From contig NZ_VJZP01000018.1 in the NCBI RefSeq assembly GCF_007097265.1, positions 1 to 64,000 on the forward strand: DNA of 64,000 nucleotides, written 5' to 3'. Shown piece after piece: positions 1-64,000 of this stretch. The notes beneath the pieces were generated by a model. That model saw nothing but the letters and a program-made list of their open reading frames with translations, had not been told where the DNA came from and did not search any database. Position 1 is the stretch's first letter; every line of letters begins with the position of its first letter. This stretch comes from Flavobacterium gawalongense. GTDB lineage: Bacteria; Bacteroidota; Bacteroidia; Flavobacteriales; Flavobacteriaceae. A program made the translations under genes and the position numbers.

Positions 1-74
1 TTAAAAAAATATTAAACAACCTATTTTTAATAGATTACGACATTTTTTGTCATTTTAACTGGTGCGTTTGCCCT

Positions 75-253
75 GGCATTCGCTTTTAAAAAATTTGTTA
101 TTTCAATTATTCAAATTTTATAAAATCTGCTGGATCTGCTAAATCTGCATGCCTATATTTTCACGCAGATTTACGTAGATTCTAAAATAAAAACCACTTA
201 AAAAATTAATTCATCTTACAGATTAAAAGCTGTTAATTCTAAAAGCGAATGCC
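75..253. repeat. Intergenic repeat region with 14-bp terminal inverted repeats
   Basis: The first 309 bases hold no gene. Positions 75-88 (GGCATTCGCTTTTA) and 240-253 (TAAAAGCGAATGCC) are perfect inverted copies, bracketing about 150 bp. The interior has reiterated AATCTGC and CAGATTTACG words (about 125-180), the style of short repeat also seen at 45.3 kb. No transposase or coding frame is visible, so this is probably a degenerate or non-autonomous intergenic repeat. Inference rests on symmetry only. Confidence 0.4.
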
Positions 254-309
254 TTGCTTAAGCAATTAAAAATCTCTTAACCCCAAATTAATAAAATAAT
301 TTCGCGCTG

Positions 310-771
310 TTAAATAGCTAATGCCGTACTGTGCTTGATTTCTCCCATCACAAAAACACTTTGAGTATTGCCTATATTCTCAATAGTCGATAATTTATTC
401 ATTACAAAATCCTGGTAACTGGACATATCTTCAACCAAAATTTTCAGCATAAAATCATAATCCCCTGCTATATTGTAACATTCTATAATTTCAGGAAGGG
501 CTACAATATCTTTTACAAAATTACTTCCCACATTTTTGGCATGTTCCTTTAGCCGAACATTACAAAAAACAGTCATTCCAAGATTTAATTTTTTCTTATC
601 TAACAAGGCAACATATTTCATAATATAGCCATCTCGTTCCAATCTCTTTATACGTTCATAGACTGGTGTAACCGTCAGAAATAATTTACCGGCAAGCTCT
701 TTAGTATTGATATTCGAGTTTTCTTGCAGGTGTTTTAAGATTTGCAAATCAATGTTGTCAATATTTTCCAT
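310..771 (-). CDS. Lrp/AsnC family transcriptional regulator
   Basis: A 153-residue protein with the two-part layout of the Lrp/AsnC family: an N-terminal winged helix-turn-helix (about residues 4-60, with the DLQILKHLQENSNINTKELA helix pair) and a C-terminal ligand-binding RAM domain (about 65-145). Such proteins form multimers and respond to amino acids. It is divergent from metE with 155 nt between the two starts, so local control of methionine synthesis and autoregulation are plausible, though no operator was identified with certainty. The ATG at 771 is used; there is no competing start. A second paralogue lies at 43968. The effector is unknown. Confidence 0.9.
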   Translation of the reverse strand: MENIDNIDLQILKHLQENSNINTKELAGKLFLTVTPVYERIKRLERDGYIMKYVALLDKKKLNLGMTVFCNVRLKEHAKNVGSNFVKDIVALPEIIECYNIAGDYDFMLKILVEDMSSYQDFVMNKLSTIENIGNTQSVFVMGEIKHSTALAI

Positions 772-895
772 AGTATTTTTTACTGTTAAAAATCATTTTC
801 AAAGTTTCATTCAGAACTAAAACCTACCATATACCTATATAATACTTTTATTCACTTAAATAATAGGCTAAGTTAAGTTTAAATATCCAATACAA

Positions 896-904
896 TAACT
901 TTGC
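896..904 (+). promoter_or_regulatory. Putative metE promoter, -7 box
   Basis: TAACTTTGC matches the Bacteroidetes -7 consensus TAnnTTTG and ends 22 nt before the metE ATG, so the leader would be only about 15-20 nt. No clear TTG -33 element is seen. The short leader leaves no room for a riboswitch ahead of metE. Confidence 0.55.
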
Positions 905-926
905 CTAGTAAAAAATACTGTATATA

Positions 927-3251
927 ATGAAAACAAACAATCTAGGTTATCCAAGAATTGGTAGCAACAGAGAATTAAAAAAAGCCTGTGAATCGTATTG
1001 GGCAGGAAAAATTTCCGTAGAAGAACTTTTAACTGCAGGCGCAACTATCCGCAAGCAAAACTGGCAGTTACAAGCCGAAGCCGGAATCGATTTAATCCCT
1101 TCAAACGACTTTTCGTTTTACGATCAAGTATTGGATTTATCGCTTACATTGGGTGTTATTCCCAAACGTTATCAAGGATTAGCCAAAACAAACTCCACTA
1201 TCGATTTGTATTTTGCCATGGCCAGAGGTTCGCAAAAAGACGGACAAGATGTGGTTGCCATGGAAATGACAAAATGGTTTGACACCAATTATCATTACAT
1301 CGTACCCGAATTTACAAAAGATCAAGAATTTAAATTATTCTCCGAAAAAATAATCGATGAATTCAAAGAAGCCAATGCTTTAGGGATTGCAACAAAACCG
1401 GTACTTATAGGACCTGTAACTTATTTGCTTCTTGGAAAGGAAAAGGAAGAAGGTTTTCATAGAATAGATCTTATCGATAAATTGCTTCCGGTTTATTTTG
1501 AAATTTTGCAAAAACTGGAGGATCAAAAAGTAGAATGGATTCAATTTGACGAACCGTTTTTAGCCTTGAATTTAACCGATAAAGAAAGAAATGCAATCAC
1601 TTATGTATATAATGAAATCAATAAACGTTTCCCAAAAATCAAACTAATTCTTGCTAATTATTTTGATTGCTTTGGAGAGAATCTTGACACTGTTCTTGCT
1701 TTACCCGTTCATACTTTGCATTTAGATTTGGTTCGTTGTCATTCCCAATTGGATGATATTCTGGAATCAGGGCAATTGTCCAGTAATGTAAACCTATCAC
1801 TTGGTGTTGTAGATGGAAGAAATATTTGGAAAAATGATTTCAAAAAATCTTTAGCCCTTATTAAGAAAGCGACAAATGCACTCGGCGAAAACAGAATCCT
1901 GATTGCGCCATCGTGTTCCCTTATTCACTCGCCATGTGATTTGGAATTAGAAACTAACAACGCAACACTAACTCCTGAAATCAAGCAATGGTTGGCTTTC
2001 GCCAAACAAAAAACTGAAGAAATAGTACTGCTCAAATATTTTGCTTCGAATGAAATAGACATTAGTAATTCTATTCGCTTTGAAGAAAATACTATCGCCA
2101 ATGAAAACAGAAAAACATCCGCTTTAATACATAATGATGCGGTGAAAAATCGTGTCGCCAGTATTACAACTGGTGATGATCAAAGAGAAAACCCATTTTC
2201 CATTCGTAGAAAAAAACAAATAGACGTATTAAATCTTCCTTTATTTCCTACTACAACTATTGGTTCTTTCCCGCAAACTACCGAAGTGCGCAGCTGGAGA
2301 GCAAAGTTCAAAAAAGGCGAATTAAACCAACAACAGTATGATGATTTACTCCAAAAAGAAACCGAAGAAACGATTCGCTTTCAAGAAGAAACAGGAATTG
2401 ATGTATTGGTTCACGGAGAATTTGAACGCAACGACATGGTCGAATATTTTGGAGAACAATTAGACGGATTTACGTTTACCAAAAACGGTTGGGTACAAAG
2501 TTACGGCAGCCGTTGTGTAAAACCTCCCGTTATTTATGGTGATGTTTCCCGTCCAAATCCGATGACTGTGAAATGGGCTGAATTTGCACAATCGCTTACG
2601 CCAAAATGGGTAAAAGGAATGCTAACCGGCCCCGTAACTATTTTGCAATGGTCCTTTGTGCGTAACGATCAACCGCGTTCTGAAACCTGCACCCAAATTG
2701 CATTGGCGATTAGAGATGAAGTAATCGATTTAGAAAATGCAGGAATTAAGATTATTCAAATTGATGAACCCGCCATTCGAGAAGGATTGCCTTTACGCAA
2801 AGAAGAATGGGCAACGTATTTGGATTGGGCAGTAAAAGCCTTTAGAATTTCGGCAAGTGGCGTAAAAGATGACACCCAGATTCATACGCATATGTGTTAC
2901 AGCGAGTTTAATGATATCATACAAAATATTGCCGATATGGATGCCGATGTAATCACCATAGAATGTTCGCGTTCGCAAATGGAATTACTGGATGCTTTTG
3001 CCGATTTCAATTATCCAAACGAAATAGGACCTGGCGTATATGATATTCACTCACCTCGCGTACCTTCCAGTACCGAAATGGTGAAGCTATTAGAGAAAGC
3101 TTCGGCAGTTATTCCTGTCGACCAACTTTGGGTCAATCCGGATTGTGGTTTAAAAACCCGTCATTGGGACGAAACTAAAAAGGCTTTAGTCGAAATGGTA
3201 GCCGCAGCTCAAGAGATGAGAATAGCTGTAGAAAATATAGCAACTGTTTAA
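927..3251 (+). CDS. metE: Cobalamin-independent methionine synthase (MetE)
   Basis: A 774-residue protein of the expected length for 5-methyltetrahydropteroyltriglutamate-homocysteine methyltransferase, the last step of methionine synthesis, transferring a methyl group to homocysteine without vitamin B12. The N-terminal half (about 1-400) is the substrate-clamping barrel. The C-terminal half begins around the FPTTTIGSFPQT segment and carries the zinc site: H653 and C657 in HTHMCYSEF and C740 in NPDCGLKTR, with the family glutamate between them. The first residues (KTNNLGYPRIGSNRELK) are family-typical and fix the start. It stands alone, divergent from an Lrp-type regulator, and ends in a bidirectional hairpin shared with the convergent RDD gene. 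Confidence 0.98.
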   Translation: MKTNNLGYPRIGSNRELKKACESYWAGKISVEELLTAGATIRKQNWQLQAEAGIDLIPSNDFSFYDQVLDLSLTLGVIPKRYQGLAKTNSTIDLYFAMARGSQKDGQDVVAMEMTKWFDTNYHYIVPEFTKDQEFKLFSEKIIDEFKEANALGIATKPVLIGPVTYLLLGKEKEEGFHRIDLIDKLLPVYFEILQKLEDQKVEWIQFDEPFLALNLTDKERNAITYVYNEINKRFPKIKLILANYFDCFGENLDTVLALPVHTLHLDLVRCHSQLDDILESGQLSSNVNLSLGVVDGRNIWKNDFKKSLALIKKATNALGENRILIAPSCSLIHSPCDLELETNNATLTPEIKQWLAFAKQKTEEIVLLKYFASNEIDISNSIRFEENTIANENRKTSALIHNDAVKNRVASITTGDDQRENPFSIRRKKQIDVLNLPLFPTTTIGSFPQTTEVRSWRAKFKKGELNQQQYDDLLQKETEETIRFQEETGIDVLVHGEFERNDMVEYFGEQLDGFTFTKNGWVQSYGSRCVKPPVIYGDVSRPNPMTVKWAEFAQSLTPKWVKGMLTGPVTILQWSFVRNDQPRSETCTQIALAIRDEVIDLENAGIKIIQIDEPAIREGLPLRKEEWATYLDWAVKAFRISASGVKDDTQIHTHMCYSEFNDIIQNIADMDADVITIECSRSQMELLDAFADFNYPNEIGPGVYDIHSPRVPSSTEMVKLLEKASAVIPVDQLWVNPDCGLKTRHWDETKKALVEMVAAAQEMRIAVENIATV

Positions 3252-3262
3252 TAATTAAATAA

Positions 3263-3300
3263 AAAACCTAGTAGATTTAAAATTTACTAGGTTTTCTTTT
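3263..3300. terminator. Bidirectional terminator between metE and the RDD gene
   Basis: An 11-bp perfect stem (AAAACCTAGTA / TACTAGGTTTT) with about an 11-nt loop, and T-rich or A-rich flanks on both sides, lies between two convergent genes. Confidence 0.8.
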
Positions 3301-3315
3301 TAAGTGAAACTATTG

Positions 3316-3810
3316 TCAAACTACGATTTCATCGGATGGATCAAGCAATTTCTTTTTTGCAATAAACTCATGCTTTTTCACCACATAAGTAACTGATAGT
3401 GTATCGTGCCATCCTCGTGAGTCGCCTGCTAAAAAGGAAAAAGGCTCAAAAGGGATTAATCTGGATACTGTTCGTATAATAACGCTTTTCATATTTGGTT
3501 TTGAACCATCATGCTTTACAACTAGTGTTTCAGTGAAATACTTTGCGAATGTTCTGGAGAAATACATTTCAGTAAGTCCGTAGTAAAAAAACAGGATAAT
3601 GAGTTCAAAAAAGGAATTTTCAATTAGGCTCAATGATTTAACCCAATTCGAGGCTCCATAACTATGGGTCAAGTCTCCAACTATAATTATGGTTGTTCCA
3701 ATACTGATTCCGATAATATAAATAATCAATACATCGATAATGAAATTCAGAAGACGCTGGCTTTTGGAAGCTAATAAATCATCTGTAACAGTAAATTTTT
3801 TATTTTCCAT
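3316..3810 (-). CDS. RDD family membrane protein
   Basis: A 164-residue membrane protein with the RDD-family layout: an N-terminal segment (SKSQRLLNFIIDVLIIYIIG, about 14-35) holding the characteristic Arg and Asp of the first helix, a second hydrophobic helix (about 70-85) and a basic C-terminal part (VIIRTVSRLIPFEPF). RDD proteins are small inner-membrane proteins; some have been linked to sodium/proton or other transport, but most have no known role. It is a single gene, convergent with metE. Nothing nearby indicates its job. Confidence 0.8.
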   Translation of the reverse strand: MENKKFTVTDDLLASKSQRLLNFIIDVLIIYIIGISIGTTIIIVGDLTHSYGASNWVKSLSLIENSFFELIILFFYYGLTEMYFSRTFAKYFTETLVVKHDGSKPNMKSVIIRTVSRLIPFEPFSFLAGDSRGWHDTLSVTYVVKKHEFIAKKKLLDPSDEIVV

Positions 3811-3950
3811 AGTAGTTAGTTTAGTATAAAAAACGATTACTAATAGCGATAGCTATCTCAAATATAACAAATTAATTCTAAAATATTACTTACAAACTTC
3901 ATTATTGTGTGAAAGTAAAAAAATACAAACCAATGCTCTAAAATATTTCT

Positions 3951-4613
3951 TTAGTCTAATTTTGTTCCAATAACAATTTTAAAGCCAATGCTATCTTTAT
4001 TTATAAATTGTCCCATAATAGGTTTATTGAAAACAGATTGTGACACACCTTCAACTTTAGTATAACCTTGAGATTTGAGGAAATCATTAATTTGATTTGC
4101 ATATTTAAACGCCTCTGAATCTCCCATTACTGATGATATACCAATGAGTTCATTCTTTTTTTTTAAAATTCCCAAGAGTTGATTTTGTGTTTTTTCATCT
4201 AAATTCCGAGGAACAGCACCTATATTGACTTGATTAGCAGTTATTCCTCCACTTTGGTTGTTGCTTGTAACACTAACTGTTGGATTACTATTATTTAATT
4301 TTTCATATTGATTAATCTTTTTCTGTTCATTCAATATATTAGAATTAGCATTATTAACTAATTGTTTACTCACCACTTGAGAAGTATTAAATGATTCTTT
4401 TTTTACAGTTACAGCAGTATCAAAAGTTTGAATATTTTTGTTGTTTAATTTTTTTTCTGGCTCTAAAGTAAGAAAGTTTGATTTTAATGTATACCCATTA
4501 AATACAAGTAATAGAATAATTGCAATTAAAATCAATATTAATGTAAAAGTCATTTTTGAATGCTCTGCAATTAAATCCCAAAATGTTCTTCCTCTGTTAT
4601 TTTGATTTGTCAT
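3951..4613 (-). CDS. Hypothetical membrane-anchored protein
   Basis: I do not recognise this 220-residue protein. It has a short cytoplasmic N-terminus, one strongly hydrophobic segment (about residues 20-42, MTFTLILILIAIILLLVFNG) and a long outside part. The region 50-125 is rich in Asn, Gln, Ser and Thr and probably disordered or linker-like. The C-terminal 90 residues (TQNQLLGILKKKNELIGISSVMGDSEAFKYANQINDFLK and onward) look like a compact alpha/beta domain. It stands alone with 137 nt to the RDD gene on the same strand. Confidence 0.6.
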   Translation of the reverse strand: MTNQNNRGRTFWDLIAEHSKMTFTLILILIAIILLLVFNGYTLKSNFLTLEPEKKLNNKNIQTFDTAVTVKKESFNTSQVVSKQLVNNANSNILNEQKKINQYEKLNNSNPTVSVTSNNQSGGITANQVNIGAVPRNLDEKTQNQLLGILKKKNELIGISSVMGDSEAFKYANQINDFLKSQGYTKVEGVSQSVFNKPIMGQFINKDSIGFKIVIGTKLD

Positions 4614-4751
4614 AATTAATTATACCTATAAAGTTATTTTAAATACTTATTCCTTTTGAAGATAAATGTCTTAGCCCAGATTGCAGGGAAAATCCTTTTT
4701 ATTTTTTCTTTAAAAATAAAAAGATTGCAACGGAAAGCGGGAAATAGCTCC

Positions 4752-4784
4752 AAAAAAAAGCAGTTATCATTACAATAACTGCTT
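4752..4784 (-). terminator. Intrinsic terminator downstream of nrdA
   Basis: Read on the minus strand, a 10-bp perfect stem (AAGCAGTTAT / ATAACTGCTT) with a 7-nt loop runs into a U tract. It sits about 105 nt after the nrdA stop and is the likely end of the nrdBA transcript. Confidence 0.8.
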
Positions 4785-4796
4785 AAAATTTCTCCT

Positions 4797-4876
4797 TTTC
4801 CCGAAGCTTCGGGAGAAATGACAAAGTGTTTTATTTATTACCGTTCTCGATCAAAAATCAAAAATCGTTAATCATC
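4797..4876. repeat. Intergenic repeat fragments between the nrdA terminator and nrdA stop
   Basis: Holds a 14-bp palindrome (CCCGAAGCTTCGGG, about 4800-4813) and, at 4855-4873, AAATCAAAAATCGTTAATC, whose reverse complement recurs exactly at 55869-55887. The latter is a short dispersed intergenic word, not a gene feature. Confidence 0.5.
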
Positions 4877-4888
4877 ATTCTAAAATCT

Positions 4889-7303
4889 TTAAGACCCACA
4901 CATTTCACAATCGTCCGGCCCTGCATTTTTAGAAAGTTCAATCATGGCTCTGTATTCTTCGGCAGTCATCTCTACTTGTTCCGCTATTGCAGGAACAGCG
5001 ATTGACTGTTCTTGAATTTCAATTGGCTCTGCTTTTTTATCATTGTTCAATGTAAATTTAATCGCATCCACCGCAGCTTTCGTTCTCAAATAATACATTC
5101 CGGTTTTCAATCCAGATTGCCAAGCGTAGAAATGCATCGATGTCAATTTAGAATAATTGGCATTTTGCATGAATAAGTTCAACGATTGTGATTGATCGAC
5201 AAAATAACCACGTTGACGCGACATATCGATAATGTCTTTCATGGACATTTCCCAAACGGTTTTGTACAATTCTTTCAAGTCTTGCGGAATGTCCAGGTCC
5301 TGAACAGAACCATTATTTCGCATTAATTCTTGTTTCAAAGTTTCGTTCCACAAACCACGTTCCACTAAATCGTGCAATAAGTGTTTGTTCACCACAATAA
5401 ATTCTCCCGAAAGTACTCTTCTCGTGTAAATATTAGAAGTATATGGTTCGAATGCTTCGTTGTTACCCAAAATTTGAGAAGTCGAAGCAGTTGGCATTGG
5501 CGCTACTAATAATGAGTTTCTCACCCCGTGTTCCATCACTTCTTTTCTCAAAGAAGCCCAATCCCAACGTCCTGATAATTCTTCATCTTTCATTCCCCAT
5601 AAATTGAACTGAAATTCTCCTTCAGACATTGGCGAACCTTCAAAAGTAGAATAAGGACCTTCTTCTTTGGCCATTTCCATTGAAGCGGTAACGGCTGCAA
5701 AATATAAAGTTTCAAAAATTTCTTGGTTCAGTTTTTTAGCTTCGTCGCTCGTAAATGGCAAACGCAACATAATGAAAGCATCGGCTAATCCTTGTACTCC
5801 AAGACCAACTGGTCTGTGACGCATATTTGAGTTTTCGGCCTCTTTTACCGGATAATAATTTCTGTCAATAACTTTATTCAAGTTTCTGGTTACGCGTTTG
5901 GTAACGGTGAATAATAAGTCATGATTGAATTTTTTGTTTTCCACAAACATTGGCAACGAAAGTGAAGCTAGATTACAAACTGCAATTTCATCTGTAGATG
6001 TATATTCCATAATCTCCGTACACAAATTCGAAGAACGAATTGTACCTAGATTTTTTTGGTTTGATTTTCTATTGGCTGCATCTTTATACAACATGTAAGG
6101 CGTTCCAGTTTCGATTTGCGATTCCAGGATTTTCTCCCACAATTCATGTGCCTTGATGGTTTTTCTGCCTTTTCCACGTTTCTCGTAATCAATGTACATA
6201 GCTTCAAATTCTTCGCCATACACATCATACAATCCCGGACATTCATTAGGACACATCAGCGTCCAATAACTGTCTTCCTGCACTCGTTTCATAAACAAAT
6301 CTGAAGTCCACATTGCAAAAAATAAATCTCTTGCTCGCATTTCTTCTTTTCCGGTATTCTTTTTCAAGTCTAAGAATTCAAAGATATCCGCATGCCAAGT
6401 TTCGATATAAATAGCAAAACTACCTTTACGTTTTCCACCACCTTGATCTACATAACGCGCCGTATCATTGAAAACACGCAACATTGGAACAATTCCGTTT
6501 GAAGTTCCGTTTGTTCCACGAATGTAAGAACCAGTTGCTCTCACATTGTGAATAGAAAGTCCAATTCCACCTGCTGATTGGGAGATTTTTGCCGTTTGTT
6601 TCAACGTATCATAAATCCCGTCAATACTATCGTCTTGCATCGCCAAAAGGAAACAAGAAGACATTTGAGGTTTTGGAGTTCCAGCGTTAAATAATGTTGG
6701 CGTTGCATGCGTAAAGAATTTTTTCGACATTAAGTCGTACGTTTCTATTACCGATTTCAAATCGTCTAAGTGAATTCCAACAGACACACGCATTAACATG
6801 TGTTGCGGACGTTCCACGATTTTACCGTTTATTTTTAGCAAATACGATCTTTCCAAGGTTTTAAAACCAAAATAATCGTAGTTAAAATCTCTATTATATA
6901 TAATATGTGAGTCTAGAAACTCTGCATTATCCATAATTACTTTATGTACTTCCTCAGAAAGTAACGGAGCATATTGACCGTTTCTCGGGTTTACATAATT
7001 GAACATATCATTCATCGTTTCCGAGAATGATTTTTTTGTATTCGAATGTAAATTTGAGATTGCAATACGAGCTGCTAATTGAGCATAATCAGGATGCGCA
7101 ATAGTCATTGACGCAGCAGTTTCGGCAGCAAGATTATCCAATTCAGATGTTGAAACACCATCGTAAAGTCCTTCAATTACTCGCATTGCCACTTTCACAG
7201 CATCAACCAAATCATTCAAACCATAACATAGTTTTTTAATTCTATCTGTGATTTTGTCGAACATTACCGGCTCTTTATGGCCATCTCTTTTAACTACATA
7301 CAT
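4889..7303 (-). CDS. nrdA: Ribonucleoside-diphosphate reductase, alpha (large) subunit
   Basis: An 804-residue class I ribonucleotide reductase large subunit, which converts ribonucleoside diphosphates to deoxyribonucleotides. An N-terminal ATP-cone lies at about residues 1-90 ([22 protein letters not shown]), so allosteric activity control is likely. The catalytic barrel follows, with the redox-active Cys near residue 217 (SSCFLLAMQ), the NLCTEI Cys and the glycyl-radical-like PMPTAST loop. The C-terminal tail ends DCEMCGS, with C799 and C802 as the thioredoxin-accepting pair. nrdB is 198 nt upstream on the same strand. The gap contains a 54-bp perfect palindrome that may affect coupling. 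The start at 7303 matches the family N-terminus. Confidence 0.97.
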
Positions 7304-7396
7304 ACGCTTAATTGTTTAAAAAAACAGAAAATCCCTTTCCCATTTTTGAGTATTTGTTTTATTTTTTTGGGAAGCTAATCCCGCTGTCATTCCAAT

Positions 7397-7450
7397 CTTT
7401 CTAGTCCTGAACTTGTTTCAGGATCCTGAAACAAGTTCAGGACTAGAAAG
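7397..7450. repeat. 54-bp perfect palindrome in the nrdB-nrdA gap
   Basis: Two 27-bp arms (7397-7423 and 7424-7450) are exact reverse complements with no loop, containing CCTGAAACAAGTTCAGG-type sequence. In RNA it would form a very stable hairpin inside the nrdBA transcript. The same core word is, as I recall, a widespread intergenic repeat. It has no U tract, so it is more likely an inserted repeat that influences mRNA stability or readthrough than a canonical terminator. Confidence 0.85.
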
Positions 7451-7501
7451 GATATTCCCTTCCATCGGGGCTAAAATACCCGTTGATGCGATAACTACTT
7501 T

Positions 7502-8479
7502 CTAAAAATCAGCGTCAAAACTAATTTTCTGAGCATCTTCATCAGTATTCATTACTCCTGACTTTTGATATTCGGCAACTTTCTTTTCAAAGAAATTTGT
7601 TTTCCCTTGAAGCGAAATCATATCCATAAAATCAAAAGGATTTGAAGTGTTGTATTCTCTGTCGCAACCTAATTCTACTAATAATCTATCAGCAACAAAT
7701 TCTAAATATTGTGTCATTAACACCGCATTCATTCCTATTAAACTCACAGGAAGAGACTCAGTGATAAATTCTCTTTCTATATTTAAAGCATCTACAATAA
7801 TACTTCTGATTCTTTCTTTTGGCACTTTATTAACCAAATGGTGGTTGTGTAAGTGCACCGCAAAATCACAATGAACACCTTCATCACGAGAAATTAATTC
7901 GTTAGAAAATGTCAATCCCGGCATTAATCCACGTTTTTTCAACCAATAAATAGAACAAAATGCTCCCGAAAAGAAAATTCCTTCCACAGCTGCAAAAGCT
8001 ATCAATCTTTCAGCAAACGAATCCGATTCGATCCATTTCAAAGCCCAGTCCGCTTTTTTCTTAATCGCTGGAAAAACCTCTAAAGCATTGAATAATTCAT
8101 CTTTCTCCGCTTCATCTTTTACATAGGTATCAATCAATAACGAATACGTTTCACTGTGAATGTTTTCCATCATGATTTGAAAACCATAAAAGAATTTCGC
8201 TTCAGCATATTGCACTTCGTTCACAAAATTTTCAGCAAGATTCTCGTTTACAATTCCGTCAGAAGCAGCAAAAAAAGCAAGAATATGTTTTACAAAATAA
8301 CGCTCCTCATCAGAAAGTTTATTATTCCAGTCGTTTAAATCTTGCGACAAATCGATTTCTTCAGCAGTCCAGAAACTAGCCTCCATTTTCTTGTACCATT
8401 CCCAAATATCATGGTGTTTGATAGGAAAAATTACGAAACGATTTTTATTTTCTTGTAAAATTGGTTCAACTTGCGCCAT
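7502..8479 (-). CDS. nrdB: Ribonucleoside-diphosphate reductase, beta (small) subunit
   Basis: A 325-residue ferritin-like di-iron subunit that makes the tyrosyl radical used by NrdA. The helical core contains the metal-ligand segments [11 protein letters not shown], the [18 protein letters not shown] helix (Glu and His ligands), [11 protein letters not shown] and [14 protein letters not shown]. The C-terminal tail (about the last 20 residues, ending ISFDADF) is the part that docks into NrdA. Length is normal for Bacteroidetes NrdB. It is the first gene of the nrdB-nrdA pair. Its upstream region carries inverted 9-bp arms that include a perfect DnaA-box word, overlapping the likely promoter. 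Confidence 0.97.
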
Positions 8480-8534
8480 TATAATTGTTTATTTTTTTGA
8501 GATTTTAACGAAATTTTATGCATTCCGTGGATTA

Positions 8535-8584
8535 CAAAGATTGTGAAATATTGCCGAAATTAAAAGCCAAACTTATTCACAATC
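8535..8584 (-). promoter_or_regulatory. nrdB promoter region with paired DnaA-box-like sites
   Basis: On the minus strand AATCTTTG (8542-8535) is a 7/8 match to TAnnTTTG, 56 nt ahead of nrdB. Two 9-bp arms, GATTGTGAA (8539-8547) and TTCACAATC (8576-8584), are exact inverted copies. TTATTCACA at 8573-8581 equals the DnaA-box consensus TTATNCACA. The other arm, read in reverse, gives TATTTCACA (8550-8542), a weaker box that overlaps the -7 element. Confidence 0.45.
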
Positions 8585-8743
8585 GGACCTAGTTTTTAAC
8601 AAATGGAAAAAATCAGGACACTTTTCATACAAACCATAAAAAACTGTATATCAGTAGTTTAAAATTTAAAAAAGAGCGTAAAGCACCGTAAAATATAGGA
8701 TTTTAAAAACAGGAAACAAGAAAAATTTAATTTTTTTTTGGAT

Positions 8744-9310
8744 TTATTTTTTCATGTCCAGAGCCACTTTTTCAAGCTCTGCATACCAGTCTTCTCCAAA
8801 CTTTCTAATCAATGCTTCTTTAACAAATTTGTAAACAGGAACTTCAAGTTCCTGACCTAAAGAACAGGCCGCATCACAAATATCCCACTTGTCATAATTG
8901 ACAGCGGCAAACTCTGTAAAATCTTTCACACGGATAGGATATAAATGACAAGAAACTGGTTTTTTCCAATCAATTATTCCTTGATTGTACGCTTGTTCGA
9001 TACCGCAAAGTGCTGTTTTACCGTCAAAAATCACATAAGCACAATCTTTATTGTCAATCAGTGGTGTTTCAAGATCACCATCAGTTCCTTTTACCCAAGT
9101 TCCTTGCGCTTCAATAGCAGCAATTCCTTGTTTACGAAGAAACGGTTTTACCTTAGGATAAATTTCTTCTAATATCTTCGTTTCCTCAACGCTCAACGGA
9201 GCTCCTGCGTCACCATCTACACAACAAGCCCCTTTACAGGCTGATAAATTGCAAACAAAATCTTTTTCGAGTATGTCTTCTGAAACGATGGTTTTTCCTA
9301 ATTGAAACAT
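8744..9310 (-). CDS. DUF3109 family cysteine-rich protein
   Basis: A 188-residue protein of the DUF3109 family, related to the zinc/iron-chelating YkgJ-type cysteine cluster. Conserved cysteines occur in [20 protein letters not shown] (about 18-38), [26 protein letters not shown] and [10 protein letters not shown], enough to bind one or more metal ions or an Fe-S cluster. Length and N-terminus match what I recall of flavobacterial copies. The biochemical role is unknown. It is a single gene with its own promoter at 9339-9346; no terminator is evident in the 264 nt that separate it from nrdB. Confidence 0.85.
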
Positions 9311-9338
9311 TATTTTGGGGTACTGTGATTATAAAGCG

Positions 9339-9346
9339 CAAAGGTA
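9339..9346 (-). promoter_or_regulatory. Putative promoter of the DUF3109 gene, -7 box
   Basis: TACCTTTG on the minus strand matches TAnnTTTG exactly and lies about 28 nt before the start codon. Confidence 0.5.
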
Positions 9347-9558
9347 GTCAAAGTAAATTGTATATTTTTAGATAAAAACCAACTTTAACTTTCTTTGCAA
9401 ACCAACTTATCAATTGACTTTTTAAAGTCATTAACAAACTAATAGTAAACCGTATACAATCTAAAATATCAAAAAAGCAATCAAATAGTAATCCATAAAA
9501 AAAGGCTCAAACGTATTGTAATAAAATTCGATTTTAATCAAAAATCTATCGAAAAGTT

Positions 9559-9567
9559 TAACTTTGC
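9559..9567 (+). promoter_or_regulatory. Putative marC promoter, -7 box
   Basis: TAACTTTGC matches TAnnTTTG exactly and ends 13 nt before the ATG at 9581, implying a nearly leaderless transcript. The rest of the 270-nt gap behind it shows nothing I can name. Confidence 0.55.
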
Positions 9568-9580
9568 AAACAAAAAAACT

Positions 9581-10159
9581 ATGTTTGAAATCGATTTTAG
9601 AGAGATAATTACGGTTGGAATGGTCCTTTTTGCTGTAATTGATATCGTGGGAACCATTCCTATTATTGTTGATTTAAGATCGAAACACGGACATATAGAA
9701 TCCGAAAAGGCATCAATAGTAGCCGGTATAATTATGATTGTTTTTCTTTTTGTGGGAGAAGAATTATTGAATTTAATTGGGATTGATGTGAATTCTTTTG
9801 CCGTTGCAGGTTCGTTTGTATTATTCTTTTTAGCATTAGAAATGATTTTAGGAATTCGTATTTATCGTGACGAAGAAGCAAGTTCCGCCTCAATAGTCCC
9901 TCTTGCTTTTCCTTTAATTGCCGGAGCAGGAACTATGACAACTTTACTATCCTTGCGTTCCCAATTTCATACTGTAAATATAGTACTTGCGATAATTTTG
10001 AATATTATTCTGGTATATATTGTTTTGAAATCATCCTCCAAAATCGAAAAAATATTAGGAGAAAATGGCCTTGGAGTCATTCGCAAGACTTTTGGAGTGG
10101 TACTTCTTGCAATTGCTGTTAAATTATTCGCCGCTAATGTTAAAGGTTTATTTGTCTAA
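9581..10159 (+). CDS. MarC family integral membrane protein
   Basis: A 192-residue, six-helix inner-membrane protein of the MarC family. The typical N-terminal motif (VLFAVIDIVGTIPIIVDLRS, about residues 15-34) and the central PLAFPLIAGAGTMTTLLSL segment (about 106-124) are present. The family was once linked to multiple antibiotic resistance, a role later disputed, so no transport function is claimed. It is the first of a same-strand series with a small membrane protein and a flavoprotein, but the 125-nt gap makes an operon uncertain. Confidence 0.9.
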   Translation: MFEIDFREIITVGMVLFAVIDIVGTIPIIVDLRSKHGHIESEKASIVAGIIMIVFLFVGEELLNLIGIDVNSFAVAGSFVLFFLALEMILGIRIYRDEEASSASIVPLAFPLIAGAGTMTTLLSLRSQFHTVNIVLAIILNIILVYIVLKSSSKIEKILGENGLGVIRKTFGVVLLAIAVKLFAANVKGLFV

Positions 10160-10284
10160 AATAAATTTTCATAAATTTACCCCCATAACGTAATAAATGT
10201 AAAATAATTTGATTTTATTTGGACTTAAATTTCCAAAAGAAATATTCCTAACCATCTATTTTATATTAAAAACAAAAACATATC

Positions 10285-10488
10285 ATGAAAATCTTTACTA
10301 ACATATTAGTGTTTTTAGCCTTAGCTTTAATCATATTTAATGTTACTTTGCTTGATTTCAGAAATCCATTTCAAGGAGACAGTGTTGTTGCTTTTATTGG
10401 AATTGCAGCTTCTTTTTGCGCTGTTTTGATTCTTCTAATTTTTAGAATGTCTAAAAAAATTGAAGAAAACTCGAATGACAAACTTTAA
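10285..10488 (+). CDS. Small two-helix membrane protein
   Basis: A 67-residue protein with two hydrophobic helices (about 4-22 and 33-51) separated by a short loop (LDFRNPFQGDS) and a charged tail (MSKKIEENSNDKL). I do not recognise a named family, but short proteins like this are common in flavobacteria. It ends within 2 nt of, or overlaps, the start of the next gene, so the two are probably co-translated. It may be a membrane partner of the flavoprotein; that is inference from spacing only. Confidence 0.7.
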   Translation: MKIFTNILVFLALALIIFNVTLLDFRNPFQGDSVVAFIGIAASFCAVLILLIFRMSKKIEENSNDKL

Positions 10489-11095
10489 CATGTTTGACAC
10501 TCTGATTTTTGGCGGTGGTGTTTCCGGAATGTCTTGCGCCCTTGTTTTGGGTTCAGCAAAAAACAAATCCTTTGCCACTGATAAAAAAATTGGCATTTTT
10601 ACTCATCAAAAGACATCTGCTCTTCAGGAAGCATTGTTTAATAATGCTTACGGAATAGCAGCAGGCAAATTAGGTTCCGAATTATTGACTGAAAGCGTCC
10701 AACATCTTTCCCAAACCTATCCTCACATTACACAAATTCCGGATGAAAAAGTGCTGAAAATTAAAGGGGAATTCCCTGAATTTATGGTTACGACAAATAG
10801 GAAAACCTATAAAACTAAAATCATCGTCATAGGCATTGGATCCGCAAATACTTTTACAATAGATGGATTAATGCAATATGTTGAACCGCATCAAAAATCG
10901 CTACCTGAAAAACAACGAATCCAATTAAAAAATAGTGACCACAAAGTTGCCGATGGGATTTATGTCATAGGAACTTTAGCAGGCTGGAGAAGCCAACTGG
11001 CCATTGCTGCCGGAAGTGGTGCTGCCGTTGCTACCGACATTCTTACTTTATGGAATGGTGGCGTACAAACGCATTGTCACGATAGTATAAGATAA
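10475..11095 (+). CDS. FAD-binding oxidoreductase, thioredoxin-reductase-like, without NADPH domain
   Basis: About 206 residues. The N-terminus has the dinucleotide-binding fold (FDTLIFGGGVSGMSCALVLG), and the C-terminus has the second FAD motif of thioredoxin-reductase-like enzymes (VADGIYVIGTLAGWRSQLAIAAGSGAAVATDIL). A normal thioredoxin reductase is about 310 residues with an inserted NADPH domain and a CxxC; both are absent here, so it is a minimal FAD domain that must take electrons some other way or act as a sensor. Three ATGs are possible: 10460, 10475 and 10490. The last lies 1 nt after the upstream stop and begins directly before the Rossmann strand. The sequence is intact, not a pseudogene. 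Confidence 0.75.
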   Translation: MTNFNMFDTLIFGGGVSGMSCALVLGSAKNKSFATDKKIGIFTHQKTSALQEALFNNAYGIAAGKLGSELLTESVQHLSQTYPHITQIPDEKVLKIKGEFPEFMVTTNRKTYKTKIIVIGIGSANTFTIDGLMQYVEPHQKSLPEKQRIQLKNSDHKVADGIYVIGTLAGWRSQLAIAAGSGAAVATDILTLWNGGVQTHCHDSIR

Positions 11096-11163
11096 ATAGA
11101 ATTTCATTCTGAAAAATCTCTAGAAAAATAATGGTAGGTTTACACTTTCATTAAATTGTTTTT

Positions 11164-11913
11164 ATGTTATCACTATTATTGAGCTTCACAAGACTCATCA
11201 TTTTTATAGTATTTGTTTCCTTTTTCTCGATTATTTTCTATTTCATGAGTTTCTTTTGGAGTGAAGAAACTAATTCCAACAAAGCGCTCGTATTGCGCGA
11301 TTTTTTAATAAGAGTATCTAATATCATTTTAGGGATACGCACAATTGTCTATGGCGAAAAACCCATTGTACAGTGGCTAATTGTAGCCAATCATCGGTCA
11401 TATTTTGACCCAATCGTTATTGTAAATCTAATCCATGCCTTTCCTGTAGGAAAGAAAGAGGTTGCATCATGGCCACTTATTGGATACATCTGTAAAATAT
11501 CGGGTGTGTTATTTGTAGACAGAAAGTGCTCAAAAAGCAGACAAGAAACTGCTGAAAAAATTCGAGAAGTTCTTAGCAAAGGATATTCTATCATTAATTT
11601 TCCTGAAGGAACAACACATGATTTACCAACGACTGTCGATTTCAATTACGGTTCATTTGTCATGGCCACTAAGATAAAATCAGCAGTTATTCCTATAGCG
11701 ATCGATTATAAAGAAAAAACGGATGCCTTCATCGGAAACGACACTTTTATTCCGCATTTTTTAAAATGTTTTGGAAAACTTACCACCGAGATTAAAATAA
11801 CTTTTTTTTTGCCTATTTATTCTGAAGATGCAACCTATTTATTAAATACTTCTAAAAACATGATAGACAAAGAACTCATTCGCTATAGGAAAGATTGGGA
11901 CAGTGAAAATTAG
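11164..11913 (+). CDS. 1-acyl-sn-glycerol-3-phosphate acyltransferase family protein (PlsC-like)
   Basis: A 249-residue membrane acyltransferase. A hydrophobic N-terminus (about 1-32) precedes the catalytic NHRSYFDP box (H77 and D82 of the HX4D motif), followed by the glycerol-phosphate-binding FPEGTTHD block (about 146-153) and the VIPIAIDYK segment. These belong to the LPLAT superfamily that acylates lysophosphatidate in phospholipid synthesis. The head-group substrate cannot be told from sequence; a lipid-A or ornithine-lipid acyltransferase is possible. A monocistronic gene, convergent with the S41 peptidase gene. Confidence 0.85.
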   Translation: MLSLLLSFTRLIIFIVFVSFFSIIFYFMSFFWSEETNSNKALVLRDFLIRVSNIILGIRTIVYGEKPIVQWLIVANHRSYFDPIVIVNLIHAFPVGKKEVASWPLIGYICKISGVLFVDRKCSKSRQETAEKIREVLSKGYSIINFPEGTTHDLPTTVDFNYGSFVMATKIKSAVIPIAIDYKEKTDAFIGNDTFIPHFLKCFGKLTTEIKITFFLPIYSEDATYLLNTSKNMIDKELIRYRKDWDSEN

Positions 11914-11949
11914 ATTCTGTCCTTTAAAACAGTTACTCTTTTATTCATT

Positions 11950-13521
11950 TTAATTCTTGAAAACCGCTTTAATCATCGCATCTTCTTTCAGAACAATTTC
12001 ATAATAATATTTTCCCCCATATACCTGTCGGGCAAATTCTGCGGCAAGGTATCGTTTTACTAATGACTTGCTTTTTCCGAATTTCAAATCCAATCCGTTT
12101 TGGAAAATATACTTTTGAAAAGAATTGAAATACAAATCCGTTCCATTCATTTTAGTCATGAATTGTTGAAAAGACAATCCTTTAAAAACATTTCTATTTT
12201 TGTCTAATTCTTCGAATACAAAATGGCCTACGATTCCCGATTGCATTAAATAAGCGGTACTTTCATTTCCATGCTCTACTTCAAGTGGCACAAAAACATC
12301 AGGAACAATTCCGCCGCCGCCATAAACAATTTTACCTTTTTTGGTTTTAAATTTTAAACTGTCGGAAACCTTTATACTATCCTTTTCAAACAATTCCCCG
12401 TTTTCAAAACGAGTATTCGATTCTTTAAAGTACGCTTCATTTCCTTTAGAATATGGTTTTTGAATGGAGCGGCCGGTTGGCGTGTAATATCTGGCAATAG
12501 TCAATCGAACGGCCGAACCATCATCAAAATCCATTTCGCGTTGCACCAATCCTTTTCCAAAAGAACGTCGTCCTACGATCGTTCCCCTGTCATTATCTTG
12601 TATCGCTCCCGCAAGGATCTCGCTTGCTGACGCACTATTTTCATTAATTAACACAAACACATTTCCGCTTTCGAAACTTCCTCTTTCCGTTGCAAAAGTT
12701 TTATCTACATTCCCTTTTTTGTTTTTAGTAAAAACAATTAATTGACTGTCTTTCAATAATTCATCAGCAATTGCGATAGCTTCCTCCATATAACCGCCGC
12801 CATTATCGCGAAGGTCAATAATTAATGATTGTGCCCCTTGTTTTTTCAAAGTCGCCAATCCCTTTTTAAACTCGCCATAAGTGGTTTCGGCAAATCGATT
12901 TATTTTTATATAACCGGTATTATTTTTCAAAAGCATGGACACATCTACACTTTTTAAAGGAATAACATCTCGCTTTACTGTTAATTTAATTTTTTTACGC
13001 TCTGATTTTCTATAAATTGTAAGCTCAATTTCGGAACCCACTGTACCTTTTAGTTTGGAAAACAGACTGTCATTCGGTAATTTTCGTCCAAACAATTTGG
13101 TTTTATCGGCATACAAAATCCTATCACCCGCTTTTATTCCTGCTTTTGCCGAAGGGCCATTTTCGACAGGTTTTATTATGGCAACTGAATCCTTATACAT
13201 ATAGAAATTTACGCCTATACCCACAAAATCTCCCCTCATACTTTCAACAACTTCGGTTTGCTCACTCGGAGGAACATATACAGAATGCGGATCTAATTTG
13301 GCCAGAATATTGTCAACAGTAAGATTTACAATAGAATCCGTATTCACATCATCTACATATTCGTTATCAATAAAATCAATGAGCTCATTCAGCTTATTTT
13401 TCGAACTATTTTTAGTGAAAAAATGATTTTGATTTGGAGTATTTAATACCCCCCCAAGAACAATTCCTATAGCAAGAGCTACACTAATAAGTATAGGCAA
13501 GTATTTATTATCGATTTTCAT
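11950..13521 (-). CDS. S41 family C-terminal processing peptidase
   Basis: A 523-residue tail-specific protease of the CtpA/Prc type. There is an N-terminal signal anchor (about 7-27), a PDZ domain (about 95-180, with GIGVNFYMYKDSVAIIKPVENGPSAKAGIKAGDRIL) and the S41 core with catalytic S298 in ENSASASEILAG and K323 in RRSFGKGLVQ, the expected 25-residue spacing for the Ser-Lys dyad. A C-terminal helical extension of about 130 residues is typical of Bacteroidetes copies. It acts in the periplasm, trimming or degrading proteins. The next upstream gene (dCMP deaminase) is 210 nt away, so it probably has its own promoter. Confidence 0.93.
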   Translation of the reverse strand: MKIDNKYLPILISVALAIGIVLGGVLNTPNQNHFFTKNSSKNKLNELIDFIDNEYVDDVNTDSIVNLTVDNILAKLDPHSVYVPPSEQTEVVESMRGDFVGIGVNFYMYKDSVAIIKPVENGPSAKAGIKAGDRILYADKTKLFGRKLPNDSLFSKLKGTVGSEIELTIYRKSERKKIKLTVKRDVIPLKSVDVSMLLKNNTGYIKINRFAETTYGEFKKGLATLKKQGAQSLIIDLRDNGGGYMEEAIAIADELLKDSQLIVFTKNKKGNVDKTFATERGSFESGNVFVLINENSASASEILAGAIQDNDRGTIVGRRSFGKGLVQREMDFDDGSAVRLTIARYYTPTGRSIQKPYSKGNEAYFKESNTRFENGELFEKDSIKVSDSLKFKTKKGKIVYGGGGIVPDVFVPLEVEHGNESTAYLMQSGIVGHFVFEELDKNRNVFKGLSFQQFMTKMNGTDLYFNSFQKYIFQNGLDLKFGKSKSLVKRYLAAEFARQVYGGKYYYEIVLKEDAMIKAVFKN

Positions 13522-13731
13522 TTTATTCTTCTAAATATTAACAACAAAAAATAAAATTTAAACCCTATGAGGAATATAAGATCATCTAAGTTGAATTGTC
13601 AATGATTGGTATTATGTGTCCTTATATTTCTTATATGGTTAACCAAGTTTAATATGCTTTTACGAAATTAGACCTTTAAAAAAATATAAGTTTAAAAAAG
13701 CTTTAAACTATAGAACATAGCCAATTTCATT

Positions 13732-14163
13732 TTATTCTTCTAATACCGGAATATGCTCTACTTCAACTCCCGCTTTTATCAAAAACTGAATTCCGGAATC
13801 ATCGCGGTACCCATTGTGATATACCACTCTTTTTATTCCAGATTGATGGATTAATTTACTACATTCTTTGCAAGGCGAAAGCGTAATGTATAACGTCGCA
13901 CCCTCACAAGATTGCGTGGATCGTGCTACTTTTAGGATTGCATTGGCTTCTGCGTGCAATACATCCCAACGCGTTAAACCTTCCTCGTCTTCACAACAAT
14001 TTTCAAATCCCGATGGTGTTCCGTTATACCCATCAGAAATTATCATTCTATCTCTTACTATGATGGCCCCCACTTGCTTTCTTTTACAATAAGACAAAAG
14101 TCCCCATTCAGTTGCAATTCTAAGATACGCTTTATCGTATTTATTTAATTTTTTTGTATTCAT
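13732..14163 (-). CDS. Deoxycytidylate (dCMP) deaminase
   Basis: About 143 residues from the ATG at 14163. This start avoids overlap with the upstream gene; an alternative TTG at 14193 would overlap it by 26 nt. The cytidine-deaminase fold carries the zinc and proton-shuttle site H70-A-E72 and the PCKEC motif (C98 and C101). dCMP deaminase makes dUMP for thymidylate synthesis; the family also includes ComE-type proteins. It begins 4 nt after the HupE-like gene stop, so the two are probably co-transcribed, although no functional link is evident. Confidence 0.9.
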   Translation of the reverse strand: MNTKKLNKYDKAYLRIATEWGLLSYCKRKQVGAIIVRDRMIISDGYNGTPSGFENCCEDEEGLTRWDVLHAEANAILKVARSTQSCEGATLYITLSPCKECSKLIHQSGIKRVVYHNGYRDDSGIQFLIKAGVEVEHIPVLEE

Positions 14164-14167
14164 TTTT

Positions 14168-14761
14168 TTATCTAATCCAGATTTCACTTTCAATAATCAT
14201 TGGCAAAACTACTCCTATTATAAATGCTGACATCACCAAAGTCCAATCCCGTTTTGAAAACCTAAAAACAGTTTGAACAATGTAAGATAAAACCAACACA
14301 ACGAAAACCACAACAATTTGAGCAGCTTCTATACCTAATGCAAATTCTCCCAAAGGCAATAATTTAGAAGTTGCGCTTCCTCCCAAAATTGACTTAAAAT
14401 AGTTTGAAAAACCCAAACCATGAATAATCCCAAAGAAAAGTGTAATAAAGAATACCAAATTTATACTTTCTTTTTTACCTGATTTTCCAGCCGTAAAAAG
14501 ATTGAACAGCGCCGTTATTAATATCGTTATCGGAATTAACAACTCAACCACATTTACTTTAATGGCAATTATGTCAAAAACGGAAAGCAATAAAGCCACT
14601 GTATGTCCTATTGTAAAAAGGGTTACCAGCAGCACTATTCGTTTCCAATCCTTGAAAGAGAAAGGAACGGCTAATGCTATTAAAAACAAAACGTGGTCAT
14701 ACGCATGAATATCCAAAACGTGTTTTAATCCTATTTGAAAGTAAATCCAAAATTCTGACAT
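14168..14761 (-). CDS. HupE/UreJ family membrane protein
   Basis: A 197-residue protein with about six transmembrane helices and the family signatures LKHVLDIHAYDHVLFLIALA (about 13-32) and FFGIIHGLGFSNYF (about 107-120). HupE/UreJ proteins are associated with nickel transport for hydrogenase and urease in other bacteria. No nickel enzyme is in this window, so the substrate is left open. It is located directly upstream of, and likely co-transcribed with, the dCMP deaminase gene. Confidence 0.85.
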   Translation of the reverse strand: MSEFWIYFQIGLKHVLDIHAYDHVLFLIALAVPFSFKDWKRIVLLVTLFTIGHTVALLLSVFDIIAIKVNVVELLIPITILITALFNLFTAGKSGKKESINLVFFITLFFGIIHGLGFSNYFKSILGGSATSKLLPLGEFALGIEAAQIVVVFVVLVLSYIVQTVFRFSKRDWTLVMSAFIIGVVLPMIIESEIWIR

Positions 14762-14918
14762 AGGTAATTTATTAAATTGATATTGGGGCTGTAAACTTAC
14801 GATTAATTTTGAAAACGATTGATTTGAAAATATAAATCATTACTTAAAAAATGATTTAAAAACGCCCTAATTCACGAACAAAATTTAAAATAAAAAATTA
14901 ATAATTTAAAAATAGACT

Positions 14919-14927
14919 TATCTTTGT
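14919..14927 (+). promoter_or_regulatory. Putative terB promoter, -7 box
   Basis: TATCTTTGT fits TAnnTTTG exactly, 20 nt before the ATG. It sits inside a small inverted repeat (TTATC / GATAA). Confidence 0.5.
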
Positions 14928-14947
14928 AAGATAAAAAATTAATAATT

Positions 14948-15379
14948 ATGTCATTTTCAGATTTATTTGATAGCGAATTCAAACAAAGAAATAAAGGTCA
15001 TTTTTCAGCCATAGTTCGTGTAGCACTTGCCGACGAGAAGTTTGTTCCGGAAGAAAAAATGTTTTTAGACAAACTGGCCGTTAAACTAGAAATTTCTCAA
15101 GCAGAATATGTAGAAATTTTAGAAAACCCATTAAAATACCCTATCAATCCTCCGTATTTACATGAGCAAAGATTGGAGCGTTTGTATGATTTAGCCAGAA
15201 TGGTTCATGTTGATCATCAGTTAGGAGACAAACAAGAATTATTATTAAGAAAAATTGGTTTAGCATTAGGTTTTACTCCTGAAAACGTAAATTATATCGT
15301 AGCCAAAGCGTTATCATTGGTAGATAAAAAAGTAGACTTAGATACTTTCATTTTCGAAATGCAAAACATGCATAAATAA
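14948..15379 (+). CDS. TerB family protein
   Basis: A 143-residue all-helical protein of the TerB (tellurite-resistance/DnaJ-like) domain type. The core DEKFVPEEKMFLDKLAVKLE (about 29-48) and the second acidic helix set (LYDLARMVHVDHQLGDKQELLLRKIGLALG, about 79-108) hold the conserved Asp and Glu residues thought to bind metal. No other ter gene is nearby, so tellurite resistance should not be assumed. Single gene, ending at a strong hairpin shared with the convergent fbp. Confidence 0.8.
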   Translation: MSFSDLFDSEFKQRNKGHFSAIVRVALADEKFVPEEKMFLDKLAVKLEISQAEYVEILENPLKYPINPPYLHEQRLERLYDLARMVHVDHQLGDKQELLLRKIGLALGFTPENVNYIVAKALSLVDKKVDLDTFIFEMQNMHK

Positions 15380-15386
15380 AAATCAT

Positions 15387-15420
15387 AAAAAAGCTTCCGC
15401 CGTGGCGGAAGCTTTTTTTA
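15387..15420. terminator. Bidirectional terminator between terB and fbp
   Basis: Stem AAAAAAGCTTCCGC / GCGGAAGCTTTTTT around a 4-nt loop, with T runs on both strands, between convergent genes. Confidence 0.9.
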
Positions 15421-15429
15421 TACTTACTT

Positions 15430-16449
15430 TTAGTACTTGCTTAATTTAGCTTTGTGCATAAAATCTTCCGCTTTCTCTACCATATTATAGCTTCCACAGA
15501 AAAAAGGAACACGTTGATGTAATTCCGTAGGCACAATTTCCATTATACTTGCAAAACCATCAGATGCTTTACCTCCTGCCTGTTCTACAATAAACGCCAT
15601 AGGATTGCATTCATATAACAAACGTAATTTTCCTTTTGGAGCTTTGGAACTTGTTGGATAAATATAAATTCCGCCTTTTATCATATTTCTATGAATGTCA
15701 GAAACCAAACTTCCTATATACCGTGAGGTATAAGGTCTATCCCCTTCTTCTAGCTGACAATATTTAATATAATCTTTTACACCTTGCGGAAAATGAACAT
15801 AATTTCCTTCATTAATGGAATAAATATTTCCATCTTTGGAAAACTGCATGTTTGGATGTGATAAATAAAAGGTTCCAATTGCCGGATTTAATGTAAATCC
15901 ATTTACGCCATGACCTGTAGTATAAACCAGCATTGTTGACGTACCATAAATCACATAACCTGCTGCAACTTGATTGATTCCAGGCTGTAAAAAATCTTCG
16001 ATTGTAACCGGAGTACCAATTGGAGTAACGCGTCTGTACACTGAAAATATTGTTCCTACCGAAACATTTACATCAATATTTGACGAGCCATCAAGAGGAT
16101 CCATCAAAACTACATATTTATTGTTGTGGCTTTTATCACTTCCTTCCACTGTAATAAAGTCATCATTTTCTTCGGAAGCGATTCCACATACAATTTCACG
16201 ATTGATTAAAGTTTGAATAAAAATATCATTGGCATATACATCCAGTTTTTGCTGGTCTTCCCCTTGTATATTTTGTTCCCCGGCGGCACCAATTATATCT
16301 ACCAGTCCAGCTTTGTTTACTTTGTAATTGACCACTTTTGCAGCCAGCCGAATTGAATTGATAATCCGGGATAATTCGCCTGATGAATATTGAAAAGCAT
16401 TTTGGTTTTCGATGATAAATTCACCTAGTGTTGTGTTGCGTTCTTCCAT
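15430..16449 (-). CDS. fbp: Fructose-1,6-bisphosphatase class I
   Basis: A 339-residue class I enzyme that hydrolyses fructose-1,6-bisphosphate to fructose-6-phosphate in gluconeogenesis. Metal-binding motifs are visible: the [10 protein letters not shown] acidic site (about 94-103) and [24 protein letters not shown] (about 112-135), the hallmark of the class I / inositol-phosphatase superfamily. The C-terminal part has [22 protein letters not shown], the sugar-phosphate site, with the third metal-binding acid. Single gene. Confidence 0.97.
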
Positions 16450-16705
16450 TACGAAATCGTTGTAGTTAATTTGAAGTCACAAATATCGGATTTTTTGTGA
16501 AAATGAATTGAATAATATTTACTTAGTTTGGCAGTATTGTATATTTGCTTATAAAATAGTTGAATAATGAATGTAAAATGCTTTATTTTGAGCAATTCAA
16601 CATTTAAAATAAGAATTTATGAAATGAGCATTACGGGAGTTTGATGCAAACACCAATAAAGATATGCGAATTCCATATTCAAAAAAAAATAAACACAAAC
16701 TACGT

Positions 16706-17185
16706 ATGAATATCAGAAAAGGAAATCCCGAAGACATGCAATCAGTGCTAGGACTTATACAAGAATTAGCAGACTTTGAAAAAGAGCCTGACGCCGTTCT
16801 TGTAACGGTAGCTGATTTAGTGCGTGATGGTTTTGGTCCAACTCCTTTATTCCATGTTTTTGTTGCCGAAGTGGAATCGGAAATTGTGGGTATTGCTTTG
16901 TATTATTATCGTTATTCTACTTGGAAAGGAAAAATAATTCATTTAGAAGATTTAGTGGTAAAAGACAAGATGAGAGGTACCGGATTGGGCTATGCTTTGT
17001 ATTCTGAAATCATCAAACAAGGCAAGAAAGACAATGTTCGAAGAATTGACTGGCATGTTCTTGACTGGAACACTCCTGCTATAGAATTTTATGAAAAATC
17101 AGGAGCAAAAGTGTTAAAAGATTGGTATGTGGCACAAATGGACGAAGCAGGAATTAACTATTTTGTAGATAATAGATTGAAATAG
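16706..17185 (+). CDS. GNAT family N-acetyltransferase
   Basis: About 159 residues from the ATG at 16706, which begins the family-typical MNIRKGNPEDMQSVLGLI. An earlier in-frame ATG at 16664 would add 14 basic residues. The acetyl-CoA binding region is seen as LEDLVVKDKMRGTGLGYALYSEII, followed by the WHVLDWNTPAIEFYEKSGA block. It resembles the diamine/thialysine acetyltransferase branch (SAT2-like). The real acceptor is unknown. It ends 28 nt before the aspartokinase gene and is probably co-transcribed with it. Confidence 0.88.
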   Translation: MNIRKGNPEDMQSVLGLIQELADFEKEPDAVLVTVADLVRDGFGPTPLFHVFVAEVESEIVGIALYYYRYSTWKGKIIHLEDLVVKDKMRGTGLGYALYSEIIKQGKKDNVRRIDWHVLDWNTPAIEFYEKSGAKVLKDWYVAQMDEAGINYFVDNRLK

Positions 17186-17213
17186 AATTACAAATTTTTT
17201 TGTTTAAAAAAGT

Positions 17214-18470
17214 ATGAGAGTATTCAAATTTGGTGGTGCTTCTGTAAAAGATGCAGCAGGAATAAAAAACGTATATGACGTTTTACAAAAAGTAGGTTAT
17301 GAGGATGTATTATTGGTCGTTTCTGCAATGGGGAAAACCACGAATGCTCTTGAAATAGTAATAAAAAACTATTTCGATAAGTCGCCTGAATTAAATTCAT
17401 CTGTTCAGGAAGTAAAAAAATACCACAATCAGATTCTGATGGATTTGTTTGAAGAAGAGAAAAACGAGGTTTTTACTGCTGTAAATGCTCAATTTTCTGA
17501 CTTAGAATATTTTTTGGCTCATAATAAATCTCCAAATTATAATTTCGTTTACGATCAAATCGTTAGTTATGGCGAATTAATTTCTACCACTATCCTGAGC
17601 CATTTTATGAGCTTTATGGGAATAAAAACACAGTGGCTAGATGTGCGAAATTTTATAAAAACCGATGCAAATTACAGAGATGCAGAAGTGGATTGGGAAT
17701 TGACACAAAAGAATATTGCCAAAAACGTAAAAAGAAAAATATTAAATATTACTCAAGGTTTCTTGGGTTCTGACGAAAATAACTTTACTACTACTTTAGG
17801 TCGTGAAGGTTCAGATTATACTGCTGCAATTTTTGCCTATTGCCTGAATGCGGAAAGTGTAACCATCTGGAAAGATGTTCCTGGAGTTATGAATGCTGAC
17901 CCCAGGTATTTTGAAAATGCAAGTTTGCTAAACCAAATTTCGTACCGTGAAGCGATTGAATTGGCTTTTTACGGCGCAACAGTTATTCACCCGAAAACCT
18001 TACAACCTTTACAAAAAAAGGAAATTCCTTTGTTTGTAAAATCCTTTATAAATCCATTATTACCAGGAACTCGCGTTGCCAAAGGTGCCGATTTAGAGCC
18101 TTATTTACCTTGTTTTATTGTCAAAAGAAACCAACTTTTAATTTCGCTTTCGTCAATAGATTTTTCCTTTATTATGGAAGAACACATCAGCGAAATTTTT
18201 GCTTTGTTTCACCAATTCAAAATAAAAGTGAATCTAATTCAAAATTCAGCCATTAGTTTTTCAGTATGCGTGGAAGATAAATTTGAAAATTTTAAAGCTT
18301 TGAACGCCATTCTATCCAAAAAGTTTAAAGTTGATTTTGATGAAAATGTTACTTTATACACCATTAGACATTTCAACGATAAAGCGGCACAAACTGTCGA
18401 AGAAAACAAAGTTGTTTTATTAAAACAAGTCAGCCGCGAGACGATGCAAATTATAACGAAAGAAAGTTAG
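17214..18470 (+). CDS. Aspartate kinase
   Basis: A 418-residue monofunctional aspartokinase that phosphorylates aspartate at the entry to Lys, Met, Thr and Ile synthesis. The amino-acid-kinase fold starts with RVFKFGGASVKDA (residues 2-14), followed by SYGELISTTIL, TTLGREGSDYTAAI and WKDVPGVMNADPR (substrate and ATP loops). The last 120 residues form a degenerate ACT-like regulatory part (LISLSSIDFSFIMEEHISEIF and onward), so feedback control is possible but cannot be assigned to a particular amino acid. No homoserine dehydrogenase is fused. Confidence 0.93.
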   Translation: MRVFKFGGASVKDAAGIKNVYDVLQKVGYEDVLLVVSAMGKTTNALEIVIKNYFDKSPELNSSVQEVKKYHNQILMDLFEEEKNEVFTAVNAQFSDLEYFLAHNKSPNYNFVYDQIVSYGELISTTILSHFMSFMGIKTQWLDVRNFIKTDANYRDAEVDWELTQKNIAKNVKRKILNITQGFLGSDENNFTTTLGREGSDYTAAIFAYCLNAESVTIWKDVPGVMNADPRYFENASLLNQISYREAIELAFYGATVIHPKTLQPLQKKEIPLFVKSFINPLLPGTRVAKGADLEPYLPCFIVKRNQLLISLSSIDFSFIMEEHISEIFALFHQFKIKVNLIQNSAISFSVCVEDKFENFKALNAILSKKFKVDFDENVTLYTIRHFNDKAAQTVEENKVVLLKQVSRETMQIITKES

Positions 18471-18524
18471 AAATCCTTTTCTATCTAAAGTTTCGACTTG
18501 TACTTATTGTTTTACAGAATACAC

Positions 18525-18532
18525 TACTTTTG
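18525..18532 (+). promoter_or_regulatory. Putative promoter of the large outer-membrane protein gene
   Basis: TACTTTTG matches TAnnTTTG exactly, 22 nt before the ATG at 18555. A TTG at 18507-18509 could be the upstream element but is spaced short. Confidence 0.4.
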
Positions 18533-18554
18533 ATGCATAGACGTTATACTATCT

Positions 18555-21500
18555 ATGTTGAAAAAAGTAGTGTTTTTGGTTCTAATGATGTGTTTTTCCG
18601 GACTACAAGCCCAGGAAACTAATTCGTTATACAAAACCAAAAAAATCCCAGCTACCCGCGATACTATTCATCTTGAAAATAAAAGTCTCAATTCCAATTA
18701 CTTCAAAGTGCTTGACGCCAATGAAAAATCTATTGATTCTGTTTTTTATAAAATAGATTTCCAAAAAGCACTCTTAATTTTCAATGAAAATTTCGCTCCA
18801 TATTCAGATTCCATAACGGTTCATTATCTCAAACTTCCTGAAATTCTAACCAAAGAATATCGCATTTACGATTCGAGCCGAGTAGTAAGTAACGAAGCCA
18901 TTTCAGGAAAATTATATAAAATCGAAACAAATCCCAGCAAAAAGAACATCCCTTTTGACGGATTAAACACTTCCGGAAGTATCATGCGTGGAGTAACTAT
19001 TGGCAACAATCAAAATACGGTTTTAAATTCGAATCTGGATTTACAAATAACCGGAAAATTATCCGAAAAAGTAAGTCTGAGGGCTTCATTACAAGACAGC
19101 AATATTCCGTTACAAGATGGCGGCTATTCCCAAAAACTAGATCAGTTTGACAATATTTTCATGGAACTTTTTAGTGATAAATGGAACATTAGAGCCGGTG
19201 ATATCTTTCTTGAAAACAAAAAAACGCAATTTCTTAATTTCAATAAAAAAGTACAGGGACTTGCCACTAATTTCGATTTTGGAACAGAAGATAGTAAAAC
19301 CAATGTTTTTGCATCGGCCGCATTAGTTAAAGGACAATATGCCAAAAGTAATTTTGTGGGTCAGGAAGGCAATCAGGGTCCCTATAAATTAAAAGGTCAA
19401 AATGGTGAATTATATGTTCTCGTTATTTCAGGTTCAGAACGGGTTTATGTAAACGGCATTTTATTGAAACGAGGAGAAAATAATAATTATACCATTGATT
19501 ATAATGCCGGAGAAATAGTATTTACGCCACTTTTCACTATTACTTCCGAAATGCGAATCGCTATAGAATACCAATATTCGGATAGGAATTACTCTCGATT
19601 TGCAACCTATGCCGGAGCTTCGCACGAAAACGAGAAATGGAGTTTTGGAGGCTATTTGTATTCCGAAAGTGATTTAAAAAACCAACCTTTACAACAAAAT
19701 CTTTCTCAAGAACAAGCCCAGATTTTAGTTAATGCCGGTGACAATCCGGATTTGATGACGGCGCCTTCCGCTTATGCAGATGCGTATTCGGATAATAAAG
19801 TATTGTACCAAAAAACAACAATTAATTCTATTGAAGTTTTCGAATATTCGAACAATCCCGAAGACGAACTCTTTAATGTTCGATTTACTTTTGTGGGGGC
19901 AAATAAGGGAAATTATATCTTGAAAAACTCATCAGCTAATGGTCGAATTTATGAATACATCCAACCAATTAATGCTATTCCGCAAGGAAATTATGAGCCT
20001 ATAATACAATTAGTTTCTCCAACGAAAATTCAAGTGGCAACATTTTTAGGAAAATATAAACCAACAGAAAAAACAGCCTTTGGTTATGAAATAGGAATCA
20101 GTAACAATGATAAAAATCTTTTCTCCTCAACAAATGATTATGATAACCGTGGCTTAGCAGCCAAAATAAATGCAAAGCAACGCTTATTTTCAAAAAAATG
20201 GAATGTTGACGCTTTTGCCAGTTATCAATTTATCCAGAAAAATTTCAAATCTGTAGAACGTCTTTACAGCATTGAATTTGACCGAGATTGGAATTTAGGA
20301 ATTACTGCCATCGGAAATCAAAGTTTGTTAGTTTCAGGATTGCATTTCGAATTAAATCCAAAAGAAAATCCCCAGAACAAAGGACTGCTAAACTATCAAT
20401 TTGAAAAACTGGATTTCTCAGAAAGTTTTTCCGGAAGCAGACATAGCATTGATGGAGCATTTAAATTGAAAAATTGGACGATTCAAAATCATGGCAGTTT
20501 CTTAAAAAGCGATGGAATTGAATCCTCTTCTAAATTTTATAGAAACCAAACGCAAACTCGTTATCATTTTAATAAGAACTGGATTGGCACCAGCCTAAGA
20601 TTAGAAGACAATCAGGAAAAAGTTAAAACCACCAATCAATTTTCGGCTTTAAGCCAAAGATTCACTGAATACAGTCTTTTTACAGGTCGTGGCGACAGCA
20701 CTAAAGTATTTGTAGAATTGGGGTATTTAAGACGAAAAAATGACAGCTTGCAAAATGGATTGATACAACGCGTAAATGCATCCCAAACTTATTTTTTGAA
20801 ATCGAAATTAATCCAAACAAAGAAAAGTGATTTAACCGCTTATGTGAATTATAGAGTACTTGATTTTGCAGACATTACAAAGAAAAAGGAGTCCTCATTA
20901 AATTCCAGAATAGTTTACACTGATCGTTTTTTCAATCAATTGATTCAAAGCACAACCGTTTATGAAACCAATTCAGGAAGTATTCCACAGCAGGAATTCA
21001 CCTATCTTGAAGTTCCGACAGGACAAGGAGTTTATACCTGGAATGATTACAATGCTAATGGAATTCAGGAAATACAAGAGTTTGAAGTTGCACCATTTAT
21101 TGACCAGGCAAAATACATTCGGATATTTTTACCGAATCGAATTTATATAAAAACACATCAAAATAAGTTCTCCCAATCCGTAACTATAAATCCAAATCAA
21201 TGGCAAAATGAACTTGGAATAAAAAAACTGCTTTCTTATTTCTATAACCAAACTTCATTTATAATTGATCGAAAAATAAAAAGTGAAGGCGATAATTTCG
21301 AATTAAATCCTTTTAAATCCAATAAGGAAAATGTGTTGGGATTGAATTCCAGCTTCAGAAATAGTTTGTTTTATAACCGAGGAAAACAAAACCATTCCAT
21401 TACGTATTCCTATTTGCAAAACAAAACAAAAAACTTGCTATCCATAGGATCTCAAGAAGCCGCAAACGATTCCCATCAATTACAATATGCTCATTTATAC

Positions 21501-21986
21501 AAGAAAAGTTGGCTGTTTGGCTTTTTTGCCAAAACAATACAGACGATCATAAAATCCGAAAATTATCCTGAAAAAAACTACGCTATTGATGGCTATTTAT
21601 TGGCTCCAAAAATCAGTTACCTTTTTTCAAAAAATACCAGTTGGGATTTATTCTATGAATTACAAAATAAGGAAAATCAAATTGGAAGCTTGGAAAGGCT
21701 ACTTCAAAACCGATTAGGAACTTCCTTTTCTTACGCGGGTGATAAAAAAATAACCATCAATGGAGAGGTTTCCTTTTATCAGAATAAGTTCACGGGAAAT
21801 GAATTCTCTTCCGTAGGATTTCAAATGCTCGAAGGATTACAAACAGGCCAAAACTTGACTTGGAGATTACTGTTACAAAAAAATCTGACCCAATTTCTGG
21901 ACATAAACTTAAATTATCAAGGCCGGAAAAGTAAATCCAGCCAAGCCATTCATACAGGAAATGTACAATTGAGAGCTTATTTTTAA
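18555..21986 (+). CDS. Large outer-membrane beta-barrel-like protein of unknown function
   Basis: A 1143-residue secreted protein with a Sec signal peptide (about 1-19, ending GLQAQ). A conserved block near residues 135-230 (SGSIMRGVTIGNNQNTVLNS, LRASLQDSNIPLQDGGYSQK, IRAGDIFLENKKTQFLNFNK) recalls large Bacteroidetes outer-membrane proteins of the SprA-like style. The remaining 900 residues are alternating polar/aromatic strands with many Tyr, Phe and Asn and an aromatic C-terminal end (QLRAYF), as expected for a barrel. There is no TonB plug and no T9SS tail. The substrate is unknown; it may be a channel or surface structure. An EF-hand-like DYNANGIQEIQEFE segment (about 830-845) may bind calcium. 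Confidence 0.7.
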   Translation: MLKKVVFLVLMMCFSGLQAQETNSLYKTKKIPATRDTIHLENKSLNSNYFKVLDANEKSIDSVFYKIDFQKALLIFNENFAPYSDSITVHYLKLPEILTKEYRIYDSSRVVSNEAISGKLYKIETNPSKKNIPFDGLNTSGSIMRGVTIGNNQNTVLNSNLDLQITGKLSEKVSLRASLQDSNIPLQDGGYSQKLDQFDNIFMELFSDKWNIRAGDIFLENKKTQFLNFNKKVQGLATNFDFGTEDSKTNVFASAALVKGQYAKSNFVGQEGNQGPYKLKGQNGELYVLVISGSERVYVNGILLKRGENNNYTIDYNAGEIVFTPLFTITSEMRIAIEYQYSDRNYSRFATYAGASHENEKWSFGGYLYSESDLKNQPLQQNLSQEQAQILVNAGDNPDLMTAPSAYADAYSDNKVLYQKTTINSIEVFEYSNNPEDELFNVRFTFVGANKGNYILKNSSANGRIYEYIQPINAIPQGNYEPIIQLVSPTKIQVATFLGKYKPTEKTAFGYEIGISNNDKNLFSSTNDYDNRGLAAKINAKQRLFSKKWNVDAFASYQFIQKNFKSVERLYSIEFDRDWNLGITAIGNQSLLVSGLHFELNPKENPQNKGLLNYQFEKLDFSESFSGSRHSIDGAFKLKNWTIQNHGSFLKSDGIESSSKFYRNQTQTRYHFNKNWIGTSLRLEDNQEKVKTTNQFSALSQRFTEYSLFTGRGDSTKVFVELGYLRRKNDSLQNGLIQRVNASQTYFLKSKLIQTKKSDLTAYVNYRVLDFADITKKKESSLNSRIVYTDRFFNQLIQSTTVYETNSGSIPQQEFTYLEVPTGQGVYTWNDYNANGIQEIQEFEVAPFIDQAKYIRIFLPNRIYIKTHQNKFSQSVTINPNQWQNELGIKKLLSYFYNQTSFIIDRKIKSEGDNFELNPFKSNKENVLGLNSSFRNSLFYNRGKQNHSITYSYLQNKTKNLLSIGSQEAANDSHQLQYAHLYKKSWLFGFFAKTIQTIIKSENYPEKNYAIDGYLLAPKISYLFSKNTSWDLFYELQNKENQIGSLERLLQNRLGTSFSYAGDKKITINGEVSFYQNKFTGNEFSSVGFQMLEGLQTGQNLTWRLLLQKNLTQFLDINLNYQGRKSKSSQAIHTGNVQLRAYF

Positions 21987-22162
21987 TTTACTATTTGATA
22001 TTATTTTATGACGTATCGTTTTTTTAGAACTAGACAAAAAACAGAAATAGCAAAGTACATTTACAGGAATAAATTAATAGTTTGGTAATGCCTTAGAAAT
22101 ATAAAAAACCACTTCATTGAGTAACTTTCAAATTTAAATAACGAACATATATATATTGCCAA

Positions 22163-23233
22163 ATGGATTTGAATGCTAACAATAAGACTATTTTGATTGC
22201 TCCATTGAATTGGGGTCTGGGACACGCTACCCGCTGCATCCCTATTATTAAGGCTTTACAAGAAAATGATTACATCCCAATAATCGCTTCAGATGGCATT
22301 GCACTGGAATTACTGCGAAAAGAATTTCCTTATTTACAAACACTGGAATTACCTTCATACGAAATAGAATATTCCAAAAATGGTAAAAATTTTAAATGGA
22401 AATTATTGAAGAATTGTCCAAAAATGATTGAAGCCGTTTGGAATGAAAAAAAATTAGTAAAGAAATGGATTAAAAAATATTCCATTGACGGTGTGATATC
22501 TGATAACAGGCTTGGGGTATTTAGCCAAAAAGTGCCTTCGGTATTTATGACACATCAATTGAATGTGATGACCGGGAATACAACCTGGATTACTAGTATG
22601 CTCCATCAGCATATTATAAAAAAATACAAAGAATGCTGGATTCCGGATTTAGAAGAAACCCCAAATTTGACCGGTAAATTAGGACATATAAAAAAGGCAG
22701 ATTTTGAAACTAGATACATTGGGCCATTAAGCCGAATGCAAAAACGTGAGACTCCAAAACAATACGATTTGATGATTATTTTATCAGGACCTGAACCTCA
22801 ACGAGGTTTGCTTGAAGATAAATTAAGGACTGAAATCTTAAAATATAATGGGAAGGTTGTTTTTATAAAAGGTATTATAGAAAAAGACCAGATAAAGGAG
22901 CAAATTAATAATGTCACGTATTATAACTTTATGAATACGCGCCAACTCGAACAAACTTTTAACGGAAGTGATAAAGTATTGTGCAGGTCCGGATATACCA
23001 CCATTATGGACTTGGCAAAACTGAACAAGAAGGCTTTTTTCATTCCTACTCCCGGTCAATATGAACAGGAATATCTAGCAAAAAAATTAAAAAAAGAAGG
23101 ATTAGTTCCTTATGCAGAGCAAAACGATTTTAGAATAGAAAACCTCGAAGAAATTGACTTATATAAAGGTCTGCCACGATTAGATACGGCATTAGACTGG
23201 AAAACATTGTTTCAGGTTTTTGAAAAGAATTAA
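22163..23233 (+). CDS. GT-B glycosyltransferase, GT28/MurG-like
   Basis: A 356-residue glycosyltransferase-like protein. The N-terminal motif IAPLNWGLGHATRCIPIIKALQ (about 12-33) is the GT-B substrate loop. The C-terminal part contains the nucleotide-sugar site region (DKVLCRSGYTTIMDLAKLNK and PTPGQYEQEYLA, about 270-312), as in MurG and UDP-GlcNAc 2-epimerase-like families. The acceptor is not evident; capsule, glycolipid or teichoic-like targets are possible. A single gene between a 176-nt gap and a strong convergent terminator. Confidence 0.8.
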   Translation: MDLNANNKTILIAPLNWGLGHATRCIPIIKALQENDYIPIIASDGIALELLRKEFPYLQTLELPSYEIEYSKNGKNFKWKLLKNCPKMIEAVWNEKKLVKKWIKKYSIDGVISDNRLGVFSQKVPSVFMTHQLNVMTGNTTWITSMLHQHIIKKYKECWIPDLEETPNLTGKLGHIKKADFETRYIGPLSRMQKRETPKQYDLMIILSGPEPQRGLLEDKLRTEILKYNGKVVFIKGIIEKDQIKEQINNVTYYNFMNTRQLEQTFNGSDKVLCRSGYTTIMDLAKLNKKAFFIPTPGQYEQEYLAKKLKKEGLVPYAEQNDFRIENLEEIDLYKGLPRLDTALDWKTLFQVFEKN

Positions 23234-23289
23234 TGTTTTTTTAGAGATGTACTTTGAAAGATTACTGATTTATATCTCTTTTACAATCA

Positions 23290-23340
23290 AAAAACACACT
23301 AATTACCATACTTTCAAAGTATCTAATTAGTGTGTTTTTA
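23290..23340. terminator. Bidirectional terminator between the glycosyltransferase and phoU
   Basis: A 15-bp perfect outer stem (AAAACACACTAATTA / TAATTAGTGTGTTTT) stacks on an inner stem (ATACTTT / AAAGTAT). A and T runs flank both sides. Confidence 0.9.
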
Positions 23341-23379
23341 TATAAATCTACAAATTAATTGCAGATTGTCTACATCAAA

Positions 23380-24057
23380 TTAATTATCTGATTTCTTATC
23401 ACCAAATTTTTCGTGTTTGATAATTTTGGCATTAATCATAAAATAAACATACTCTGCAATATTCGTACAATGCTCAGAAATACGCTCTAAATGTTTTAAA
23501 ACAATCACAAGATTTGTTCCAGAAACTACGGTCTTAGAATTTGACTTCATTTCATTGATGATATTATGTATTGCATCATCGGATTCATTTTTTATGGTAT
23601 TGTTCAAAATAAAGATCTCACCAATGGTGTTTTCATTACGAGTTAAAAAACATTCATTCGTTTTTATGGTAATAACCTCAACTTGTCTGGCTATATCAGT
23701 AATATTAAACTTAACAATTAAGTCATGCTTATCTTTAATATTCTTAGCTTTTTTTATGATGCTTATCGCCAAATCACCAATTCTTTCTATCTCATTGCTA
23801 ATTTGCATGGCTGACATAATAAAACGTAAATCAGAAGCGACAGGCTGTTGCAAAGCAAAAATACTTTGACAAATTTCATCAATCTTCACATCTAATTTAT
23901 CAATCTTATTTTCTGTTTTTTTTACTTCTTTACCTTCAGCAACAGGTTCTGACAGCAAAGCGTTTACGGATCCACTCACTTGAATTTCTGCAAGCTTACC
24001 TATTTTTACAATTACATTTTTTAGTTTTTCTAATTCTATTTCAAAGTGTGATGCCAT
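23380..24057 (-). CDS. phoU: Phosphate signalling protein PhoU
   Basis: A 225-residue all-helical protein with the two tandem PhoU three-helix bundles (about 8-95 and 110-205). Acidic metal-binding motifs are visible as MQISNEIERIGDLAISI and VIVLKHLERISEHCTNIAEYVYF (the ExxxD pattern in each half). PhoU links the Pst transporter to the PhoR kinase and represses the Pho regulon when phosphate is plentiful. It is the last gene of the oprP-pstSCAB-phoU cluster, 78 nt after pstB. Confidence 0.95.
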   Translation of the reverse strand: MASHFEIELEKLKNVIVKIGKLAEIQVSGSVNALLSEPVAEGKEVKKTENKIDKLDVKIDEICQSIFALQQPVASDLRFIMSAMQISNEIERIGDLAISIIKKAKNIKDKHDLIVKFNITDIARQVEVITIKTNECFLTRNENTIGEIFILNNTIKNESDDAIHNIINEMKSNSKTVVSGTNLVIVLKHLERISEHCTNIAEYVYFMINAKIIKHEKFGDKKSDN

Positions 24058-24135
24058 GTTTTTTTATTTAAAAATTTAAAAGATTAAAAAATCAAAATAC
24101 GCTTTTTAGAAAGTCTATTTCTATTTATATACCTT

Positions 24136-24894
24136 TTATCCAAATCTTCCTGTGATATAATCTTCAGTCTGCTTTTGTTCTGGTTTGGTAAATATAGTAT
24201 TAGTTTTACCAATTTCAATCAATTCTCCCAAGTAAAAGAACGCAGTATAATCACTGGTTCTTGCAGCTTGTTGCATGTTATGGGTAACAATTATTATTGT
24301 GTACTGTTCTTTCAACTCATGAACTAATTCCTCTATTTTTGAAGTAGAAATAGGATCCAATGCACTCGCAGGTTCATCCATAAGAATAATATCCGGGCTT
24401 ACCGCCAAAGTTCTGGCGATACACAAACGCTGTTGTTGTCCACCTGAAAGACCCATTGCGGAATCATCCAAACGATCTTTCAATTCATCCCAAATAGCAG
24501 CCTGGCGCAATGAAGTTTCAACGATTTCGTTTAACTGTGCTTTGTCTTTTATCCCATTAATTTTAGGACCATAGGCAATATTTTCATAAATAGATTTTGG
24601 GAAAGGATTTGACTTTTGAAAAACCATTCCAATTTTTTTTCTAATATTTACAACATCTACGTCTTTATTGTAAATATCCACACCTTCAACCAGCATTTCA
24701 CCAGTAATTTTCACACTCGGAATAAGATCATTCATTCTATTGATGCATCTCAAAAAAGTAGATTTACCACAACCCGAAGGTCCTATTAATGCAGTCACTT
24801 TATTCGCCGGGATTTGCATTGAAATTTCCTTTAAGGCCTTTTTATCACCATAATATAACGATAAATCTTTAACCTCTATTTTTATATCTCTCAT
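24136..24894 (-). CDS. pstB: Phosphate ABC transporter ATP-binding protein PstB
   Basis: A 252-residue ABC ATPase. Walker [10 protein letters not shown] is at 38-46, the signature LSGGQQQR near 149, and Walker B with D-loop ([13 protein letters not shown]) near 168-180, followed by the switch His ([12 protein letters not shown]). The Q-loop region ([22 protein letters not shown]) is the PstB-specific form. It powers uptake of inorganic phosphate through PstC and PstA. Located between pstA (42 nt) and phoU. Confidence 0.97.
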
Positions 24895-24936
24895 GTTTTC
24901 TTTATTAAATCTAAAATAATTAGGTTGTCTTTGGAA

Positions 24937-25881
24937 TTATTTTGCTCTTCTTCTAATTCTTGATCTGATGATTACCGCAACCAGATTTAATGATAAAGTA
25001 AGAATTAATAATACCAATGTGGTTGCGAACTGAATAGGCATTGTTTTCTCTACATCCGAAGATTGTGTGGACATAATATAAACATGATATCCCAGATTCA
25101 TAAATTGATCGCTCAAAGATTCCGGCAAAGTGGCTAAATAATAGGCCGCTCCTGTAAATAAAATAGGGGCAACCTCTCCTGCACCTCTACTCACGGCAAG
25201 AATAGTTCCTGTCATAATTCCAGAGATAGAACCTGGAAAAACTACTTTTTTAATGGTTTGCCATTTTGTAGCTCCCAAAGCCAAACTGGCCTCCCTTAAT
25301 TCTCGGGGGATCGTTTTTAAGGATTCTTCCACAGAAACGATAATCACAGGAAGCGTCAATAATGCCATAGTCAAACTTGCCCAAAGAATATTAGGCTGTC
25401 CCCAATGCAATTCACCATCATTGAAAGCAGAATCCATTCCTGTTCCAACAAATTGGATAAAAAATCCAAGTCCGAAAAGACCAAAAATAATAGAAGGCAC
25501 TACTGCCAATGTTCTAATTGAAAATCGTACTGCTGCAGCAAATTTTGAATTTTCTTTGGCATATTCCGTTAAATAAATGGCTGTTATAGTTCCAAAAGGA
25601 ACTGCCGCTATCGACATGACAATAACCAATATAAAAGTCCCTATCAAAGCAGGAAAAATACCTCCTTTGGTCATTCCATCGGTTGGAAAGGAACTTATAA
25701 ATTCCCATGAAAATTTTTCACGCCCTTGGTAAATAATAATACCTAAAATTATAAACAAGATGGCAATAATTAAAAGAACTGCGATTTGTGTCAATCCGAC
25801 AACTGCGTTTTCTTTTATATTTCCACCCGTTTTTTTAGTCTTATAAAACGGGTTTTCTGATACACTGATTGCTTTTTCCAT
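24937..25881 (-). CDS. pstA: Phosphate ABC transporter permease PstA
   Basis: A 314-residue inner-membrane permease with about six helices. The cytoplasmic coupling loop (EESLKTIPRELREASLALGATKWQTIKKVVFPGSISGIMTG, about 185-225) is the EAA motif that contacts PstB. A basic N-terminal tail of about 30 residues precedes the first helix. It pairs with PstC and starts 2 nt after the pstC stop, so translation is likely coupled. Confidence 0.95.
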   Translation of the reverse strand: MEKAISVSENPFYKTKKTGGNIKENAVVGLTQIAVLLIIAILFIILGIIIYQGREKFSWEFISSFPTDGMTKGGIFPALIGTFILVIVMSIAAVPFGTITAIYLTEYAKENSKFAAAVRFSIRTLAVVPSIIFGLFGLGFFIQFVGTGMDSAFNDGELHWGQPNILWASLTMALLTLPVIIVSVEESLKTIPRELREASLALGATKWQTIKKVVFPGSISGIMTGTILAVSRGAGEVAPILFTGAAYYLATLPESLSDQFMNLGYHVYIMSTQSSDVEKTMPIQFATTLVLLILTLSLNLVAVIIRSRIRRRAK

Positions 25882-25883
25882 GT

Positions 25884-27095
25884 TTATTTACCTTGGAATT
25901 TTTTAATTAATTTTCCTTTAACATAAAATTCTGCCACTGCATTTAATATAAATGAAAAAATGAAAAGCAAAGACCCAATAAAAAACAACACACTATAATG
26001 GGTTTCCCCAAAAACAGTCTCCGCCATTTCTGAACCAATTGTCGCAGCAAAAGTACGTACACTTTCAAAAGGATTTGCAGACAAAAGTGCTGCATTCCCT
26101 GTTGCCATTAATGCAATCATAGTTTCGCCAAAAACTCTACCTATACCTAACAATATAGCAGCAAAAATACCTGGAGTTGCAGCGGGAAGAATCACAAAAA
26201 ATGCAGTTTGTGCCTTACTCGCTCCCAGCGCTAAACTGGCCTCGGTAAATGTTTTAGGGACTGCCGATAAGGCATCTTCTGAAATAGTATAAATAATTGG
26301 AATAGCTGCTAATGCCATAGCAACACCTCCTATAAAAGCATTCAATCGCGAATCATATCCAAAAATATCCTGAAAAAAAGTGGCCAAAACCATCATCGCA
26401 AAAAAACCAATTACCACTGATGGAAATGCCGCTAACATTTCGATAATAGGTTTTATGATTTCCTTTCTTCTATTAGAAGCAAAACATGAAGTGTAAACCG
26501 CTGCTAATATTGCCAAAGGACCTGCAATCAATATGGCAATTATAGTAACTTTTAAAGTTCCAACAAGTAATGCTAACAAACCAAAACGTGGATTATCGGA
26601 AACCGGAACCCATTCTGTAGAGAAAAAAGTACTCCAGGTTCTATCGGCTCCTTCTTTGTTTTCTGTGGCTTTTTCATCAATAATAACTTCCTTACCCGTT
26701 GCTGTTTCTGGGTTCAAATCTTCGGTTGGAGCCCCATAGGTATCAGGCTCTAGTTCTTCTGAAGTTTGTGTTTCTTGAGTTACTGGATTTAAATCTTCAG
26801 TAGGTGCTCCGTATGTCTCTGGCTGAATTTCTTCTGTTGAAGTTTCCGCTCCCTCATAGCTTTCTACTTTTACATCCGAAGTAGTTTGTATTTCGGTTTT
26901 TACTTTGTCTTTTTTACCAAAACTAAATAACGGCATTGATTCTTTGAAAACAAAAATAAATATCAAAAAGATAATGGCTATCGACAAAAAAGCTACAAAA
27001 GAAATAACTTTCTCGGCTAGGAACTCTGAAAGTCTAAATTGTTTTTTCAAACTCTCTTTGGTGAAAATTTGTTTACTTGGAAGTGGAGAATTCAT
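25884..27095 (-). CDS. pstC: Phosphate ABC transporter permease PstC with acidic repeat insert
   Basis: A 403-residue permease, about 100 residues longer than typical PstC. After the first helix (about 28-50) comes a long acidic segment (about 60-150) rich in Glu, Thr and Pro, with two copies of a 14-residue unit (PETYGAPTEDLNP at 92-104 and PDTYGAPTEDLNP at 117-129). The rest is normal, with the EAA loop (TFTEASLALGASKAQTAFFVILPAATPG) and C-terminal helices. By topology the insert should lie in the periplasm, where it could contact PstS or the cell wall. The insert is in frame with no stop, so the gene is functional in appearance. Confidence 0.93.
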   Translation of the reverse strand: MNSPLPSKQIFTKESLKKQFRLSEFLAEKVISFVAFLSIAIIFLIFIFVFKESMPLFSFGKKDKVKTEIQTTSDVKVESYEGAETSTEEIQPETYGAPTEDLNPVTQETQTSEELEPDTYGAPTEDLNPETATGKEVIIDEKATENKEGADRTWSTFFSTEWVPVSDNPRFGLLALLVGTLKVTIIAILIAGPLAILAAVYTSCFASNRRKEIIKPIIEMLAAFPSVVIGFFAMMVLATFFQDIFGYDSRLNAFIGGVAMALAAIPIIYTISEDALSAVPKTFTEASLALGASKAQTAFFVILPAATPGIFAAILLGIGRVFGETMIALMATGNAALLSANPFESVRTFAATIGSEMAETVFGETHYSVLFFIGSLLFIFSFILNAVAEFYVKGKLIKKFQGK

Positions 27096-27124
27096 TTAAT
27101 TAATTTAAGAATTCATAAATTTTT

Positions 27125-27157
27125 AAAAAAAATCCCTCCATAATTAAAGAGAGGGAT
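27125..27157 (-). terminator. Intercistronic terminator-like hairpin between pstS and pstC
   Basis: On the minus strand a 7-bp stem (ATCCCTC / GAGGGAT) with a 12-nt loop is followed by eight U. It lies after the pstS stop and before pstC. Partial termination here would make pstS mRNA more abundant than pstCAB mRNA, as is common for binding-protein genes. Confidence 0.75.
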
Positions 27158-27169
27158 ATTTTATAGTTT

Positions 27170-28003
27170 TTATTTTACGGGAAAATATCCTACTGTTGTA
27201 ATCATCTTTTGACCTTCTGGACCCAAAATCCAATCTATAAAAGCTTTAGTATCACCTGTTGGCTTAGATTTCAAATACATGTACAAGTATCTTGAAATTG
27301 GATAAGTTTTGTTTTTTATGGTTGCAGCAGTTGGCAAATACCCTTTACTTTTAGCGTCTTTCTTAACTTTACAATCTTTCACACCTTCAGCATAAGCAGC
27401 ACCACCATATCCAATACTATATTTGTCTTTTTTTACTGCATTCACGATAGCTGCTGTTCCTGGTAAGGTTTGACAGGTAGGAGAAAAATCAGTTTTGACT
27501 ACATGCTCTTTAAAAAATTCAAAAGTACCTGAACTACTCTCTCTACCATACAATTGTATTTTGGCATCAGCACCACCTACTTGTTTCCAGTTTGTAATCT
27601 TTCCGGAGAAAATATCTCCTAACTGTTGTATTGTCAATTCCGAAACCGTGTTTCCTTTGTTAAGGAAAACTGACAAACCATCTTTGGCACATGGAATTTC
27701 AACAGCATTTTTTTTGTATTTCGCTTTTATTTTTTCTAATTCAGACGGTTTTATAGGACGACTTGAATTTGCGATATCAGTAGAACCATTGATTAATGCC
27801 GCAAGACCTACTCCTGATCCGCCACCAGTTACTTGAATTGTTGTCTCTGGATGTTTTTTCATATATGCTTCAGCCCATTGTTGTGATAAAATTACCATCG
27901 TGTCTGAACCTTTAATTGTTATTTTACTCAATGAAGTAAACGAATATCCAATAGCCATTATGACCAATAAGATTGCTGCAATTTTTAATTTTGTTGTTTT
28001 CAT
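27170..28003 (-). CDS. pstS: Phosphate-binding protein PstS
   Basis: A 277-residue periplasmic solute-binding protein with an N-terminal signal or anchor helix (about 8-27) and no lipobox Cys. Phosphate-site motifs are clear: KGSDTMVILSQQWAEAYMKKHPE (about 32-54), TGGGSGVGLAALINGSTDIANSSRPI (about 59-84) and YGRESSSGTFEFFKEHV. Length is that of the short PstS type. It delivers phosphate to PstCA. Located 40 nt after the oprP-like gene and before a transcription-attenuating hairpin. Confidence 0.95.
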   Translation of the reverse strand: MKTTKLKIAAILLVIMAIGYSFTSLSKITIKGSDTMVILSQQWAEAYMKKHPETTIQVTGGGSGVGLAALINGSTDIANSSRPIKPSELEKIKAKYKKNAVEIPCAKDGLSVFLNKGNTVSELTIQQLGDIFSGKITNWKQVGGADAKIQLYGRESSSGTFEFFKEHVVKTDFSPTCQTLPGTAAIVNAVKKDKYSIGYGGAAYAEGVKDCKVKKDAKSKGYLPTAATIKNKTYPISRYLYMYLKSKPTGDTKAFIDWILGPEGQKMITTVGYFPVK

Positions 28004-28043
28004 TTTTTTTTAATTTAAATAATATGTTTTTATTGTTTTTTAA

Positions 28044-29336
28044 TTAAAAGTTGAACTGAGCTTGTAATCTCAATAAATTTCCCCGTTGTCTGTTATTAGG
28101 TAGCGCGCTATCTTCAAACGTTCTATCAGCAATTACCCATTCTGCTACCAATTCAAATGCTTTAATAGGCTGCCATTCTATTCCTAACTCGTAATCTCTT
28201 ACCACATAGCTTCTGGCGTCTTTCTCAAATTTCTTCCCACCATCATAATATTGGAATTTGGCAAAAGGATAAATATATTGGTGTTTAGGCAAGTCCCATT
28301 TGTAATTTAAAGTCACATATCCTCCTTCTAAATCAGAAGATTCTACCGTATTAGTCAATTTATCATAGCGAGGTCCTTTCCCGATATTATATTCCGCCTG
28401 AACTCCAAATGGCTTAGGATAAAGAATAAATGAAGCCGCAACCCTTTGGTCTATTGTATACAACTTATCTGGCGTAGTCACTCCTGTAGAAAGCTCATTA
28501 GTAAAAGCCCATTTCCCAGTATACGCTTGTATGCCCGGCTCTATAATTTGACTTCCTACCTCAAATGGATAACTTACTCTTGTCACTACATGTAAGTTTC
28601 TATTTGCTTCAGACTTGTTTGCCGTTTGCCCATTATATGCCCCAAACGCAAATACTCCATAATCTCCAGAACCTTTATATCCATCTTTTACCAGCATTGC
28701 AAAACGATCTCTGATTTTACTAGGAGCCCAGTAAAAAAACACTCCTAAATCTCTTTCGTTTGCCACCGCACTATTCAAACCATCATTACGATCTAAAGTC
28801 AAACGGTTTTGACTGGATTGTAAATTTTCAAATCCAAAAGGCACTTTACTTTGTCCAATTCTCACACGAAACTCTTTCTTGGCATCAAATGACAAATCAA
28901 AATAGGCATCTCTAATTTGGGCAAAATTATTTATCCCAGTCGATGGCGAACTTGCAAAATCCGGCTGAATATAAACATATACATTAGGATGAACTTGTCC
29001 TGAAAACACGATACGGGCTCGTCTTATAAAAAGACCATTATTTGATTTCGCATCGATTGCCGTTGATGTAGTTCCCCAAGATTTGTCACACTGATCACAG
29101 GAGACTTTGTCATTAGAAGAAAGCAGCCCATTATATCTTACCTGCACGTAACCTCTGATTCCTATATTATCGTACCAATGTTCCTTCTTAACCTTCGTTT
29201 TTTCTTCCGCTACCTTCACCTTATTTATAGAGTCCAAAACACGAACCACTTCTTTTGCGATTTCATCTTTCTTCACCTCTTGTGCATTAGCCATACATGA
29301 TAGAACAACCAAACCTGCAAATAAAATTTTTTTCAT
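28044..29336 (-). CDS. Phosphate-selective porin (OprP/OprO family)
   Basis: A 430-residue outer-membrane porin with a Sec signal peptide (1-18, ending ANAQ), a short Lys/Glu-rich helical stretch (about 20-50) and a 16-strand-like barrel ending in Phe (LLRLQAQFNF). Motifs typical of the family are FIRRARIVFSGQVHPNVYVYIQPDFA, VRIGQSKVPFGFENLQSS and RDYELGIEWQP. Position directly ahead of pstS, and a Pho-box-like promoter, support a role in anion or phosphate passage across the outer membrane. A general porin is the alternative. Confidence 0.9.
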   Translation of the reverse strand: MKKILFAGLVVLSCMANAQEVKKDEIAKEVVRVLDSINKVKVAEEKTKVKKEHWYDNIGIRGYVQVRYNGLLSSNDKVSCDQCDKSWGTTSTAIDAKSNNGLFIRRARIVFSGQVHPNVYVYIQPDFASSPSTGINNFAQIRDAYFDLSFDAKKEFRVRIGQSKVPFGFENLQSSQNRLTLDRNDGLNSAVANERDLGVFFYWAPSKIRDRFAMLVKDGYKGSGDYGVFAFGAYNGQTANKSEANRNLHVVTRVSYPFEVGSQIIEPGIQAYTGKWAFTNELSTGVTTPDKLYTIDQRVAASFILYPKPFGVQAEYNIGKGPRYDKLTNTVESSDLEGGYVTLNYKWDLPKHQYIYPFAKFQYYDGGKKFEKDARSYVVRDYELGIEWQPIKAFELVAEWVIADRTFEDSALPNNRQRGNLLRLQAQFNF

Positions 29337-29360
29337 CTTTGTTATATGATTTAATTTTTT

Positions 29361-29395
29361 GCAAAGGTCACGCTAGTATGTTAAGCTAATGTTAA
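29361..29395 (-). promoter_or_regulatory. Pho-box-like operator and promoter of oprP-pst
   Basis: On the minus strand two exact copies of TTAACAT are spaced by 4 nt (29395-29378; 7-4-7 layout, 11-bp period). Eight nucleotides further downstream GACCTTTG (29369-29362) is a 7/8 match to the -7 box TAnnTTTG. This is the geometry of a PhoB site that replaces or overlaps the -33 element. Confidence 0.7.
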
Positions 29396-29518
29396 CAAAT
29401 TATTATGTTGGTGATAAATTATCGTTTCGTAAAGGTTTCCAATCCTATTTTACAGGATTTTTTTTTAAATTTTTTAAACTTATTATTTATTTTAATTATT
29501 GATTTTAAGTGATTTATT

Positions 29519-30601
29519 TTAATTTTTGTCCGATTCTGATTTTTTCAATCTGGCCTTCTCAATTGTAAAGGAAAATTCAGACCCAATACCAAACTCACTC
29601 TCCACATATATTTTTTCTTTATGTGCTTCTATGATATGTTTCACAATCGCTAATCCTAAACCAGATCCTCCTTCTGAACGTGAACCACTTTTATTTACTC
29701 TGTAAAAGCGTTCAAAAAGCCTTGAGATATTTTGTTTCTCTATTCCTTCACCATTGTCTGTTATTCGAACCAAGACCTTTTTCTTTGTCAAATTGACGAT
29801 AGCGACTTCTGTAAGTCCGCCTTCTTTACCGTATTTTATTGAGTTCACAATTAAGTTTTCGACAACTTGCTGTATCTTATCTTCATCTCCATGCACTAGA
29901 ATAGGCTGTATCCGATCATTTTCAAAAGCCAGTGTAATTTTCTTTTTATCTGCTTTCATTTCCAATAAATCGAAAACGTTCTGTATCAATTCTACAATAT
30001 CAAAATCAGAAACCTCCAGATTCAAATCACCAGATTCTAATTTTGTGATCATATCTAAATCTTCTACAATGTAGATTAATCGCTCTACTCCTTTCTCGGC
30101 ACGTTTTAGATATTTTTTTCGAACTGCTTTATCATCCATCGCTCCATCAATAAGTGTAGATAAATACCCTTGAACTGTAAACAAAGGGGTTTTAAGTTCA
30201 TGGGAAACATTGCCAAGAAATTCTCTTCGGTATTCTTCTCGAACCTGCAACATTTCTATCTCCAATTTTTTATCGGTGGCAAATTTCTTAACTTCTCGCG
30301 TCAGCGTTTCCATATCGGTAGTAATAGGCTGATTGATAAACGAACTGGATTCCAGCAAGGAGACATCATCGTATATTTTTTTGACACGTCTGTAAATAAA
30401 CCGTTCGACACGATATTGTAAAACCACAAAAGAGAATAAATAAATGATGACAAGAGAAACGATTCCAAACAACAGTAAATTATTGACTTTGGACCCAAAG
30501 AATAGTAAGACCATTAATACGACAAATCCAGTAGCAAAAAGGCTAATGAACAAAGCAGATTTTATGGCAAATTTATAGGTTTTCTTAAAATTTATTTTCA
30601 T
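29519..30601 (-). CDS. phoR: Sensor histidine kinase of the phosphate regulon (PhoR-like)
   Basis: A 360-residue membrane kinase with two N-terminal helices (about 12-35 and 41-62) and only a very short periplasmic loop, followed by a coiled-coil linker (about 75-125). The HisKA domain has H134 in VSHELKTPLFTVQGYL, and the HATPase core has the N, G1 and G2 boxes (ENLIVNSIKYG, DNGEGIE, GSGLGLAIV). As in E. coli PhoR, the lack of a large sensor domain suggests it senses the state of Pst and PhoU. It follows phoB by 56 nt on the same strand and lies upstream of the pst genes. Confidence 0.9.
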   Translation of the reverse strand: MKINFKKTYKFAIKSALFISLFATGFVVLMVLLFFGSKVNNLLLFGIVSLVIIYLFSFVVLQYRVERFIYRRVKKIYDDVSLLESSSFINQPITTDMETLTREVKKFATDKKLEIEMLQVREEYRREFLGNVSHELKTPLFTVQGYLSTLIDGAMDDKAVRKKYLKRAEKGVERLIYIVEDLDMITKLESGDLNLEVSDFDIVELIQNVFDLLEMKADKKKITLAFENDRIQPILVHGDEDKIQQVVENLIVNSIKYGKEGGLTEVAIVNLTKKKVLVRITDNGEGIEKQNISRLFERFYRVNKSGSRSEGGSGLGLAIVKHIIEAHKEKIYVESEFGIGSEFSFTIEKARLKKSESDKN

Positions 30602-30657
30602 TACATTTATGCCTCGCTTTTAAAGCAATTTGTTATTCTTGTAAAAAGCATATCTAA

Positions 30658-31341
30658 TTACACTTCAAATTTATAACCCACTCCTTTAATCGTTTTGAAA
30701 AAATCTTCTCCAATTTTTTCACGCAATTTTCTAATATGCACATCTATGGTTCTTCCGCCAACTACGACTTCATTCCCCCAAACTTTATCTAGAATCTCAT
30801 CGCGTTTGAATACTTTTCCTGGTTTTGAAGCCAACAAGTAAAATAATTCAAACTCTTTTCGAGGCAAAGCTATTTCAACATTGTCTTTTCTTATTTTATA
30901 TTCTTCCCGATTGATCTCAATTCCTCCTACATTAAGTGTTTCACTATTTTGCTCTTGCTCTTTCAAGCGGCGCAACAAAGCTTTCACTTTACTGACCAAT
31001 AATTTTGGTTTAATTGGTTTTGTAATATAATCATCTGCACCAGCATCAAAACCGGCCACTTGCGAGTAATCTTCACTTCTTGCCGTCAAGAAAGTAATAA
31101 TCACATTATTCAGTTCCGGAATTTTTCTAATATTTTCACAAGCTTCCATACCATCCATTTCCGGCATCATTACATCCATGATAATAAGGTCAGGCAATTC
31201 CTTTTTAGCTTTTGCTATTGCTTCTTTCCCATTAGCCGCCGTAACGATTTGATACCCCTCTTGAGCGAGATTATACCCTACAATTTCTAGAATATCCGGC
31301 TCATCATCTACTAATAGAATCTTCGTATTTTTTTTCTTCAT
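30658..31341 (-). CDS. phoB: Response regulator of the phosphate regulon (PhoB-like)
   Basis: About 227 residues from the ATG at 31341; the frame also opens with a TTG at 31350 that I did not choose. The receiver domain has the acidic pocket (LVDDEPD), the phosphoacceptor D56 (IIMDVMMPEMDG) and the switch Lys (DYITKPIKP). The C-terminal OmpR/PhoB winged helix ends VVGGRTIDVHIRKLREKIG and FFKTIKGVGYKFEV. It should bind the TTAACAT direct repeats found at 29378, 31467 and 34391. First gene of the phoB-phoR pair, divergent from a TonB receptor gene. Confidence 0.92.
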   Translation of the reverse strand: MKKKNTKILLVDDEPDILEIVGYNLAQEGYQIVTAANGKEAIAKAKKELPDLIIMDVMMPEMDGMEACENIRKIPELNNVIITFLTARSEDYSQVAGFDAGADDYITKPIKPKLLVSKVKALLRRLKEQEQNSETLNVGGIEINREEYKIRKDNVEIALPRKEFELFYLLASKPGKVFKRDEILDKVWGNEVVVGGRTIDVHIRKLREKIGEDFFKTIKGVGYKFEV

Positions 31342-31466
31342 AAAGCCCAAAAAATTATTTTTGAATTGTAAATGTAATAATAAATGAGCTACTGAAAAGG
31401 AGTTAACGATAATTTAATGTTCTGTTCATCTTGCAGCGCAAAACAAAACACAACCATAACAAACAA

Positions 31467-31500
31467 GTAACTTACGTTTTACATTTAGTCCATTACTTTG
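31467..31500 (+). promoter_or_regulatory. Pho-box-like operator and promoter of the TonB receptor
   Basis: GTAACTT and TTTACAT (31467-31473, 31478-31484) match TTAACAT at 5/7 and 6/7, with the 4-nt spacer. Exactly 8 nt later comes TTACTTTG (31493-31500), a 7/8 match to the -7 box. This is the same spacing as at the oprP promoter. The ATG follows 17 nt on. Confidence 0.6.
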
Positions 31501-31517
31501 CAAAAAATTAAAACACA

Positions 31518-34319
31518 ATGAAATTCAAATTAATATTTTTTACGTTATTAATAACAGCTATTTCTTTTTCACAGAATAAAGGTACGGTTTCTGGAATCCT
31601 AACAGATAAAGACTCAAACAATCAATCATTGCCATTTGCAAACGTACTTATAAAAGGAACCACTATAGGAACCAATACTGACATTGATGGCAAATACGCC
31701 ATCGCTATTGCACCTGGAAATTATACTGTTCAATTCAGCTTTGTTGGTTATGAATCTGTAGAAATCCCTGTAACGGTAACAGCAAATGAAACAGTAACTT
31801 TGAATCAAGCAATTGGTTCCGGAAGTTACAAACTGGAAGATGTAGTTATAAAAAATACGGCAAGTAGAGAAAAAGAAACAGCCTTATTGCTAGACCAAAA
31901 GAAAGCAGTTGTTATCAAACAAAGTATTGGTGCCCAAGAAATGGCTCGTAAAGGAGTTAGCGATGTAGAGGAAGGTTTGACAAAAATAACCGGAATTACA
32001 AAAGTAGGCTCAAGAGGTTTATTTGTACGCGGACTGGAAGACCGATACAACAACTTACTGATAAATGATCTAGCTGCGCCAACTAACAATCCTTTCAAAA
32101 AAATTATTCCATTAGACTTATTTTCTACCGATATTGTAGGTGTTATTGAAGTATACAAAACTTTTAACCCAAACATTTATGGAGATTTTGCCGGAGGAAC
32201 TTTTAATATACAAACATCTAAAGGTTCGAAAAGCGTAACTAAATTAAATATTGGAATTGGCTACACTGTAAATAACAATTTAGAAAAGTTTTTAATTTCT
32301 AAAGATGCTAATTCTACCAAAGGATTATTTGGCTTGACCGGAAACGACAGAAAACTTCCAGGATTATTGGGAAACAGACCTTCAAGTTACACGCTTACTG
32401 CAGATCAATCTTTGAGATCTTTTAAAAGTGGATTTGATGTTTCAAAAATCAATAGTCCTTTAAATTCAAGCATTGGCTTGCTTCATTCCGAAAAATTTAA
32501 CCTGAAAGACGATAAGACTTTTTCTTACTTACTTTCCATCAATTTTGATAACAATTATTCTATTAGAAACGGAGTAGAAAGAACGTTCACTAACAATCCT
32601 TCCGGATTTACTTATAGAAACGACTTCGACAATACGGAATACCGATATAAAACATCGTTATCTTCTTTGGTAGGATTAAATTACACTACAGACAGACTGA
32701 AACTTTCTTATAATACTCTTTTCATCAGAACTACTGAAAATCTAGTTAAAGATCAATTTGGAGTAGCTGATTCAAACTCAAGCAACAATAACACTTTAAT
32801 TAGAACCAATCAATTAGACGAATCTAATTATTTAAACAACCAGTTATTGGGTGAATATGCATTGAATGAAGATAAAACTCAAAACGTAAAAGCAGCAGTT
32901 TCGTATGCGATTACTAAATATGCACAACCGGACAGAAAATTCTTTTCAGGAACAAGATCAGGAACAGAAGATATTTTAGTTTCTGTTGCTGGAAATAATT
33001 TCATCAAACAATACTTAGATATTTCTGGTGATTCTTATTTTTCAGGATTAGCAGAGTACACTTTGAAATTTGGCAAAACTGAAAAAAATAATATTTTCAC
33101 AGCTGGATATAATGGCAACATGTCTGACATGACCTCATCCTATCGTTTTATCACACCAATAAATAACAGCGCTCCAAATAGCTTCACCACACCATTGAAT
33201 ACTGTAGACACTCAATTGAATAACTACATCGCTTCAAATGCTGTTAGTTTTAGAGAAAGTTCTAATGCAACGTATCAGGCAAAATTAAAGGAATCCGCTA
33301 ATGCCGGTTATGCTAACTTACTTTACAAATTTGGAGAAAAATGGGAAGTAAACGGAGGAATTCGTTTAGAAAGCACCATGCGAGAAACCAAATACAGAAC
33401 TCAAGGTTCTTTCTCAGATCCATTTAAAACTTTAAAATATGACAACTTGTATGTTTTACCTGCTTTGAATGTAAAATATGGTTTGAATGAAAATTCGAAT
33501 CTTCGTTTTGCCACTGGAAAAACATATACAAGACCAGTTGTAATGGAATCTTATCCTATTGAATATATCAATGCTGATGGAACTTCGACAAAAGGAAATC
33601 CATTTTTAGAAAATAGCAACAACTACAATGTTGATTTAAAATACGAATTGTTCCCAACATCAAAAGAAGTTGTTGTATTAGGATTGTTTGGTAAAAAAAT
33701 TGATCAGCCTATTGAAAGAACATTCATCTCTAATGCTGCGAATTCAACCATCACAACCTATTTAAATTCTGACAATGCCGTTTTATATGGAGCAGAAATT
33801 GAATTCATATTAGATTTTGCAAGAATTAACGAACGTTTATCTGATTTCTCTTTTGGGTTTAACACTTCTTTGATGCACACAAAAGTAGATGTGAAGCCAA
33901 CCACTACTGATAGTGACGGTAATGTGACAACATCAATCGAAACTTTTAGAAGCAGAGAACTTCAAGGAGCTTCAAAATGGTTAATCAACTCCGATTTAAA
34001 ATACCAATTTAATTTAAGGGAATCCTGGAACAACACGGTTTCATTAGTTTATTCTGTATTTGGAAAGAGAATTTATGCAGTGGGAACAGGAGGATTAGAC
34101 CATATTTATGAACTACCGGTTCAACAATTAGATTTTATTTGGAGTAGCAAATTATCAGATCATTTCGATTTAAAATTTAGTGCTGATAATTTACTTGATC
34201 CTATTCGCAAATCTGAACAAGGAAATAATGGAACTTCTTCCATTGTAGAACAATCAAACATAACAAACAGTTATAAAAAAGGAAGAGGCTTCTCAATAAA
34301 CTTAGGATACACTTTTTAA
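31518..34319 (+). CDS. TonB-dependent outer-membrane receptor, phosphate-regulon linked
   Basis: A 933-residue receptor. A signal peptide (about 1-18), an N-terminal carboxypeptidase-D-like beta domain (about 22-110, GTVSGILTDKDSNNQSLPFANVLIKGT), the plug (about 130-240, with GLFVRGLEDRYNNLLIND and GVIEVYKTFNPNIYGDFAGGTFNIQTSKG) and a large barrel ending GRGFSINLGYTF. No SusD-like partner is present; instead a beta-helix lipoprotein follows. Its position beside phoB and the Pho-box-like promoter suggest import of a phosphorus compound (organophosphate, polyphosphate or nucleic-acid fragment). The substrate is inferred, not shown. Confidence 0.88.
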   Translation: MKFKLIFFTLLITAISFSQNKGTVSGILTDKDSNNQSLPFANVLIKGTTIGTNTDIDGKYAIAIAPGNYTVQFSFVGYESVEIPVTVTANETVTLNQAIGSGSYKLEDVVIKNTASREKETALLLDQKKAVVIKQSIGAQEMARKGVSDVEEGLTKITGITKVGSRGLFVRGLEDRYNNLLINDLAAPTNNPFKKIIPLDLFSTDIVGVIEVYKTFNPNIYGDFAGGTFNIQTSKGSKSVTKLNIGIGYTVNNNLEKFLISKDANSTKGLFGLTGNDRKLPGLLGNRPSSYTLTADQSLRSFKSGFDVSKINSPLNSSIGLLHSEKFNLKDDKTFSYLLSINFDNNYSIRNGVERTFTNNPSGFTYRNDFDNTEYRYKTSLSSLVGLNYTTDRLKLSYNTLFIRTTENLVKDQFGVADSNSSNNNTLIRTNQLDESNYLNNQLLGEYALNEDKTQNVKAAVSYAITKYAQPDRKFFSGTRSGTEDILVSVAGNNFIKQYLDISGDSYFSGLAEYTLKFGKTEKNNIFTAGYNGNMSDMTSSYRFITPINNSAPNSFTTPLNTVDTQLNNYIASNAVSFRESSNATYQAKLKESANAGYANLLYKFGEKWEVNGGIRLESTMRETKYRTQGSFSDPFKTLKYDNLYVLPALNVKYGLNENSNLRFATGKTYTRPVVMESYPIEYINADGTSTKGNPFLENSNNYNVDLKYELFPTSKEVVVLGLFGKKIDQPIERTFISNAANSTITTYLNSDNAVLYGAEIEFILDFARINERLSDFSFGFNTSLMHTKVDVKPTTTDSDGNVTTSIETFRSRELQGASKWLINSDLKYQFNLRESWNNTVSLVYSVFGKRIYAVGTGGLDHIYELPVQQLDFIWSSKLSDHFDLKFSADNLLDPIRKSEQGNNGTSSIVEQSNITNSYKKGRGFSINLGYTF

Positions 34320-34335
34320 CATAATGCTTAAAACC

Positions 34336-34367
34336 AAAAAGCTCTAATTTATTTAGAGCTTTTTTTA
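34336..34367 (+). terminator. Terminator after the TonB receptor
   Basis: Stem AAAAAGCTCTAA / TTAGAGCTTTTT with a short loop and a T run starts 16 nt after the stop codon. Confidence 0.85.
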
Positions 34368-34390
34368 TGCTTAAAACTCACATAACACAC

Positions 34391-34408
34391 TTAACATTCT
34401 CTTCACAT
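34391..34408 (+). promoter_or_regulatory. Pho-box-like direct repeat upstream of the beta-helix lipoprotein
   Basis: TTAACAT (7/7) and TTCACAT (6/7) are separated by the 4-nt TCTC. The nearest ideal -7 box lies 63 nt downstream, further than at the other two sites, so a different activation geometry or a second weak half-site near 34446 would be needed. Confidence 0.5.
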
Positions 34409-34471
34409 TTTGGTATTTTTTTAGTAACCGTATTGTAATATTCAGCTAACACCCTTTATGAAGTTATCCTA

Positions 34472-34479
34472 TAATTTTG
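34472..34479 (+). promoter_or_regulatory. Putative promoter of the beta-helix lipoprotein, -7 box
   Basis: TAATTTTG matches TAnnTTTG exactly, 35 nt before the ATG at 34515. Confidence 0.5.
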
Positions 34480-34514
34480 ACAAAAATAAAAAACAATAAA
34501 TAATACAATAAACT

Positions 34515-35705
34515 ATGAAAACTAAATTTTTTGCTTTAGCACTTGCTACAGGGTTATTTCTAAATTCTTGCTCAAGTAGTGATGATCCAACTCCTGTTAC
34601 ACCACCGGCAACAGGCGAAATCACAGGTACAATAACCGCAAATAAAACTTTTGCATACGGAAATTACACTTTAAAAGGTATTGTTAAAGTTGCTTCAGGA
34701 GTAACAGTAACTTTCGAAGCAGGTTCTACAATTACTGCAAACAAAACTACTGGAGACAACGCATTAGTTGTTTTAAACGGTGGAAAATTAAACATTAGCG
34801 GTACTGCTGACAAACCAGTTGTATTTACAGAAGCATCTGCAACTCCAGGTTCTTGGGGAGGAATCATCATGTACGGTGATGCTCCAATCAAAGCAATTGG
34901 TGGTGTGACTACTTCAACTTCAGAAGATGGAAACGCTTTACCATACGGAGGAACAAATGCTACTCACAACGGAGGTTCATTAAATTATGCCAGAGTTGAA
35001 TATGCTGGAGCAAAATTAGCTGATGGAACAAAAGAAAATAATGGATTTACATTTTATTCAGTAGGTTCAGGAACAACATTAGACCACTTAGTTTCTTACA
35101 AAGGTGCTGATGATGGATATGAATTTTTTGGAGGAACTGTAAGTATGACAAACGCTATTTCCTATGGGAACTACGATGATGCTTTTGACTGGCAAGATGG
35201 ATGGCAAGGTCAAAACAACTCTAACTGGTATGCATACCAAACTGGTAAAGGGAATTTCGGAATGGAGATTGAATGTTCAAATAATAACAATGCATTCTGG
35301 CCAAAAATAACTAACATCACTTTAAAAAGAGAAGCAGGATGTGTACCAGAAGTTGCTGGTGATATTCAAGTTGATGCTTTCCAATTCAAAAAAGAAGGAA
35401 ATGGAGATTATAGTAACATCATTATCTCAGGATACGGAAATTATACTGAAGGAACAACTGTTTACAATGGTGCAGCAGTAAAAATCCAAGATGCCACTAC
35501 AAATACAAATCAAGTTAATGGATCAAAATTAAAATTAACTAATGTGACTATCTCTTCAACTACTCAAGTTGTACCTGTAGGAGCAACTTCTGCAATTGTA
35601 GTTAATTTCCCAGTTGGTAATTTTACACCAAGTACATCTGCAACAGGTGCTTCATTAACTGCTGGTACATGGGCAACAGTTGGTGGTACTAGCTTGATTA
35701 AATAG
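34515..35705 (+). CDS. Lipoprotein with predicted beta-helix fold
   Basis: A 396-residue lipoprotein: signal peptide and lipobox LNSC (Cys near residue 19) followed by SSSDDP, an acidic start of the mature protein that resembles the export signal of surface-exposed flavobacterial lipoproteins. The mature part repeats short strands such as GNYTLKGIVKVASGVTVTFEAGSTI, NALVVLNGGKLNISGTADKPVVFTE and LDHLVSYKGADDGYEFFGGTVS, suggesting a right-handed parallel beta-helix. The DDGYEFFGGT and NYDDAFDWQDG loops could bind metal or ligand. It follows the TonB receptor and has its own Pho-like site, so it may be the receptor's surface partner. I cannot name a substrate. Confidence 0.75.
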   Translation: MKTKFFALALATGLFLNSCSSSDDPTPVTPPATGEITGTITANKTFAYGNYTLKGIVKVASGVTVTFEAGSTITANKTTGDNALVVLNGGKLNISGTADKPVVFTEASATPGSWGGIIMYGDAPIKAIGGVTTSTSEDGNALPYGGTNATHNGGSLNYARVEYAGAKLADGTKENNGFTFYSVGSGTTLDHLVSYKGADDGYEFFGGTVSMTNAISYGNYDDAFDWQDGWQGQNNSNWYAYQTGKGNFGMEIECSNNNNAFWPKITNITLKREAGCVPEVAGDIQVDAFQFKKEGNGDYSNIIISGYGNYTEGTTVYNGAAVKIQDATTNTNQVNGSKLKLTNVTISSTTQVVPVGATSAIVVNFPVGNFTPSTSATGASLTAGTWATVGGTSLIK

Positions 35706-35738
35706 TTTAAAACTAAAAAAGAATAAAATATATTACCT

Positions 35739-35770
35739 AAACACCTCTTTTTCTGAGAGGTGTTTTTTTT
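35739..35770 (+). terminator. Terminator after the beta-helix lipoprotein
   Basis: The stem AACACCTC / GAGGTGTT is followed by a run of T. It lies 33 nt after the stop codon. Confidence 0.85.
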
Positions 35771-35823
35771 TGTGGTACAATATTTGAAATATTTTTTATA
35801 TATTTACATAACAAATATTTATC

Positions 35824-36162
35824 ATGGTAAAAAACTACTTTTATATTACTATCTTATTGGTTTTTTTCTTTTCGATGAGCCTCTCCGCTCAAGAGAATAA
35901 GCAACAGCCAAGAACACAAGAAACTGCTTCGATAGAGGGACTGAGTTTGTACCCAAATCCCGTAAGCAATGGTAAGGTTTACATTTCTTCAAAAAACGAC
36001 TTAGATAAAGAAATAATTATCTTCGATGTTTTAGGAAAAAAAGTGCTCCAAACAATGATTAGTTCACGAGAACTAAATGTCTCAAATCTTACTCCAGGTG
36101 TTTATATCATCAAAATAAATGAAAATGATGCATCTGCTACGAGAAAATTAATTGTGCGATAA
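35824..36162 (+). CDS. Minimal secreted protein with T9SS type A sorting domain
   Basis: A 112-residue protein: signal peptide (1-22, ending LSAQ), a spacer of only about 15 residues (ENKQQPRTQETASIE), then a complete type A C-terminal sorting domain (about 38-112) with the SLYPNPVSNGKVYI start, IIIFDVLGKKVLQ, LNVSNLTPGVYIIKI and the final ATRKLIVR. Such domains direct proteins through the type IX secretion system and are normally cut off during surface attachment. Almost no cargo is left here. It lies downstream of the phosphate-linked lipoprotein behind a terminator. Its role is unknown. Confidence 0.85.
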   Translation: MVKNYFYITILLVFFFSMSLSAQENKQQPRTQETASIEGLSLYPNPVSNGKVYISSKNDLDKEIIIFDVLGKKVLQTMISSRELNVSNLTPGVYIIKINENDASATRKLIVR

Positions 36163-36182
36163 TAATTATCACTGACAAATTC

Positions 36183-36212
36183 AAAAGCTCCAATTCTGTT
36201 GGGGCTTTTTTT
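36183..36212 (+). terminator. Terminator after the mini T9SS gene
   Basis: Stem AAAAGCTCCAA / TTGGGGCTTTTTTT, including a G-U pair, followed by T. Confidence 0.75.
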
Positions 36213-36297
36213 ATAATAAAACGCGGCTGGTTTTTACCAAATTGAGTAAAGCGCTTGCAAAGACTTTGAGTGGTAAAGTGCCTACAAATTTTTTACT

Positions 36298-36305
36298 TAC
36301 TTTTG
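36298..36305 (+). promoter_or_regulatory. Putative promoter of the acyl-protein synthetase gene, -7 box
   Basis: TACTTTTG matches TAnnTTTG exactly and ends 13 nt before the TTG start at 36319, which supports that start. Confidence 0.5.
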
Positions 36306-36318
36306 TAAAAAAAAATTC

Positions 36319-37299
36319 TTGATTCCAACTACCGATATATTTGCCATTTCAAGCCAAAAGCAATTTGAAAAAACAGCCTTAAAAGTGTTTCGTTTTCAAT
36401 ACGAAAATAACTTAGTGTATCAAGAGTTTTGTAATTTTTTGAAAACAGATCCCCATAAAGTAAAATCATTACATCAAATTCCCTTTTTACCTATTCAATT
36501 TTTCAAGAGTCACCAAGTAGTTTCTAATACAAACGCGATTGAAGAAACATTTACGAGTAGCGGAACAACCGGAATGATTACCAGCAAACATTTAGTAACT
36601 GACGCTTCCATATATGAGGAAAGTTATCGCAAAGGATTTTCCCTGTTTTACGGAAACATCGAAGATTATGTCGTTTTGGCTTTACTTCCTTCTTATCTTG
36701 AAAGAGAAGGCTCTTCGTTAATCTATATGGTTGAGGATTTAATTCAATTATCTAATCATCCGGAAAGCGGTTTTTATCTGCATAATCATGACGAACTTAC
36801 ACAGAAGCTTATTGCTTTAGACCAAGCCGGTCAAAATGTCATTTTGATTGGTGTCACCTATGCTTTATTAGACTTAATCGAGAAACATCCTTTTCAACTG
36901 CAAAACACCATAATCATGGAAACGGGTGGAATGAAAGGCAAACGAAAAGAAATGATTCGGGAAGAACTGCACGAACAATTGTGTAAAGGCTTTGGCGTTT
37001 CAGCCATTCATTCTGAATACGGAATGACCGAATTACTGTCTCAAGCGTATTCTTTAGGAAATGGCGTATTTGAATGCCCTTCCTGGATGCAAATCCTCAT
37101 TCGTGACACCGAAGACGCTTTGACGTACATCCAAGACGGAAAAACGGGTGGAATCAACGTAATCGATTTGGCTAATATCAATTCCTGTTCTTTTATCGCC
37201 ACGCAAGATTTGGGCAAAAAAAATCCCAACAACTCTTTCGAGGTATTGGGACGTTTTGATAATTCTGATATTCGAGGTTGTAACCTTATGGTTCTTTAG
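36319..37299 (+). CDS. LuxE-like acyl-protein synthetase / acyltransferase
   Basis: A 326-residue member of the ANL-related LuxE family, which activates or transfers fatty acyl groups through an adenylate. The nucleotide-binding loop is visible as TFTSSGTTGMITSKH (about 75-89). Later motifs include ETGGMKGKRKEMIREEL and SEYGMTELLSQAY, the A-motif-like segment. The start is TTG; the protein begins MIPTTDIFAISSQKQFEK, which agrees with the family N-terminus, and there is no nearby ATG. It stands alone, convergent with tyrS. No luciferase genes are present, so the acceptor is unknown; a surface polysaccharide or lipid role is possible. Confidence 0.8.
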   Translation: MIPTTDIFAISSQKQFEKTALKVFRFQYENNLVYQEFCNFLKTDPHKVKSLHQIPFLPIQFFKSHQVVSNTNAIEETFTSSGTTGMITSKHLVTDASIYEESYRKGFSLFYGNIEDYVVLALLPSYLEREGSSLIYMVEDLIQLSNHPESGFYLHNHDELTQKLIALDQAGQNVILIGVTYALLDLIEKHPFQLQNTIIMETGGMKGKRKEMIREELHEQLCKGFGVSAIHSEYGMTELLSQAYSLGNGVFECPSWMQILIRDTEDALTYIQDGKTGGINVIDLANINSCSFIATQDLGKKNPNNSFEVLGRFDNSDIRGCNLMVL

Positions 37300-37348
37300 G
37301 TTATTTGTTTAATCGTTAAAACAAAAGAACAGATAAACGAATTAACAA

Positions 37349-38641
37349 TTAAACCACTCTAACCACAAAATAATTTTTCTTTCCACTTTGCAACAATACA
37401 AATTGATTATTGATTAAATCTTTGGCTGAAAGCACAAAATCTTCTTTTACTTTTTCTTTATTTACGGATATAGAATTTGCAGTCAAAGCGCGTCTTGCTT
37501 CGCCATTCGATTTCATAAAACCTGTTTTTTCATTCAAAACAGCAACGATATCAATTCCTGCTTCGATTTCATTTCTGGCAATGTCTGCTTGAGGAACACC
37601 ATCAAAAACATCTAAGAAAGTCGCTTCATCCAATTGTTTCAAATCATCTGAAGTAGAATTCCCAAACAAAATATTCGATGCTTTAATCGCATTTTCTAAA
37701 TCTTCCGCCGAATGCACCATTATTGTAGTCTCTTCTGCCAAACGTTTTTGTAATAAACGTAAATGCGGCGCTTCTCTATGTTTTTCGGTTAAAACCTCAA
37801 TTGCTGAATTCGATAAGAAAGTAAAAATCTTAATATATTTTTCAGCATCGACATCAGAGGTATTTAACCAATATTGGTAAAATTTATAAGGCGAAGTTCT
37901 TGCTGAATCTAACCAAATATTTCCACCTTCTGATTTTCCAAATTTTGTTCCATCTGCTTTTGTAATCAACGGACAAGTCAATGCATATGCTTTCCCACTT
38001 GCTATTCTACGAACTAATTCCGTTCCTGTGGTGATGTTTCCCCACTGATCACTTCCACCCATTTGTAGTGTACAATTTTTATTTTTGTACAAATGCAAAA
38101 AGTCATATCCTTGAACCAATTGATACGTAAACTCCGTAAATGACATTCCTTCGGCAGCTTCAGAAGACAAACGTTTCTTTACCGAATCTTTCGACATCAT
38201 ATAATTTACCGTAATGTGCTTTCCAATATCCCGAATGAAATCAAGAAACGAAAAGTTCTTCATCCAGTCGTAATTATTCACTAACTCCGCTGCATTAGCC
38301 GTATTAGAAGTAAAATCTAAAAAACGAGCCAATTGACCTTTTATAGCTTCTTGATTGTGACGCAATGTCGCTTCGTCAAGTAAATTTCTTTCATTCGATT
38401 TTCCTGATGGATCGCCTATCATTCCAGTTGCACCGCCCACTAATGCTAATGGTTTGTGTCCGGATAGTTGAAAATGCTTCAATAACATCACGCCTACTAA
38501 ATGTCCAATATGCAATGAATCGGCAGTTGGATCAATCCCCACATACGCCACACGCATTTGTTCCATCAAATGTTCTTCTGTACCGGGCATAACATCGTGG
38601 AGCATTCCTCTCCAAGTCACTTCTTCAATAAAATTCTTCAT
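37349..38641 (-). CDS. tyrS: Tyrosyl-tRNA synthetase
   Basis: A class I synthetase of about 430 residues that charges tRNA-Tyr. The HIGH motif is HIGHLVG (44-50), with the tyrosine site [16 protein letters not shown] and VQGYDFLHL. The KMSKS-type loop is KFGKSEGGN (near 230), and an S4 RNA-binding domain is at the C-terminus ([17 protein letters not shown]). I chose the ATG at 38641 because an upstream TTG (38713) would place the start ahead of the likely promoter (38660-38667). Single gene. Confidence 0.97.
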
Positions 38642-38659
38642 CTTTTTAATCAATTTGCA

Positions 38660-38667
38660 CAAAGATA
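38660..38667 (-). promoter_or_regulatory. Putative tyrS promoter, -7 box
   Basis: TATCTTTG on the minus strand matches TAnnTTTG exactly, 18 nt before the chosen tyrS ATG. It decides between two candidate starts. Confidence 0.55.
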
Positions 38668-38730
38668 GTTTTAATTGCATAATTTGAAAATCTATCGTTA
38701 TAAAATCGAACAATCTATTATCTTTACCAA

Positions 38731-39720
38731 ATGATTTTAGTCACAGGAGGAACAGGTTTAGTAGGCGCACATGTATTGCTTCATTTAATTGAAAGCGGAG
38801 AAAATGTCCGTGCTATTTATCGCGATACGAAAAGCATAGAAAAGACTAAAAATCTATTTAATTTATACAAAAAGCCTGGTTTATTTGCTACTATCGAATG
38901 GATTCAAGCTGATATTATTGACATTCCTGCGTTAGAAAAAGCTTTTGACGGAATTGATTACGTTTATCATTGCGCCGCTTTGATTTCTTTTGATCCAAAA
39001 GACGAAGATTTAGTTCGGAAAACCAACATTGAAGGAACCGCAAATATTGTCAATTTTTGTATTGCCAATACAATAAAAAAACTGTGTTTTGTGAGTTCAA
39101 TTGCTGCCCTTGGCGATATTGCCCCACATGAAAATTACATCACAGAGGAAACCGAATGGAATCCCGAAAAGCCGCACAGCGATTATGCCATTTCTAAATA
39201 TGGCGCCGAAATGGAAATATGGCGTGGACAACAAGAAGGATTGAACGTAATAATTGTAAATCCAGGCGTTATTATTGGTCCTGGTTTTTGGGAACAAGGA
39301 AGCGGACAACTTTTTATGAAAGTAAAAAAAGGATTATCATTTTACACCTTGGGAAGCACTGGATTTGTTGCCGTGACTGATGTAGTGCGAATCGCAACCC
39401 AGTTAATGAAAAGCGAAATTCGTAACGAACGTTTTACCCTAATTGCTCAAAATATGGTTTTTCGAGATGTATTAAATACTATTGCCGATGCGCTTAAAGT
39501 AAAAAAACCTACAATTCATGCAAAACCTTTCCTGATCGAGTTTGGCTGGAGAATGGACTGGCTTATGTCAACTATTTTTCAACAAAAAAGGGAATTAACC
39601 GAAGCTACAGCAAAGGCATCTTATTCTAGAAAAGAATACTCTAATGAAAAAATAAAAACGTTCTTAAAAACGGATTTTCTAGACATTCATCAATACATTA
39701 AAGAAATTTCAGCCTTGTAA
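38731..39720 (+). CDS. NAD-dependent epimerase/dehydratase family protein
   Basis: A 329-residue extended short-chain dehydrogenase. The Rossmann motif [14 protein letters not shown] is at the N-terminus (residues 6-19). The catalytic region has SSIAALGD and the [11 protein letters not shown] Tyr-Lys pair (YxxxK, near 152-156). It resembles dihydroflavonol-4-reductase-like and sugar-epimerase proteins; the substrate cannot be stated. It abuts the convergent DUF4296 gene with no gap. Confidence 0.88.
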
Positions 39721-40167
39721 CTAAAGCCTTTTTCTTTGGTTGATTTCCAATGAATCTATCATTTTACTGGTTGGTGAAACTGACTTTTCAACTGGTTTTT
39801 TCTTCTTATTCTTCTTCGCTTCGGCCTTAATCAAAGCGGCTATTGCTGTTTTATTTTTAGTTAACCTGTCGTTTACTTGATCAATAATATTTGCATATTC
39901 TTCATAATTAGAAGCATAATACGTATTGCTTTTAGCAAATTGCAGACTGTCAACCTTGTACTTTTTATAAATATATTTTTTAGGATTTATTTTAAATGTA
40001 TCCAAAGAGGTCGGATTTTGATATTTAATACCTTCCAAAAGCGATAAATCATACATAATATTAACCATTTCGTCTTTTTCTATAAGACGATTTGGTTTCT
40101 TTACGGTCTCATCCTTACAGCTTACAAGTACTAAAAAAATCGCTAAAAGTGATATTATTTTCTTCAT
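39721..40167 (-). CDS. DUF4296 family lipoprotein
   Basis: A 148-residue lipoprotein with a signal peptide and lipobox (FLVLVSC, Cys near 17). The body is helical (EKDEMVNIMYDLSLLEGIKYQNPTSLDTF and FAKSNTYYASNYEEYANIIDQVNDRLTKNK), the DUF4296 pattern of Bacteroidetes, with a Lys-rich tail. Function is unknown. It is 11 nt downstream of pyrC on the same strand, in an apparent operon with pyrC and the polyprenol-phosphate glycosyltransferase. Confidence 0.85.
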   Translation of the reverse strand: MKKIISLLAIFLVLVSCKDETVKKPNRLIEKDEMVNIMYDLSLLEGIKYQNPTSLDTFKINPKKYIYKKYKVDSLQFAKSNTYYASNYEEYANIIDQVNDRLTKNKTAIAALIKAEAKKNKKKKPVEKSVSPTSKMIDSLEINQRKRL

Positions 40168-40178
40168 ATTCTGCCTTT

Positions 40179-41519
40179 TTATCTATCAAATAACAATCGT
40201 TTACCCGCACGAATTTCTTTTACTTTAAAAGCCGTATACACTAATTGTCCGTTTACAAAAGTATGTGTTATTCTGGATTTAAAAGTAAATCCTTCAAATG
40301 GTGACCATCCACATTTAGAAAGAATATTTTCTTTTTTAACACTCCATGGCAAACCTGAGTTTATAATCACCAAATCCGCATAATAGCCTTCTTTTATAAA
40401 ACCACGCTTTTCTATTTTGAAAATCTTGGCCGGATTATGGCACATTTTTTCGACAATTTTTTCAATGCTGATTTTACCTTGATGATATGCTTCAAACATT
40501 GCTACAACAGCATGTTGCACTAATGGACCACCAGAAGGAGCTTTTAGATACGGTAGTTTCTTTTCTTCCAGTGTATGTGGTGCGTGATCGGTGGCAATCA
40601 CATCAATTCTGTCATCAAGTAACGCTTCCCATAATACTTTTCGGTCATTAGCAGTTTTTACTGCAGGATTCCATTTTATTAAATTGCCTTTGGTTGCATA
40701 ATCATCATTGGTAAACCATAAATGATGAATACAAACTTCGGCAGTAATTTTCTTGTCTTCCAATGGAATTTTATTGGTAAACAAATCCATTTCTTTTGCT
40801 GTAGAAAGATGGAAAATATGCAAACGCGCACCTGTTTTTTTAGCAAGAGCAATCGCTTTTGAAGAAGATATATAACATGCTTCTTCACTTCTAATTAGAT
40901 GATGAACCGTTACAGGAACATCTTCTCCAAACTCTTCTTTGTATTTTTCTAAATTATTTTTGATAGTCGTTTCATCCTCACAATGAACCGCAATAAGCAT
41001 AGGCGTACTAGAGAATATTTTTTCTAAAGTAGCTTCATTATCCACCAACATATTTCCAGTTGAAGATCCTAAAAATATTTTTATTCCCGCAACATTCTTC
41101 GGATTTGTTTTTAGAACTTCTTCTAAATTATCGTTTGTTGCACCCATCATAAAAGAATAATTGGCATAGGATTTCTCTGCAGCAATTTGATATTTTTCTT
41201 CTAAAATTTCTTGAGTTACCGCATTAGGAACCGTATTGGGCTGCTCTATATAAGAAGTAATTCCACCGGCAATCGCAGCTTTAGATTCTGATTCTATATC
41301 GCCTTTGTACGTAAGACCCGGCTCCCTAAAATGAACCTGATCGTCTATAGCACCCGGAATTAGGTAATTCCCTTCGGCATCGATGATTTTACATTGAGAA
41401 GATTTTGCGCTAATGCTTTCTGCAATTTCAACAATTAAGTCATCTTCAATTAATACATCACCTTCAAAAATCGTTCCTTCATTTACTATTTTGGCATTCT
41501 TAATTAAAATCCTGTTCAT
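40179..41519 (-). CDS. pyrC: Dihydroorotase (or dihydroorotase-like amidohydrolase)
   Basis: A 446-residue amidohydrolase of the dihydroorotase family, which cyclises carbamoyl-aspartate in pyrimidine synthesis. Metal-site motifs are GAIDDQVHFREPG (57-69), KIFLGSS (carboxylated Lys), AVHCEDE, HIFHLST and VIATDHAPH. In the first motif the usual H-x-H reads Q61-V-H63, so one canonical ligand is replaced. I recall the same change in other Bacteroidetes, where the gene is still annotated as pyrC. It is the middle gene of a three-gene minus-strand group, with short gaps of 12 and 11 nt. Confidence 0.88.
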   Translation of the reverse strand: MNRILIKNAKIVNEGTIFEGDVLIEDDLIVEIAESISAKSSQCKIIDAEGNYLIPGAIDDQVHFREPGLTYKGDIESESKAAIAGGITSYIEQPNTVPNAVTQEILEEKYQIAAEKSYANYSFMMGATNDNLEEVLKTNPKNVAGIKIFLGSSTGNMLVDNEATLEKIFSSTPMLIAVHCEDETTIKNNLEKYKEEFGEDVPVTVHHLIRSEEACYISSSKAIALAKKTGARLHIFHLSTAKEMDLFTNKIPLEDKKITAEVCIHHLWFTNDDYATKGNLIKWNPAVKTANDRKVLWEALLDDRIDVIATDHAPHTLEEKKLPYLKAPSGGPLVQHAVVAMFEAYHQGKISIEKIVEKMCHNPAKIFKIEKRGFIKEGYYADLVIINSGLPWSVKKENILSKCGWSPFEGFTFKSRITHTFVNGQLVYTAFKVKEIRAGKRLLFDR

Positions 41520-41531
41520 CGTATCTTCTTC

Positions 41532-42257
41532 TTATAATGTGTTGACTAATTTTTTTAATCTAAGTGAAATAACCCCAAAAACTGCTTCAACAATTATAGA
41601 GTTACTCATTTTGGATTGTCCTTTTGTTCTATCCGTAAAAATGATGGGAACCTCAACAATTTGGAATTTCTTACAGTAGGTCCTGTATTTCATTTCAATT
41701 TGAAAGGCATATCCAACAAATTTTATCTTATTTAAATTGATACTTTCCAGCACTTGTCTTTTGTAACAAACAAAACCTGCCGTGGCATCATGAATTTTCA
41801 TTCCGGTTATTAACTTAACGTAAACGGATGCAAAATATGACATTAACACACGACTTAAAGGCCAGTTAACCACATTTACACCGGTTACATATCGGGAACC
41901 AATTGCTAAATCGGCATCTCCTAAATGACAAGCATCATACAATTTTTCTAAATCATTTGGGTTGTGCGAAAAATCAGCATCCATTTCGAAAATAAAATCA
42001 TATTTACGTTCCAAAGCCCATTTAAAACCATGTACGTAAGCGGTTCCTAACCCCGATTTTTTAGCTCTTTTTTCTAAAAACAATTTGTTTTCAAATTCAG
42101 ACTGAAGCATAACTACTTTATCCGCAGTACCATCAGGCGAATTATCATCAATAATAAGAACATGAAAAGGCTTGTGTTGAGAAAGCACTGTTCTGATAAT
42201 GCTTTCGATATTTTCAATTTCGTTATAGGTAGGAATTATAACAATACAATCGTTCAT
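41532..42257 (-). CDS. Polyprenol-phosphate mannosyltransferase-like GT2
   Basis: A 241-residue GT-A glycosyltransferase of family 2, closest in pattern to dolichol/polyprenol-phosphate mannose synthases. Motifs: VIIPTYNEIENIESII (6-21), IDDNSPDGTAD, the DxD-like EMDADFSHNP and DATAGFVCYKR. No C-terminal membrane domain is present, as in the short soluble form. It would make a lipid-linked mannose (or glucose) donor for protein or surface glycosylation, which flavobacteria perform on secreted proteins. First gene of the group with pyrC and DUF4296. Confidence 0.9.
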   Translation of the reverse strand: MNDCIVIIPTYNEIENIESIIRTVLSQHKPFHVLIIDDNSPDGTADKVVMLQSEFENKLFLEKRAKKSGLGTAYVHGFKWALERKYDFIFEMDADFSHNPNDLEKLYDACHLGDADLAIGSRYVTGVNVVNWPLSRVLMSYFASVYVKLITGMKIHDATAGFVCYKRQVLESINLNKIKFVGYAFQIEMKYRTYCKKFQIVEVPIIFTDRTKGQSKMSNSIIVEAVFGVISLRLKKLVNTL

Positions 42258-42276
42258 ATTTTGAGTAATTTCAACG

Positions 42277-42284
42277 CAAAAGTA
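42277..42284 (-). promoter_or_regulatory. Putative promoter of the GT2-pyrC-DUF4296 group, -7 box
   Basis: TACTTTTG on the minus strand matches TAnnTTTG exactly, 19 nt before the start codon. Confidence 0.5.
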
Positions 42285-42347
42285 AACTTTTTATGCCATT
42301 TGATTCATAATAAATTTATAATAAAAAAGAATGATGTAAAAAATTAG

Positions 42348-42355
42348 TAATTTTG
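42348..42355 (+). promoter_or_regulatory. Putative promoter of the DUF4271-hemD pair, -7 box
   Basis: TAATTTTG matches TAnnTTTG exactly and ends 7 nt before the ATG at 42363, so the transcript is nearly leaderless. Confidence 0.5.
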
Positions 42356-42362
42356 TATCGCT

Positions 42363-43034
42363 ATGATTGAACATGTACTTCATCCAAGAATAACCGAAAA
42401 TAAAGACTGGGCTACGCTTTTATTTGTGTTGTCTTTTGCTATTATTGCTATTACCAAATCCGTTTTTGAAAATCGTTTTGGTGATTTTGCAAATTTAATT
42501 TTTTCAAATAAATACACCAAAATATACAGAGACAGCAGTCACCTTAAAAGTGGCTTTACCGTTTCCTTGTTTTTTGTTCAGGTTATTTCCTTTGCATTTT
42601 TTATTCAACTGGCTTTGAGTCATTTTGGCTATGCTTCAAAAACAGATTGGATTCTATATATTCAAATAATTACTTTCCTTATATTTTTTGTTTTATCAAA
42701 ATATTTAATAGAAAAAATTATTGGCACAGCATTCAATATAGAGGAATTTGTGGAACAATTTAACCTTCAAAAAGTAACTTACAGGACCTATATTGGATTA
42801 TTTATACTTCCAATCAATATCATTTTGTTCTATTACGACACAATAACAAGAAATATTCCATTATTTATTATTTCTATAATATTGATAATAAACATAATAA
42901 CATATTTAATTTCAATAAAAAACTATCAAAATTTAATATTCGGTAAGTTGTTTTATTTTATTTTATATCTTTGCGCACTTGAAATAGCCCCCTATTATTT
43001 TATGTATTATTGGTTTACAAAAGGGAGCGCGTAG
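42363..43034 (+). CDS. DUF4271 family membrane protein
   Basis: A 223-residue inner-membrane protein with about five to six hydrophobic helices and the family N-terminus (ITENKDWATLLFVLSFAIIAITKSVF). Function is unknown. It is immediately ahead of the hemD-like gene (13 nt) and shares its promoter; this pairing suggests a link to haem or envelope metabolism but nothing stronger. Confidence 0.85.
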   Translation: MIEHVLHPRITENKDWATLLFVLSFAIIAITKSVFENRFGDFANLIFSNKYTKIYRDSSHLKSGFTVSLFFVQVISFAFFIQLALSHFGYASKTDWILYIQIITFLIFFVLSKYLIEKIIGTAFNIEEFVEQFNLQKVTYRTYIGLFILPINIILFYYDTITRNIPLFIISIILIINIITYLISIKNYQNLIFGKLFYFILYLCALEIAPYYFMYYWFTKGSA

Positions 43035-43047
43035 AAAATGTTAAAAT

Positions 43048-43797
43048 ATGAAAGTGAAAACAATTTTGGTGTCACAGCCCGAACCTAAAGTGGAAAATTC
43101 CCCTTACTTTGAGCTTCAACAAAAGCATAAAGTTAAAATTGATTTCAGACCTTTTATTCATGTAGAAGGCGTTAATGCAAAAGAGATTAGACTTCAAAAA
43201 ATTGATCTTAATCATTACACGGCAATTATTTTAACAAGCAAGAATGCTGTTGATCATTTCTTCAGAGTTGCTGACGAAATGCGTTTTAAAGTTCCTGAAG
43301 GATTAAAATATTTCTGCCAATCAGAAGCCATTGCTTTTTACCTGCAAAAATATGTAGTGTATCGAAAACGTAAAATTTACGTAGGTCCTAAAGATTTTGC
43401 CGATTTATCTCCGCTGATAAAAAAATACAAGGACGAAAAATTCTTATTACCTGCTTCAGACCAATTGAATGCCGATGCGCCAATAACGCTAAATGCATTG
43501 AAAGTTGACTGGACTCCAGCCGTTTTTTACAAAACAGTAATGAGTGACTTATCTGATTTGGCCGATGTATATTATGATGTTTTGGCTTTCTTTAGCCCAA
43601 CCGGAATAAAGTCATTATTTATGAACTTCCCAGACTTTGAGCAAAACAATACCAGAATTGCAGTTTTTGGAAGCACAACTCAAAAAGAAGCTTTAGAGCA
43701 TGGATTACGTATAGACATTATGGCTCCAACTCCTGGAACACCTTCTATGACAATGGCTTTAGAAAAATACATTGCAGAAGCAAATAAAGGAAAATAG
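43048..43797 (+). CDS. hemD: Uroporphyrinogen-III synthase
   Basis: A 249-residue HemD-family protein that closes and inverts hydroxymethylbilane to uroporphyrinogen III in haem synthesis. It starts KTILVSQPEPKVENSPYF, with ILTSKNAVDHFFRV in the first alpha/beta domain and DVLAFFSPTGIKSLF and FGSTTQKEALEHGLRIDIMAPTPG in the second, the conserved order of this poorly conserved family. Second gene of a two-gene unit with DUF4271, closed by a strong terminator. Confidence 0.9.
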   Translation: MKVKTILVSQPEPKVENSPYFELQQKHKVKIDFRPFIHVEGVNAKEIRLQKIDLNHYTAIILTSKNAVDHFFRVADEMRFKVPEGLKYFCQSEAIAFYLQKYVVYRKRKIYVGPKDFADLSPLIKKYKDEKFLLPASDQLNADAPITLNALKVDWTPAVFYKTVMSDLSDLADVYYDVLAFFSPTGIKSLFMNFPDFEQNNTRIAVFGSTTQKEALEHGLRIDIMAPTPGTPSMTMALEKYIAEANKGK

Positions 43798-43824
43798 AAA
43801 AATTACTTTTCGAGATAAAATTAC

Positions 43825-43856
43825 AAAAAGCCACGATCACAATCGTGGCTTTTTTA
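43825..43856 (+). terminator. Terminator after hemD
   Basis: A 13-bp stem (AAAAAGCCACGAT / ATCGTGGCTTTTT) with a 4-nt loop and T run, 28 nt after the stop. Confidence 0.92.
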
Positions 43857-43967
43857 ATGCCCCGATTTTTAATTAAAATCCTCAACTTCTGTTTATTTAC
43901 TGTTTTTTACTTAAATTTGATTCTCAATTCAAACTAAATTCCATTTTTTAGTTTAAGACAACAACTT

Positions 43968-44438
43968 ATGAAAATCAACTCCCTGATAGTAGAAATAGAC
44001 GGTATCGATAAAGAAATTTTACGCGACCTGATGGAAGATGCCCGGAAACCAATTCTTCAAATCGCCAATAAAATAGGGATTTCTGGAGCCGCTATTCATC
44101 AACGGTTGCGAAAACTGGAGCAATCCGGCGTGATTTCGGGTTCTAAGTTTACTGTAAATCATAAGATTTTAGGTTATAATACGATGGCGTTTGTTGGAAT
44201 TTATTTAGATAAAGCCGCTCGAAACCCGGAAGCTGTGAGGGATTTAAAGAAAATTCCCGAAGTATTGGAATGTCATTATACCACAGGAAACTGGTCGATT
44301 TTGATAAAAATTATTTGTCGGGATAACGAACATTTAATGCACCTACTCAACACAAAAATTCAGGCTATTGAAGGTGTTTCCAGAACAGAAACCTTTATTT
44401 CCTTAGACCAACAAATTGACAGACAGATTCAGCTTTAG
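43968..44438 (+). CDS. Lrp/AsnC family transcriptional regulator (second paralogue)
   Basis: A 156-residue Lrp/AsnC regulator with a winged HTH (about 10-65, EILRDLMEDARKPILQIANKIGISGAAIHQRLRKLEQSGVI) and a RAM domain (about 72-150, AFVGIYLDKAARNPEAVRDLKKIPEVLECHYTTGNWSILIKI). It differs clearly from the paralogue at 310. The target genes and effector are unknown. It lies alone between two terminators. Confidence 0.92.
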   Translation: MKINSLIVEIDGIDKEILRDLMEDARKPILQIANKIGISGAAIHQRLRKLEQSGVISGSKFTVNHKILGYNTMAFVGIYLDKAARNPEAVRDLKKIPEVLECHYTTGNWSILIKIICRDNEHLMHLLNTKIQAIEGVSRTETFISLDQQIDRQIQL

Positions 44439-44481
44439 TTTTTTTGGTTTAATCGGTTAATCGTCAATTTGGTTATTTGAC

Positions 44482-44518
44482 AAAAAAAATCCGTCTCGTT
44501 TAAAAAACAAGACGGATT
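44482..44518 (-). terminator. Terminator downstream of the zinc peptidase gene
   Basis: On the minus strand the stem AATCCGTCTtGTT / AACgAGACGGATT is followed by eight U. It lies between convergent genes. Confidence 0.85.
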
Positions 44519-44535
44519 ACTATATTTTAAAGGAT

Positions 44536-45225
44536 TTAATCTCTTCTACTGCCGCCCATATAAATCGAAATGTAATACAACAATGTTGCAATTGATCCCA
44601 AAGCAGCTACTACATAGGTTCTTGCAGCCCATTTTAGAGAATCTTTCGCTCCTGCCTGTTCTTGCTGCGTCAACATTCTTTTGTTTTCTAACCAAGCCAA
44701 GGCGCGATGACTCGCATCATATTCTACCGGTAAAGTAACAATAGAAAACAAGGTTGTTGCTGCAAAAATTACGATTCCAATCAATAATAACGACGGAAAA
44801 GTTTTAATCATCAAGATTCCCGCAAGTAAAATCCATTGCATATAGGTTGATGCCACATTAACCACCGGCACTAATTTAGATCGCATAGTCAACCACTGGT
44901 ATCCCACAGCGTGTTGTACGGCGTGTCCGCATTCATGTGCTGCAACAGCAGCTGCAGCCGCATTTCGTTGGTTATAAACCGCCTCGCTTAGATTCACCGT
45001 TTTATCAACTGGACTGTAATGATCCGTTAACTGTCCCGCAACCGAGATTACTCGCACGTCACGAATTCCGTTATCGGCAAGCATTTTTTCGGCAATCTCA
45101 GCGCCAGACATTCCGTTTTGTAATTGTAATTTAGAATAATGTTCAAATTTGCTTTTTAGTCTTGAACTAACTAACCAGCTAAACAACATAATTGCTCCAG
45201 CAAGAATCAAATAACCCATTCCCAT
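44536..45225 (-). CDS. Zinc metallopeptidase, YugP family
   Basis: A 229-residue membrane peptidase of the YugP type. It has an N-terminal helix (about 5-20), the zinc site HECGH at 97-101 (AAHECGHAVQHAVGYQW) and three further helices (about 110-165 and 205-225). Probably cleaves or quality-controls membrane proteins. The metal-binding Glu and downstream residues appear intact. Single gene with its own terminator. Confidence 0.9.
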   Translation of the reverse strand: MGMGYLILAGAIMLFSWLVSSRLKSKFEHYSKLQLQNGMSGAEIAEKMLADNGIRDVRVISVAGQLTDHYSPVDKTVNLSEAVYNQRNAAAAAVAAHECGHAVQHAVGYQWLTMRSKLVPVVNVASTYMQWILLAGILMIKTFPSLLLIGIVIFAATTLFSIVTLPVEYDASHRALAWLENKRMLTQQEQAGAKDSLKWAARTYVVAALGSIATLLYYISIYMGGSRRD

Positions 45226-45299
45226 ATTTTTGTTTGTTTTTTTAATGTTTAAAATAAAACATCAAATTTTGAACCATTTTTTTACAATGTCAATTTGGC

Positions 45300-45456
45300 A
45301 TTCATGAAATGGAACACGGATAACACAGATTAAACGGATTTACACGGATTTGCTTAAATTTTAAAAAAAATCCAAATTCTAATAAATAGAATTTAAATTT
45401 CAATATGTTCATGGTGATGATCATATCGTAGAGACGCACTGCGGTGCTTCTCTACA
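45300..45456. repeat. Intergenic repeats downstream of leuS
   Basis: This stretch holds reiterated ACGGAT words (about 45314-45352). At 45429-45456 is a hairpin, GTAGAGA...TCTCTAC, enclosing GCAC/GTGC; this type of element is, as I recall, widespread in Bacteroidetes. The hairpin lies 8 nt beyond the leuS stop and could cap its 3' end. The remainder up to the zinc peptidase start shows nothing else. Confidence 0.55.
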
Positions 45457-45463
45457 ATGGACA

Positions 45464-48400
45464 TTACCCAACCAAATTAATGATTTTTCCCGGAACAATA
45501 ATCACCTTGTTTGGTGTTCTTCCTTCTAATTGTTTGATGGTTCTTTCGTCTTTCATTACAATTTCCTCGATTTGCTCTTTGGTTAAATCCAAAGGTAAAA
45601 CCATAGTGAAACGCATTTTTCCGTTGAAAGAAACCGGATATTCCTTGCTACTTTCTATCAGATGTTGCGCGTCAAATATTGGGAAATCAACAGTGGCAAT
45701 CGAACCCGAATTTCCTAATAATGACCATAATTCCTCGGCGATGTGTGGCGCATAAGGTGAAATCAAGATCGCTAATGATTCCAAGATTGCACGAGAATGA
45801 CAGTTTTGAGTTGACAATTCATTCACACAAATCATAAACTGTGAAACTGACGTATTGAAAGAGAAACTCTCAATATCCTCCGCCACTTTTTTGATGGTTT
45901 TGTGTAATGATTTTAAGTTTTCTTTGGTTGGCTCGTCATTGGTAACAATTAAACCATTATCATCAAAATACAAACGACACAATTTTTTCAAGAATCCAAA
46001 AACTCCCGAAATTCCTGCTGTATTCCAAGGTTTGGCTTGTTCCAATGGTCCTAAGAACATTTCATACAAACGCAACGTATCCGCACCGTATTCATTACAA
46101 ATATCATCTGGCGTTACCACATTGTATTTGGATTTCGACATTTTTTCGATTTCACGACCGACGATGAACTTTCCGTTCTCTTCGGTAATAAATTCTGCAT
46201 TTACAGATTCTTCTCTCCATTTCTTGAAAGCTTCAGTATCTAACTCGTTTGATGCATTTACGAAAGAAACATCAGTATGAAGTTTTGATATATTAGGTCC
46301 TCCACCATTAAACCCTTCATATTTTAAAAAATAATTTCCAAAGTCTAAAAGAATATTCTTTTCCTTATTTTCAGAAATAAATACTTTATTCTTCGACTTA
46401 AACCTATGCACTATACCTTCATCAAAATCTCGAGTTTTTTCATGCGTAAATTGTATTCCTTCATAAACAAAGCCATTTTCAACTAATTCTGTCAATGGTT
46501 TTTTTGTTTGTATCTGAATACTATCAAGTCTATAAACAAACGCACTCATCCCCAAAATCATTCCCTGATTAATCAATTTTTTGAAGGGCTCTTCAGTAGG
46601 TGCAAAACCTTTGTCTTTTAGGAATTTGTTCCAAAAACGGGAATACAATAAATGTCCGGTTGCGTGTTCGCTTCCGCCAATGTATAAATCTACGCTTTCC
46701 CAGTATGCCAATGCTTCCTTGCTTGCAAATTCGTTTTCATTATGCGCATCCATATAACGCATCCAATACCACGAACTTCCCGCCCAACCCGGCATTGTGT
46801 TTAGTTCCAAAGGAAATACAGTCACATTATCTACTAACTGAGTACTAACCACTGAACACTGAACACTGTCCCAAGCCCAAACCGTAGCATTTCCTAAAGG
46901 AGGTTGTCCGTCTTCGGTTGGCAAGTATTTCTCCACTTCCGGCAAGATGATCGGCAAATGTTGCGCATCAATCATTTGCGGCAAGCCATTCACATAATAT
47001 ACCGGAAACGGTTCTCCCCAATAACGCTGGCGAGAGAAAACAGCATCACGCAAGCGATAATTCGTTTTTCCTTTTCCTTGGTTTAATTTTTCTAATTCCT
47101 CGATAACTTTTTTGGTCGCCTCTTTGTAATTCAATCCGTTTAGGAAATCAGAATTAGCGATAATTAAATTGTCTTTCGAACCGTAAGCTGCTTCAGAAAT
47201 ATCCACATTTGCAAAAATGTTTTTGATTTCCTGCATGCCTTGTTGCCCTTTGAAGAAATTAGCAAAAGCATAATCTCTTTCGTCACCACAAGGAACCGCC
47301 ATAACAGCGCCTGTTCCGTAACCCGCCAAAACATAATCCCCAATCCAAACCGGAATTGGCTCTTTTGTGAAAGGATGTTCCGCATACGCTCCCGTAAACA
47401 CACCCGAAATAGTTTTTACATCGGCCATACGTTCTCTTTCGGAACGTTTGGATGAGGCTAAAATATAATCGTTTACTTTATCTAAATATTCAGGAGTTGT
47501 TATTTCTTGAACCAAAGGATGTTCTGGTGCCAGTGTCATAAACGTAACTCCGAAGATGGTGTCAGGACGAGTTGTGAAAATCCCCACCCCAACCCTCCCC
47601 GAAGGGGAGGGAGACGGCACGTTTACTGTGTCAATAAGACTTTCATTTAATTGATGTCCATTATTACCTTTACTATCCCCAAAGTTATCGACTCTGGTTC
47701 CTCCCCCTTCGGGGGAGGTTAGGAGGGGAAACGTTACCATCGCTCCAACGGATTTTCCAATCCAGTTTCTTTGACTTTCTTTGATGCTTTCGCTCCAATC
47801 AATATCATTTAATCCTTGCAACAAACGTTCCGCATAAGCAGAAATTCGCATGCTCCATTGAGTCATTTTCTTGCGAACCACTGCAAAACCGCCACGTTCT
47901 GAAACACCATTTACGATTTCATCATTCGCCAAAACGGTTCCTAATCCCGGACACCAGTTCACTTCAGTCTCGGCTAAATAAGTCAATCTGTATTGCAGCA
48001 AAATTCTCTCCTGCTGTTCTTTTGCGAAAGCGTTCCATTCATTTGCTGAAAAGCTTTCAATATTATCATCGCAAACTGCATTGACGTTCGTATTTCCTTC
48101 TGTTGAAAAAATGGAAACTAAAGTCGAAATGTCTTCTGCTTTATCGCTGTTTTTATTGTACCAAGAATTGAATAATTGGATGAAAATCCATTGGGTATGT
48201 TTGTAATAATCGGGATTTGAAGTGCGCACTTCTCTGCTCCAATCGAAGGAGAACCCAATTTTGTCCAATTGCTTTCTGTATCCGGCAATTTTATTTCCTT
48301 CCTTATCAGTTCCTCCGTCAATATTTACCGAAGTAGTATCTTCCGGACGTTGACCCGTTTGAATAGCATATTGTTCCGCAGGCAATCCAAAACTGTCGTA

Positions 48401-48631
48401 ACCCATTGGGTGCAACACATTAAAACCTTGATGTCTTTTGTATCTTGAATACACATCAGAGGCAATATATCCCAGCGGATGTCCTACGTGTAATCCCGCT
48501 CCAGATGGATAAGGAAACATATCAAGTACGTAATATTTAGGTTTTGTTGAATTGTTTTCGGCTTTAAACGTTGCGCTGTCTAACCAATATTTTTGCCATT
48601 TGGCCTCTATTTCGTTCGGATTGTATTTCAT
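45464..48631 (-). CDS. leuS: Leucyl-tRNA synthetase with in-frame repeat insertions
   Basis: A 1055-residue class I synthetase that charges tRNA-Leu. HVGH (48-51, HIGH motif), the editing domain TTRPDTIFGVTFM, the WAGSSWYWMRYMD catalytic part and EKMSKSKYN (near 831) are intact, followed by the anticodon-binding helices. Flavobacterial LeuRS already has lineage inserts (about 170-215 and 720-825). In addition, residues about 300-347, ahead of the editing domain, are Gly/Ser/Pro-rich and encoded by a pair of inverted GC-rich hairpin repeats (47581-47738), and residues about 587-600 are encoded by an ACTGAACACTG-type repeat. Both preserve frame, so the enzyme is probably active. Confidence 0.96.
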   Translation of the reverse strand: MKYNPNEIEAKWQKYWLDSATFKAENNSTKPKYYVLDMFPYPSGAGLHVGHPLGYIASDVYSRYKRHQGFNVLHPMGYDSFGLPAEQYAIQTGQRPEDTTSVNIDGGTDKEGNKIAGYRKQLDKIGFSFDWSREVRTSNPDYYKHTQWIFIQLFNSWYNKNSDKAEDISTLVSIFSTEGNTNVNAVCDDNIESFSANEWNAFAKEQQERILLQYRLTYLAETEVNWCPGLGTVLANDEIVNGVSERGGFAVVRKKMTQWSMRISAYAERLLQGLNDIDWSESIKESQRNWIGKSVGAMVTFPLLTSPEGGGTRVDNFGDSKGNNGHQLNESLIDTVNVPSPSPSGRVGVGIFTTRPDTIFGVTFMTLAPEHPLVQEITTPEYLDKVNDYILASSKRSERERMADVKTISGVFTGAYAEHPFTKEPIPVWIGDYVLAGYGTGAVMAVPCGDERDYAFANFFKGQQGMQEIKNIFANVDISEAAYGSKDNLIIANSDFLNGLNYKEATKKVIEELEKLNQGKGKTNYRLRDAVFSRQRYWGEPFPVYYVNGLPQMIDAQHLPIILPEVEKYLPTEDGQPPLGNATVWAWDSVQCSVVSTQLVDNVTVFPLELNTMPGWAGSSWYWMRYMDAHNENEFASKEALAYWESVDLYIGGSEHATGHLLYSRFWNKFLKDKGFAPTEEPFKKLINQGMILGMSAFVYRLDSIQIQTKKPLTELVENGFVYEGIQFTHEKTRDFDEGIVHRFKSKNKVFISENKEKNILLDFGNYFLKYEGFNGGGPNISKLHTDVSFVNASNELDTEAFKKWREESVNAEFITEENGKFIVGREIEKMSKSKYNVVTPDDICNEYGADTLRLYEMFLGPLEQAKPWNTAGISGVFGFLKKLCRLYFDDNGLIVTNDEPTKENLKSLHKTIKKVAEDIESFSFNTSVSQFMICVNELSTQNCHSRAILESLAILISPYAPHIAEELWSLLGNSGSIATVDFPIFDAQHLIESSKEYPVSFNGKMRFTMVLPLDLTKEQIEEIVMKDERTIKQLEGRTPNKVIIVPGKIINLVG
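46832..46871. repeat. ACTGAACACTG-type repeat inside leuS
   Basis: Words ACTGAGTACT, ACTAACC and two ACTGAACACTG units in tandem. The same words occur in intergenic DNA at about 51679-51699 and 56147-56224. In leuS it encodes residues about 587-600 in frame. Confidence 0.6.
47581..47738. repeat. Paired inverted GC-rich hairpin repeats inside leuS
   Basis: Left unit about 47584-47613 has CTCCCCGAAGGGGAG, and right unit about 47701-47730 has CTCCCCCTTCGGGGGAG. Each forms a hairpin, and the two are inverted copies of one element. GC content contrasts sharply with the flanking AT-rich gene. The insert keeps the leuS frame. Confidence 0.85.
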
Positions 48632-48747
48632 TCCTATTTCTTAATTGTTTTTTTAATGGAGTTATGCTATCGCCTACTCAAGTCATTTTTATAAAAAGTT
48701 GTAAAGTGAGCCACAAAGACTTTTTCACGATGACTATTTTAGGTGCC

Positions 48748-48766
48748 AAATTTACGTTTATTGTAC
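48748..48766. repeat. Left copy of direct repeat flanking the molybdate locus
   Basis: AAATTTACGTTTATTGTAC is identical to 54884-54902. Similarity continues after a 7-nt duplication into AAAGCTA...CTTTGA. It lies between leuS and modA. Confidence 0.65.
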
Positions 48767-48821
48767 ATTGTACCAAAGCTATTTCTTTGACAAAGAAGGA
48801 AAATAAATAAATAATTCAATC

Positions 48822-48848
48822 TTGACTACGTAAAAATACTTATATTTG
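48822..48848 (+). promoter_or_regulatory. Putative modA promoter and shared 22-bp element
   Basis: TTG (48822-48824) and TATATTTG (48841-48848, exact TAnnTTTG) form a promoter 91 nt before modA. Positions 48826-48847 are identical to 51772-51793 ahead of the ModE-type gene. A TACGTA palindrome sits in the spacer and could be a regulator site. The rest of this 308-nt gap holds a direct repeat at 48748 and AT-rich sequence. Confidence 0.6.
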
Positions 48849-48939
48849 TGTTTGAAAAAATATTTTTCTTATCTATTTTGTTTTTCATTATGTTTTTAAA
48901 AACACAATGATCAAGTAATAAAAACTAAAACCAGAAGCA

Positions 48940-49713
48940 ATGAAAATAAATAAACTACTTTTTTTAACGGCCTTAGTTCTTTTACTATTTACATTCAATA
49001 GTATCAGAGCGCAACAAAAAATTACCGTTGTTGCGGCTTCTGACCTAAAATTCGCATTAGATTCTATTATAAATGTATATCAACAACGAAACCCTGATAA
49101 AGAAGTACAAGTTACCTACGGTTCATCGGGCAAATTTTTTGAACAAATACAAAACGGAGCTCCCTTTGATGTTTTTTTCTCCGCTGATAAAAGTTATCCA
49201 CAAAAATTAAAAGAAAAAGGATTTACTAGCTCTGATGTAAAAATTTACGGCATTGGTAAAATTGTAATCTGGAGTAAAAAAATTGATCCGAATACATTCA
49301 AAATAAACAGTTTGTCACTTCCTCAATTAAATAAAATCGCAATTGCCAACCCCGACCATGCTCCTTATGGCGAAAAGGCTGTAGAAAGCATGAAGTACTA
49401 TAAAGTGTATGAAAAAGTTAAAAACAAATTAGTTTTCGGCGAAAATATTGCGCAAACCGCTCAATTTGTACAGTTAGGCACTGCTGATATTGGCATTATA
49501 GCTTTATCTTTAGCTTTATCTCCCAACATGAAAAAAGAAGGAGGCAAATATTACATTATTCCCGAGAAAAGCCACAAACCTTTAGAACAAGGGTATGTAA
49601 TTTTAAAAAAGGCTGCTAGCAATTCAAGCGCAGTAAAATTCTATAATTTTATGGCGACACCAACGGCTATAGCAATTTTAACACACTTCGGATTTACACA
49701 AAAAAAGAAATGA
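48940..49713 (+). CDS. modA: Molybdate ABC transporter substrate-binding protein
   Basis: A 257-residue periplasmic binding protein with a signal peptide (about 1-24, ending IRAQ). The oxyanion-binding motifs are VVAASDLKFALDSI (about 29-42), TYGSSGKFFEQIQNGAPFDVFFSADKSYP (about 60-88) and IANPDHAPYGEKAVESM (about 138-154), the ModA pattern. Delivers molybdate (or tungstate) to ModB. Its stop overlaps the start of the next gene by 4 nt. First of four overlapping genes. Confidence 0.95.
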   Translation: MKINKLLFLTALVLLLFTFNSIRAQQKITVVAASDLKFALDSIINVYQQRNPDKEVQVTYGSSGKFFEQIQNGAPFDVFFSADKSYPQKLKEKGFTSSDVKIYGIGKIVIWSKKIDPNTFKINSLSLPQLNKIAIANPDHAPYGEKAVESMKYYKVYEKVKNKLVFGENIAQTAQFVQLGTADIGIIALSLALSPNMKKEGGKYYIIPEKSHKPLEQGYVILKKAASNSSAVKFYNFMATPTAIAILTHFGFTQKKK

Positions 49714-50114
49714 ACACACTAAACGGAACCATCACAACCATTCAGTCGCACGAAGGGATATCATTAGTTAAAGTAAAATCGGGCAATACCATTTTTACTT
49801 CAATTGTACTTGACTCGCCGGAAACAGTCAGTTATCTGAAAACAGACTATCCAGTAAAAATTCTTTTTAAAGAAACGGAAGTCATTATTGCTAAAGATTT
49901 CAATCCGAATATCAGCATCCAAAATCGGATACTTTGTAGCATTCAATCCATAAAAAAAGGGGTTATACTCAGTCAGATCAATTTAGTATCAGATAAAGTA
50001 AGTATAAAATCCATCATAACCAGTAATGCCTGCAACCAACTCGAATTAAAAGAAAATGATACCGTAATAGCATTAATAAAAACAAACGAAGTAAGCTTAT
50101 CTCCCAATGATTGA
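49710..50114 (+). CDS. Tandem TOBE (Mop-like) molybdate-binding protein
   Basis: A 134-residue protein made of two similar halves of about 65 residues (2-62, starting TLNGTITTIQSHEGISLVKVKSGN, and 68-130, starting IQNRILCSIQSIKKGVILSQINL). The pattern is the TOBE/Mop domain that binds molybdate in ModE, ModC and molbindins. A stand-alone pair would make a di-Mop storage or sensing protein. It is translationally coupled to modA (ATGA overlap) and overlaps modB by 8 nt. It may supply the effector domain that the short ModE-type HTH protein lacks; this is inference. Confidence 0.8.
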   Translation: MNTLNGTITTIQSHEGISLVKVKSGNTIFTSIVLDSPETVSYLKTDYPVKILFKETEVIIAKDFNPNISIQNRILCSIQSIKKGVILSQINLVSDKVSIKSIITSNACNQLELKENDTVIALIKTNEVSLSPND

Positions 50115-50787
50115 TTTAGAACCATTATGGCTAACGGCAAAATTGGCATTGATTACCACTATCATTTTATTAACGGTATCCATTCCTCTTTGCTATTGGT
50201 TAGCCTACAGCAAATTTAAATTTAAAGCAGCTGTAGAAGCTATTGTTAGCCTGCCTCTGGTTTTGCCCCCTTCAGTTTTGGGATTTTATTTATTGTTAGC
50301 ATTTAGTCCGAAAAATACATTTGGAAAATTTTTAGATCAGTATTTTGATGCACACTTAGTTTTTACCTTTGAAGGATTAATTATCGCATCGGTACTTTAT
50401 AGCTTGCCTTTTATGGTTCATCCTATCCAATCGGGATTGAAAAATCTGCCTATTTCCTTAAAAGAAGCAGCTTTTACCTTAGGGAAATCTAAATTTACCA
50501 CTCTTACAAAAATTTTACTACCCAACATTAAATCATCCATTTTAACTGGAATAGTGTTAACCTTTGCACACACGGTTGGCGAATTCGGAGTGGTTTTAAT
50601 GATTGGTGGTAGTATTCCTGGAGAAACAAAAGTAATGTCTATTGCTATTTATGATGAAGTACAATCTATGAACTACTATACTGCCAACGTATATGCAGCA
50701 ATACTTTTTAGCTTCACCTTTTTAATACTTTTAGGAGTTTACCTCCTCAATAATTCGTTTAGTAAAACCAATCCCTTAAATGATTAA
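50107..50787 (+). CDS. modB: Molybdate ABC transporter permease
   Basis: A 226-residue inner-membrane permease with about five helices. The coupling loop is LPISLKEAAFTLGKSKFTTLTKILLPNIKSSILTG (about 115-150), followed by the ModB hallmark FAHTVGEFGVVLMIGGSIPGETKVMSIAIYD (about 156-186). Overlaps the upstream gene by 8 nt and modC by 8 nt. Confidence 0.96.
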   Translation: MIDLEPLWLTAKLALITTIILLTVSIPLCYWLAYSKFKFKAAVEAIVSLPLVLPPSVLGFYLLLAFSPKNTFGKFLDQYFDAHLVFTFEGLIIASVLYSLPFMVHPIQSGLKNLPISLKEAAFTLGKSKFTTLTKILLPNIKSSILTGIVLTFAHTVGEFGVVLMIGGSIPGETKVMSIAIYDEVQSMNYYTANVYAAILFSFTFLILLGVYLLNNSFSKTNPLND

Positions 50788-51655
50788 TTTTTATACACAT
50801 AAAATGCTGCAAACGGCTGATGGCAAATTGCCTTTGGATGTTTCTTTTACAGTTGAAAAAGGGCAGTTTCTATCCATTTACGGAAATTCAGGAGCCGGAA
50901 AAACGACCATCCTCAGAATATTGGCAGGACTTACCGAGGCTGAGAAAGTAGACATTGAAGTAGAAAATGAAGTTTGGGATAATTCTCAAAAAAAATACCA
51001 TCTGCCCGTTCAAAAACGTTCCATTGGTTTTGTTTTTCAAGATTTTGCATTATTCCCAAACTTAACCGTAAAGGAAAATTTAGAGTTTGCTTTGCAAAAA
51101 AACGATACTCCCCATATTGTAGCCGAATTAATAGAACTTATGGAATTACAATCCTTACAAAACAGCAAACCGCAAAATTTATCTGGTGGACAAAAACAGC
51201 GCGTGGCACTAGCAAGGGCAATTGTCCGGAAACCAAAAATTCTTTTATTAGACGAACCACTCTCTGCTTTGGATGATGAAATGCGATTTAAACTTCAGGA
51301 TTATATTATCAAAATACACCAGCACTATCAATTGACAACGCTGATGATCAGTCATACTATTGCTGAAATATTCAAACTCTCAGATAAGGTTATCATTCTT
51401 GACAAAGGAAAAATAGTAAAAGAAGGAACACCAAGCAGTGTGTTTTCTGAAGAAAAAATAAGCAGTAAATTCAAATTAACAGGAGAAATAATTAGCATCA
51501 GCAAAAGCGACATCGTTTATGTGGTTCAGGTACTTTCAGGAAATAATATTGTAAAAGTAATCGCGACCGAAGACGAAATAAAAGACTTTAGAATAGGCCA
51601 AAAGGTATTAGTGGCTTCAAAAGCATTTAATCCTATAATTCAGGTTATTTCATAA
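50780..51655 (+). CDS. modC: Molybdate ABC transporter ATP-binding protein
   Basis: A 291-residue ABC ATPase. Walker A GNSGAGKTT (35-43), signature NLSGGQKQR (near 130), Walker B LLLDEPLSALD and the switch His in MISHTIAEI. The last 65 residues (KFKLTGEIISISKSDIVYVVQVLS and onward) form a single TOBE domain, which in ModC mediates molybdate feedback inhibition of transport. Last gene of the modA-TOBE-modB-modC operon. Confidence 0.95.
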   Translation: MINFYTHKMLQTADGKLPLDVSFTVEKGQFLSIYGNSGAGKTTILRILAGLTEAEKVDIEVENEVWDNSQKKYHLPVQKRSIGFVFQDFALFPNLTVKENLEFALQKNDTPHIVAELIELMELQSLQNSKPQNLSGGQKQRVALARAIVRKPKILLLDEPLSALDDEMRFKLQDYIIKIHQHYQLTTLMISHTIAEIFKLSDKVIILDKGKIVKEGTPSSVFSEEKISSKFKLTGEIISISKSDIVYVVQVLSGNNIVKVIATEDEIKDFRIGQKVLVASKAFNPIIQVIS

Positions 51656-51771
51656 ACTCAAGTCTCTAAATATTTAGAACACTGAGTACTAAATACTTAT
51701 GCCACAAAAGAACTAAGCCGATGAATTAAAGGATTATTATGTTTGATATATTTTACAAAATTAGTTGCGTT
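51656..51771. other. Spacer after modC with repeat words
   Basis: No gene. Positions about 51679-51699 carry AACACTGAGTACTAAATACTT, related to the ACTGAACACTG-type repeats in leuS and near 56.2 kb. No clear terminator for modC was found. Confidence 0.4.
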
Positions 51772-51793
51772 CTACGTAAAAATACTTATATTT
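51765..51793 (+). promoter_or_regulatory. Putative promoter of the ModE-type gene, shared with modA
   Basis: TTG (51765-51767) and TATATTTT (51787-51794, 7/8 to TAnnTTTG). Positions 51772-51793 repeat the modA promoter block exactly. A second shared block, TTTTCACTAT followed by TTTTAAAACATACTGA, lies at 51864-51892, next to the ATG. Confidence 0.55.
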
Positions 51794-51889
51794 TCAAAAT
51801 CATATCTAAGTATTTAAATTTATCAAATCTTACAGAATTTTATTTATAGGCAGTTAGTTGCTTTTCACTATATTTTTTAAAACATACTG

Positions 51890-52237
51890 ATGGAAGAAAA
51901 TAAAAAATACACCATAGCGGTCAGAATCTGGATTGAAGAAGCTGATGGTCCCTTTTTAGGCATTGGTAAGATATGGTTGCTGGAGAATATCGCAAAAACG
52001 GGTTCGATCACTAATGCAGCCAAAGAAATGAAAATGGCGTATCGACAAGCGTGGCAATTAGTTGAAGAAATGAACAAACGTGCCGAAAAACCACTGGTCG
52101 AAAAATTACTTGGCGGCAAAGGTGGTGGTGGTGCCAGATTGACCGAAGCCGGAGAAAGAGCCATTCAGACCTTCTATGAATTAGAAAAGAAAATTCAAGA
52201 TTTTGCCAGAAAAGAAACGTTGAATTTGAAATTTTAA
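51890..52237 (+). CDS. ModE-type winged helix regulator lacking molybdate-binding domains
   Basis: A 115-residue LysR-type winged HTH. It strongly resembles the N-terminal DNA-binding domain of ModE: TGSITNAAKEMKMAYRQAWQLVEEMNKRAEKPLVEKLLGGKGGGGARLTEAG (about 45-95), including the GGKGGGGA wing. Classical ModE has two C-terminal Mop domains, which are absent here; the reading frame ends cleanly. Tandem TOBE domains are encoded separately at 49710, so effector sensing may be split or lost. It is the likely regulator of the mod genes and the receptor that follows 54 nt downstream. Confidence 0.88.
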   Translation: MEENKKYTIAVRIWIEEADGPFLGIGKIWLLENIAKTGSITNAAKEMKMAYRQAWQLVEEMNKRAEKPLVEKLLGGKGGGGARLTEAGERAIQTFYELEKKIQDFARKETLNLKF

Positions 52238-52259
52238 AAAATTTGAACAGCAGTATTCC

Positions 52260-52276
52260 TTTTAAAACATACTGAA
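52260..52276 (+). promoter_or_regulatory. TTTTAAAACATACTGA element ahead of the mod-linked TonB receptor
   Basis: A 16-nt word shared exactly with the sequence at the start of the ModE-type gene (about 51877-51892), with a looser version ahead of modA (48895-48910). It is 16-30 nt ahead of the receptor ATG. A possible common operator or translation-related motif. Confidence 0.4.
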
Positions 52277-52291
52277 AAAAAACCACCCTTT

Positions 52292-54850
52292 ATGAAATCA
52301 AAATTATATCTGATTCTAGTATTACTAAGCTTAAAAAGCTTGGCACAGTCCCAAAAGGAAAATTCAAAAACAAGCCAAGACAGCATCAAAAAAGAAATAC
52401 TTAAAGAAGTAGTCGTCACCGCTTCCCGTACCCAAGAAACGTTTTTACGCTCGCCTATAAGTATTGAACAATTAAAATCGGCTGATGCAAAAAACATGGG
52501 TTCCCCATCCTGTTTTGATGCACTTGAAAACTTAAAAGAAGTTCAAATTATTACACCAAGTTTAGGTTTTAAAGTCATAAACACGAGAGGATTTGCTAAC
52601 ACAACCAATGTTCGTTTTGCCCAATTAGTAGACGACATAGACAACCAAGCACCACATCTGGGTGCGCCCATTGCAAATGCACTTGGAGCAAACGACCTTG
52701 ACATCGATAAAATTGAAGTCATTCCCGGAGCAGCTTCTGCACTATACGGAATGAATGCCATCAATGGATTAGCAAATATTCAAACCAAAAATCCATTTGA
52801 ATATGAAGGATTGAGCATTCAGCAATTAACTGGTGTGAATCATGTTGGGCATATAGACCGTTTCTCCCCACAGCTTTATAACCAGACTAATTTACGTTAT
52901 GCTAAAGCAATTAATTCTAGAATAGCTTTCAAAATAAACGGTTCCACAACCGCAGGAACGGATTGGATTGCAGACAACAGAACCGATTTGGCTCCAAACA
53001 TTAATGCTTCAACTAATTTATACGGTGCTGACAATCCTGCTTTTGACGAAGTAAATGGCTATGGAAACGAATCGGCAAACCGAAGAACATTAACGCTGAA
53101 CGGTAAAAAATATGTAGTTTCCAGAACGGGTTACAGAGAAACCGACATTGCAGATTACAACATCCAAAACTATAAAGGCGATGTTGGGTTGTATTTCCGT
53201 CCAAAAAAAGATCAGGAATTGGCCATAACTTATAAAGGTGCTTTAATTAATACGGTCTACCAACGTTCGAATCGGTTTAGACTAGAAGATTACACCTTAA
53301 ATCAATATAGCATTGATTATCATACCAATATTTTTCAGATACGAACCTATTTAACCCAAGAAAACACGGGAAAATCATACAACATGCGTTCCCTTGCCGA
53401 AAACATGGATCGGGCTTTTAAATCGGACGATCAATGGTTTGCCAATTATACTACAGCCTATAACAATGCGGTTACTAATGGGACTACCGTTGCAGATGCC
53501 CATAGAATGGCTAGAGCAACATCCGATCAAGGAAGATTTATTCCCGGCACTGACGCTTATAATCAAAAGAAAGCAGCGCTAGTGAATACCAACAATTGGG
53601 ATTTTGGCGCTGCTTTGCGCGTAAAATCTTCTTTAGTGCATGCGGAAGGTTTGTTTAATTGGGATAAAGCTTTTGCTGACTTTTTCAAAAAAATCGACAC
53701 ACAACTCTTAAGTGGTTTTGATTATAGAACGTACATCATTGTTCCCGATGGAAATTACTTTATAAATCCAGTTGATGACAGCAAAAACCTAACCTATGGA
53801 AAAACAGGGGGATTTACCCAGTTAAGCAAGGATTTATTTGACAAAAAATTACGCCTGAGTGCAACCCTTCGCGCAGACAAAGCAGACTTTTTCGATTTGA
53901 AATTTACCCCTCGATTTACGGCTGTGTTTTCTCCAAAAGAGGAAATTAACTTTAGAGCTTCTTACCAAAGCGGTTATCGATTCCCGAGTATTTTCGAAGG
54001 ATTTTCTAACGTTAACAGCGGCGGTGTAAAACGCGTTGGCGGATTACGCATCATGTCTGACGGGATTTTCGAAAATTCGTACACAAAAGCATCCATAGAC
54101 AAATTTCAGGCACAGGTAACCAGCGACATCAATACCCTGGGACTCACACAGGCAGCGGCAATTGATAAAAACAAGGGCATTATCCAGAAAAACCCGTATA
54201 CCTATTTACGACCTGAATTTGTACGTTCTTTCGAATTTGGATTTAGAGGAGTTACCCTAAATAAGAGTTTGTTTATCGACACCGATTTTTATTACAACTC
54301 GTATGCCAATTTTATCGCACAAGTGGAAGCAAGTATTCCTAACACTGCAGATATCCCAACAGCCCTCTATTCTAAAAATACGCAAAGTCGCTACCGTTTG
54401 TGGACCAATTCTAAAAGTAAAATCTACAATTATGGTGGCAGCTTAGGATTGAAATACAAATACAACAATGTGTTTTCATTTTTAGGTAATGTAACCTACA
54501 CAAAATTAGACCGAACGGATGACAAAGATGGACTGGAAGATGGTTTCAATACGCCTAAATTTATCGTGAATGGAACAGTCATAACAGAAAATTTATGGAA
54601 AAACCTTGGAGCAAGCATAACCTATCGCTATCAAAATAAATATGATTATGTTTCTTTCCTTGTTAGTGGCGAAGTACCTGCCTATTGGTCCATGGATGCC
54701 CAAGTAAATTATAATTTTAAAAAACCAGGCGTAACTGCTAAACTGGGAGGAACAAATTTTCTTAACAAAACGTATTATTCTATGTTGGGCGGACCATCAA
54801 TTGGTGGATTGTATTATTTATCATTGACTTGGGATGTTGGTAAAATCTAA
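52292..54850 (+). CDS. TonB-dependent receptor linked to the molybdate locus
   Basis: An 852-residue outer-membrane receptor. Signal peptide (about 1-19), a TonB-box-like segment (KEVVVTASRTQE, about 39-50), the plug (about 50-165, with VINTRGFANTTNVRFAQLVDD and IEVIPGAASALYGMNAINGLANIQTKNP) and a 22-strand barrel ending in the final strand (YYLSLTWDVGKI). There is no carboxypeptidase-D-like leader domain and no SusD partner. Its position 54 nt after the ModE-type gene, within the direct-repeat-bounded mod block, suggests uptake of molybdate or a molybdenum chelate; the barrel itself does not prove this. Confidence 0.88.
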   Translation: MKSKLYLILVLLSLKSLAQSQKENSKTSQDSIKKEILKEVVVTASRTQETFLRSPISIEQLKSADAKNMGSPSCFDALENLKEVQIITPSLGFKVINTRGFANTTNVRFAQLVDDIDNQAPHLGAPIANALGANDLDIDKIEVIPGAASALYGMNAINGLANIQTKNPFEYEGLSIQQLTGVNHVGHIDRFSPQLYNQTNLRYAKAINSRIAFKINGSTTAGTDWIADNRTDLAPNINASTNLYGADNPAFDEVNGYGNESANRRTLTLNGKKYVVSRTGYRETDIADYNIQNYKGDVGLYFRPKKDQELAITYKGALINTVYQRSNRFRLEDYTLNQYSIDYHTNIFQIRTYLTQENTGKSYNMRSLAENMDRAFKSDDQWFANYTTAYNNAVTNGTTVADAHRMARATSDQGRFIPGTDAYNQKKAALVNTNNWDFGAALRVKSSLVHAEGLFNWDKAFADFFKKIDTQLLSGFDYRTYIIVPDGNYFINPVDDSKNLTYGKTGGFTQLSKDLFDKKLRLSATLRADKADFFDLKFTPRFTAVFSPKEEINFRASYQSGYRFPSIFEGFSNVNSGGVKRVGGLRIMSDGIFENSYTKASIDKFQAQVTSDINTLGLTQAAAIDKNKGIIQKNPYTYLRPEFVRSFEFGFRGVTLNKSLFIDTDFYYNSYANFIAQVEASIPNTADIPTALYSKNTQSRYRLWTNSKSKIYNYGGSLGLKYKYNNVFSFLGNVTYTKLDRTDDKDGLEDGFNTPKFIVNGTVITENLWKNLGASITYRYQNKYDYVSFLVSGEVPAYWSMDAQVNYNFKKPGVTAKLGGTNFLNKTYYSMLGGPSIGGLYYLSLTWDVGKI

Positions 54851-54883
54851 AAAAAGAGTCTTTAAAAGATTGGTTTGCTTTTG

Positions 54884-54902
54884 AAATTTACGTTTATTGT
54901 AC
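54884..54902. repeat. Right copy of direct repeat flanking the molybdate locus
   Basis: Identical to 48748-48766, followed by AAAGTTA...CTTTGA as in the left copy. Lies between the mod-linked receptor and ftsX. Confidence 0.65.
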
Positions 54903-54980
54903 GAAAGTTAAAACTTTGAGCGTTATTAACTTTAAATAAAGAAATTCTTTATTATTTTTACCCCATAATTACAATAAACT

Positions 54981-55856
54981 ATGACTTCTAACTTTGATAA
55001 ATTTCAAAAACGCAGATTAATTTCCTCTTATTTTTCGGTTGTACTAAGTGTATTCTTGGTGTTATTCCTATTAGGAATGTTAGGATTTTTCATTATAAAT
55101 TCTAAAAAACTGGCCGACGACTTCAAAGAAAAAATTGCCATGACGGTGTTTTTCAAAAACGATGCAAATGACAGTATCTTGAAAGCTTTTGGAACCGAAT
55201 TAAAAACAGCTCCTTTTGCAAAATCATACGTTTATGTCACTAAAGAAGCTGCAGCTAAACAACATACTGATATCATAGGGGAAGATTTCATGGAATTTCT
55301 AGGTGAAAATCCGTTGCAAAACTCTTACGACATTCACTTAAAAGCAGATTATGTAATCAAAGACAGTATTGCAAAAATCGAAACTCGCTTACGCAAAAAT
55401 GCCATGATTTCGGATATTGTTTATGACAAACAATTAGTGAATCTGGTAAACGACAATATCAAAAAAGTCAGCATGTGGATTTTAATAATCAGCGGATTTT
55501 TCACCGTTATCGCCGTTTTATTAATCAACAGCTCTTTACGTTTGTCGATACATTCGAATCGATTTATCATCAAAACCATGCAAATGGTTGGCGCTACAAA
55601 AGCCTTTATCAGAAAACCATTTGTGATGCGAAGCATAAAACTGGGGATGATTGGTGCAGGTTTGGCCATTTTAGCGTTGATTGGCGTTTTGGTTTACGTT
55701 CAAACTAATTTTCCTGACCTTGGCATTCTTGACGACAAATTACTGGTTGGATTAGTTTTATTAGGGGTTTTAGGTATTGGTATTTTGATTACTTGGTTAA
55801 GCACTTATTTTGCAACACAACGCTTTTTGAACTTAAGGACAGACGACCTTTATTAA
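54981..55856 (+). CDS. ftsX: Cell-division permease-like protein FtsX
   Basis: A 291-residue FtsX with a short cytoplasmic N-terminus (SNFDKFQKRRLISSYFSVVLS), a first helix (about 20-45), the extracytoplasmic domain (about 48-165) and three C-terminal helices (about 168-190, 218-240 and 255-278) including the SIHSNRFIIKTMQMVGATKAFIRKPF loop. With FtsE it activates cell-wall hydrolases during division; no ftsE is in the window. It heads a plus-strand group with DUF3098, uppP and truB. Confidence 0.93.
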   Translation: MTSNFDKFQKRRLISSYFSVVLSVFLVLFLLGMLGFFIINSKKLADDFKEKIAMTVFFKNDANDSILKAFGTELKTAPFAKSYVYVTKEAAAKQHTDIIGEDFMEFLGENPLQNSYDIHLKADYVIKDSIAKIETRLRKNAMISDIVYDKQLVNLVNDNIKKVSMWILIISGFFTVIAVLLINSSLRLSIHSNRFIIKTMQMVGATKAFIRKPFVMRSIKLGMIGAGLAILALIGVLVYVQTNFPDLGILDDKLLVGLVLLGVLGIGILITWLSTYFATQRFLNLRTDDLY

Positions 55857-55868
55857 TTTTAGATTGCA

Positions 55869-55887
55869 GATTAACGATTTTTGATTT
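55869..55887. repeat. Short dispersed intergenic word
   Basis: GATTAACGATTTTTGATTT is the exact reverse complement of 4855-4873. Found in the 50-nt gap between ftsX and the DUF3098 gene. Confidence 0.5.
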
Positions 55888-55906
55888 CAGAATTTAAAAA
55901 AACAGC

Positions 55907-56149
55907 ATGAAAGATAACGACCAAAAACAAGAATTTCTTTTTGACAAAATAAATTATAAAATTCTATTAATTGGGATTGGAGTAATTGCTTTGGGATTTA
56001 TTCTAATGTCAGGTGGCGGAAGTAATGATCCAAAAGTATTTAGTGAAGCAATCTTTGATTTCAGAAGAATTCGTTTGGCTCCAACTACCGTTTTAATCGG
56101 TTTTGGAATCACTGTTTATGCAATTCTTAAAAACCCTAAAAAACAGTAA
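55907..56149 (+). CDS. DUF3098 family membrane protein
   Basis: An 80-residue protein with two helices (about 17-33 and 55-72) and the family motif FILMSGGGSNDPKVFSEAIFDFRRIRLAPTTVLIGF. Function is unknown. Its conserved place between ftsX and uppP points to the cell envelope. 50 nt after ftsX. Confidence 0.9.
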   Translation: MKDNDQKQEFLFDKINYKILLIGIGVIALGFILMSGGGSNDPKVFSEAIFDFRRIRLAPTTVLIGFGITVYAILKNPKKQ

Positions 56150-56224
56150 ACAGTGAACAGCAATAAGTTTGCAGTAATAAGCAACCTAAATCAACTGAAC
56201 ACTAAAAACTGAACACTGACCACT
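56147..56224. repeat. ACTGAACACTG-type intergenic repeat before uppP
   Basis: The 80-nt gap is almost wholly made of degenerate CAGTGAACAG, ACTGAACACT and ACTGACCACT words. This is the same family as the repeat found inside leuS at 46832-46871. Confidence 0.55.
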
Positions 56225-56229
56225 ATAAA

Positions 56230-57030
56230 ATGAATACATTACAAGCTATTATTCTTGCCATTATTGAAGGGGTTACTGAATTTTTACCTGTTTCTTCAAC
56301 TGGACACATGATTATCGCATCTTCTTTTTTTGGAATTGCACATGATGATTTTACAAAACTGTTTACGATTGTCATTCAATTGGGAGCTATTCTTTCAGTT
56401 GTAGTTTTATATTTTAAACGATTCTTTCAATCCTTTGATTTTTATTTCAAACTGCTTGTTGCTTTTATTCCTGCAGTAGTTTTTGGACTGCTTTTCAGCA
56501 AAAAAATAGATGCTTTACTAGAAAGTCCGGTTACTGTTGCCGTTTCTCTTTTGATAGGGGGAATTATTTTACTAAAAGTAGATGATTGGTTTGCAGTGCC
56601 AGAAGTTGGTTCTCCAGTCAGTAAAGAAATTACCTATTTTCAAGCGTTTAAGATTGGTTTATTCCAGTGCCTCGCCATGATTCCCGGTGTTTCACGAAGT
56701 GGCGCCAGTATTGTAGGCGGAATGTCTCAGAAATTGTCTCGAACTACCGCAGCAGAATTCTCCTTTTTTCTTGCCGTTCCCACCATGTTGGGCGCAACGG
56801 CAAAAAAATGTTATGATTATTACAAAGACGGATATGTATTGACGCACGATCAAATTAACTTTCTTATCATTGGTAATGTGGTGGCATTTATTGTGGCACT
56901 TTTAGCAATAAAATCATTCATCGGTTTTTTAAGCAGAAAAGGATTTAAACTATTTGGTTATTACCGAATTATAGCTGGAATCGTATTATTGATAATCCAC
57001 TTTTTTATTCATCCCTTGACCATTATTTAA
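56230..57030 (+). CDS. uppP: Undecaprenyl-diphosphatase (BacA type)
   Basis: A 266-residue polytopic membrane enzyme that recycles undecaprenyl pyrophosphate to the lipid carrier used for peptidoglycan and other surface polymers. Catalytic motifs [17 protein letters not shown] (13-29) and [16 protein letters not shown] (near 150-166) are intact. About eight helices. Overlaps truB by 1 nt (TAATG), so translation is coupled. Confidence 0.97.
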
Positions 57031-57728
57031 TGACAGCCGAAGACTTTCAAAACGGACAAATCATACTCATTGACAAACCTTTGCATTGGACTTCCTTTCA
57101 GGCAGTAAACAAATTAAAGTGGGCTTTGATAAGCAAGCTGGATCTTCCAAAAAAATTTAAGATTGGCCATGCCGGAACTTTAGATCCTTTGGCAACCGGA
57201 TTGCTTTTAGTTTGCACCGGAAAATTTACCAAAAGAATTACGGAACTTCAAGGTCAAGCCAAAGAATATACAGGAACGTTCTATATAGGAGCGACAACGC
57301 CTTCGTATGATTTAGAAACCGAAATTGACCAGACATTTCCAACTGAACATATTGATGAGGCTTTAATTCAGGAAACCATAAAACAATTTCTAGGTGAAAT
57401 AGACCAAAAACCACCTATTTACTCCGCTATAAAAAAAGATGGCGTTCGCTTATACGAACATGCCCGAGCAGGAGAAACAATTGAAATTGCAACAAGGAAA
57501 ACGACCATTCACGAATTTGAAATCACCCGAATCGCACTTCCTGAAGTCGATTTCAGAGTAGTTTGCAGCAAAGGAACCTATATTCGTTCTTTAGCTTACG
57601 ATTTTGGAAAAGCCATGAATTCAGGTTCTCATTTAACCGTTTTACGCCGAACAAAAATTGGCGATTATGATGTGACCGATGCTATGGATGTGACTTTATT
57701 CGAACAAAGTCTAGCCCCTCAATTGTAA
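57030..57728 (+). CDS. truB: tRNA pseudouridine(55) synthase
   Basis: A 232-residue TruB, which makes pseudouridine 55 in the T-loop of tRNAs. The catalytic Asp is in IGHAGTLDPLATGLL (about 46-60), preceded by IDKPLHWTSFQAVNKLK. Also present are QKPPIYSAIKKDGVRLYEHARAG and RVVCSKGTYIRSLAYDFG. It lacks a long C-terminal PUA domain, as usual in this lineage. Last gene of the ftsX-DUF3098-uppP-truB group. Confidence 0.97.
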   Translation: MTAEDFQNGQIILIDKPLHWTSFQAVNKLKWALISKLDLPKKFKIGHAGTLDPLATGLLLVCTGKFTKRITELQGQAKEYTGTFYIGATTPSYDLETEIDQTFPTEHIDEALIQETIKQFLGEIDQKPPIYSAIKKDGVRLYEHARAGETIEIATRKTTIHEFEITRIALPEVDFRVVCSKGTYIRSLAYDFGKAMNSGSHLTVLRRTKIGDYDVTDAMDVTLFEQSLAPQL

Positions 57729-57738
57729 TCAAAAAGCA

Positions 57739-57783
57739 AAAACACATGACAAATACAAAAATTGAATTTGCGATGTGTTTTTT
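57739..57783 (+). terminator. Terminator after truB
   Basis: Stem AAAAACACAT / ATGTGTTTTT with a 25-nt loop and T run, 10 nt after the stop codon. Confidence 0.65.
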
Positions 57784-57842
57784 CTAAAATTTAAAGTAGT
57801 TTTAATCCATACTCTTTTTGTCTACTTGGCTGCGCCATTGGT

Positions 57843-57920
57843 TTAATAATGAGTTACGTTTTTACCTCCAAATAGTAAACGCGATAAATAATCATAAACC
57901 CTTTCAAATAGCTTTTTCAT
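57843..57920 (-). CDS. Possible 25-residue small protein
   Basis: In the 374-nt gap after truB, a minus-strand frame from ATG at 57920 to TAA at 57843 encodes 25 residues beginning MKKLFERVYDYLSRLLFGGK. The Met-Lys-Lys start, amphipathic middle and Gly-Gly turn look protein-like, and the surrounding gap is otherwise AT-rich filler. A 7/8 -7-like TAATATTG lies about 40 nt upstream. No family is recognised and chance cannot be excluded. Confidence 0.3.
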   Translation of the reverse strand: MKKLFERVYDYLSRLLFGGKNVTHY

Positions 57921-58102
57921 GACGATGTTTTTTTTAAATTGTGATACAATATTAAACACCCATAAAAAAAGTAAATCAAATAATAGACTTGGTTGGCAAC
58001 CACCAATTTACAAATTTTTTTTTAATACTCAAAAAAATAGACCAAAAAAAAACTAAATTATTTGATATAAAAAAACGTATCCCTAAATAATAGCGTTTTG
58101 CA

Positions 58103-58705
58103 TTAGAGATTTTGCATTAAATTAATTATTTCTTCCTGAGTGCTCAATCCTTTATCTTTTAAATACCACAATTGCAAGTTGGTTTTTACTGTTTCATCAA
58201 TTACACCGAATTCTTTTTTATAATCATTAATTAAATTGGTAGCACCTTTGGGTCTTGGGCCCCAGCTTCCAAGAACACTTCCCGTTTCTCTATTAATTAC
58301 AATTAGTTTAGGAATTGCTTTCTTTTTATTTGTTAAAAACGACTTCATCAATTCCCCATTTTCATCCCGCAAAACAATTTTCATTTCTATTTTATCCTCG
58401 GAGGCAATAGTCATTTTATTGAAAATAGGCAATATTTGCGCTGCATCTCCACACCAGCCTTCGGAAATGACTAACCAAATGTATTCTCTTTTTAAATTTT
58501 TTAATTTTAAAATATTTTCCTCTGGAATTCTCATCGTTTTATCCAAACGATCCATACGCGTTTCATTCAAGGAACTGTAATGTGTCAAATCTTCGGATTG
58601 CTCATTGCCAGTTGATTTTCCTTCAAATAATAAATCCGAAACTAATTTTCTATATTCTGAATACGAATGACTGTTAAATAACGCTTTAGCTACTGGAATT
58701 TTCAT
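58103..58705 (-). CDS. Thioredoxin-like family protein
   Basis: A 200-residue thioredoxin-fold protein. The active-site region reads ISEGWCGDAAQILPIFNKM (about 83-101): one Cys, with Ala in place of the second Cys of CxxC. The cis-Pro region is AIPKLIVIN. A single Cys with WCGDA is, as I recall, the norm for this family (thioredoxin_9-like), so it may act through a mixed disulphide rather than as a classical reductase. No signal peptide, so probably cytoplasmic. Divergent from the patatin gene. Confidence 0.85.
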   Translation of the reverse strand: MKIPVAKALFNSHSYSEYRKLVSDLLFEGKSTGNEQSEDLTHYSSLNETRMDRLDKTMRIPEENILKLKNLKREYIWLVISEGWCGDAAQILPIFNKMTIASEDKIEMKIVLRDENGELMKSFLTNKKKAIPKLIVINRETGSVLGSWGPRPKGATNLINDYKKEFGVIDETVKTNLQLWYLKDKGLSTQEEIINLMQNL

Positions 58706-58810
58706 AATAAGTAAGTTGTTTCCACAAAGTTACCATAAAATCGGGGTATAAATATGACATATATCACTTTCAATTCCGCAAAAAGAGTAATTTTATAACA
58801 AATAGCAAAG

Positions 58811-59590
58811 ATGGATTTAAAAACAAAATCGATAGGACTGGTACTTTCCGGCGGAGGCTCTAAAGGAATAGCGCATGCTGGCGCAATTAAATTCTTGGAA
58901 GAGAAAAACATCTATCCTTCTCGTATTGCCGGGACGAGCGCTGGCTCAATTGTTGGCGCCTTGTATTCCTGGGGAAAAACACCTGACGAAATCCTAGAGT
59001 TTTTTAAGTCAATCTACCTTTTTCATTGGAAACATTTTACCTTCACAAAAGCAGGTCTAATTGATTCTGAATCTTTCAAAAATTATTTTCATGCTATTTT
59101 CAAGGATGCCTTACTAGAGGAACTGAAGATTCCAATTCATATTACAGCGACTGATATGGTTAGAGGAAGGCTAAAAATATTTGGCCCTGAAACAACCATT
59201 ATTGATGCTATTTTAGCTTCTTCAGCATTTCCCGGAATTTTGTCTCCGTACGAAATTAAAGGAAAATTATATAGTGATGGTGGTATATTAAATCATTTTC
59301 CCACAGATATTTTACAGGGACAATGTGACACTGTAATTGGAGTTTATGTAAGTCCTATTCAAAAAATTGAAGCTAAAGACTTGAGTTCCATAAAAGCCGT
59401 AACTACCCGCGCTTTTGATATCCTTTCGGCAAATTCAAATATGCACAAATTCAACGTCTGTGATTGGGTTATTGAACCTAAGGATTTGTGCCTCTATAGT
59501 ACTTTTGAAACGAATAAGATTAAAATGGATGCGATCTTCAACATTGGCTATGAAGCCGCAAAAAAATCTTATAAAAAACTTAATTTATAA
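58811..59590 (+). CDS. Patatin-like phospholipase family protein
   Basis: A 259-residue patatin-like esterase. The oxyanion hole GGGSKGIAHAGAI (14-26), nucleophile S43 in GTSAGS and dyad Asp D156 in YSDGGILNHFP are all present, so the Ser-Asp dyad is complete. No signal peptide is seen; it is short, lacking the RssA-type regulatory or barrel extensions. Likely hydrolyses membrane lipids in the cytoplasm or at the inner membrane face. Confidence 0.9.
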   Translation: MDLKTKSIGLVLSGGGSKGIAHAGAIKFLEEKNIYPSRIAGTSAGSIVGALYSWGKTPDEILEFFKSIYLFHWKHFTFTKAGLIDSESFKNYFHAIFKDALLEELKIPIHITATDMVRGRLKIFGPETTIIDAILASSAFPGILSPYEIKGKLYSDGGILNHFPTDILQGQCDTVIGVYVSPIQKIEAKDLSSIKAVTTRAFDILSANSNMHKFNVCDWVIEPKDLCLYSTFETNKIKMDAIFNIGYEAAKKSYKKLNL

Positions 59591-59628
59591 AATTTAAGTA
59601 ACGCTTTTTTTAAAAAACAGAATATGTC

Positions 59629-59636
59629 TATATTTG
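59629..59636 (+). promoter_or_regulatory. Putative pyrH-frr promoter, -7 box
   Basis: TATATTTG matches TAnnTTTG exactly, 22 nt before the pyrH ATG. Confidence 0.55.
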
Positions 59637-59658
59637 CACCAATCAACTCAACACAAAA

Positions 59659-60366
59659 ATGAAATACAAAAGAATTCTTCTAAAACTAAGTGGCGAAGCT
59701 TTAATGGGCGACTTGCAATATGGAATTGACCCAAAAAGATTAGCTGAATATGCCGATGAAATCAAGCAAATTCATGCAAAAGGAGTAGAAATTGCCATCG
59801 TGATTGGTGGTGGAAATATTTTTAGAGGAGTTGCCGGAGCAAGTGCAGGTATGGACAGAGTACAAGGCGATTATATGGGAATGTTAGCCACTATTATTAA
59901 TGGAATGGCTTTACAAGGTGCATTAGAAGATAAAGGAATGCTTACCCGTTTACAAACAGCTTTAAAAATTGAAGCGATTGCAGAACCATATATTAAGAGA
60001 AGAGCGGTTCGTCATCTTGAAAAAGGCAGAATCGTGATTTTTGGTGCAGGTACAGGAAATCCTTATTTTACAACGGATACCGCTGCCGTTTTACGTGGTG
60101 TGGAAATCAATGCCGATGTAATTCTAAAAGGAACTCGCGTTGACGGTGTGTATGATTGTGATCCGGAGAAAAATGCATCAGCGGTAAAATTTGATTTTAT
60201 CTCCTTTGGGGATGTTCTTAAAAAAGGATTGAATGTAATGGACACTACAGCATTCACGCTAAGTCAGGAAAACAAACTTCCAATCGTGGTTTTTGATATG
60301 AATAAAGTAGGCAACTTATTGAAAATTTGTGAAGGAGAAAATATAGGAACAGTAGTAAATATATAG
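59659..60366 (+). CDS. pyrH: UMP kinase
   Basis: A 235-residue bacterial UMP kinase that phosphorylates UMP to UDP. The amino-acid-kinase fold starts [15 protein letters not shown], with [11 protein letters not shown], the UMP-binding [32 protein letters not shown] and the [15 protein letters not shown] loop. It is a typical pyrH-frr pair, separated by 63 nt that form a hairpin. Confidence 0.97.
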
Positions 60367-60376
60367 TTAATGGTTC

Positions 60377-60410
60377 TGGGTTTTAGGTTTCTCCAAACAT
60401 CTAAAACCCA
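60377..60410. repeat. Inverted repeat in the pyrH-frr gap
   Basis: TGGGTTTTAG (60377-60386) and CTAAAACCCA (60401-60410) are perfect 10-bp inverted arms around 14 nt, followed by further AAACCCAA words. There is no T run, so it is not an obvious terminator. It lies between two co-transcribed genes. Confidence 0.55.
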
Positions 60411-60429
60411 AAACCCAACACCTAAAAAA

Positions 60430-60993
60430 ATGACCGAAGAAATTGAATTTATATTAGATAGTACCAAAGAATCTATGACAGATTCTATTGCGCATTTAGA
60501 AAAAGAATTTTTAAATATTCGTGCCGGAAAAGCTTCTCCAGCAATGCTAGGAAGTGTTTTTGTAGATTATTATGGCTCAGCAACACCGCTTTCACAAGTG
60601 TCAAAAATTAGTGTTCCTGATGCGAGAACGATTACACTACAGCCTTTTGAAAAGAATATGCTGCAAGTAATTGAAAAAGCAATTATGGTTGCCAACATTG
60701 GTTTTAATCCAATGAATAACGGTGATGTAATTATCATAAGTGTTCCTGCATTAACTGAGGAAAGAAGACGTGAACTTGCCAAACAGGCCAAAGTAGAAGC
60801 CGAAGATGCTAAAGTTGGTATTCGAAATGCCAGAAAAGATGCCAATACGGATATTAAAAAACTGGAAAAAGAAGGCACATCAGAAGATATTTGTAAAAGT
60901 GCCGAAGAAGAAGTTCAAAACTTAACTAATAGTTATATCAGAAAAATAGATGAGCTTTTAGTTTCGAAAGAAGCCGAAATCATGAAGGTATAA
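60430..60993 (+). CDS. frr: Ribosome recycling factor
   Basis: About 187 residues from the ATG at 60430. An in-frame ATG at 60370 lies inside an inverted repeat and would add 20 unrelated residues. RRF splits the post-termination ribosome with EF-G. The three-helix body and hinge domain are seen in MTDSIAHLEKEFLNIRAGKASPAML, ISVPDARTITLQPFEKNML, NPMNNGDVIIISVPALTEERRRELAKQAK and the C-terminal helix. Ends at a strong terminator. Confidence 0.97.
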   Translation: MTEEIEFILDSTKESMTDSIAHLEKEFLNIRAGKASPAMLGSVFVDYYGSATPLSQVSKISVPDARTITLQPFEKNMLQVIEKAIMVANIGFNPMNNGDVIIISVPALTEERRRELAKQAKVEAEDAKVGIRNARKDANTDIKKLEKEGTSEDICKSAEEEVQNLTNSYIRKIDELLVSKEAEIMKV

Positions 60994-61012
60994 TTCCTCT
61001 TCAAACCATATT

Positions 61013-61046
61013 AAAAATCCGTTCGCTTAGGTGAACGGATTTTTTT
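61013..61046 (+). terminator. Terminator after frr
   Basis: A 12-bp stem (AAAAATCCGTTC / GAACGGATTTTT) around an 8-nt loop with T run. Confidence 0.92.
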
Positions 61047-61051
61047 ATTGT

Positions 61052-61059
61052 TATTTTTG
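61052..61059 (+). promoter_or_regulatory. Putative promoter of the DUF5686 gene, -7 box
   Basis: TATTTTTG matches TAnnTTTG, 45 nt before the ATG and just past the frr terminator. Confidence 0.4.
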
Positions 61060-61104
61060 CGATACCAAAATGAGATTATACCCGTTTTGCATTAAACCCT
61101 ATTT

Positions 61105-63603
61105 ATGAAGCAATTGTGTTTGTTTTTCTTTTTTTTAACGCTTTCGCTTCAGGCGCAATTTCAGGTAAATGGAATTGTAAAAGAATCCACAACGAATAAA
61201 CCCCTTCCTTTTGCAACAATTACCACAAATAATGGAATAAATACCATATCTGATGTTGATGGAAAGTTTAGTATTTTATCTACAATCGTCATTTCAACTT
61301 TTGATGTTTCGTATATTGGTTTCACCAAATCTACTGTTACTGTCGAAAAAAATAAAAAATATTACGCAGTAGTTCTTTCCCAAAGAACAAATGATTTGAA
61401 TGAAGTGGTTGTTCCAAGCGAAAACCCCGCTTTGTCCATTATAAAAAAAGCAATTGAAAACAAAGACAACAATAATCCACAAAAAAAACTCAGCCGTTTT
61501 GAGTTTAAATCCTACAACAAACTCATTTTAACCGCTAATCCTGATTCTATTGATGGAAGAATAGATTCTGTTTTTGTTAAAAAATCTGTTGGGGCAACAT
61601 TCTCTAAAATTGACTCTTCTGATTATAAATTTAAAGAAATCATACGCCAACAACATCTGTTTCAAACCGAAAAGGTATCCCAATATCAATTCAGTAATGC
61701 TAAATTAAAAGAAACGATATTAGGTACAAAAATGGCTGGTTTCAAACAACCCGTTTATGAAATCATTGCTTTTAACTTACAGTCATTTTCGATTTATGAT
61801 TCCAGTTACGAGCTTTTTGAAACTAAATACAACAGCCCCATTGCCAATGATGCGCTAAAAGATTACAATTATAAACTACTGGATTCTTTAATCATAGAGG
61901 GTAGAAATACCTATATGATTTATTTTAAAAACAAAAAGAAAAGAAAAGCATCCGGATTAGAAGGAGTGCTTTATATTGACCAAAATAATTTTGCTGTAGC
62001 CAGAGCGGTCATGCGAATAAAAGGAGTTCTTGACATTAGCGGAATACATGATTTTAAATACATTCCAAATGACGATTTATGGTTTCCATCAGATAAGACT
62101 TTTAAAATTGTAAAAGGCAAAAACGATGATGACATAAAAATTCTTGGCGGAACCGTTCAATTTGATGGTGATATAAAGAAGGATTTTAAAAGAAGAAAAA
62201 AAGAAGCCTCCGATTATACCTATCTGCTATCACAAAGCAACAACTTTGATGTTCATTACAACACCCCTATTCAAATTAAAAAATCATCTATTGCAATCGA
62301 AATCAAAGACGATGCGATCAACAAACCTGAAAGTTTTTGGAACACTTACAGAAAAGACAGTTTAGACAATCGAAGTCAAAAAACATATTTGGCTCTCGAT
62401 AGTATTTCTTCCAAAAAACGAATTGAAAGCCGCATCCGTTTTGGCAGAAAAATCATCAATGGGTATTTACCCGTGGGGAAATTTGATTTAGACTTACGCA
62501 AATTGTTTAGTTATAATAATTACGAAGGGTTCCGATTGGGAATTGGCGGAGTCACAAACGAACAATTTTCAAAGAAATACAGAATCGAAGGCTACTGTGC
62601 TTATGGCACAAAAGATGGGAATTTCAAATATAATTTGGGAATGGCGACTCGAGTAGGCAAATTTTCCAATTCCTGGATTGGCATTTCTTATACTGATGAT
62701 GTTCGAGAAATTGCAAGCACCGTATTTGCGATTGATAAAAAAGCTTTTAAAATCTATGACCCAAGACCCATAAACATCAGTACGTTTTACAATTACGTCA
62801 GCTGGAAAACATTTATAGAAACGAAAATCATTCCAAAAACCGAAAGTATCTGGGAACTTTCCCGTACTGCTGTCGAACCCAAATTCAATTACATATATAA
62901 CGCGAACGGAAAACTGTATTCCAATTACATTATGACAACAGCCATGGTTTCTTTACGCTGGAATCCATTTAGCGATTATATGCAAACCCCAACCGGAAGA
63001 ATTGAAGTAGAAAAACGTTTTCCAAAATTTACTTTTCAATACACCCAATCGGTACCTAAAATTTGGGAAAATGATTTCGATTTTAGTAAAATAGATTTCA
63101 AAACGGAGTATGAAAAAAAATATTTGAACGGTCAAAAAACAAGTTTACTTTTTGAAGCGGGATATGCTTTTGGCGATGTTCCATTAACCCATTTGTACAA
63201 TACTTCTCCAAATAATATTACTAAAGAAACCATTATTCAAAGAATGACTTTTTCAGGAAAAAACAGTTTTGAAACGATGTTTTTCAATGAGTTTTTTTCC
63301 AGTGAATATGCATTCTTTCAATTCAAACATGGTTTTAGTCGGGTGACATTATTTAAAAAAATAAAACCGTCCTTGGTTCTTGTATCCCGAATGGCCTGGG
63401 GAAATTTGCAAAAACCGGAACAACACATCGGACTGGATTATAAAACGCTGAATGAAGGTTATTTTGAATCCGGAATAGAACTCAATCAAATTTTCAAAGG
63501 ATTGGGATTAAGTGGGTTTTACCGTTACGGACCCAATCAACTTCCTAAATTTGAAGATAATATAGCAGTAAAAATAAGTTATGTACTTAATTTAGGGCTT
63601 TAA
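61105..63603 (+). CDS. DUF5686 outer-membrane protein with carboxypeptidase-like domain
   Basis: An 832-residue protein with a signal peptide (about 1-18, ending LQAQ), a carboxypeptidase-D-like beta sandwich (about 20-105, FQVNGIVKESTTNKPLPFATI) and a long DUF5686-type region that becomes a C-terminal beta-barrel (from about 450, ending VKISYVLNLGL). Motifs ENPALSIIKKAIENKDNNNP (about 110-129) and GRKIINGYLPVGKFDLDLRKLFSYNNYEGFRLGIGG (about 448-483) are family-typical. Function is unknown; members resemble TonB receptors without a plug. Single gene. Confidence 0.88.
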   Translation: MKQLCLFFFFLTLSLQAQFQVNGIVKESTTNKPLPFATITTNNGINTISDVDGKFSILSTIVISTFDVSYIGFTKSTVTVEKNKKYYAVVLSQRTNDLNEVVVPSENPALSIIKKAIENKDNNNPQKKLSRFEFKSYNKLILTANPDSIDGRIDSVFVKKSVGATFSKIDSSDYKFKEIIRQQHLFQTEKVSQYQFSNAKLKETILGTKMAGFKQPVYEIIAFNLQSFSIYDSSYELFETKYNSPIANDALKDYNYKLLDSLIIEGRNTYMIYFKNKKKRKASGLEGVLYIDQNNFAVARAVMRIKGVLDISGIHDFKYIPNDDLWFPSDKTFKIVKGKNDDDIKILGGTVQFDGDIKKDFKRRKKEASDYTYLLSQSNNFDVHYNTPIQIKKSSIAIEIKDDAINKPESFWNTYRKDSLDNRSQKTYLALDSISSKKRIESRIRFGRKIINGYLPVGKFDLDLRKLFSYNNYEGFRLGIGGVTNEQFSKKYRIEGYCAYGTKDGNFKYNLGMATRVGKFSNSWIGISYTDDVREIASTVFAIDKKAFKIYDPRPINISTFYNYVSWKTFIETKIIPKTESIWELSRTAVEPKFNYIYNANGKLYSNYIMTTAMVSLRWNPFSDYMQTPTGRIEVEKRFPKFTFQYTQSVPKIWENDFDFSKIDFKTEYEKKYLNGQKTSLLFEAGYAFGDVPLTHLYNTSPNNITKETIIQRMTFSGKNSFETMFFNEFFSSEYAFFQFKHGFSRVTLFKKIKPSLVLVSRMAWGNLQKPEQHIGLDYKTLNEGYFESGIELNQIFKGLGLSGFYRYGPNQLPKFEDNIAVKISYVLNLGL

Positions 63604-63608
63604 ACTAA

Positions 63609-63651
63609 AAACAAAGTCCTGCAAGTTTTATATAAATGCAGGACTTTGTTT
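63609..63651. terminator. Bidirectional terminator between convergent genes
   Basis: A 15-bp perfect stem (AAACAAAGTCCTGCA / TGCAGGACTTTGTTT) with a 13-nt loop. Confidence 0.85.
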
Positions 63652-63669
63652 GTTTCCATTTAAAATATT

Positions 63670-64000
63670 TTATGGTTTAATAATCAATACCGATGGCGTA
63701 TTATTGAGCCAAATACTGTGGGAATCCAACAGTTTTTTCCAACTTTCTAAACTAATGATCATCAAATCCTGATGCTCTAAAAACTCTTTTTTAATCGTTC
63801 TTTCCTGCATCATCATAATATGATTGGGCGCTATTTGTTCTATGGAACGAATTCCTTCTTGGATTTTTCGATTGTTTCTAATGTGCCCAACCGCATCCAA
63901 AACCGTAATTTGAGAACCGTTATTGTGAATCAATTTTTGTGCAAATTCAATCAAAAAGGCATCTTCATCACTAAAAATAGGCATGAAAACCTGATTTATT
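63670..64000 (-). CDS. C-terminal part of a probable cation/proton antiporter (partial)
   Basis: The frame stays open through the window edge: codons before the Met at 63984 read I-N-Q-V-F with no stop, so this is the 3' end of a longer gene. The visible 110 residues look like a universal-stress-protein-type alpha/beta domain (VFMPIFSDEDAFLIEFAQKLIHNNGSQITVLDAVGH ... DLMIISLESWKKLLDSHSIWLNNTPSVLIIKP). Such a domain ends Kef/NhaP-like antiporters in flavobacteria, as I recall; a stand-alone stress protein is the alternative. The transporter part is outside the window. Confidence 0.55.
   Translation of the reverse strand, partial: INQVFMPIFSDEDAFLIEFAQKLIHNNGSQITVLDAVGHIRNNRKIQEGIRSIEQIAPNHIMMMQERTIKKEFLEHQDLMIISLESWKKLLDSHSIWLNNTPSVLIIKP

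Follow-up and report, generated by a model that had tools for sequence, protein, structure and literature searches.

Phased nTAACAn direct repeats as candidate PhoB operators ahead of phosphate genes in flavobacteria

Introduction

Judged by sequence, the SphR box of cyanobacteria is the closest known Pho box to the repeats described here, with at least three tandem CTTAACCT units, each of 8 bp plus a 3-bp linker, located ahead of pst and phosphatase genes (PMC1906773), and with a period of 11 bp, a TTAAC core and at least three tandem repeats in common with them. It belongs to another phylum and another promoter type and the bases after TTAAC differ, the flavobacterial half-site being nTAACAn in a fixed phase to a TAnnTTTG box. 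The Escherichia coli Pho box also resembles the flavobacterial site in having at least two direct repeats of 7 conserved and 4 variable bases just upstream of the core promoter (PMC4415409, PMC1906773), on which PhoB is described to bind head to tail in 11-nt units and to contact sigma (PMC4415409, PMC3973317); 10 bp separate the E. coli box from the −10 element (PMC1906773), whereas the flavobacterial array lies 8 nt before a −7 box. The recognition helices of the two PhoB proteins are nearly identical, whereas TGTCA is replaced by TAACA, and Arg201 and Arg219 by lysines, in the flavobacterial system. The Bacillus subtilis PhoP box consists of TT-A-CA type repeats, nearly the same half-site as the flavobacterial one. 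Its period is the same as well, while the phylum and the sigma factor differ, and the source used here covers its general layout (PMC4415409).

The Bacteroidota rank among the major recyclers of phosphorus in soils, the sea and the gut, and for this phylum both a Pi-starvation transcriptome (PMC8115612) and a PhoB gel shift (PMC3547664) already exist. The latter reported binding of Bacteroides fragilis PhoB to the pstC (pst) promoter, and its text contains 0 occurrences each of ‘consensus’, ‘direct repeat’ and ‘binding site’. Predicted Pho boxes were also marked at plcP clusters of marine bacteria including flavobacteria, with no sequence given in the available text (PMC4796936). Among the matches listed from the open-licence literature, no title or abstract gave a Pho box binding sequence for Bacteroidetes or Flavobacterium, and so a Pho box for the phylum seems to be previously undescribed.

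Results

Three promoters of a phosphate locus carry phased half-sites

The window, namely the whole 64,000-nt stretch analysed, derives from a 4.02 Mb genome of Flavobacterium gawalongense and contains a phosphate locus. On the minus strand, an oprP-type porin gene (PF07396, 28044–29336) leads the oprP-pstSCAB-phoU unit, with pstS, pstC, pstA, pstB and phoU at 23380–28003, and is accompanied by phoB, encoding the response regulator presumed to bind the sites (30658–31341), and phoR, encoding a histidine kinase (29519–30601). The plus strand encodes a TonB-dependent receptor (31518–34319) and a lipoprotein-like surface protein without Pfam or NCBIfam match (34515–35705), which by gene order are the counterparts of the Pi-induced Fjoh_0545 and Fjoh_0546, respectively. 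By eye, a hairpin followed by T's near 34338–34367 separates the lipoprotein gene from the receptor gene.

A preceding sequence-only reading had proposed three 7-4-7 direct repeats of the TTAACAT type as the Pho box of this lineage, and all three were found where it had placed them. The oprP promoter reads TTAACAT TAGC TTAACAT on the minus strand (29378–29395, 14/14), comprising the half-sites at 29389–29395 and 29378–29384; the TonB-receptor promoter reads GTAACTT ACGT TTTACAT on the plus strand (31467–31484, 5/7 and 6/7), with half-sites at 31467–31473 and 31478–31484; and the lipoprotein promoter reads TTAACAT TCTC TTCACAT (plus strand, 34391–34408, 7/7 and 6/7), with half-sites at 34391–34397 and 34402–34408. 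The gaps of 8 nt that had been noted between the repeats and the −7 boxes of oprP (GACCTTTG, 29369–29362 on the minus strand) and the TonB receptor (TTACTTTG, 31493–31500) are exact at both, and each of these boxes departs from TAnnTTTG at one of its six fixed bases. Overlooked by that reading were one more half-site at oprP (ATAATAA, 29400–29406, minus strand, within the match 29361–29406 to model R2 described below), one at the TonB receptor (ATAACAA, 31456–31462, plus strand), and a promoter-proximal triplet at the lipoprotein gene (34424–34452), composed of GTAACCG (34424–34430), GTAATAT (34435–34441) and CTAACAC (34446–34452), all on the plus strand and in phase with a perfect −7 box, TAATTTTG (34472–34479).

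The whole element thus comprises at least three nTAACAn half-sites spaced by 11 bp, in a fixed helical phase to a TAnnTTTG-type −7 box (8 nt or 8 + 11k). The Pho-box proposal held up in its essentials, while its strict TTAACAT gave way to the core nTAACAn and its two half-sites to an operator of at least three. The likeness drawn to the E. coli Pho box was borne out for the 7 + 4 layout, with nTAACAn in place of the CTGTCAT half-site.

The bare repeat is not enriched genome-wide

TTAACATn4TTAACAT with at most one mismatch was found twice in the window against 0.16 expected, whereas with at most three mismatches the matches were fewer than expected (14 versus 32.6), so that the weak middle site (31467–31484) is uninformative alone. 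The exact repeat has a single occurrence in the whole genome, at oprP. As a genome-wide signal, the bare repeat was rejected (107 matches at up to two mismatches versus 214 of the reversed control), as was a strict triple IUPAC pattern, which gave 70 matches versus 59 of the control in 10 genomes with no clear enrichment; in the window genome it gave 6 versus 6, two of the six being the oprP and TonB-receptor promoters. Recurrent triple-pattern matches that lay beside rRNA-operon-like regions (by eye) or started with CAACAAAGTAATAACA were discarded as unrelated. Matches at chance frequency had been named as an outcome that would speak against a Pho box; this holds for the bare 7-4-7 repeat, which is not enriched genome-wide, but not for the conserved phased array, which precedes phosphate genes. 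It is conservation and phase, rather than the bare repeat, that raise the observation above chance.

The array and its phase are conserved

For the TonB-receptor promoter, the best 30 loci of 150 genus genomes (the window plus 29 others, 56–87% protein identity) were aligned by anchoring each row on the nearest TTTGC ahead of the gene, which is therefore common to all rows by construction. Without any gap, all 30 promoters followed nTAACAa n4 nTAACaT n4 TTTACAn n8 TTnn-TTTGC, with TAA of half-site 1 and TAAC of half-site 2 invariant in 30/30 and half-site 3 degenerate in 3/30 loci; this ungapped three-part motif points to three half-sites. A further in-phase site lies 63 nt from the −7 box.

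A half-site matrix built from the TonB-receptor rows only was then applied to the other two promoters. At the unrelated oprP promoter, among the best 30 loci of 47 genomes with a match, window included, 24 had three half-sites in exact phase with scores above 22, versus a 99.9th percentile of 13.0 for mononucleotide shuffles, and two more were off by one base. Direct repeats of at least two 11-nt units (7 conserved plus 4) hence lie directly upstream of the predicted core promoter, at 8 nt in 30/30 TonB-receptor and 24/30 oprP loci. For the lipoprotein gene, 27 of 30 loci were usable, three rows being dropped for a different next gene or an unclear anchor, and when 100 distances to the −7 box were scored, the five best were 74, 19, 63, 30 and 41 nt. 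All five equal 8 modulo 11, the same phase as at the TonB-receptor and oprP promoters, and they correspond in the window to the half-sites starting at 34391 (74 nt), 34402 (63 nt), 34424 (41 nt), 34435 (30 nt) and 34446 (19 nt), so that the originally noted 34391–34408 is the distal pair of a ladder from 19 to 74 nt. Conservation in relatives, on which the sequence-only reading had staked its proposal, was thus observed at the same three promoters.

At the family level, 80 named Flavobacteriaceae PhoB loci among the matches listed were surveyed. By our own count, 27 of them carried an array with a score of at least 16 and an in-phase TTTG divergent from phoB, including loci of Kordia, Salegentibacter, Maribacter, Flagellimonas, Croceivirga and Arenibacter; six more had strong arrays but no −7 box in phase, two loci were too short, and the remaining ones showed no clear site. 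Apart from one false find, oprP was located downstream of phoB in eight of the 80 loci, all of them Flavobacterium, and the exact phase was present in 7/8.

Genome-wide matches within the genus include promoters of phosphate genes

Model R1, built from TonB-receptor rows only, ranked the TonB-receptor promoter first (E = 5e-11) in the 6.1 Mb of a genome outside its training (G136, the putative F. johnsoniae genome discussed below), and placed oprP third (E = 0.05) in the window genome. Model R2 combined 21 TonB-receptor and 17 oprP rows, leaving out 9/30 of the former and 13/30 of the latter (6 without exact phase and 7 for redundancy), and was run on 10 genomes with E-values that are rough owing to a shortened calibration. 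Its top match fell in the pho locus in 10/10 genomes, six of which (G051, G112, G136, G109, G042 and G133) had contributed no training row, relatives of them being present in the training. In G112, the five best matches lay ahead of the gene in the oprP position, pstS, DUF47-PiT, the TonB receptor and the lipoprotein gene.

The match that recurred beyond the pho locus was the promoter of the DUF47-PiT operon, found in 5/10 genomes at E ≤ 0.06 and in 8/10 at E ≤ 1, with the places matched by similarity search; PF01865 and PF01384 were tested in G073, and the other DUF47-PiT operons were assigned by similarity. Among the best 30 genus loci, 29 PiT promoters scored above the 99th percentile of shuffles. 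Their gap to the −7 box measured 8 nt at nine promoters, 18 nt at 19 and 19 nt at one, and this excess of 18 over the in-phase 19 nt counts against the operator reading. A separate profile of the PiT promoters left out one further locus and seven PiT loci for want of a usable anchor; six of these seven have gap 8, so that this second profile leans to the gap of 18. The window genome's own PiT site is weak (13.9 versus a 99th percentile of 13.2). Genome-wide, the arrays precede phosphate-acquisition genes and other genes too, and six of the examined R2 matches at E ≤ 0.06 had no phosphate link: one some 400 nt upstream of rpiB, two within genes (a 675-aa gene of G051 and a gene of G103), two ahead of genes (a YkuD gene and a small gene of G042), and one at an aspS-like/MORN_2 region of the window genome.

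Matches across the phylum

When R2 was run on 198 genomes, 36 had matches at E ≤ 0.01, 27 of them outside the genus; about two genomes were expected by E-value. Of 21 loci outside the genus that were looked at, one per genome, 12 precede phosphate, phosphonate or nuclease genes or a homologous lipoprotein gene. Five of these belong to one family and all lie before DUF47-PiT, with TTAAC-type half-sites, n4 linkers and a TAnnTTTG box at a gap of exactly 8 nt; two precede a porin and then a PiT-like gene (one by a partial Pfam match below the cut-off, the other by eye); one locus each precedes porin-pstS, pstS, a phosphonate ABC system and a secreted endonuclease I; and one precedes a homolog of the window lipoprotein (34% identity over 256 residues). 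Of the other nine, four have no gene nearby; the remaining five belong to an aspS-like gene, a histidine kinase, a PhyH protein and two unknowns. The whole-genome matrix scan that had been suggested, and its extension across the phylum, both led to phosphate genes.

Other regulators of the OmpR family, M. tuberculosis PhoP for example, are described to read a 7-4-7 layout as well, and some sites, such as that at the aspS-like/MORN_2 region, precede genes without an obvious phosphate link, so phosphate genes could happen to be served through these arrays by a different response regulator of the OmpR family, or by PhoB jointly with a second regulator. Yet phoBR sits among the sites, and more than half of the loci examined outside the genus precede the phosphate, phosphonate, nuclease or homologous lipoprotein genes listed above; we consider such a regulator quite improbable and regard PhoB as the favoured binder.

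The array is enriched at published Pi-induced genes

Genome G136 putatively represents F. johnsoniae, since the order and domain content of its genes agree with Fjoh loci in Table 1 of PMC8115612, namely glycosyltransferase-OprP-PhoR-PhoB-TonB receptor-lipoprotein-CARDB protein, together with a phytase, MauG, PhoA with GDPD_2 and a choice-of-anchor protein; the Fjoh names used for it are inferences, as they rest on gene order, domains and interpolated position. Promoters came from the pho cluster and from 40 stretches that had been picked without use of the motif, by gene number or family search. Stretches fetched by motif were dropped with the pho cluster retained, as were six genes within operons or not listed as induced (the PUSII sigma gene, scoring 14.3, among them), and oprP and phoR are reported apart; an earlier version that contained motif-selected stretches (p = 6e-5) was set aside.

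With a score whose gaps of 8 and 19 nt were taken from genus data and which was made after several G136 promoters had been inspected, the 13 Pi-induced leading genes outscored 434 other promoters (p = 5e-8), and did so without the TonB receptor (p = 2e-7) and when restricted to upstream regions of 140 nt or more (p = 9e-7). Wrong −7 gaps also separated the induced genes from the background (p rounds to 0.0000), because the repeats themselves are stronger at the induced genes, but with lower medians (8.6–10.4 versus 12.3), so that phase adds to the repeats and is not the sole signal. TonB receptors 0545 and 3841 and PhoX 2478 scored above all 434 background promoters, and glycosyltransferase 0541, lipoprotein 3414, FecR 3252 and lipoprotein 0546 were exceeded by 1, 2, 4 and 9 of them, respectively. 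The presumed PhoX is named only after its adjoining MauG-type gene and has no Pfam match; a search by the PhoX Pfam family gave no match in either G136 or the window genome. Among the induced genes, no convincing array was found at phoB (exceeded by 25 background promoters), TonB receptor 1368 (34), PI-PLC (39), the PUSI sigma gene (49), 0549 (94) and the FI sigma gene (123), and the own-strand promoter of phoB in G136 likewise showed none on inspection. Low-phosphate expression had been put forward as a decisive check, and genes with the array are enriched among those published as Pi-induced, although OprP is not induced and several induced clusters lack an array.

The AT-rich genome, the frequency of the bare repeat and the AT-rich motifs that precede the −7 box of F. 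johnsoniae promoters (PMC6847099) would all suit half-sites that are general promoter elements, at −33 or further upstream, and no regulator's operator. Against this, background promoters of the putative F. johnsoniae genome seldom score as high (4/434 at a score of at least 14, versus 6/13 Pi-induced genes), and at the lipoprotein promoter the 11-bp ladder reaches 74 nt upstream. We know of no such ladder among general promoters, and give this explanation next to no weight relative to PhoB operators.

At some genes, namely oprP and PiT, the sites might act in repression or fine tuning and not in activation. OprP is reported as not induced at low phosphate in F. johnsoniae (log2 −1.3, not significant) and PiT is absent from the published induced table (PMC8115612), though the OprP counterpart in G136 has a strong array (score 16.5). 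oprP and 9/30 PiT promoters nevertheless keep the same distance to the −7 box as the strongly induced TonB-receptor gene, and we regard repression or fine tuning at these genes as unlikely, if much less so than the two preceding alternatives, with activation by PhoB as the preferred role.

Discussion

The sites, their phase, their conservation and the genes that they precede are direct observations. That these repeats are PhoB operators, i.e. Pho boxes, is a reading of sequence to which we assign a probability of about 0.9, and it is very likely that PhoB switches phosphate-uptake genes on at these predicted sites in flavobacteria, and probably in the wider phylum.

From this arrangement we infer PhoB binding, activation and polymerase recruitment, which may proceed as follows. 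When phosphate is scarce, PhoR would phosphorylate PhoB, which would then occupy successive nTAACAn half-sites, spaced by 11 bp, in head-to-tail order. The final half-site would lie around −27 to −21, or one helical turn upstream of that, and PhoB would recruit RNA polymerase to the TAnnTTTG −7 box with no need of a −33 element. Ladders of many sites like that of the lipoprotein gene may bring strong induction. Because the flavobacterial −7 box is reported to span −12 to −5 (PMC9723704, PMC6847099), the array would extend from about −49 to −21, across the −33 region. In F. johnsoniae promoters, that region is reported to stand out far less than the −7 box does (PMC6847099). The suggestion of the sequence-only reading that the operator replaces the −33 element fits the predicted position of the array.

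Such an operator would allow the direct PhoB regulon to be predicted in many genomes, apart from indirect induction (e.g. by ECF sigma factors), and offers a phased test case for activator action at TAnnTTTG promoters. We further lean, with less assurance than for the operators themselves, towards a general Bacteroidota Pho box, in which a lysine-bearing PhoB would read TAACA and polymerise on phased ladders of up to five good half-sites, the sigma factor would barely need a −33 element, and the regulon would include DUF47-PiT across several families.

The window PhoB shares 32% identity over 92 residues with the E. coli domain and has nearly the same recognition helix. In E. coli PhoB, Thr194 and Val197 are reported to touch thymines and Arg201 to bond a guanine (PMC3973317); the window PhoB retains Thr194 and Val197 and has lysine at the Arg201 and Arg219 positions. 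The change from arginine to lysine would fit that from TGTCA to TAACA, because TAACA is without the guanine of TGTCA, and provides a concrete co-variation for testing. Lysine occupies both positions in 80/80 PhoB proteins among the matches listed, which were chosen for similarity.

TAACA-core arrays and array-like sites at further genes

An array was found upstream of a histidine kinase gene of family f33 (TTAACAT n4 TTAACAA n8 TATTTTTG, locus L410, outside the genus), and this kinase is possibly PhoR-like and self-controlled. In the genus-mate genome G136, a putative F. johnsoniae, a perfect triple array precedes a small lipoprotein-like gene (L186:6862-6899, minus strand), the neighbours of which, as judged by eye, resemble genes of conjugative elements. 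A TAACA array also adjoins a gene that we labelled aspS-like by eye, at G000:C4:23203-23241 (equal to L351:4203-4241) and likewise in loci L358, L359 and L409; this region with its array occurs in three genomes of the genus and one genome of another genus, and within the genus the array is also adjoined by a gene for a small secreted MORN_2 protein, a region for which we know of no link to phosphate.

Sites resembling the array recurred near apparent rRNA operons, recognised by eye, in genomes G109 (L192, L195 and L196) and G136 (L180 and L184), and probably represent a common leader sequence. Also in G136, the PUSII sigma gene and the FecR gene are preceded by two promoters (L251:4482-4595 and L251:5154-5500, minus strand) that share GTAACCT followed by CTACCC, a pair that looks like an ECF sigma promoter; such an ECF-like element can mimic a TAAC half-site.
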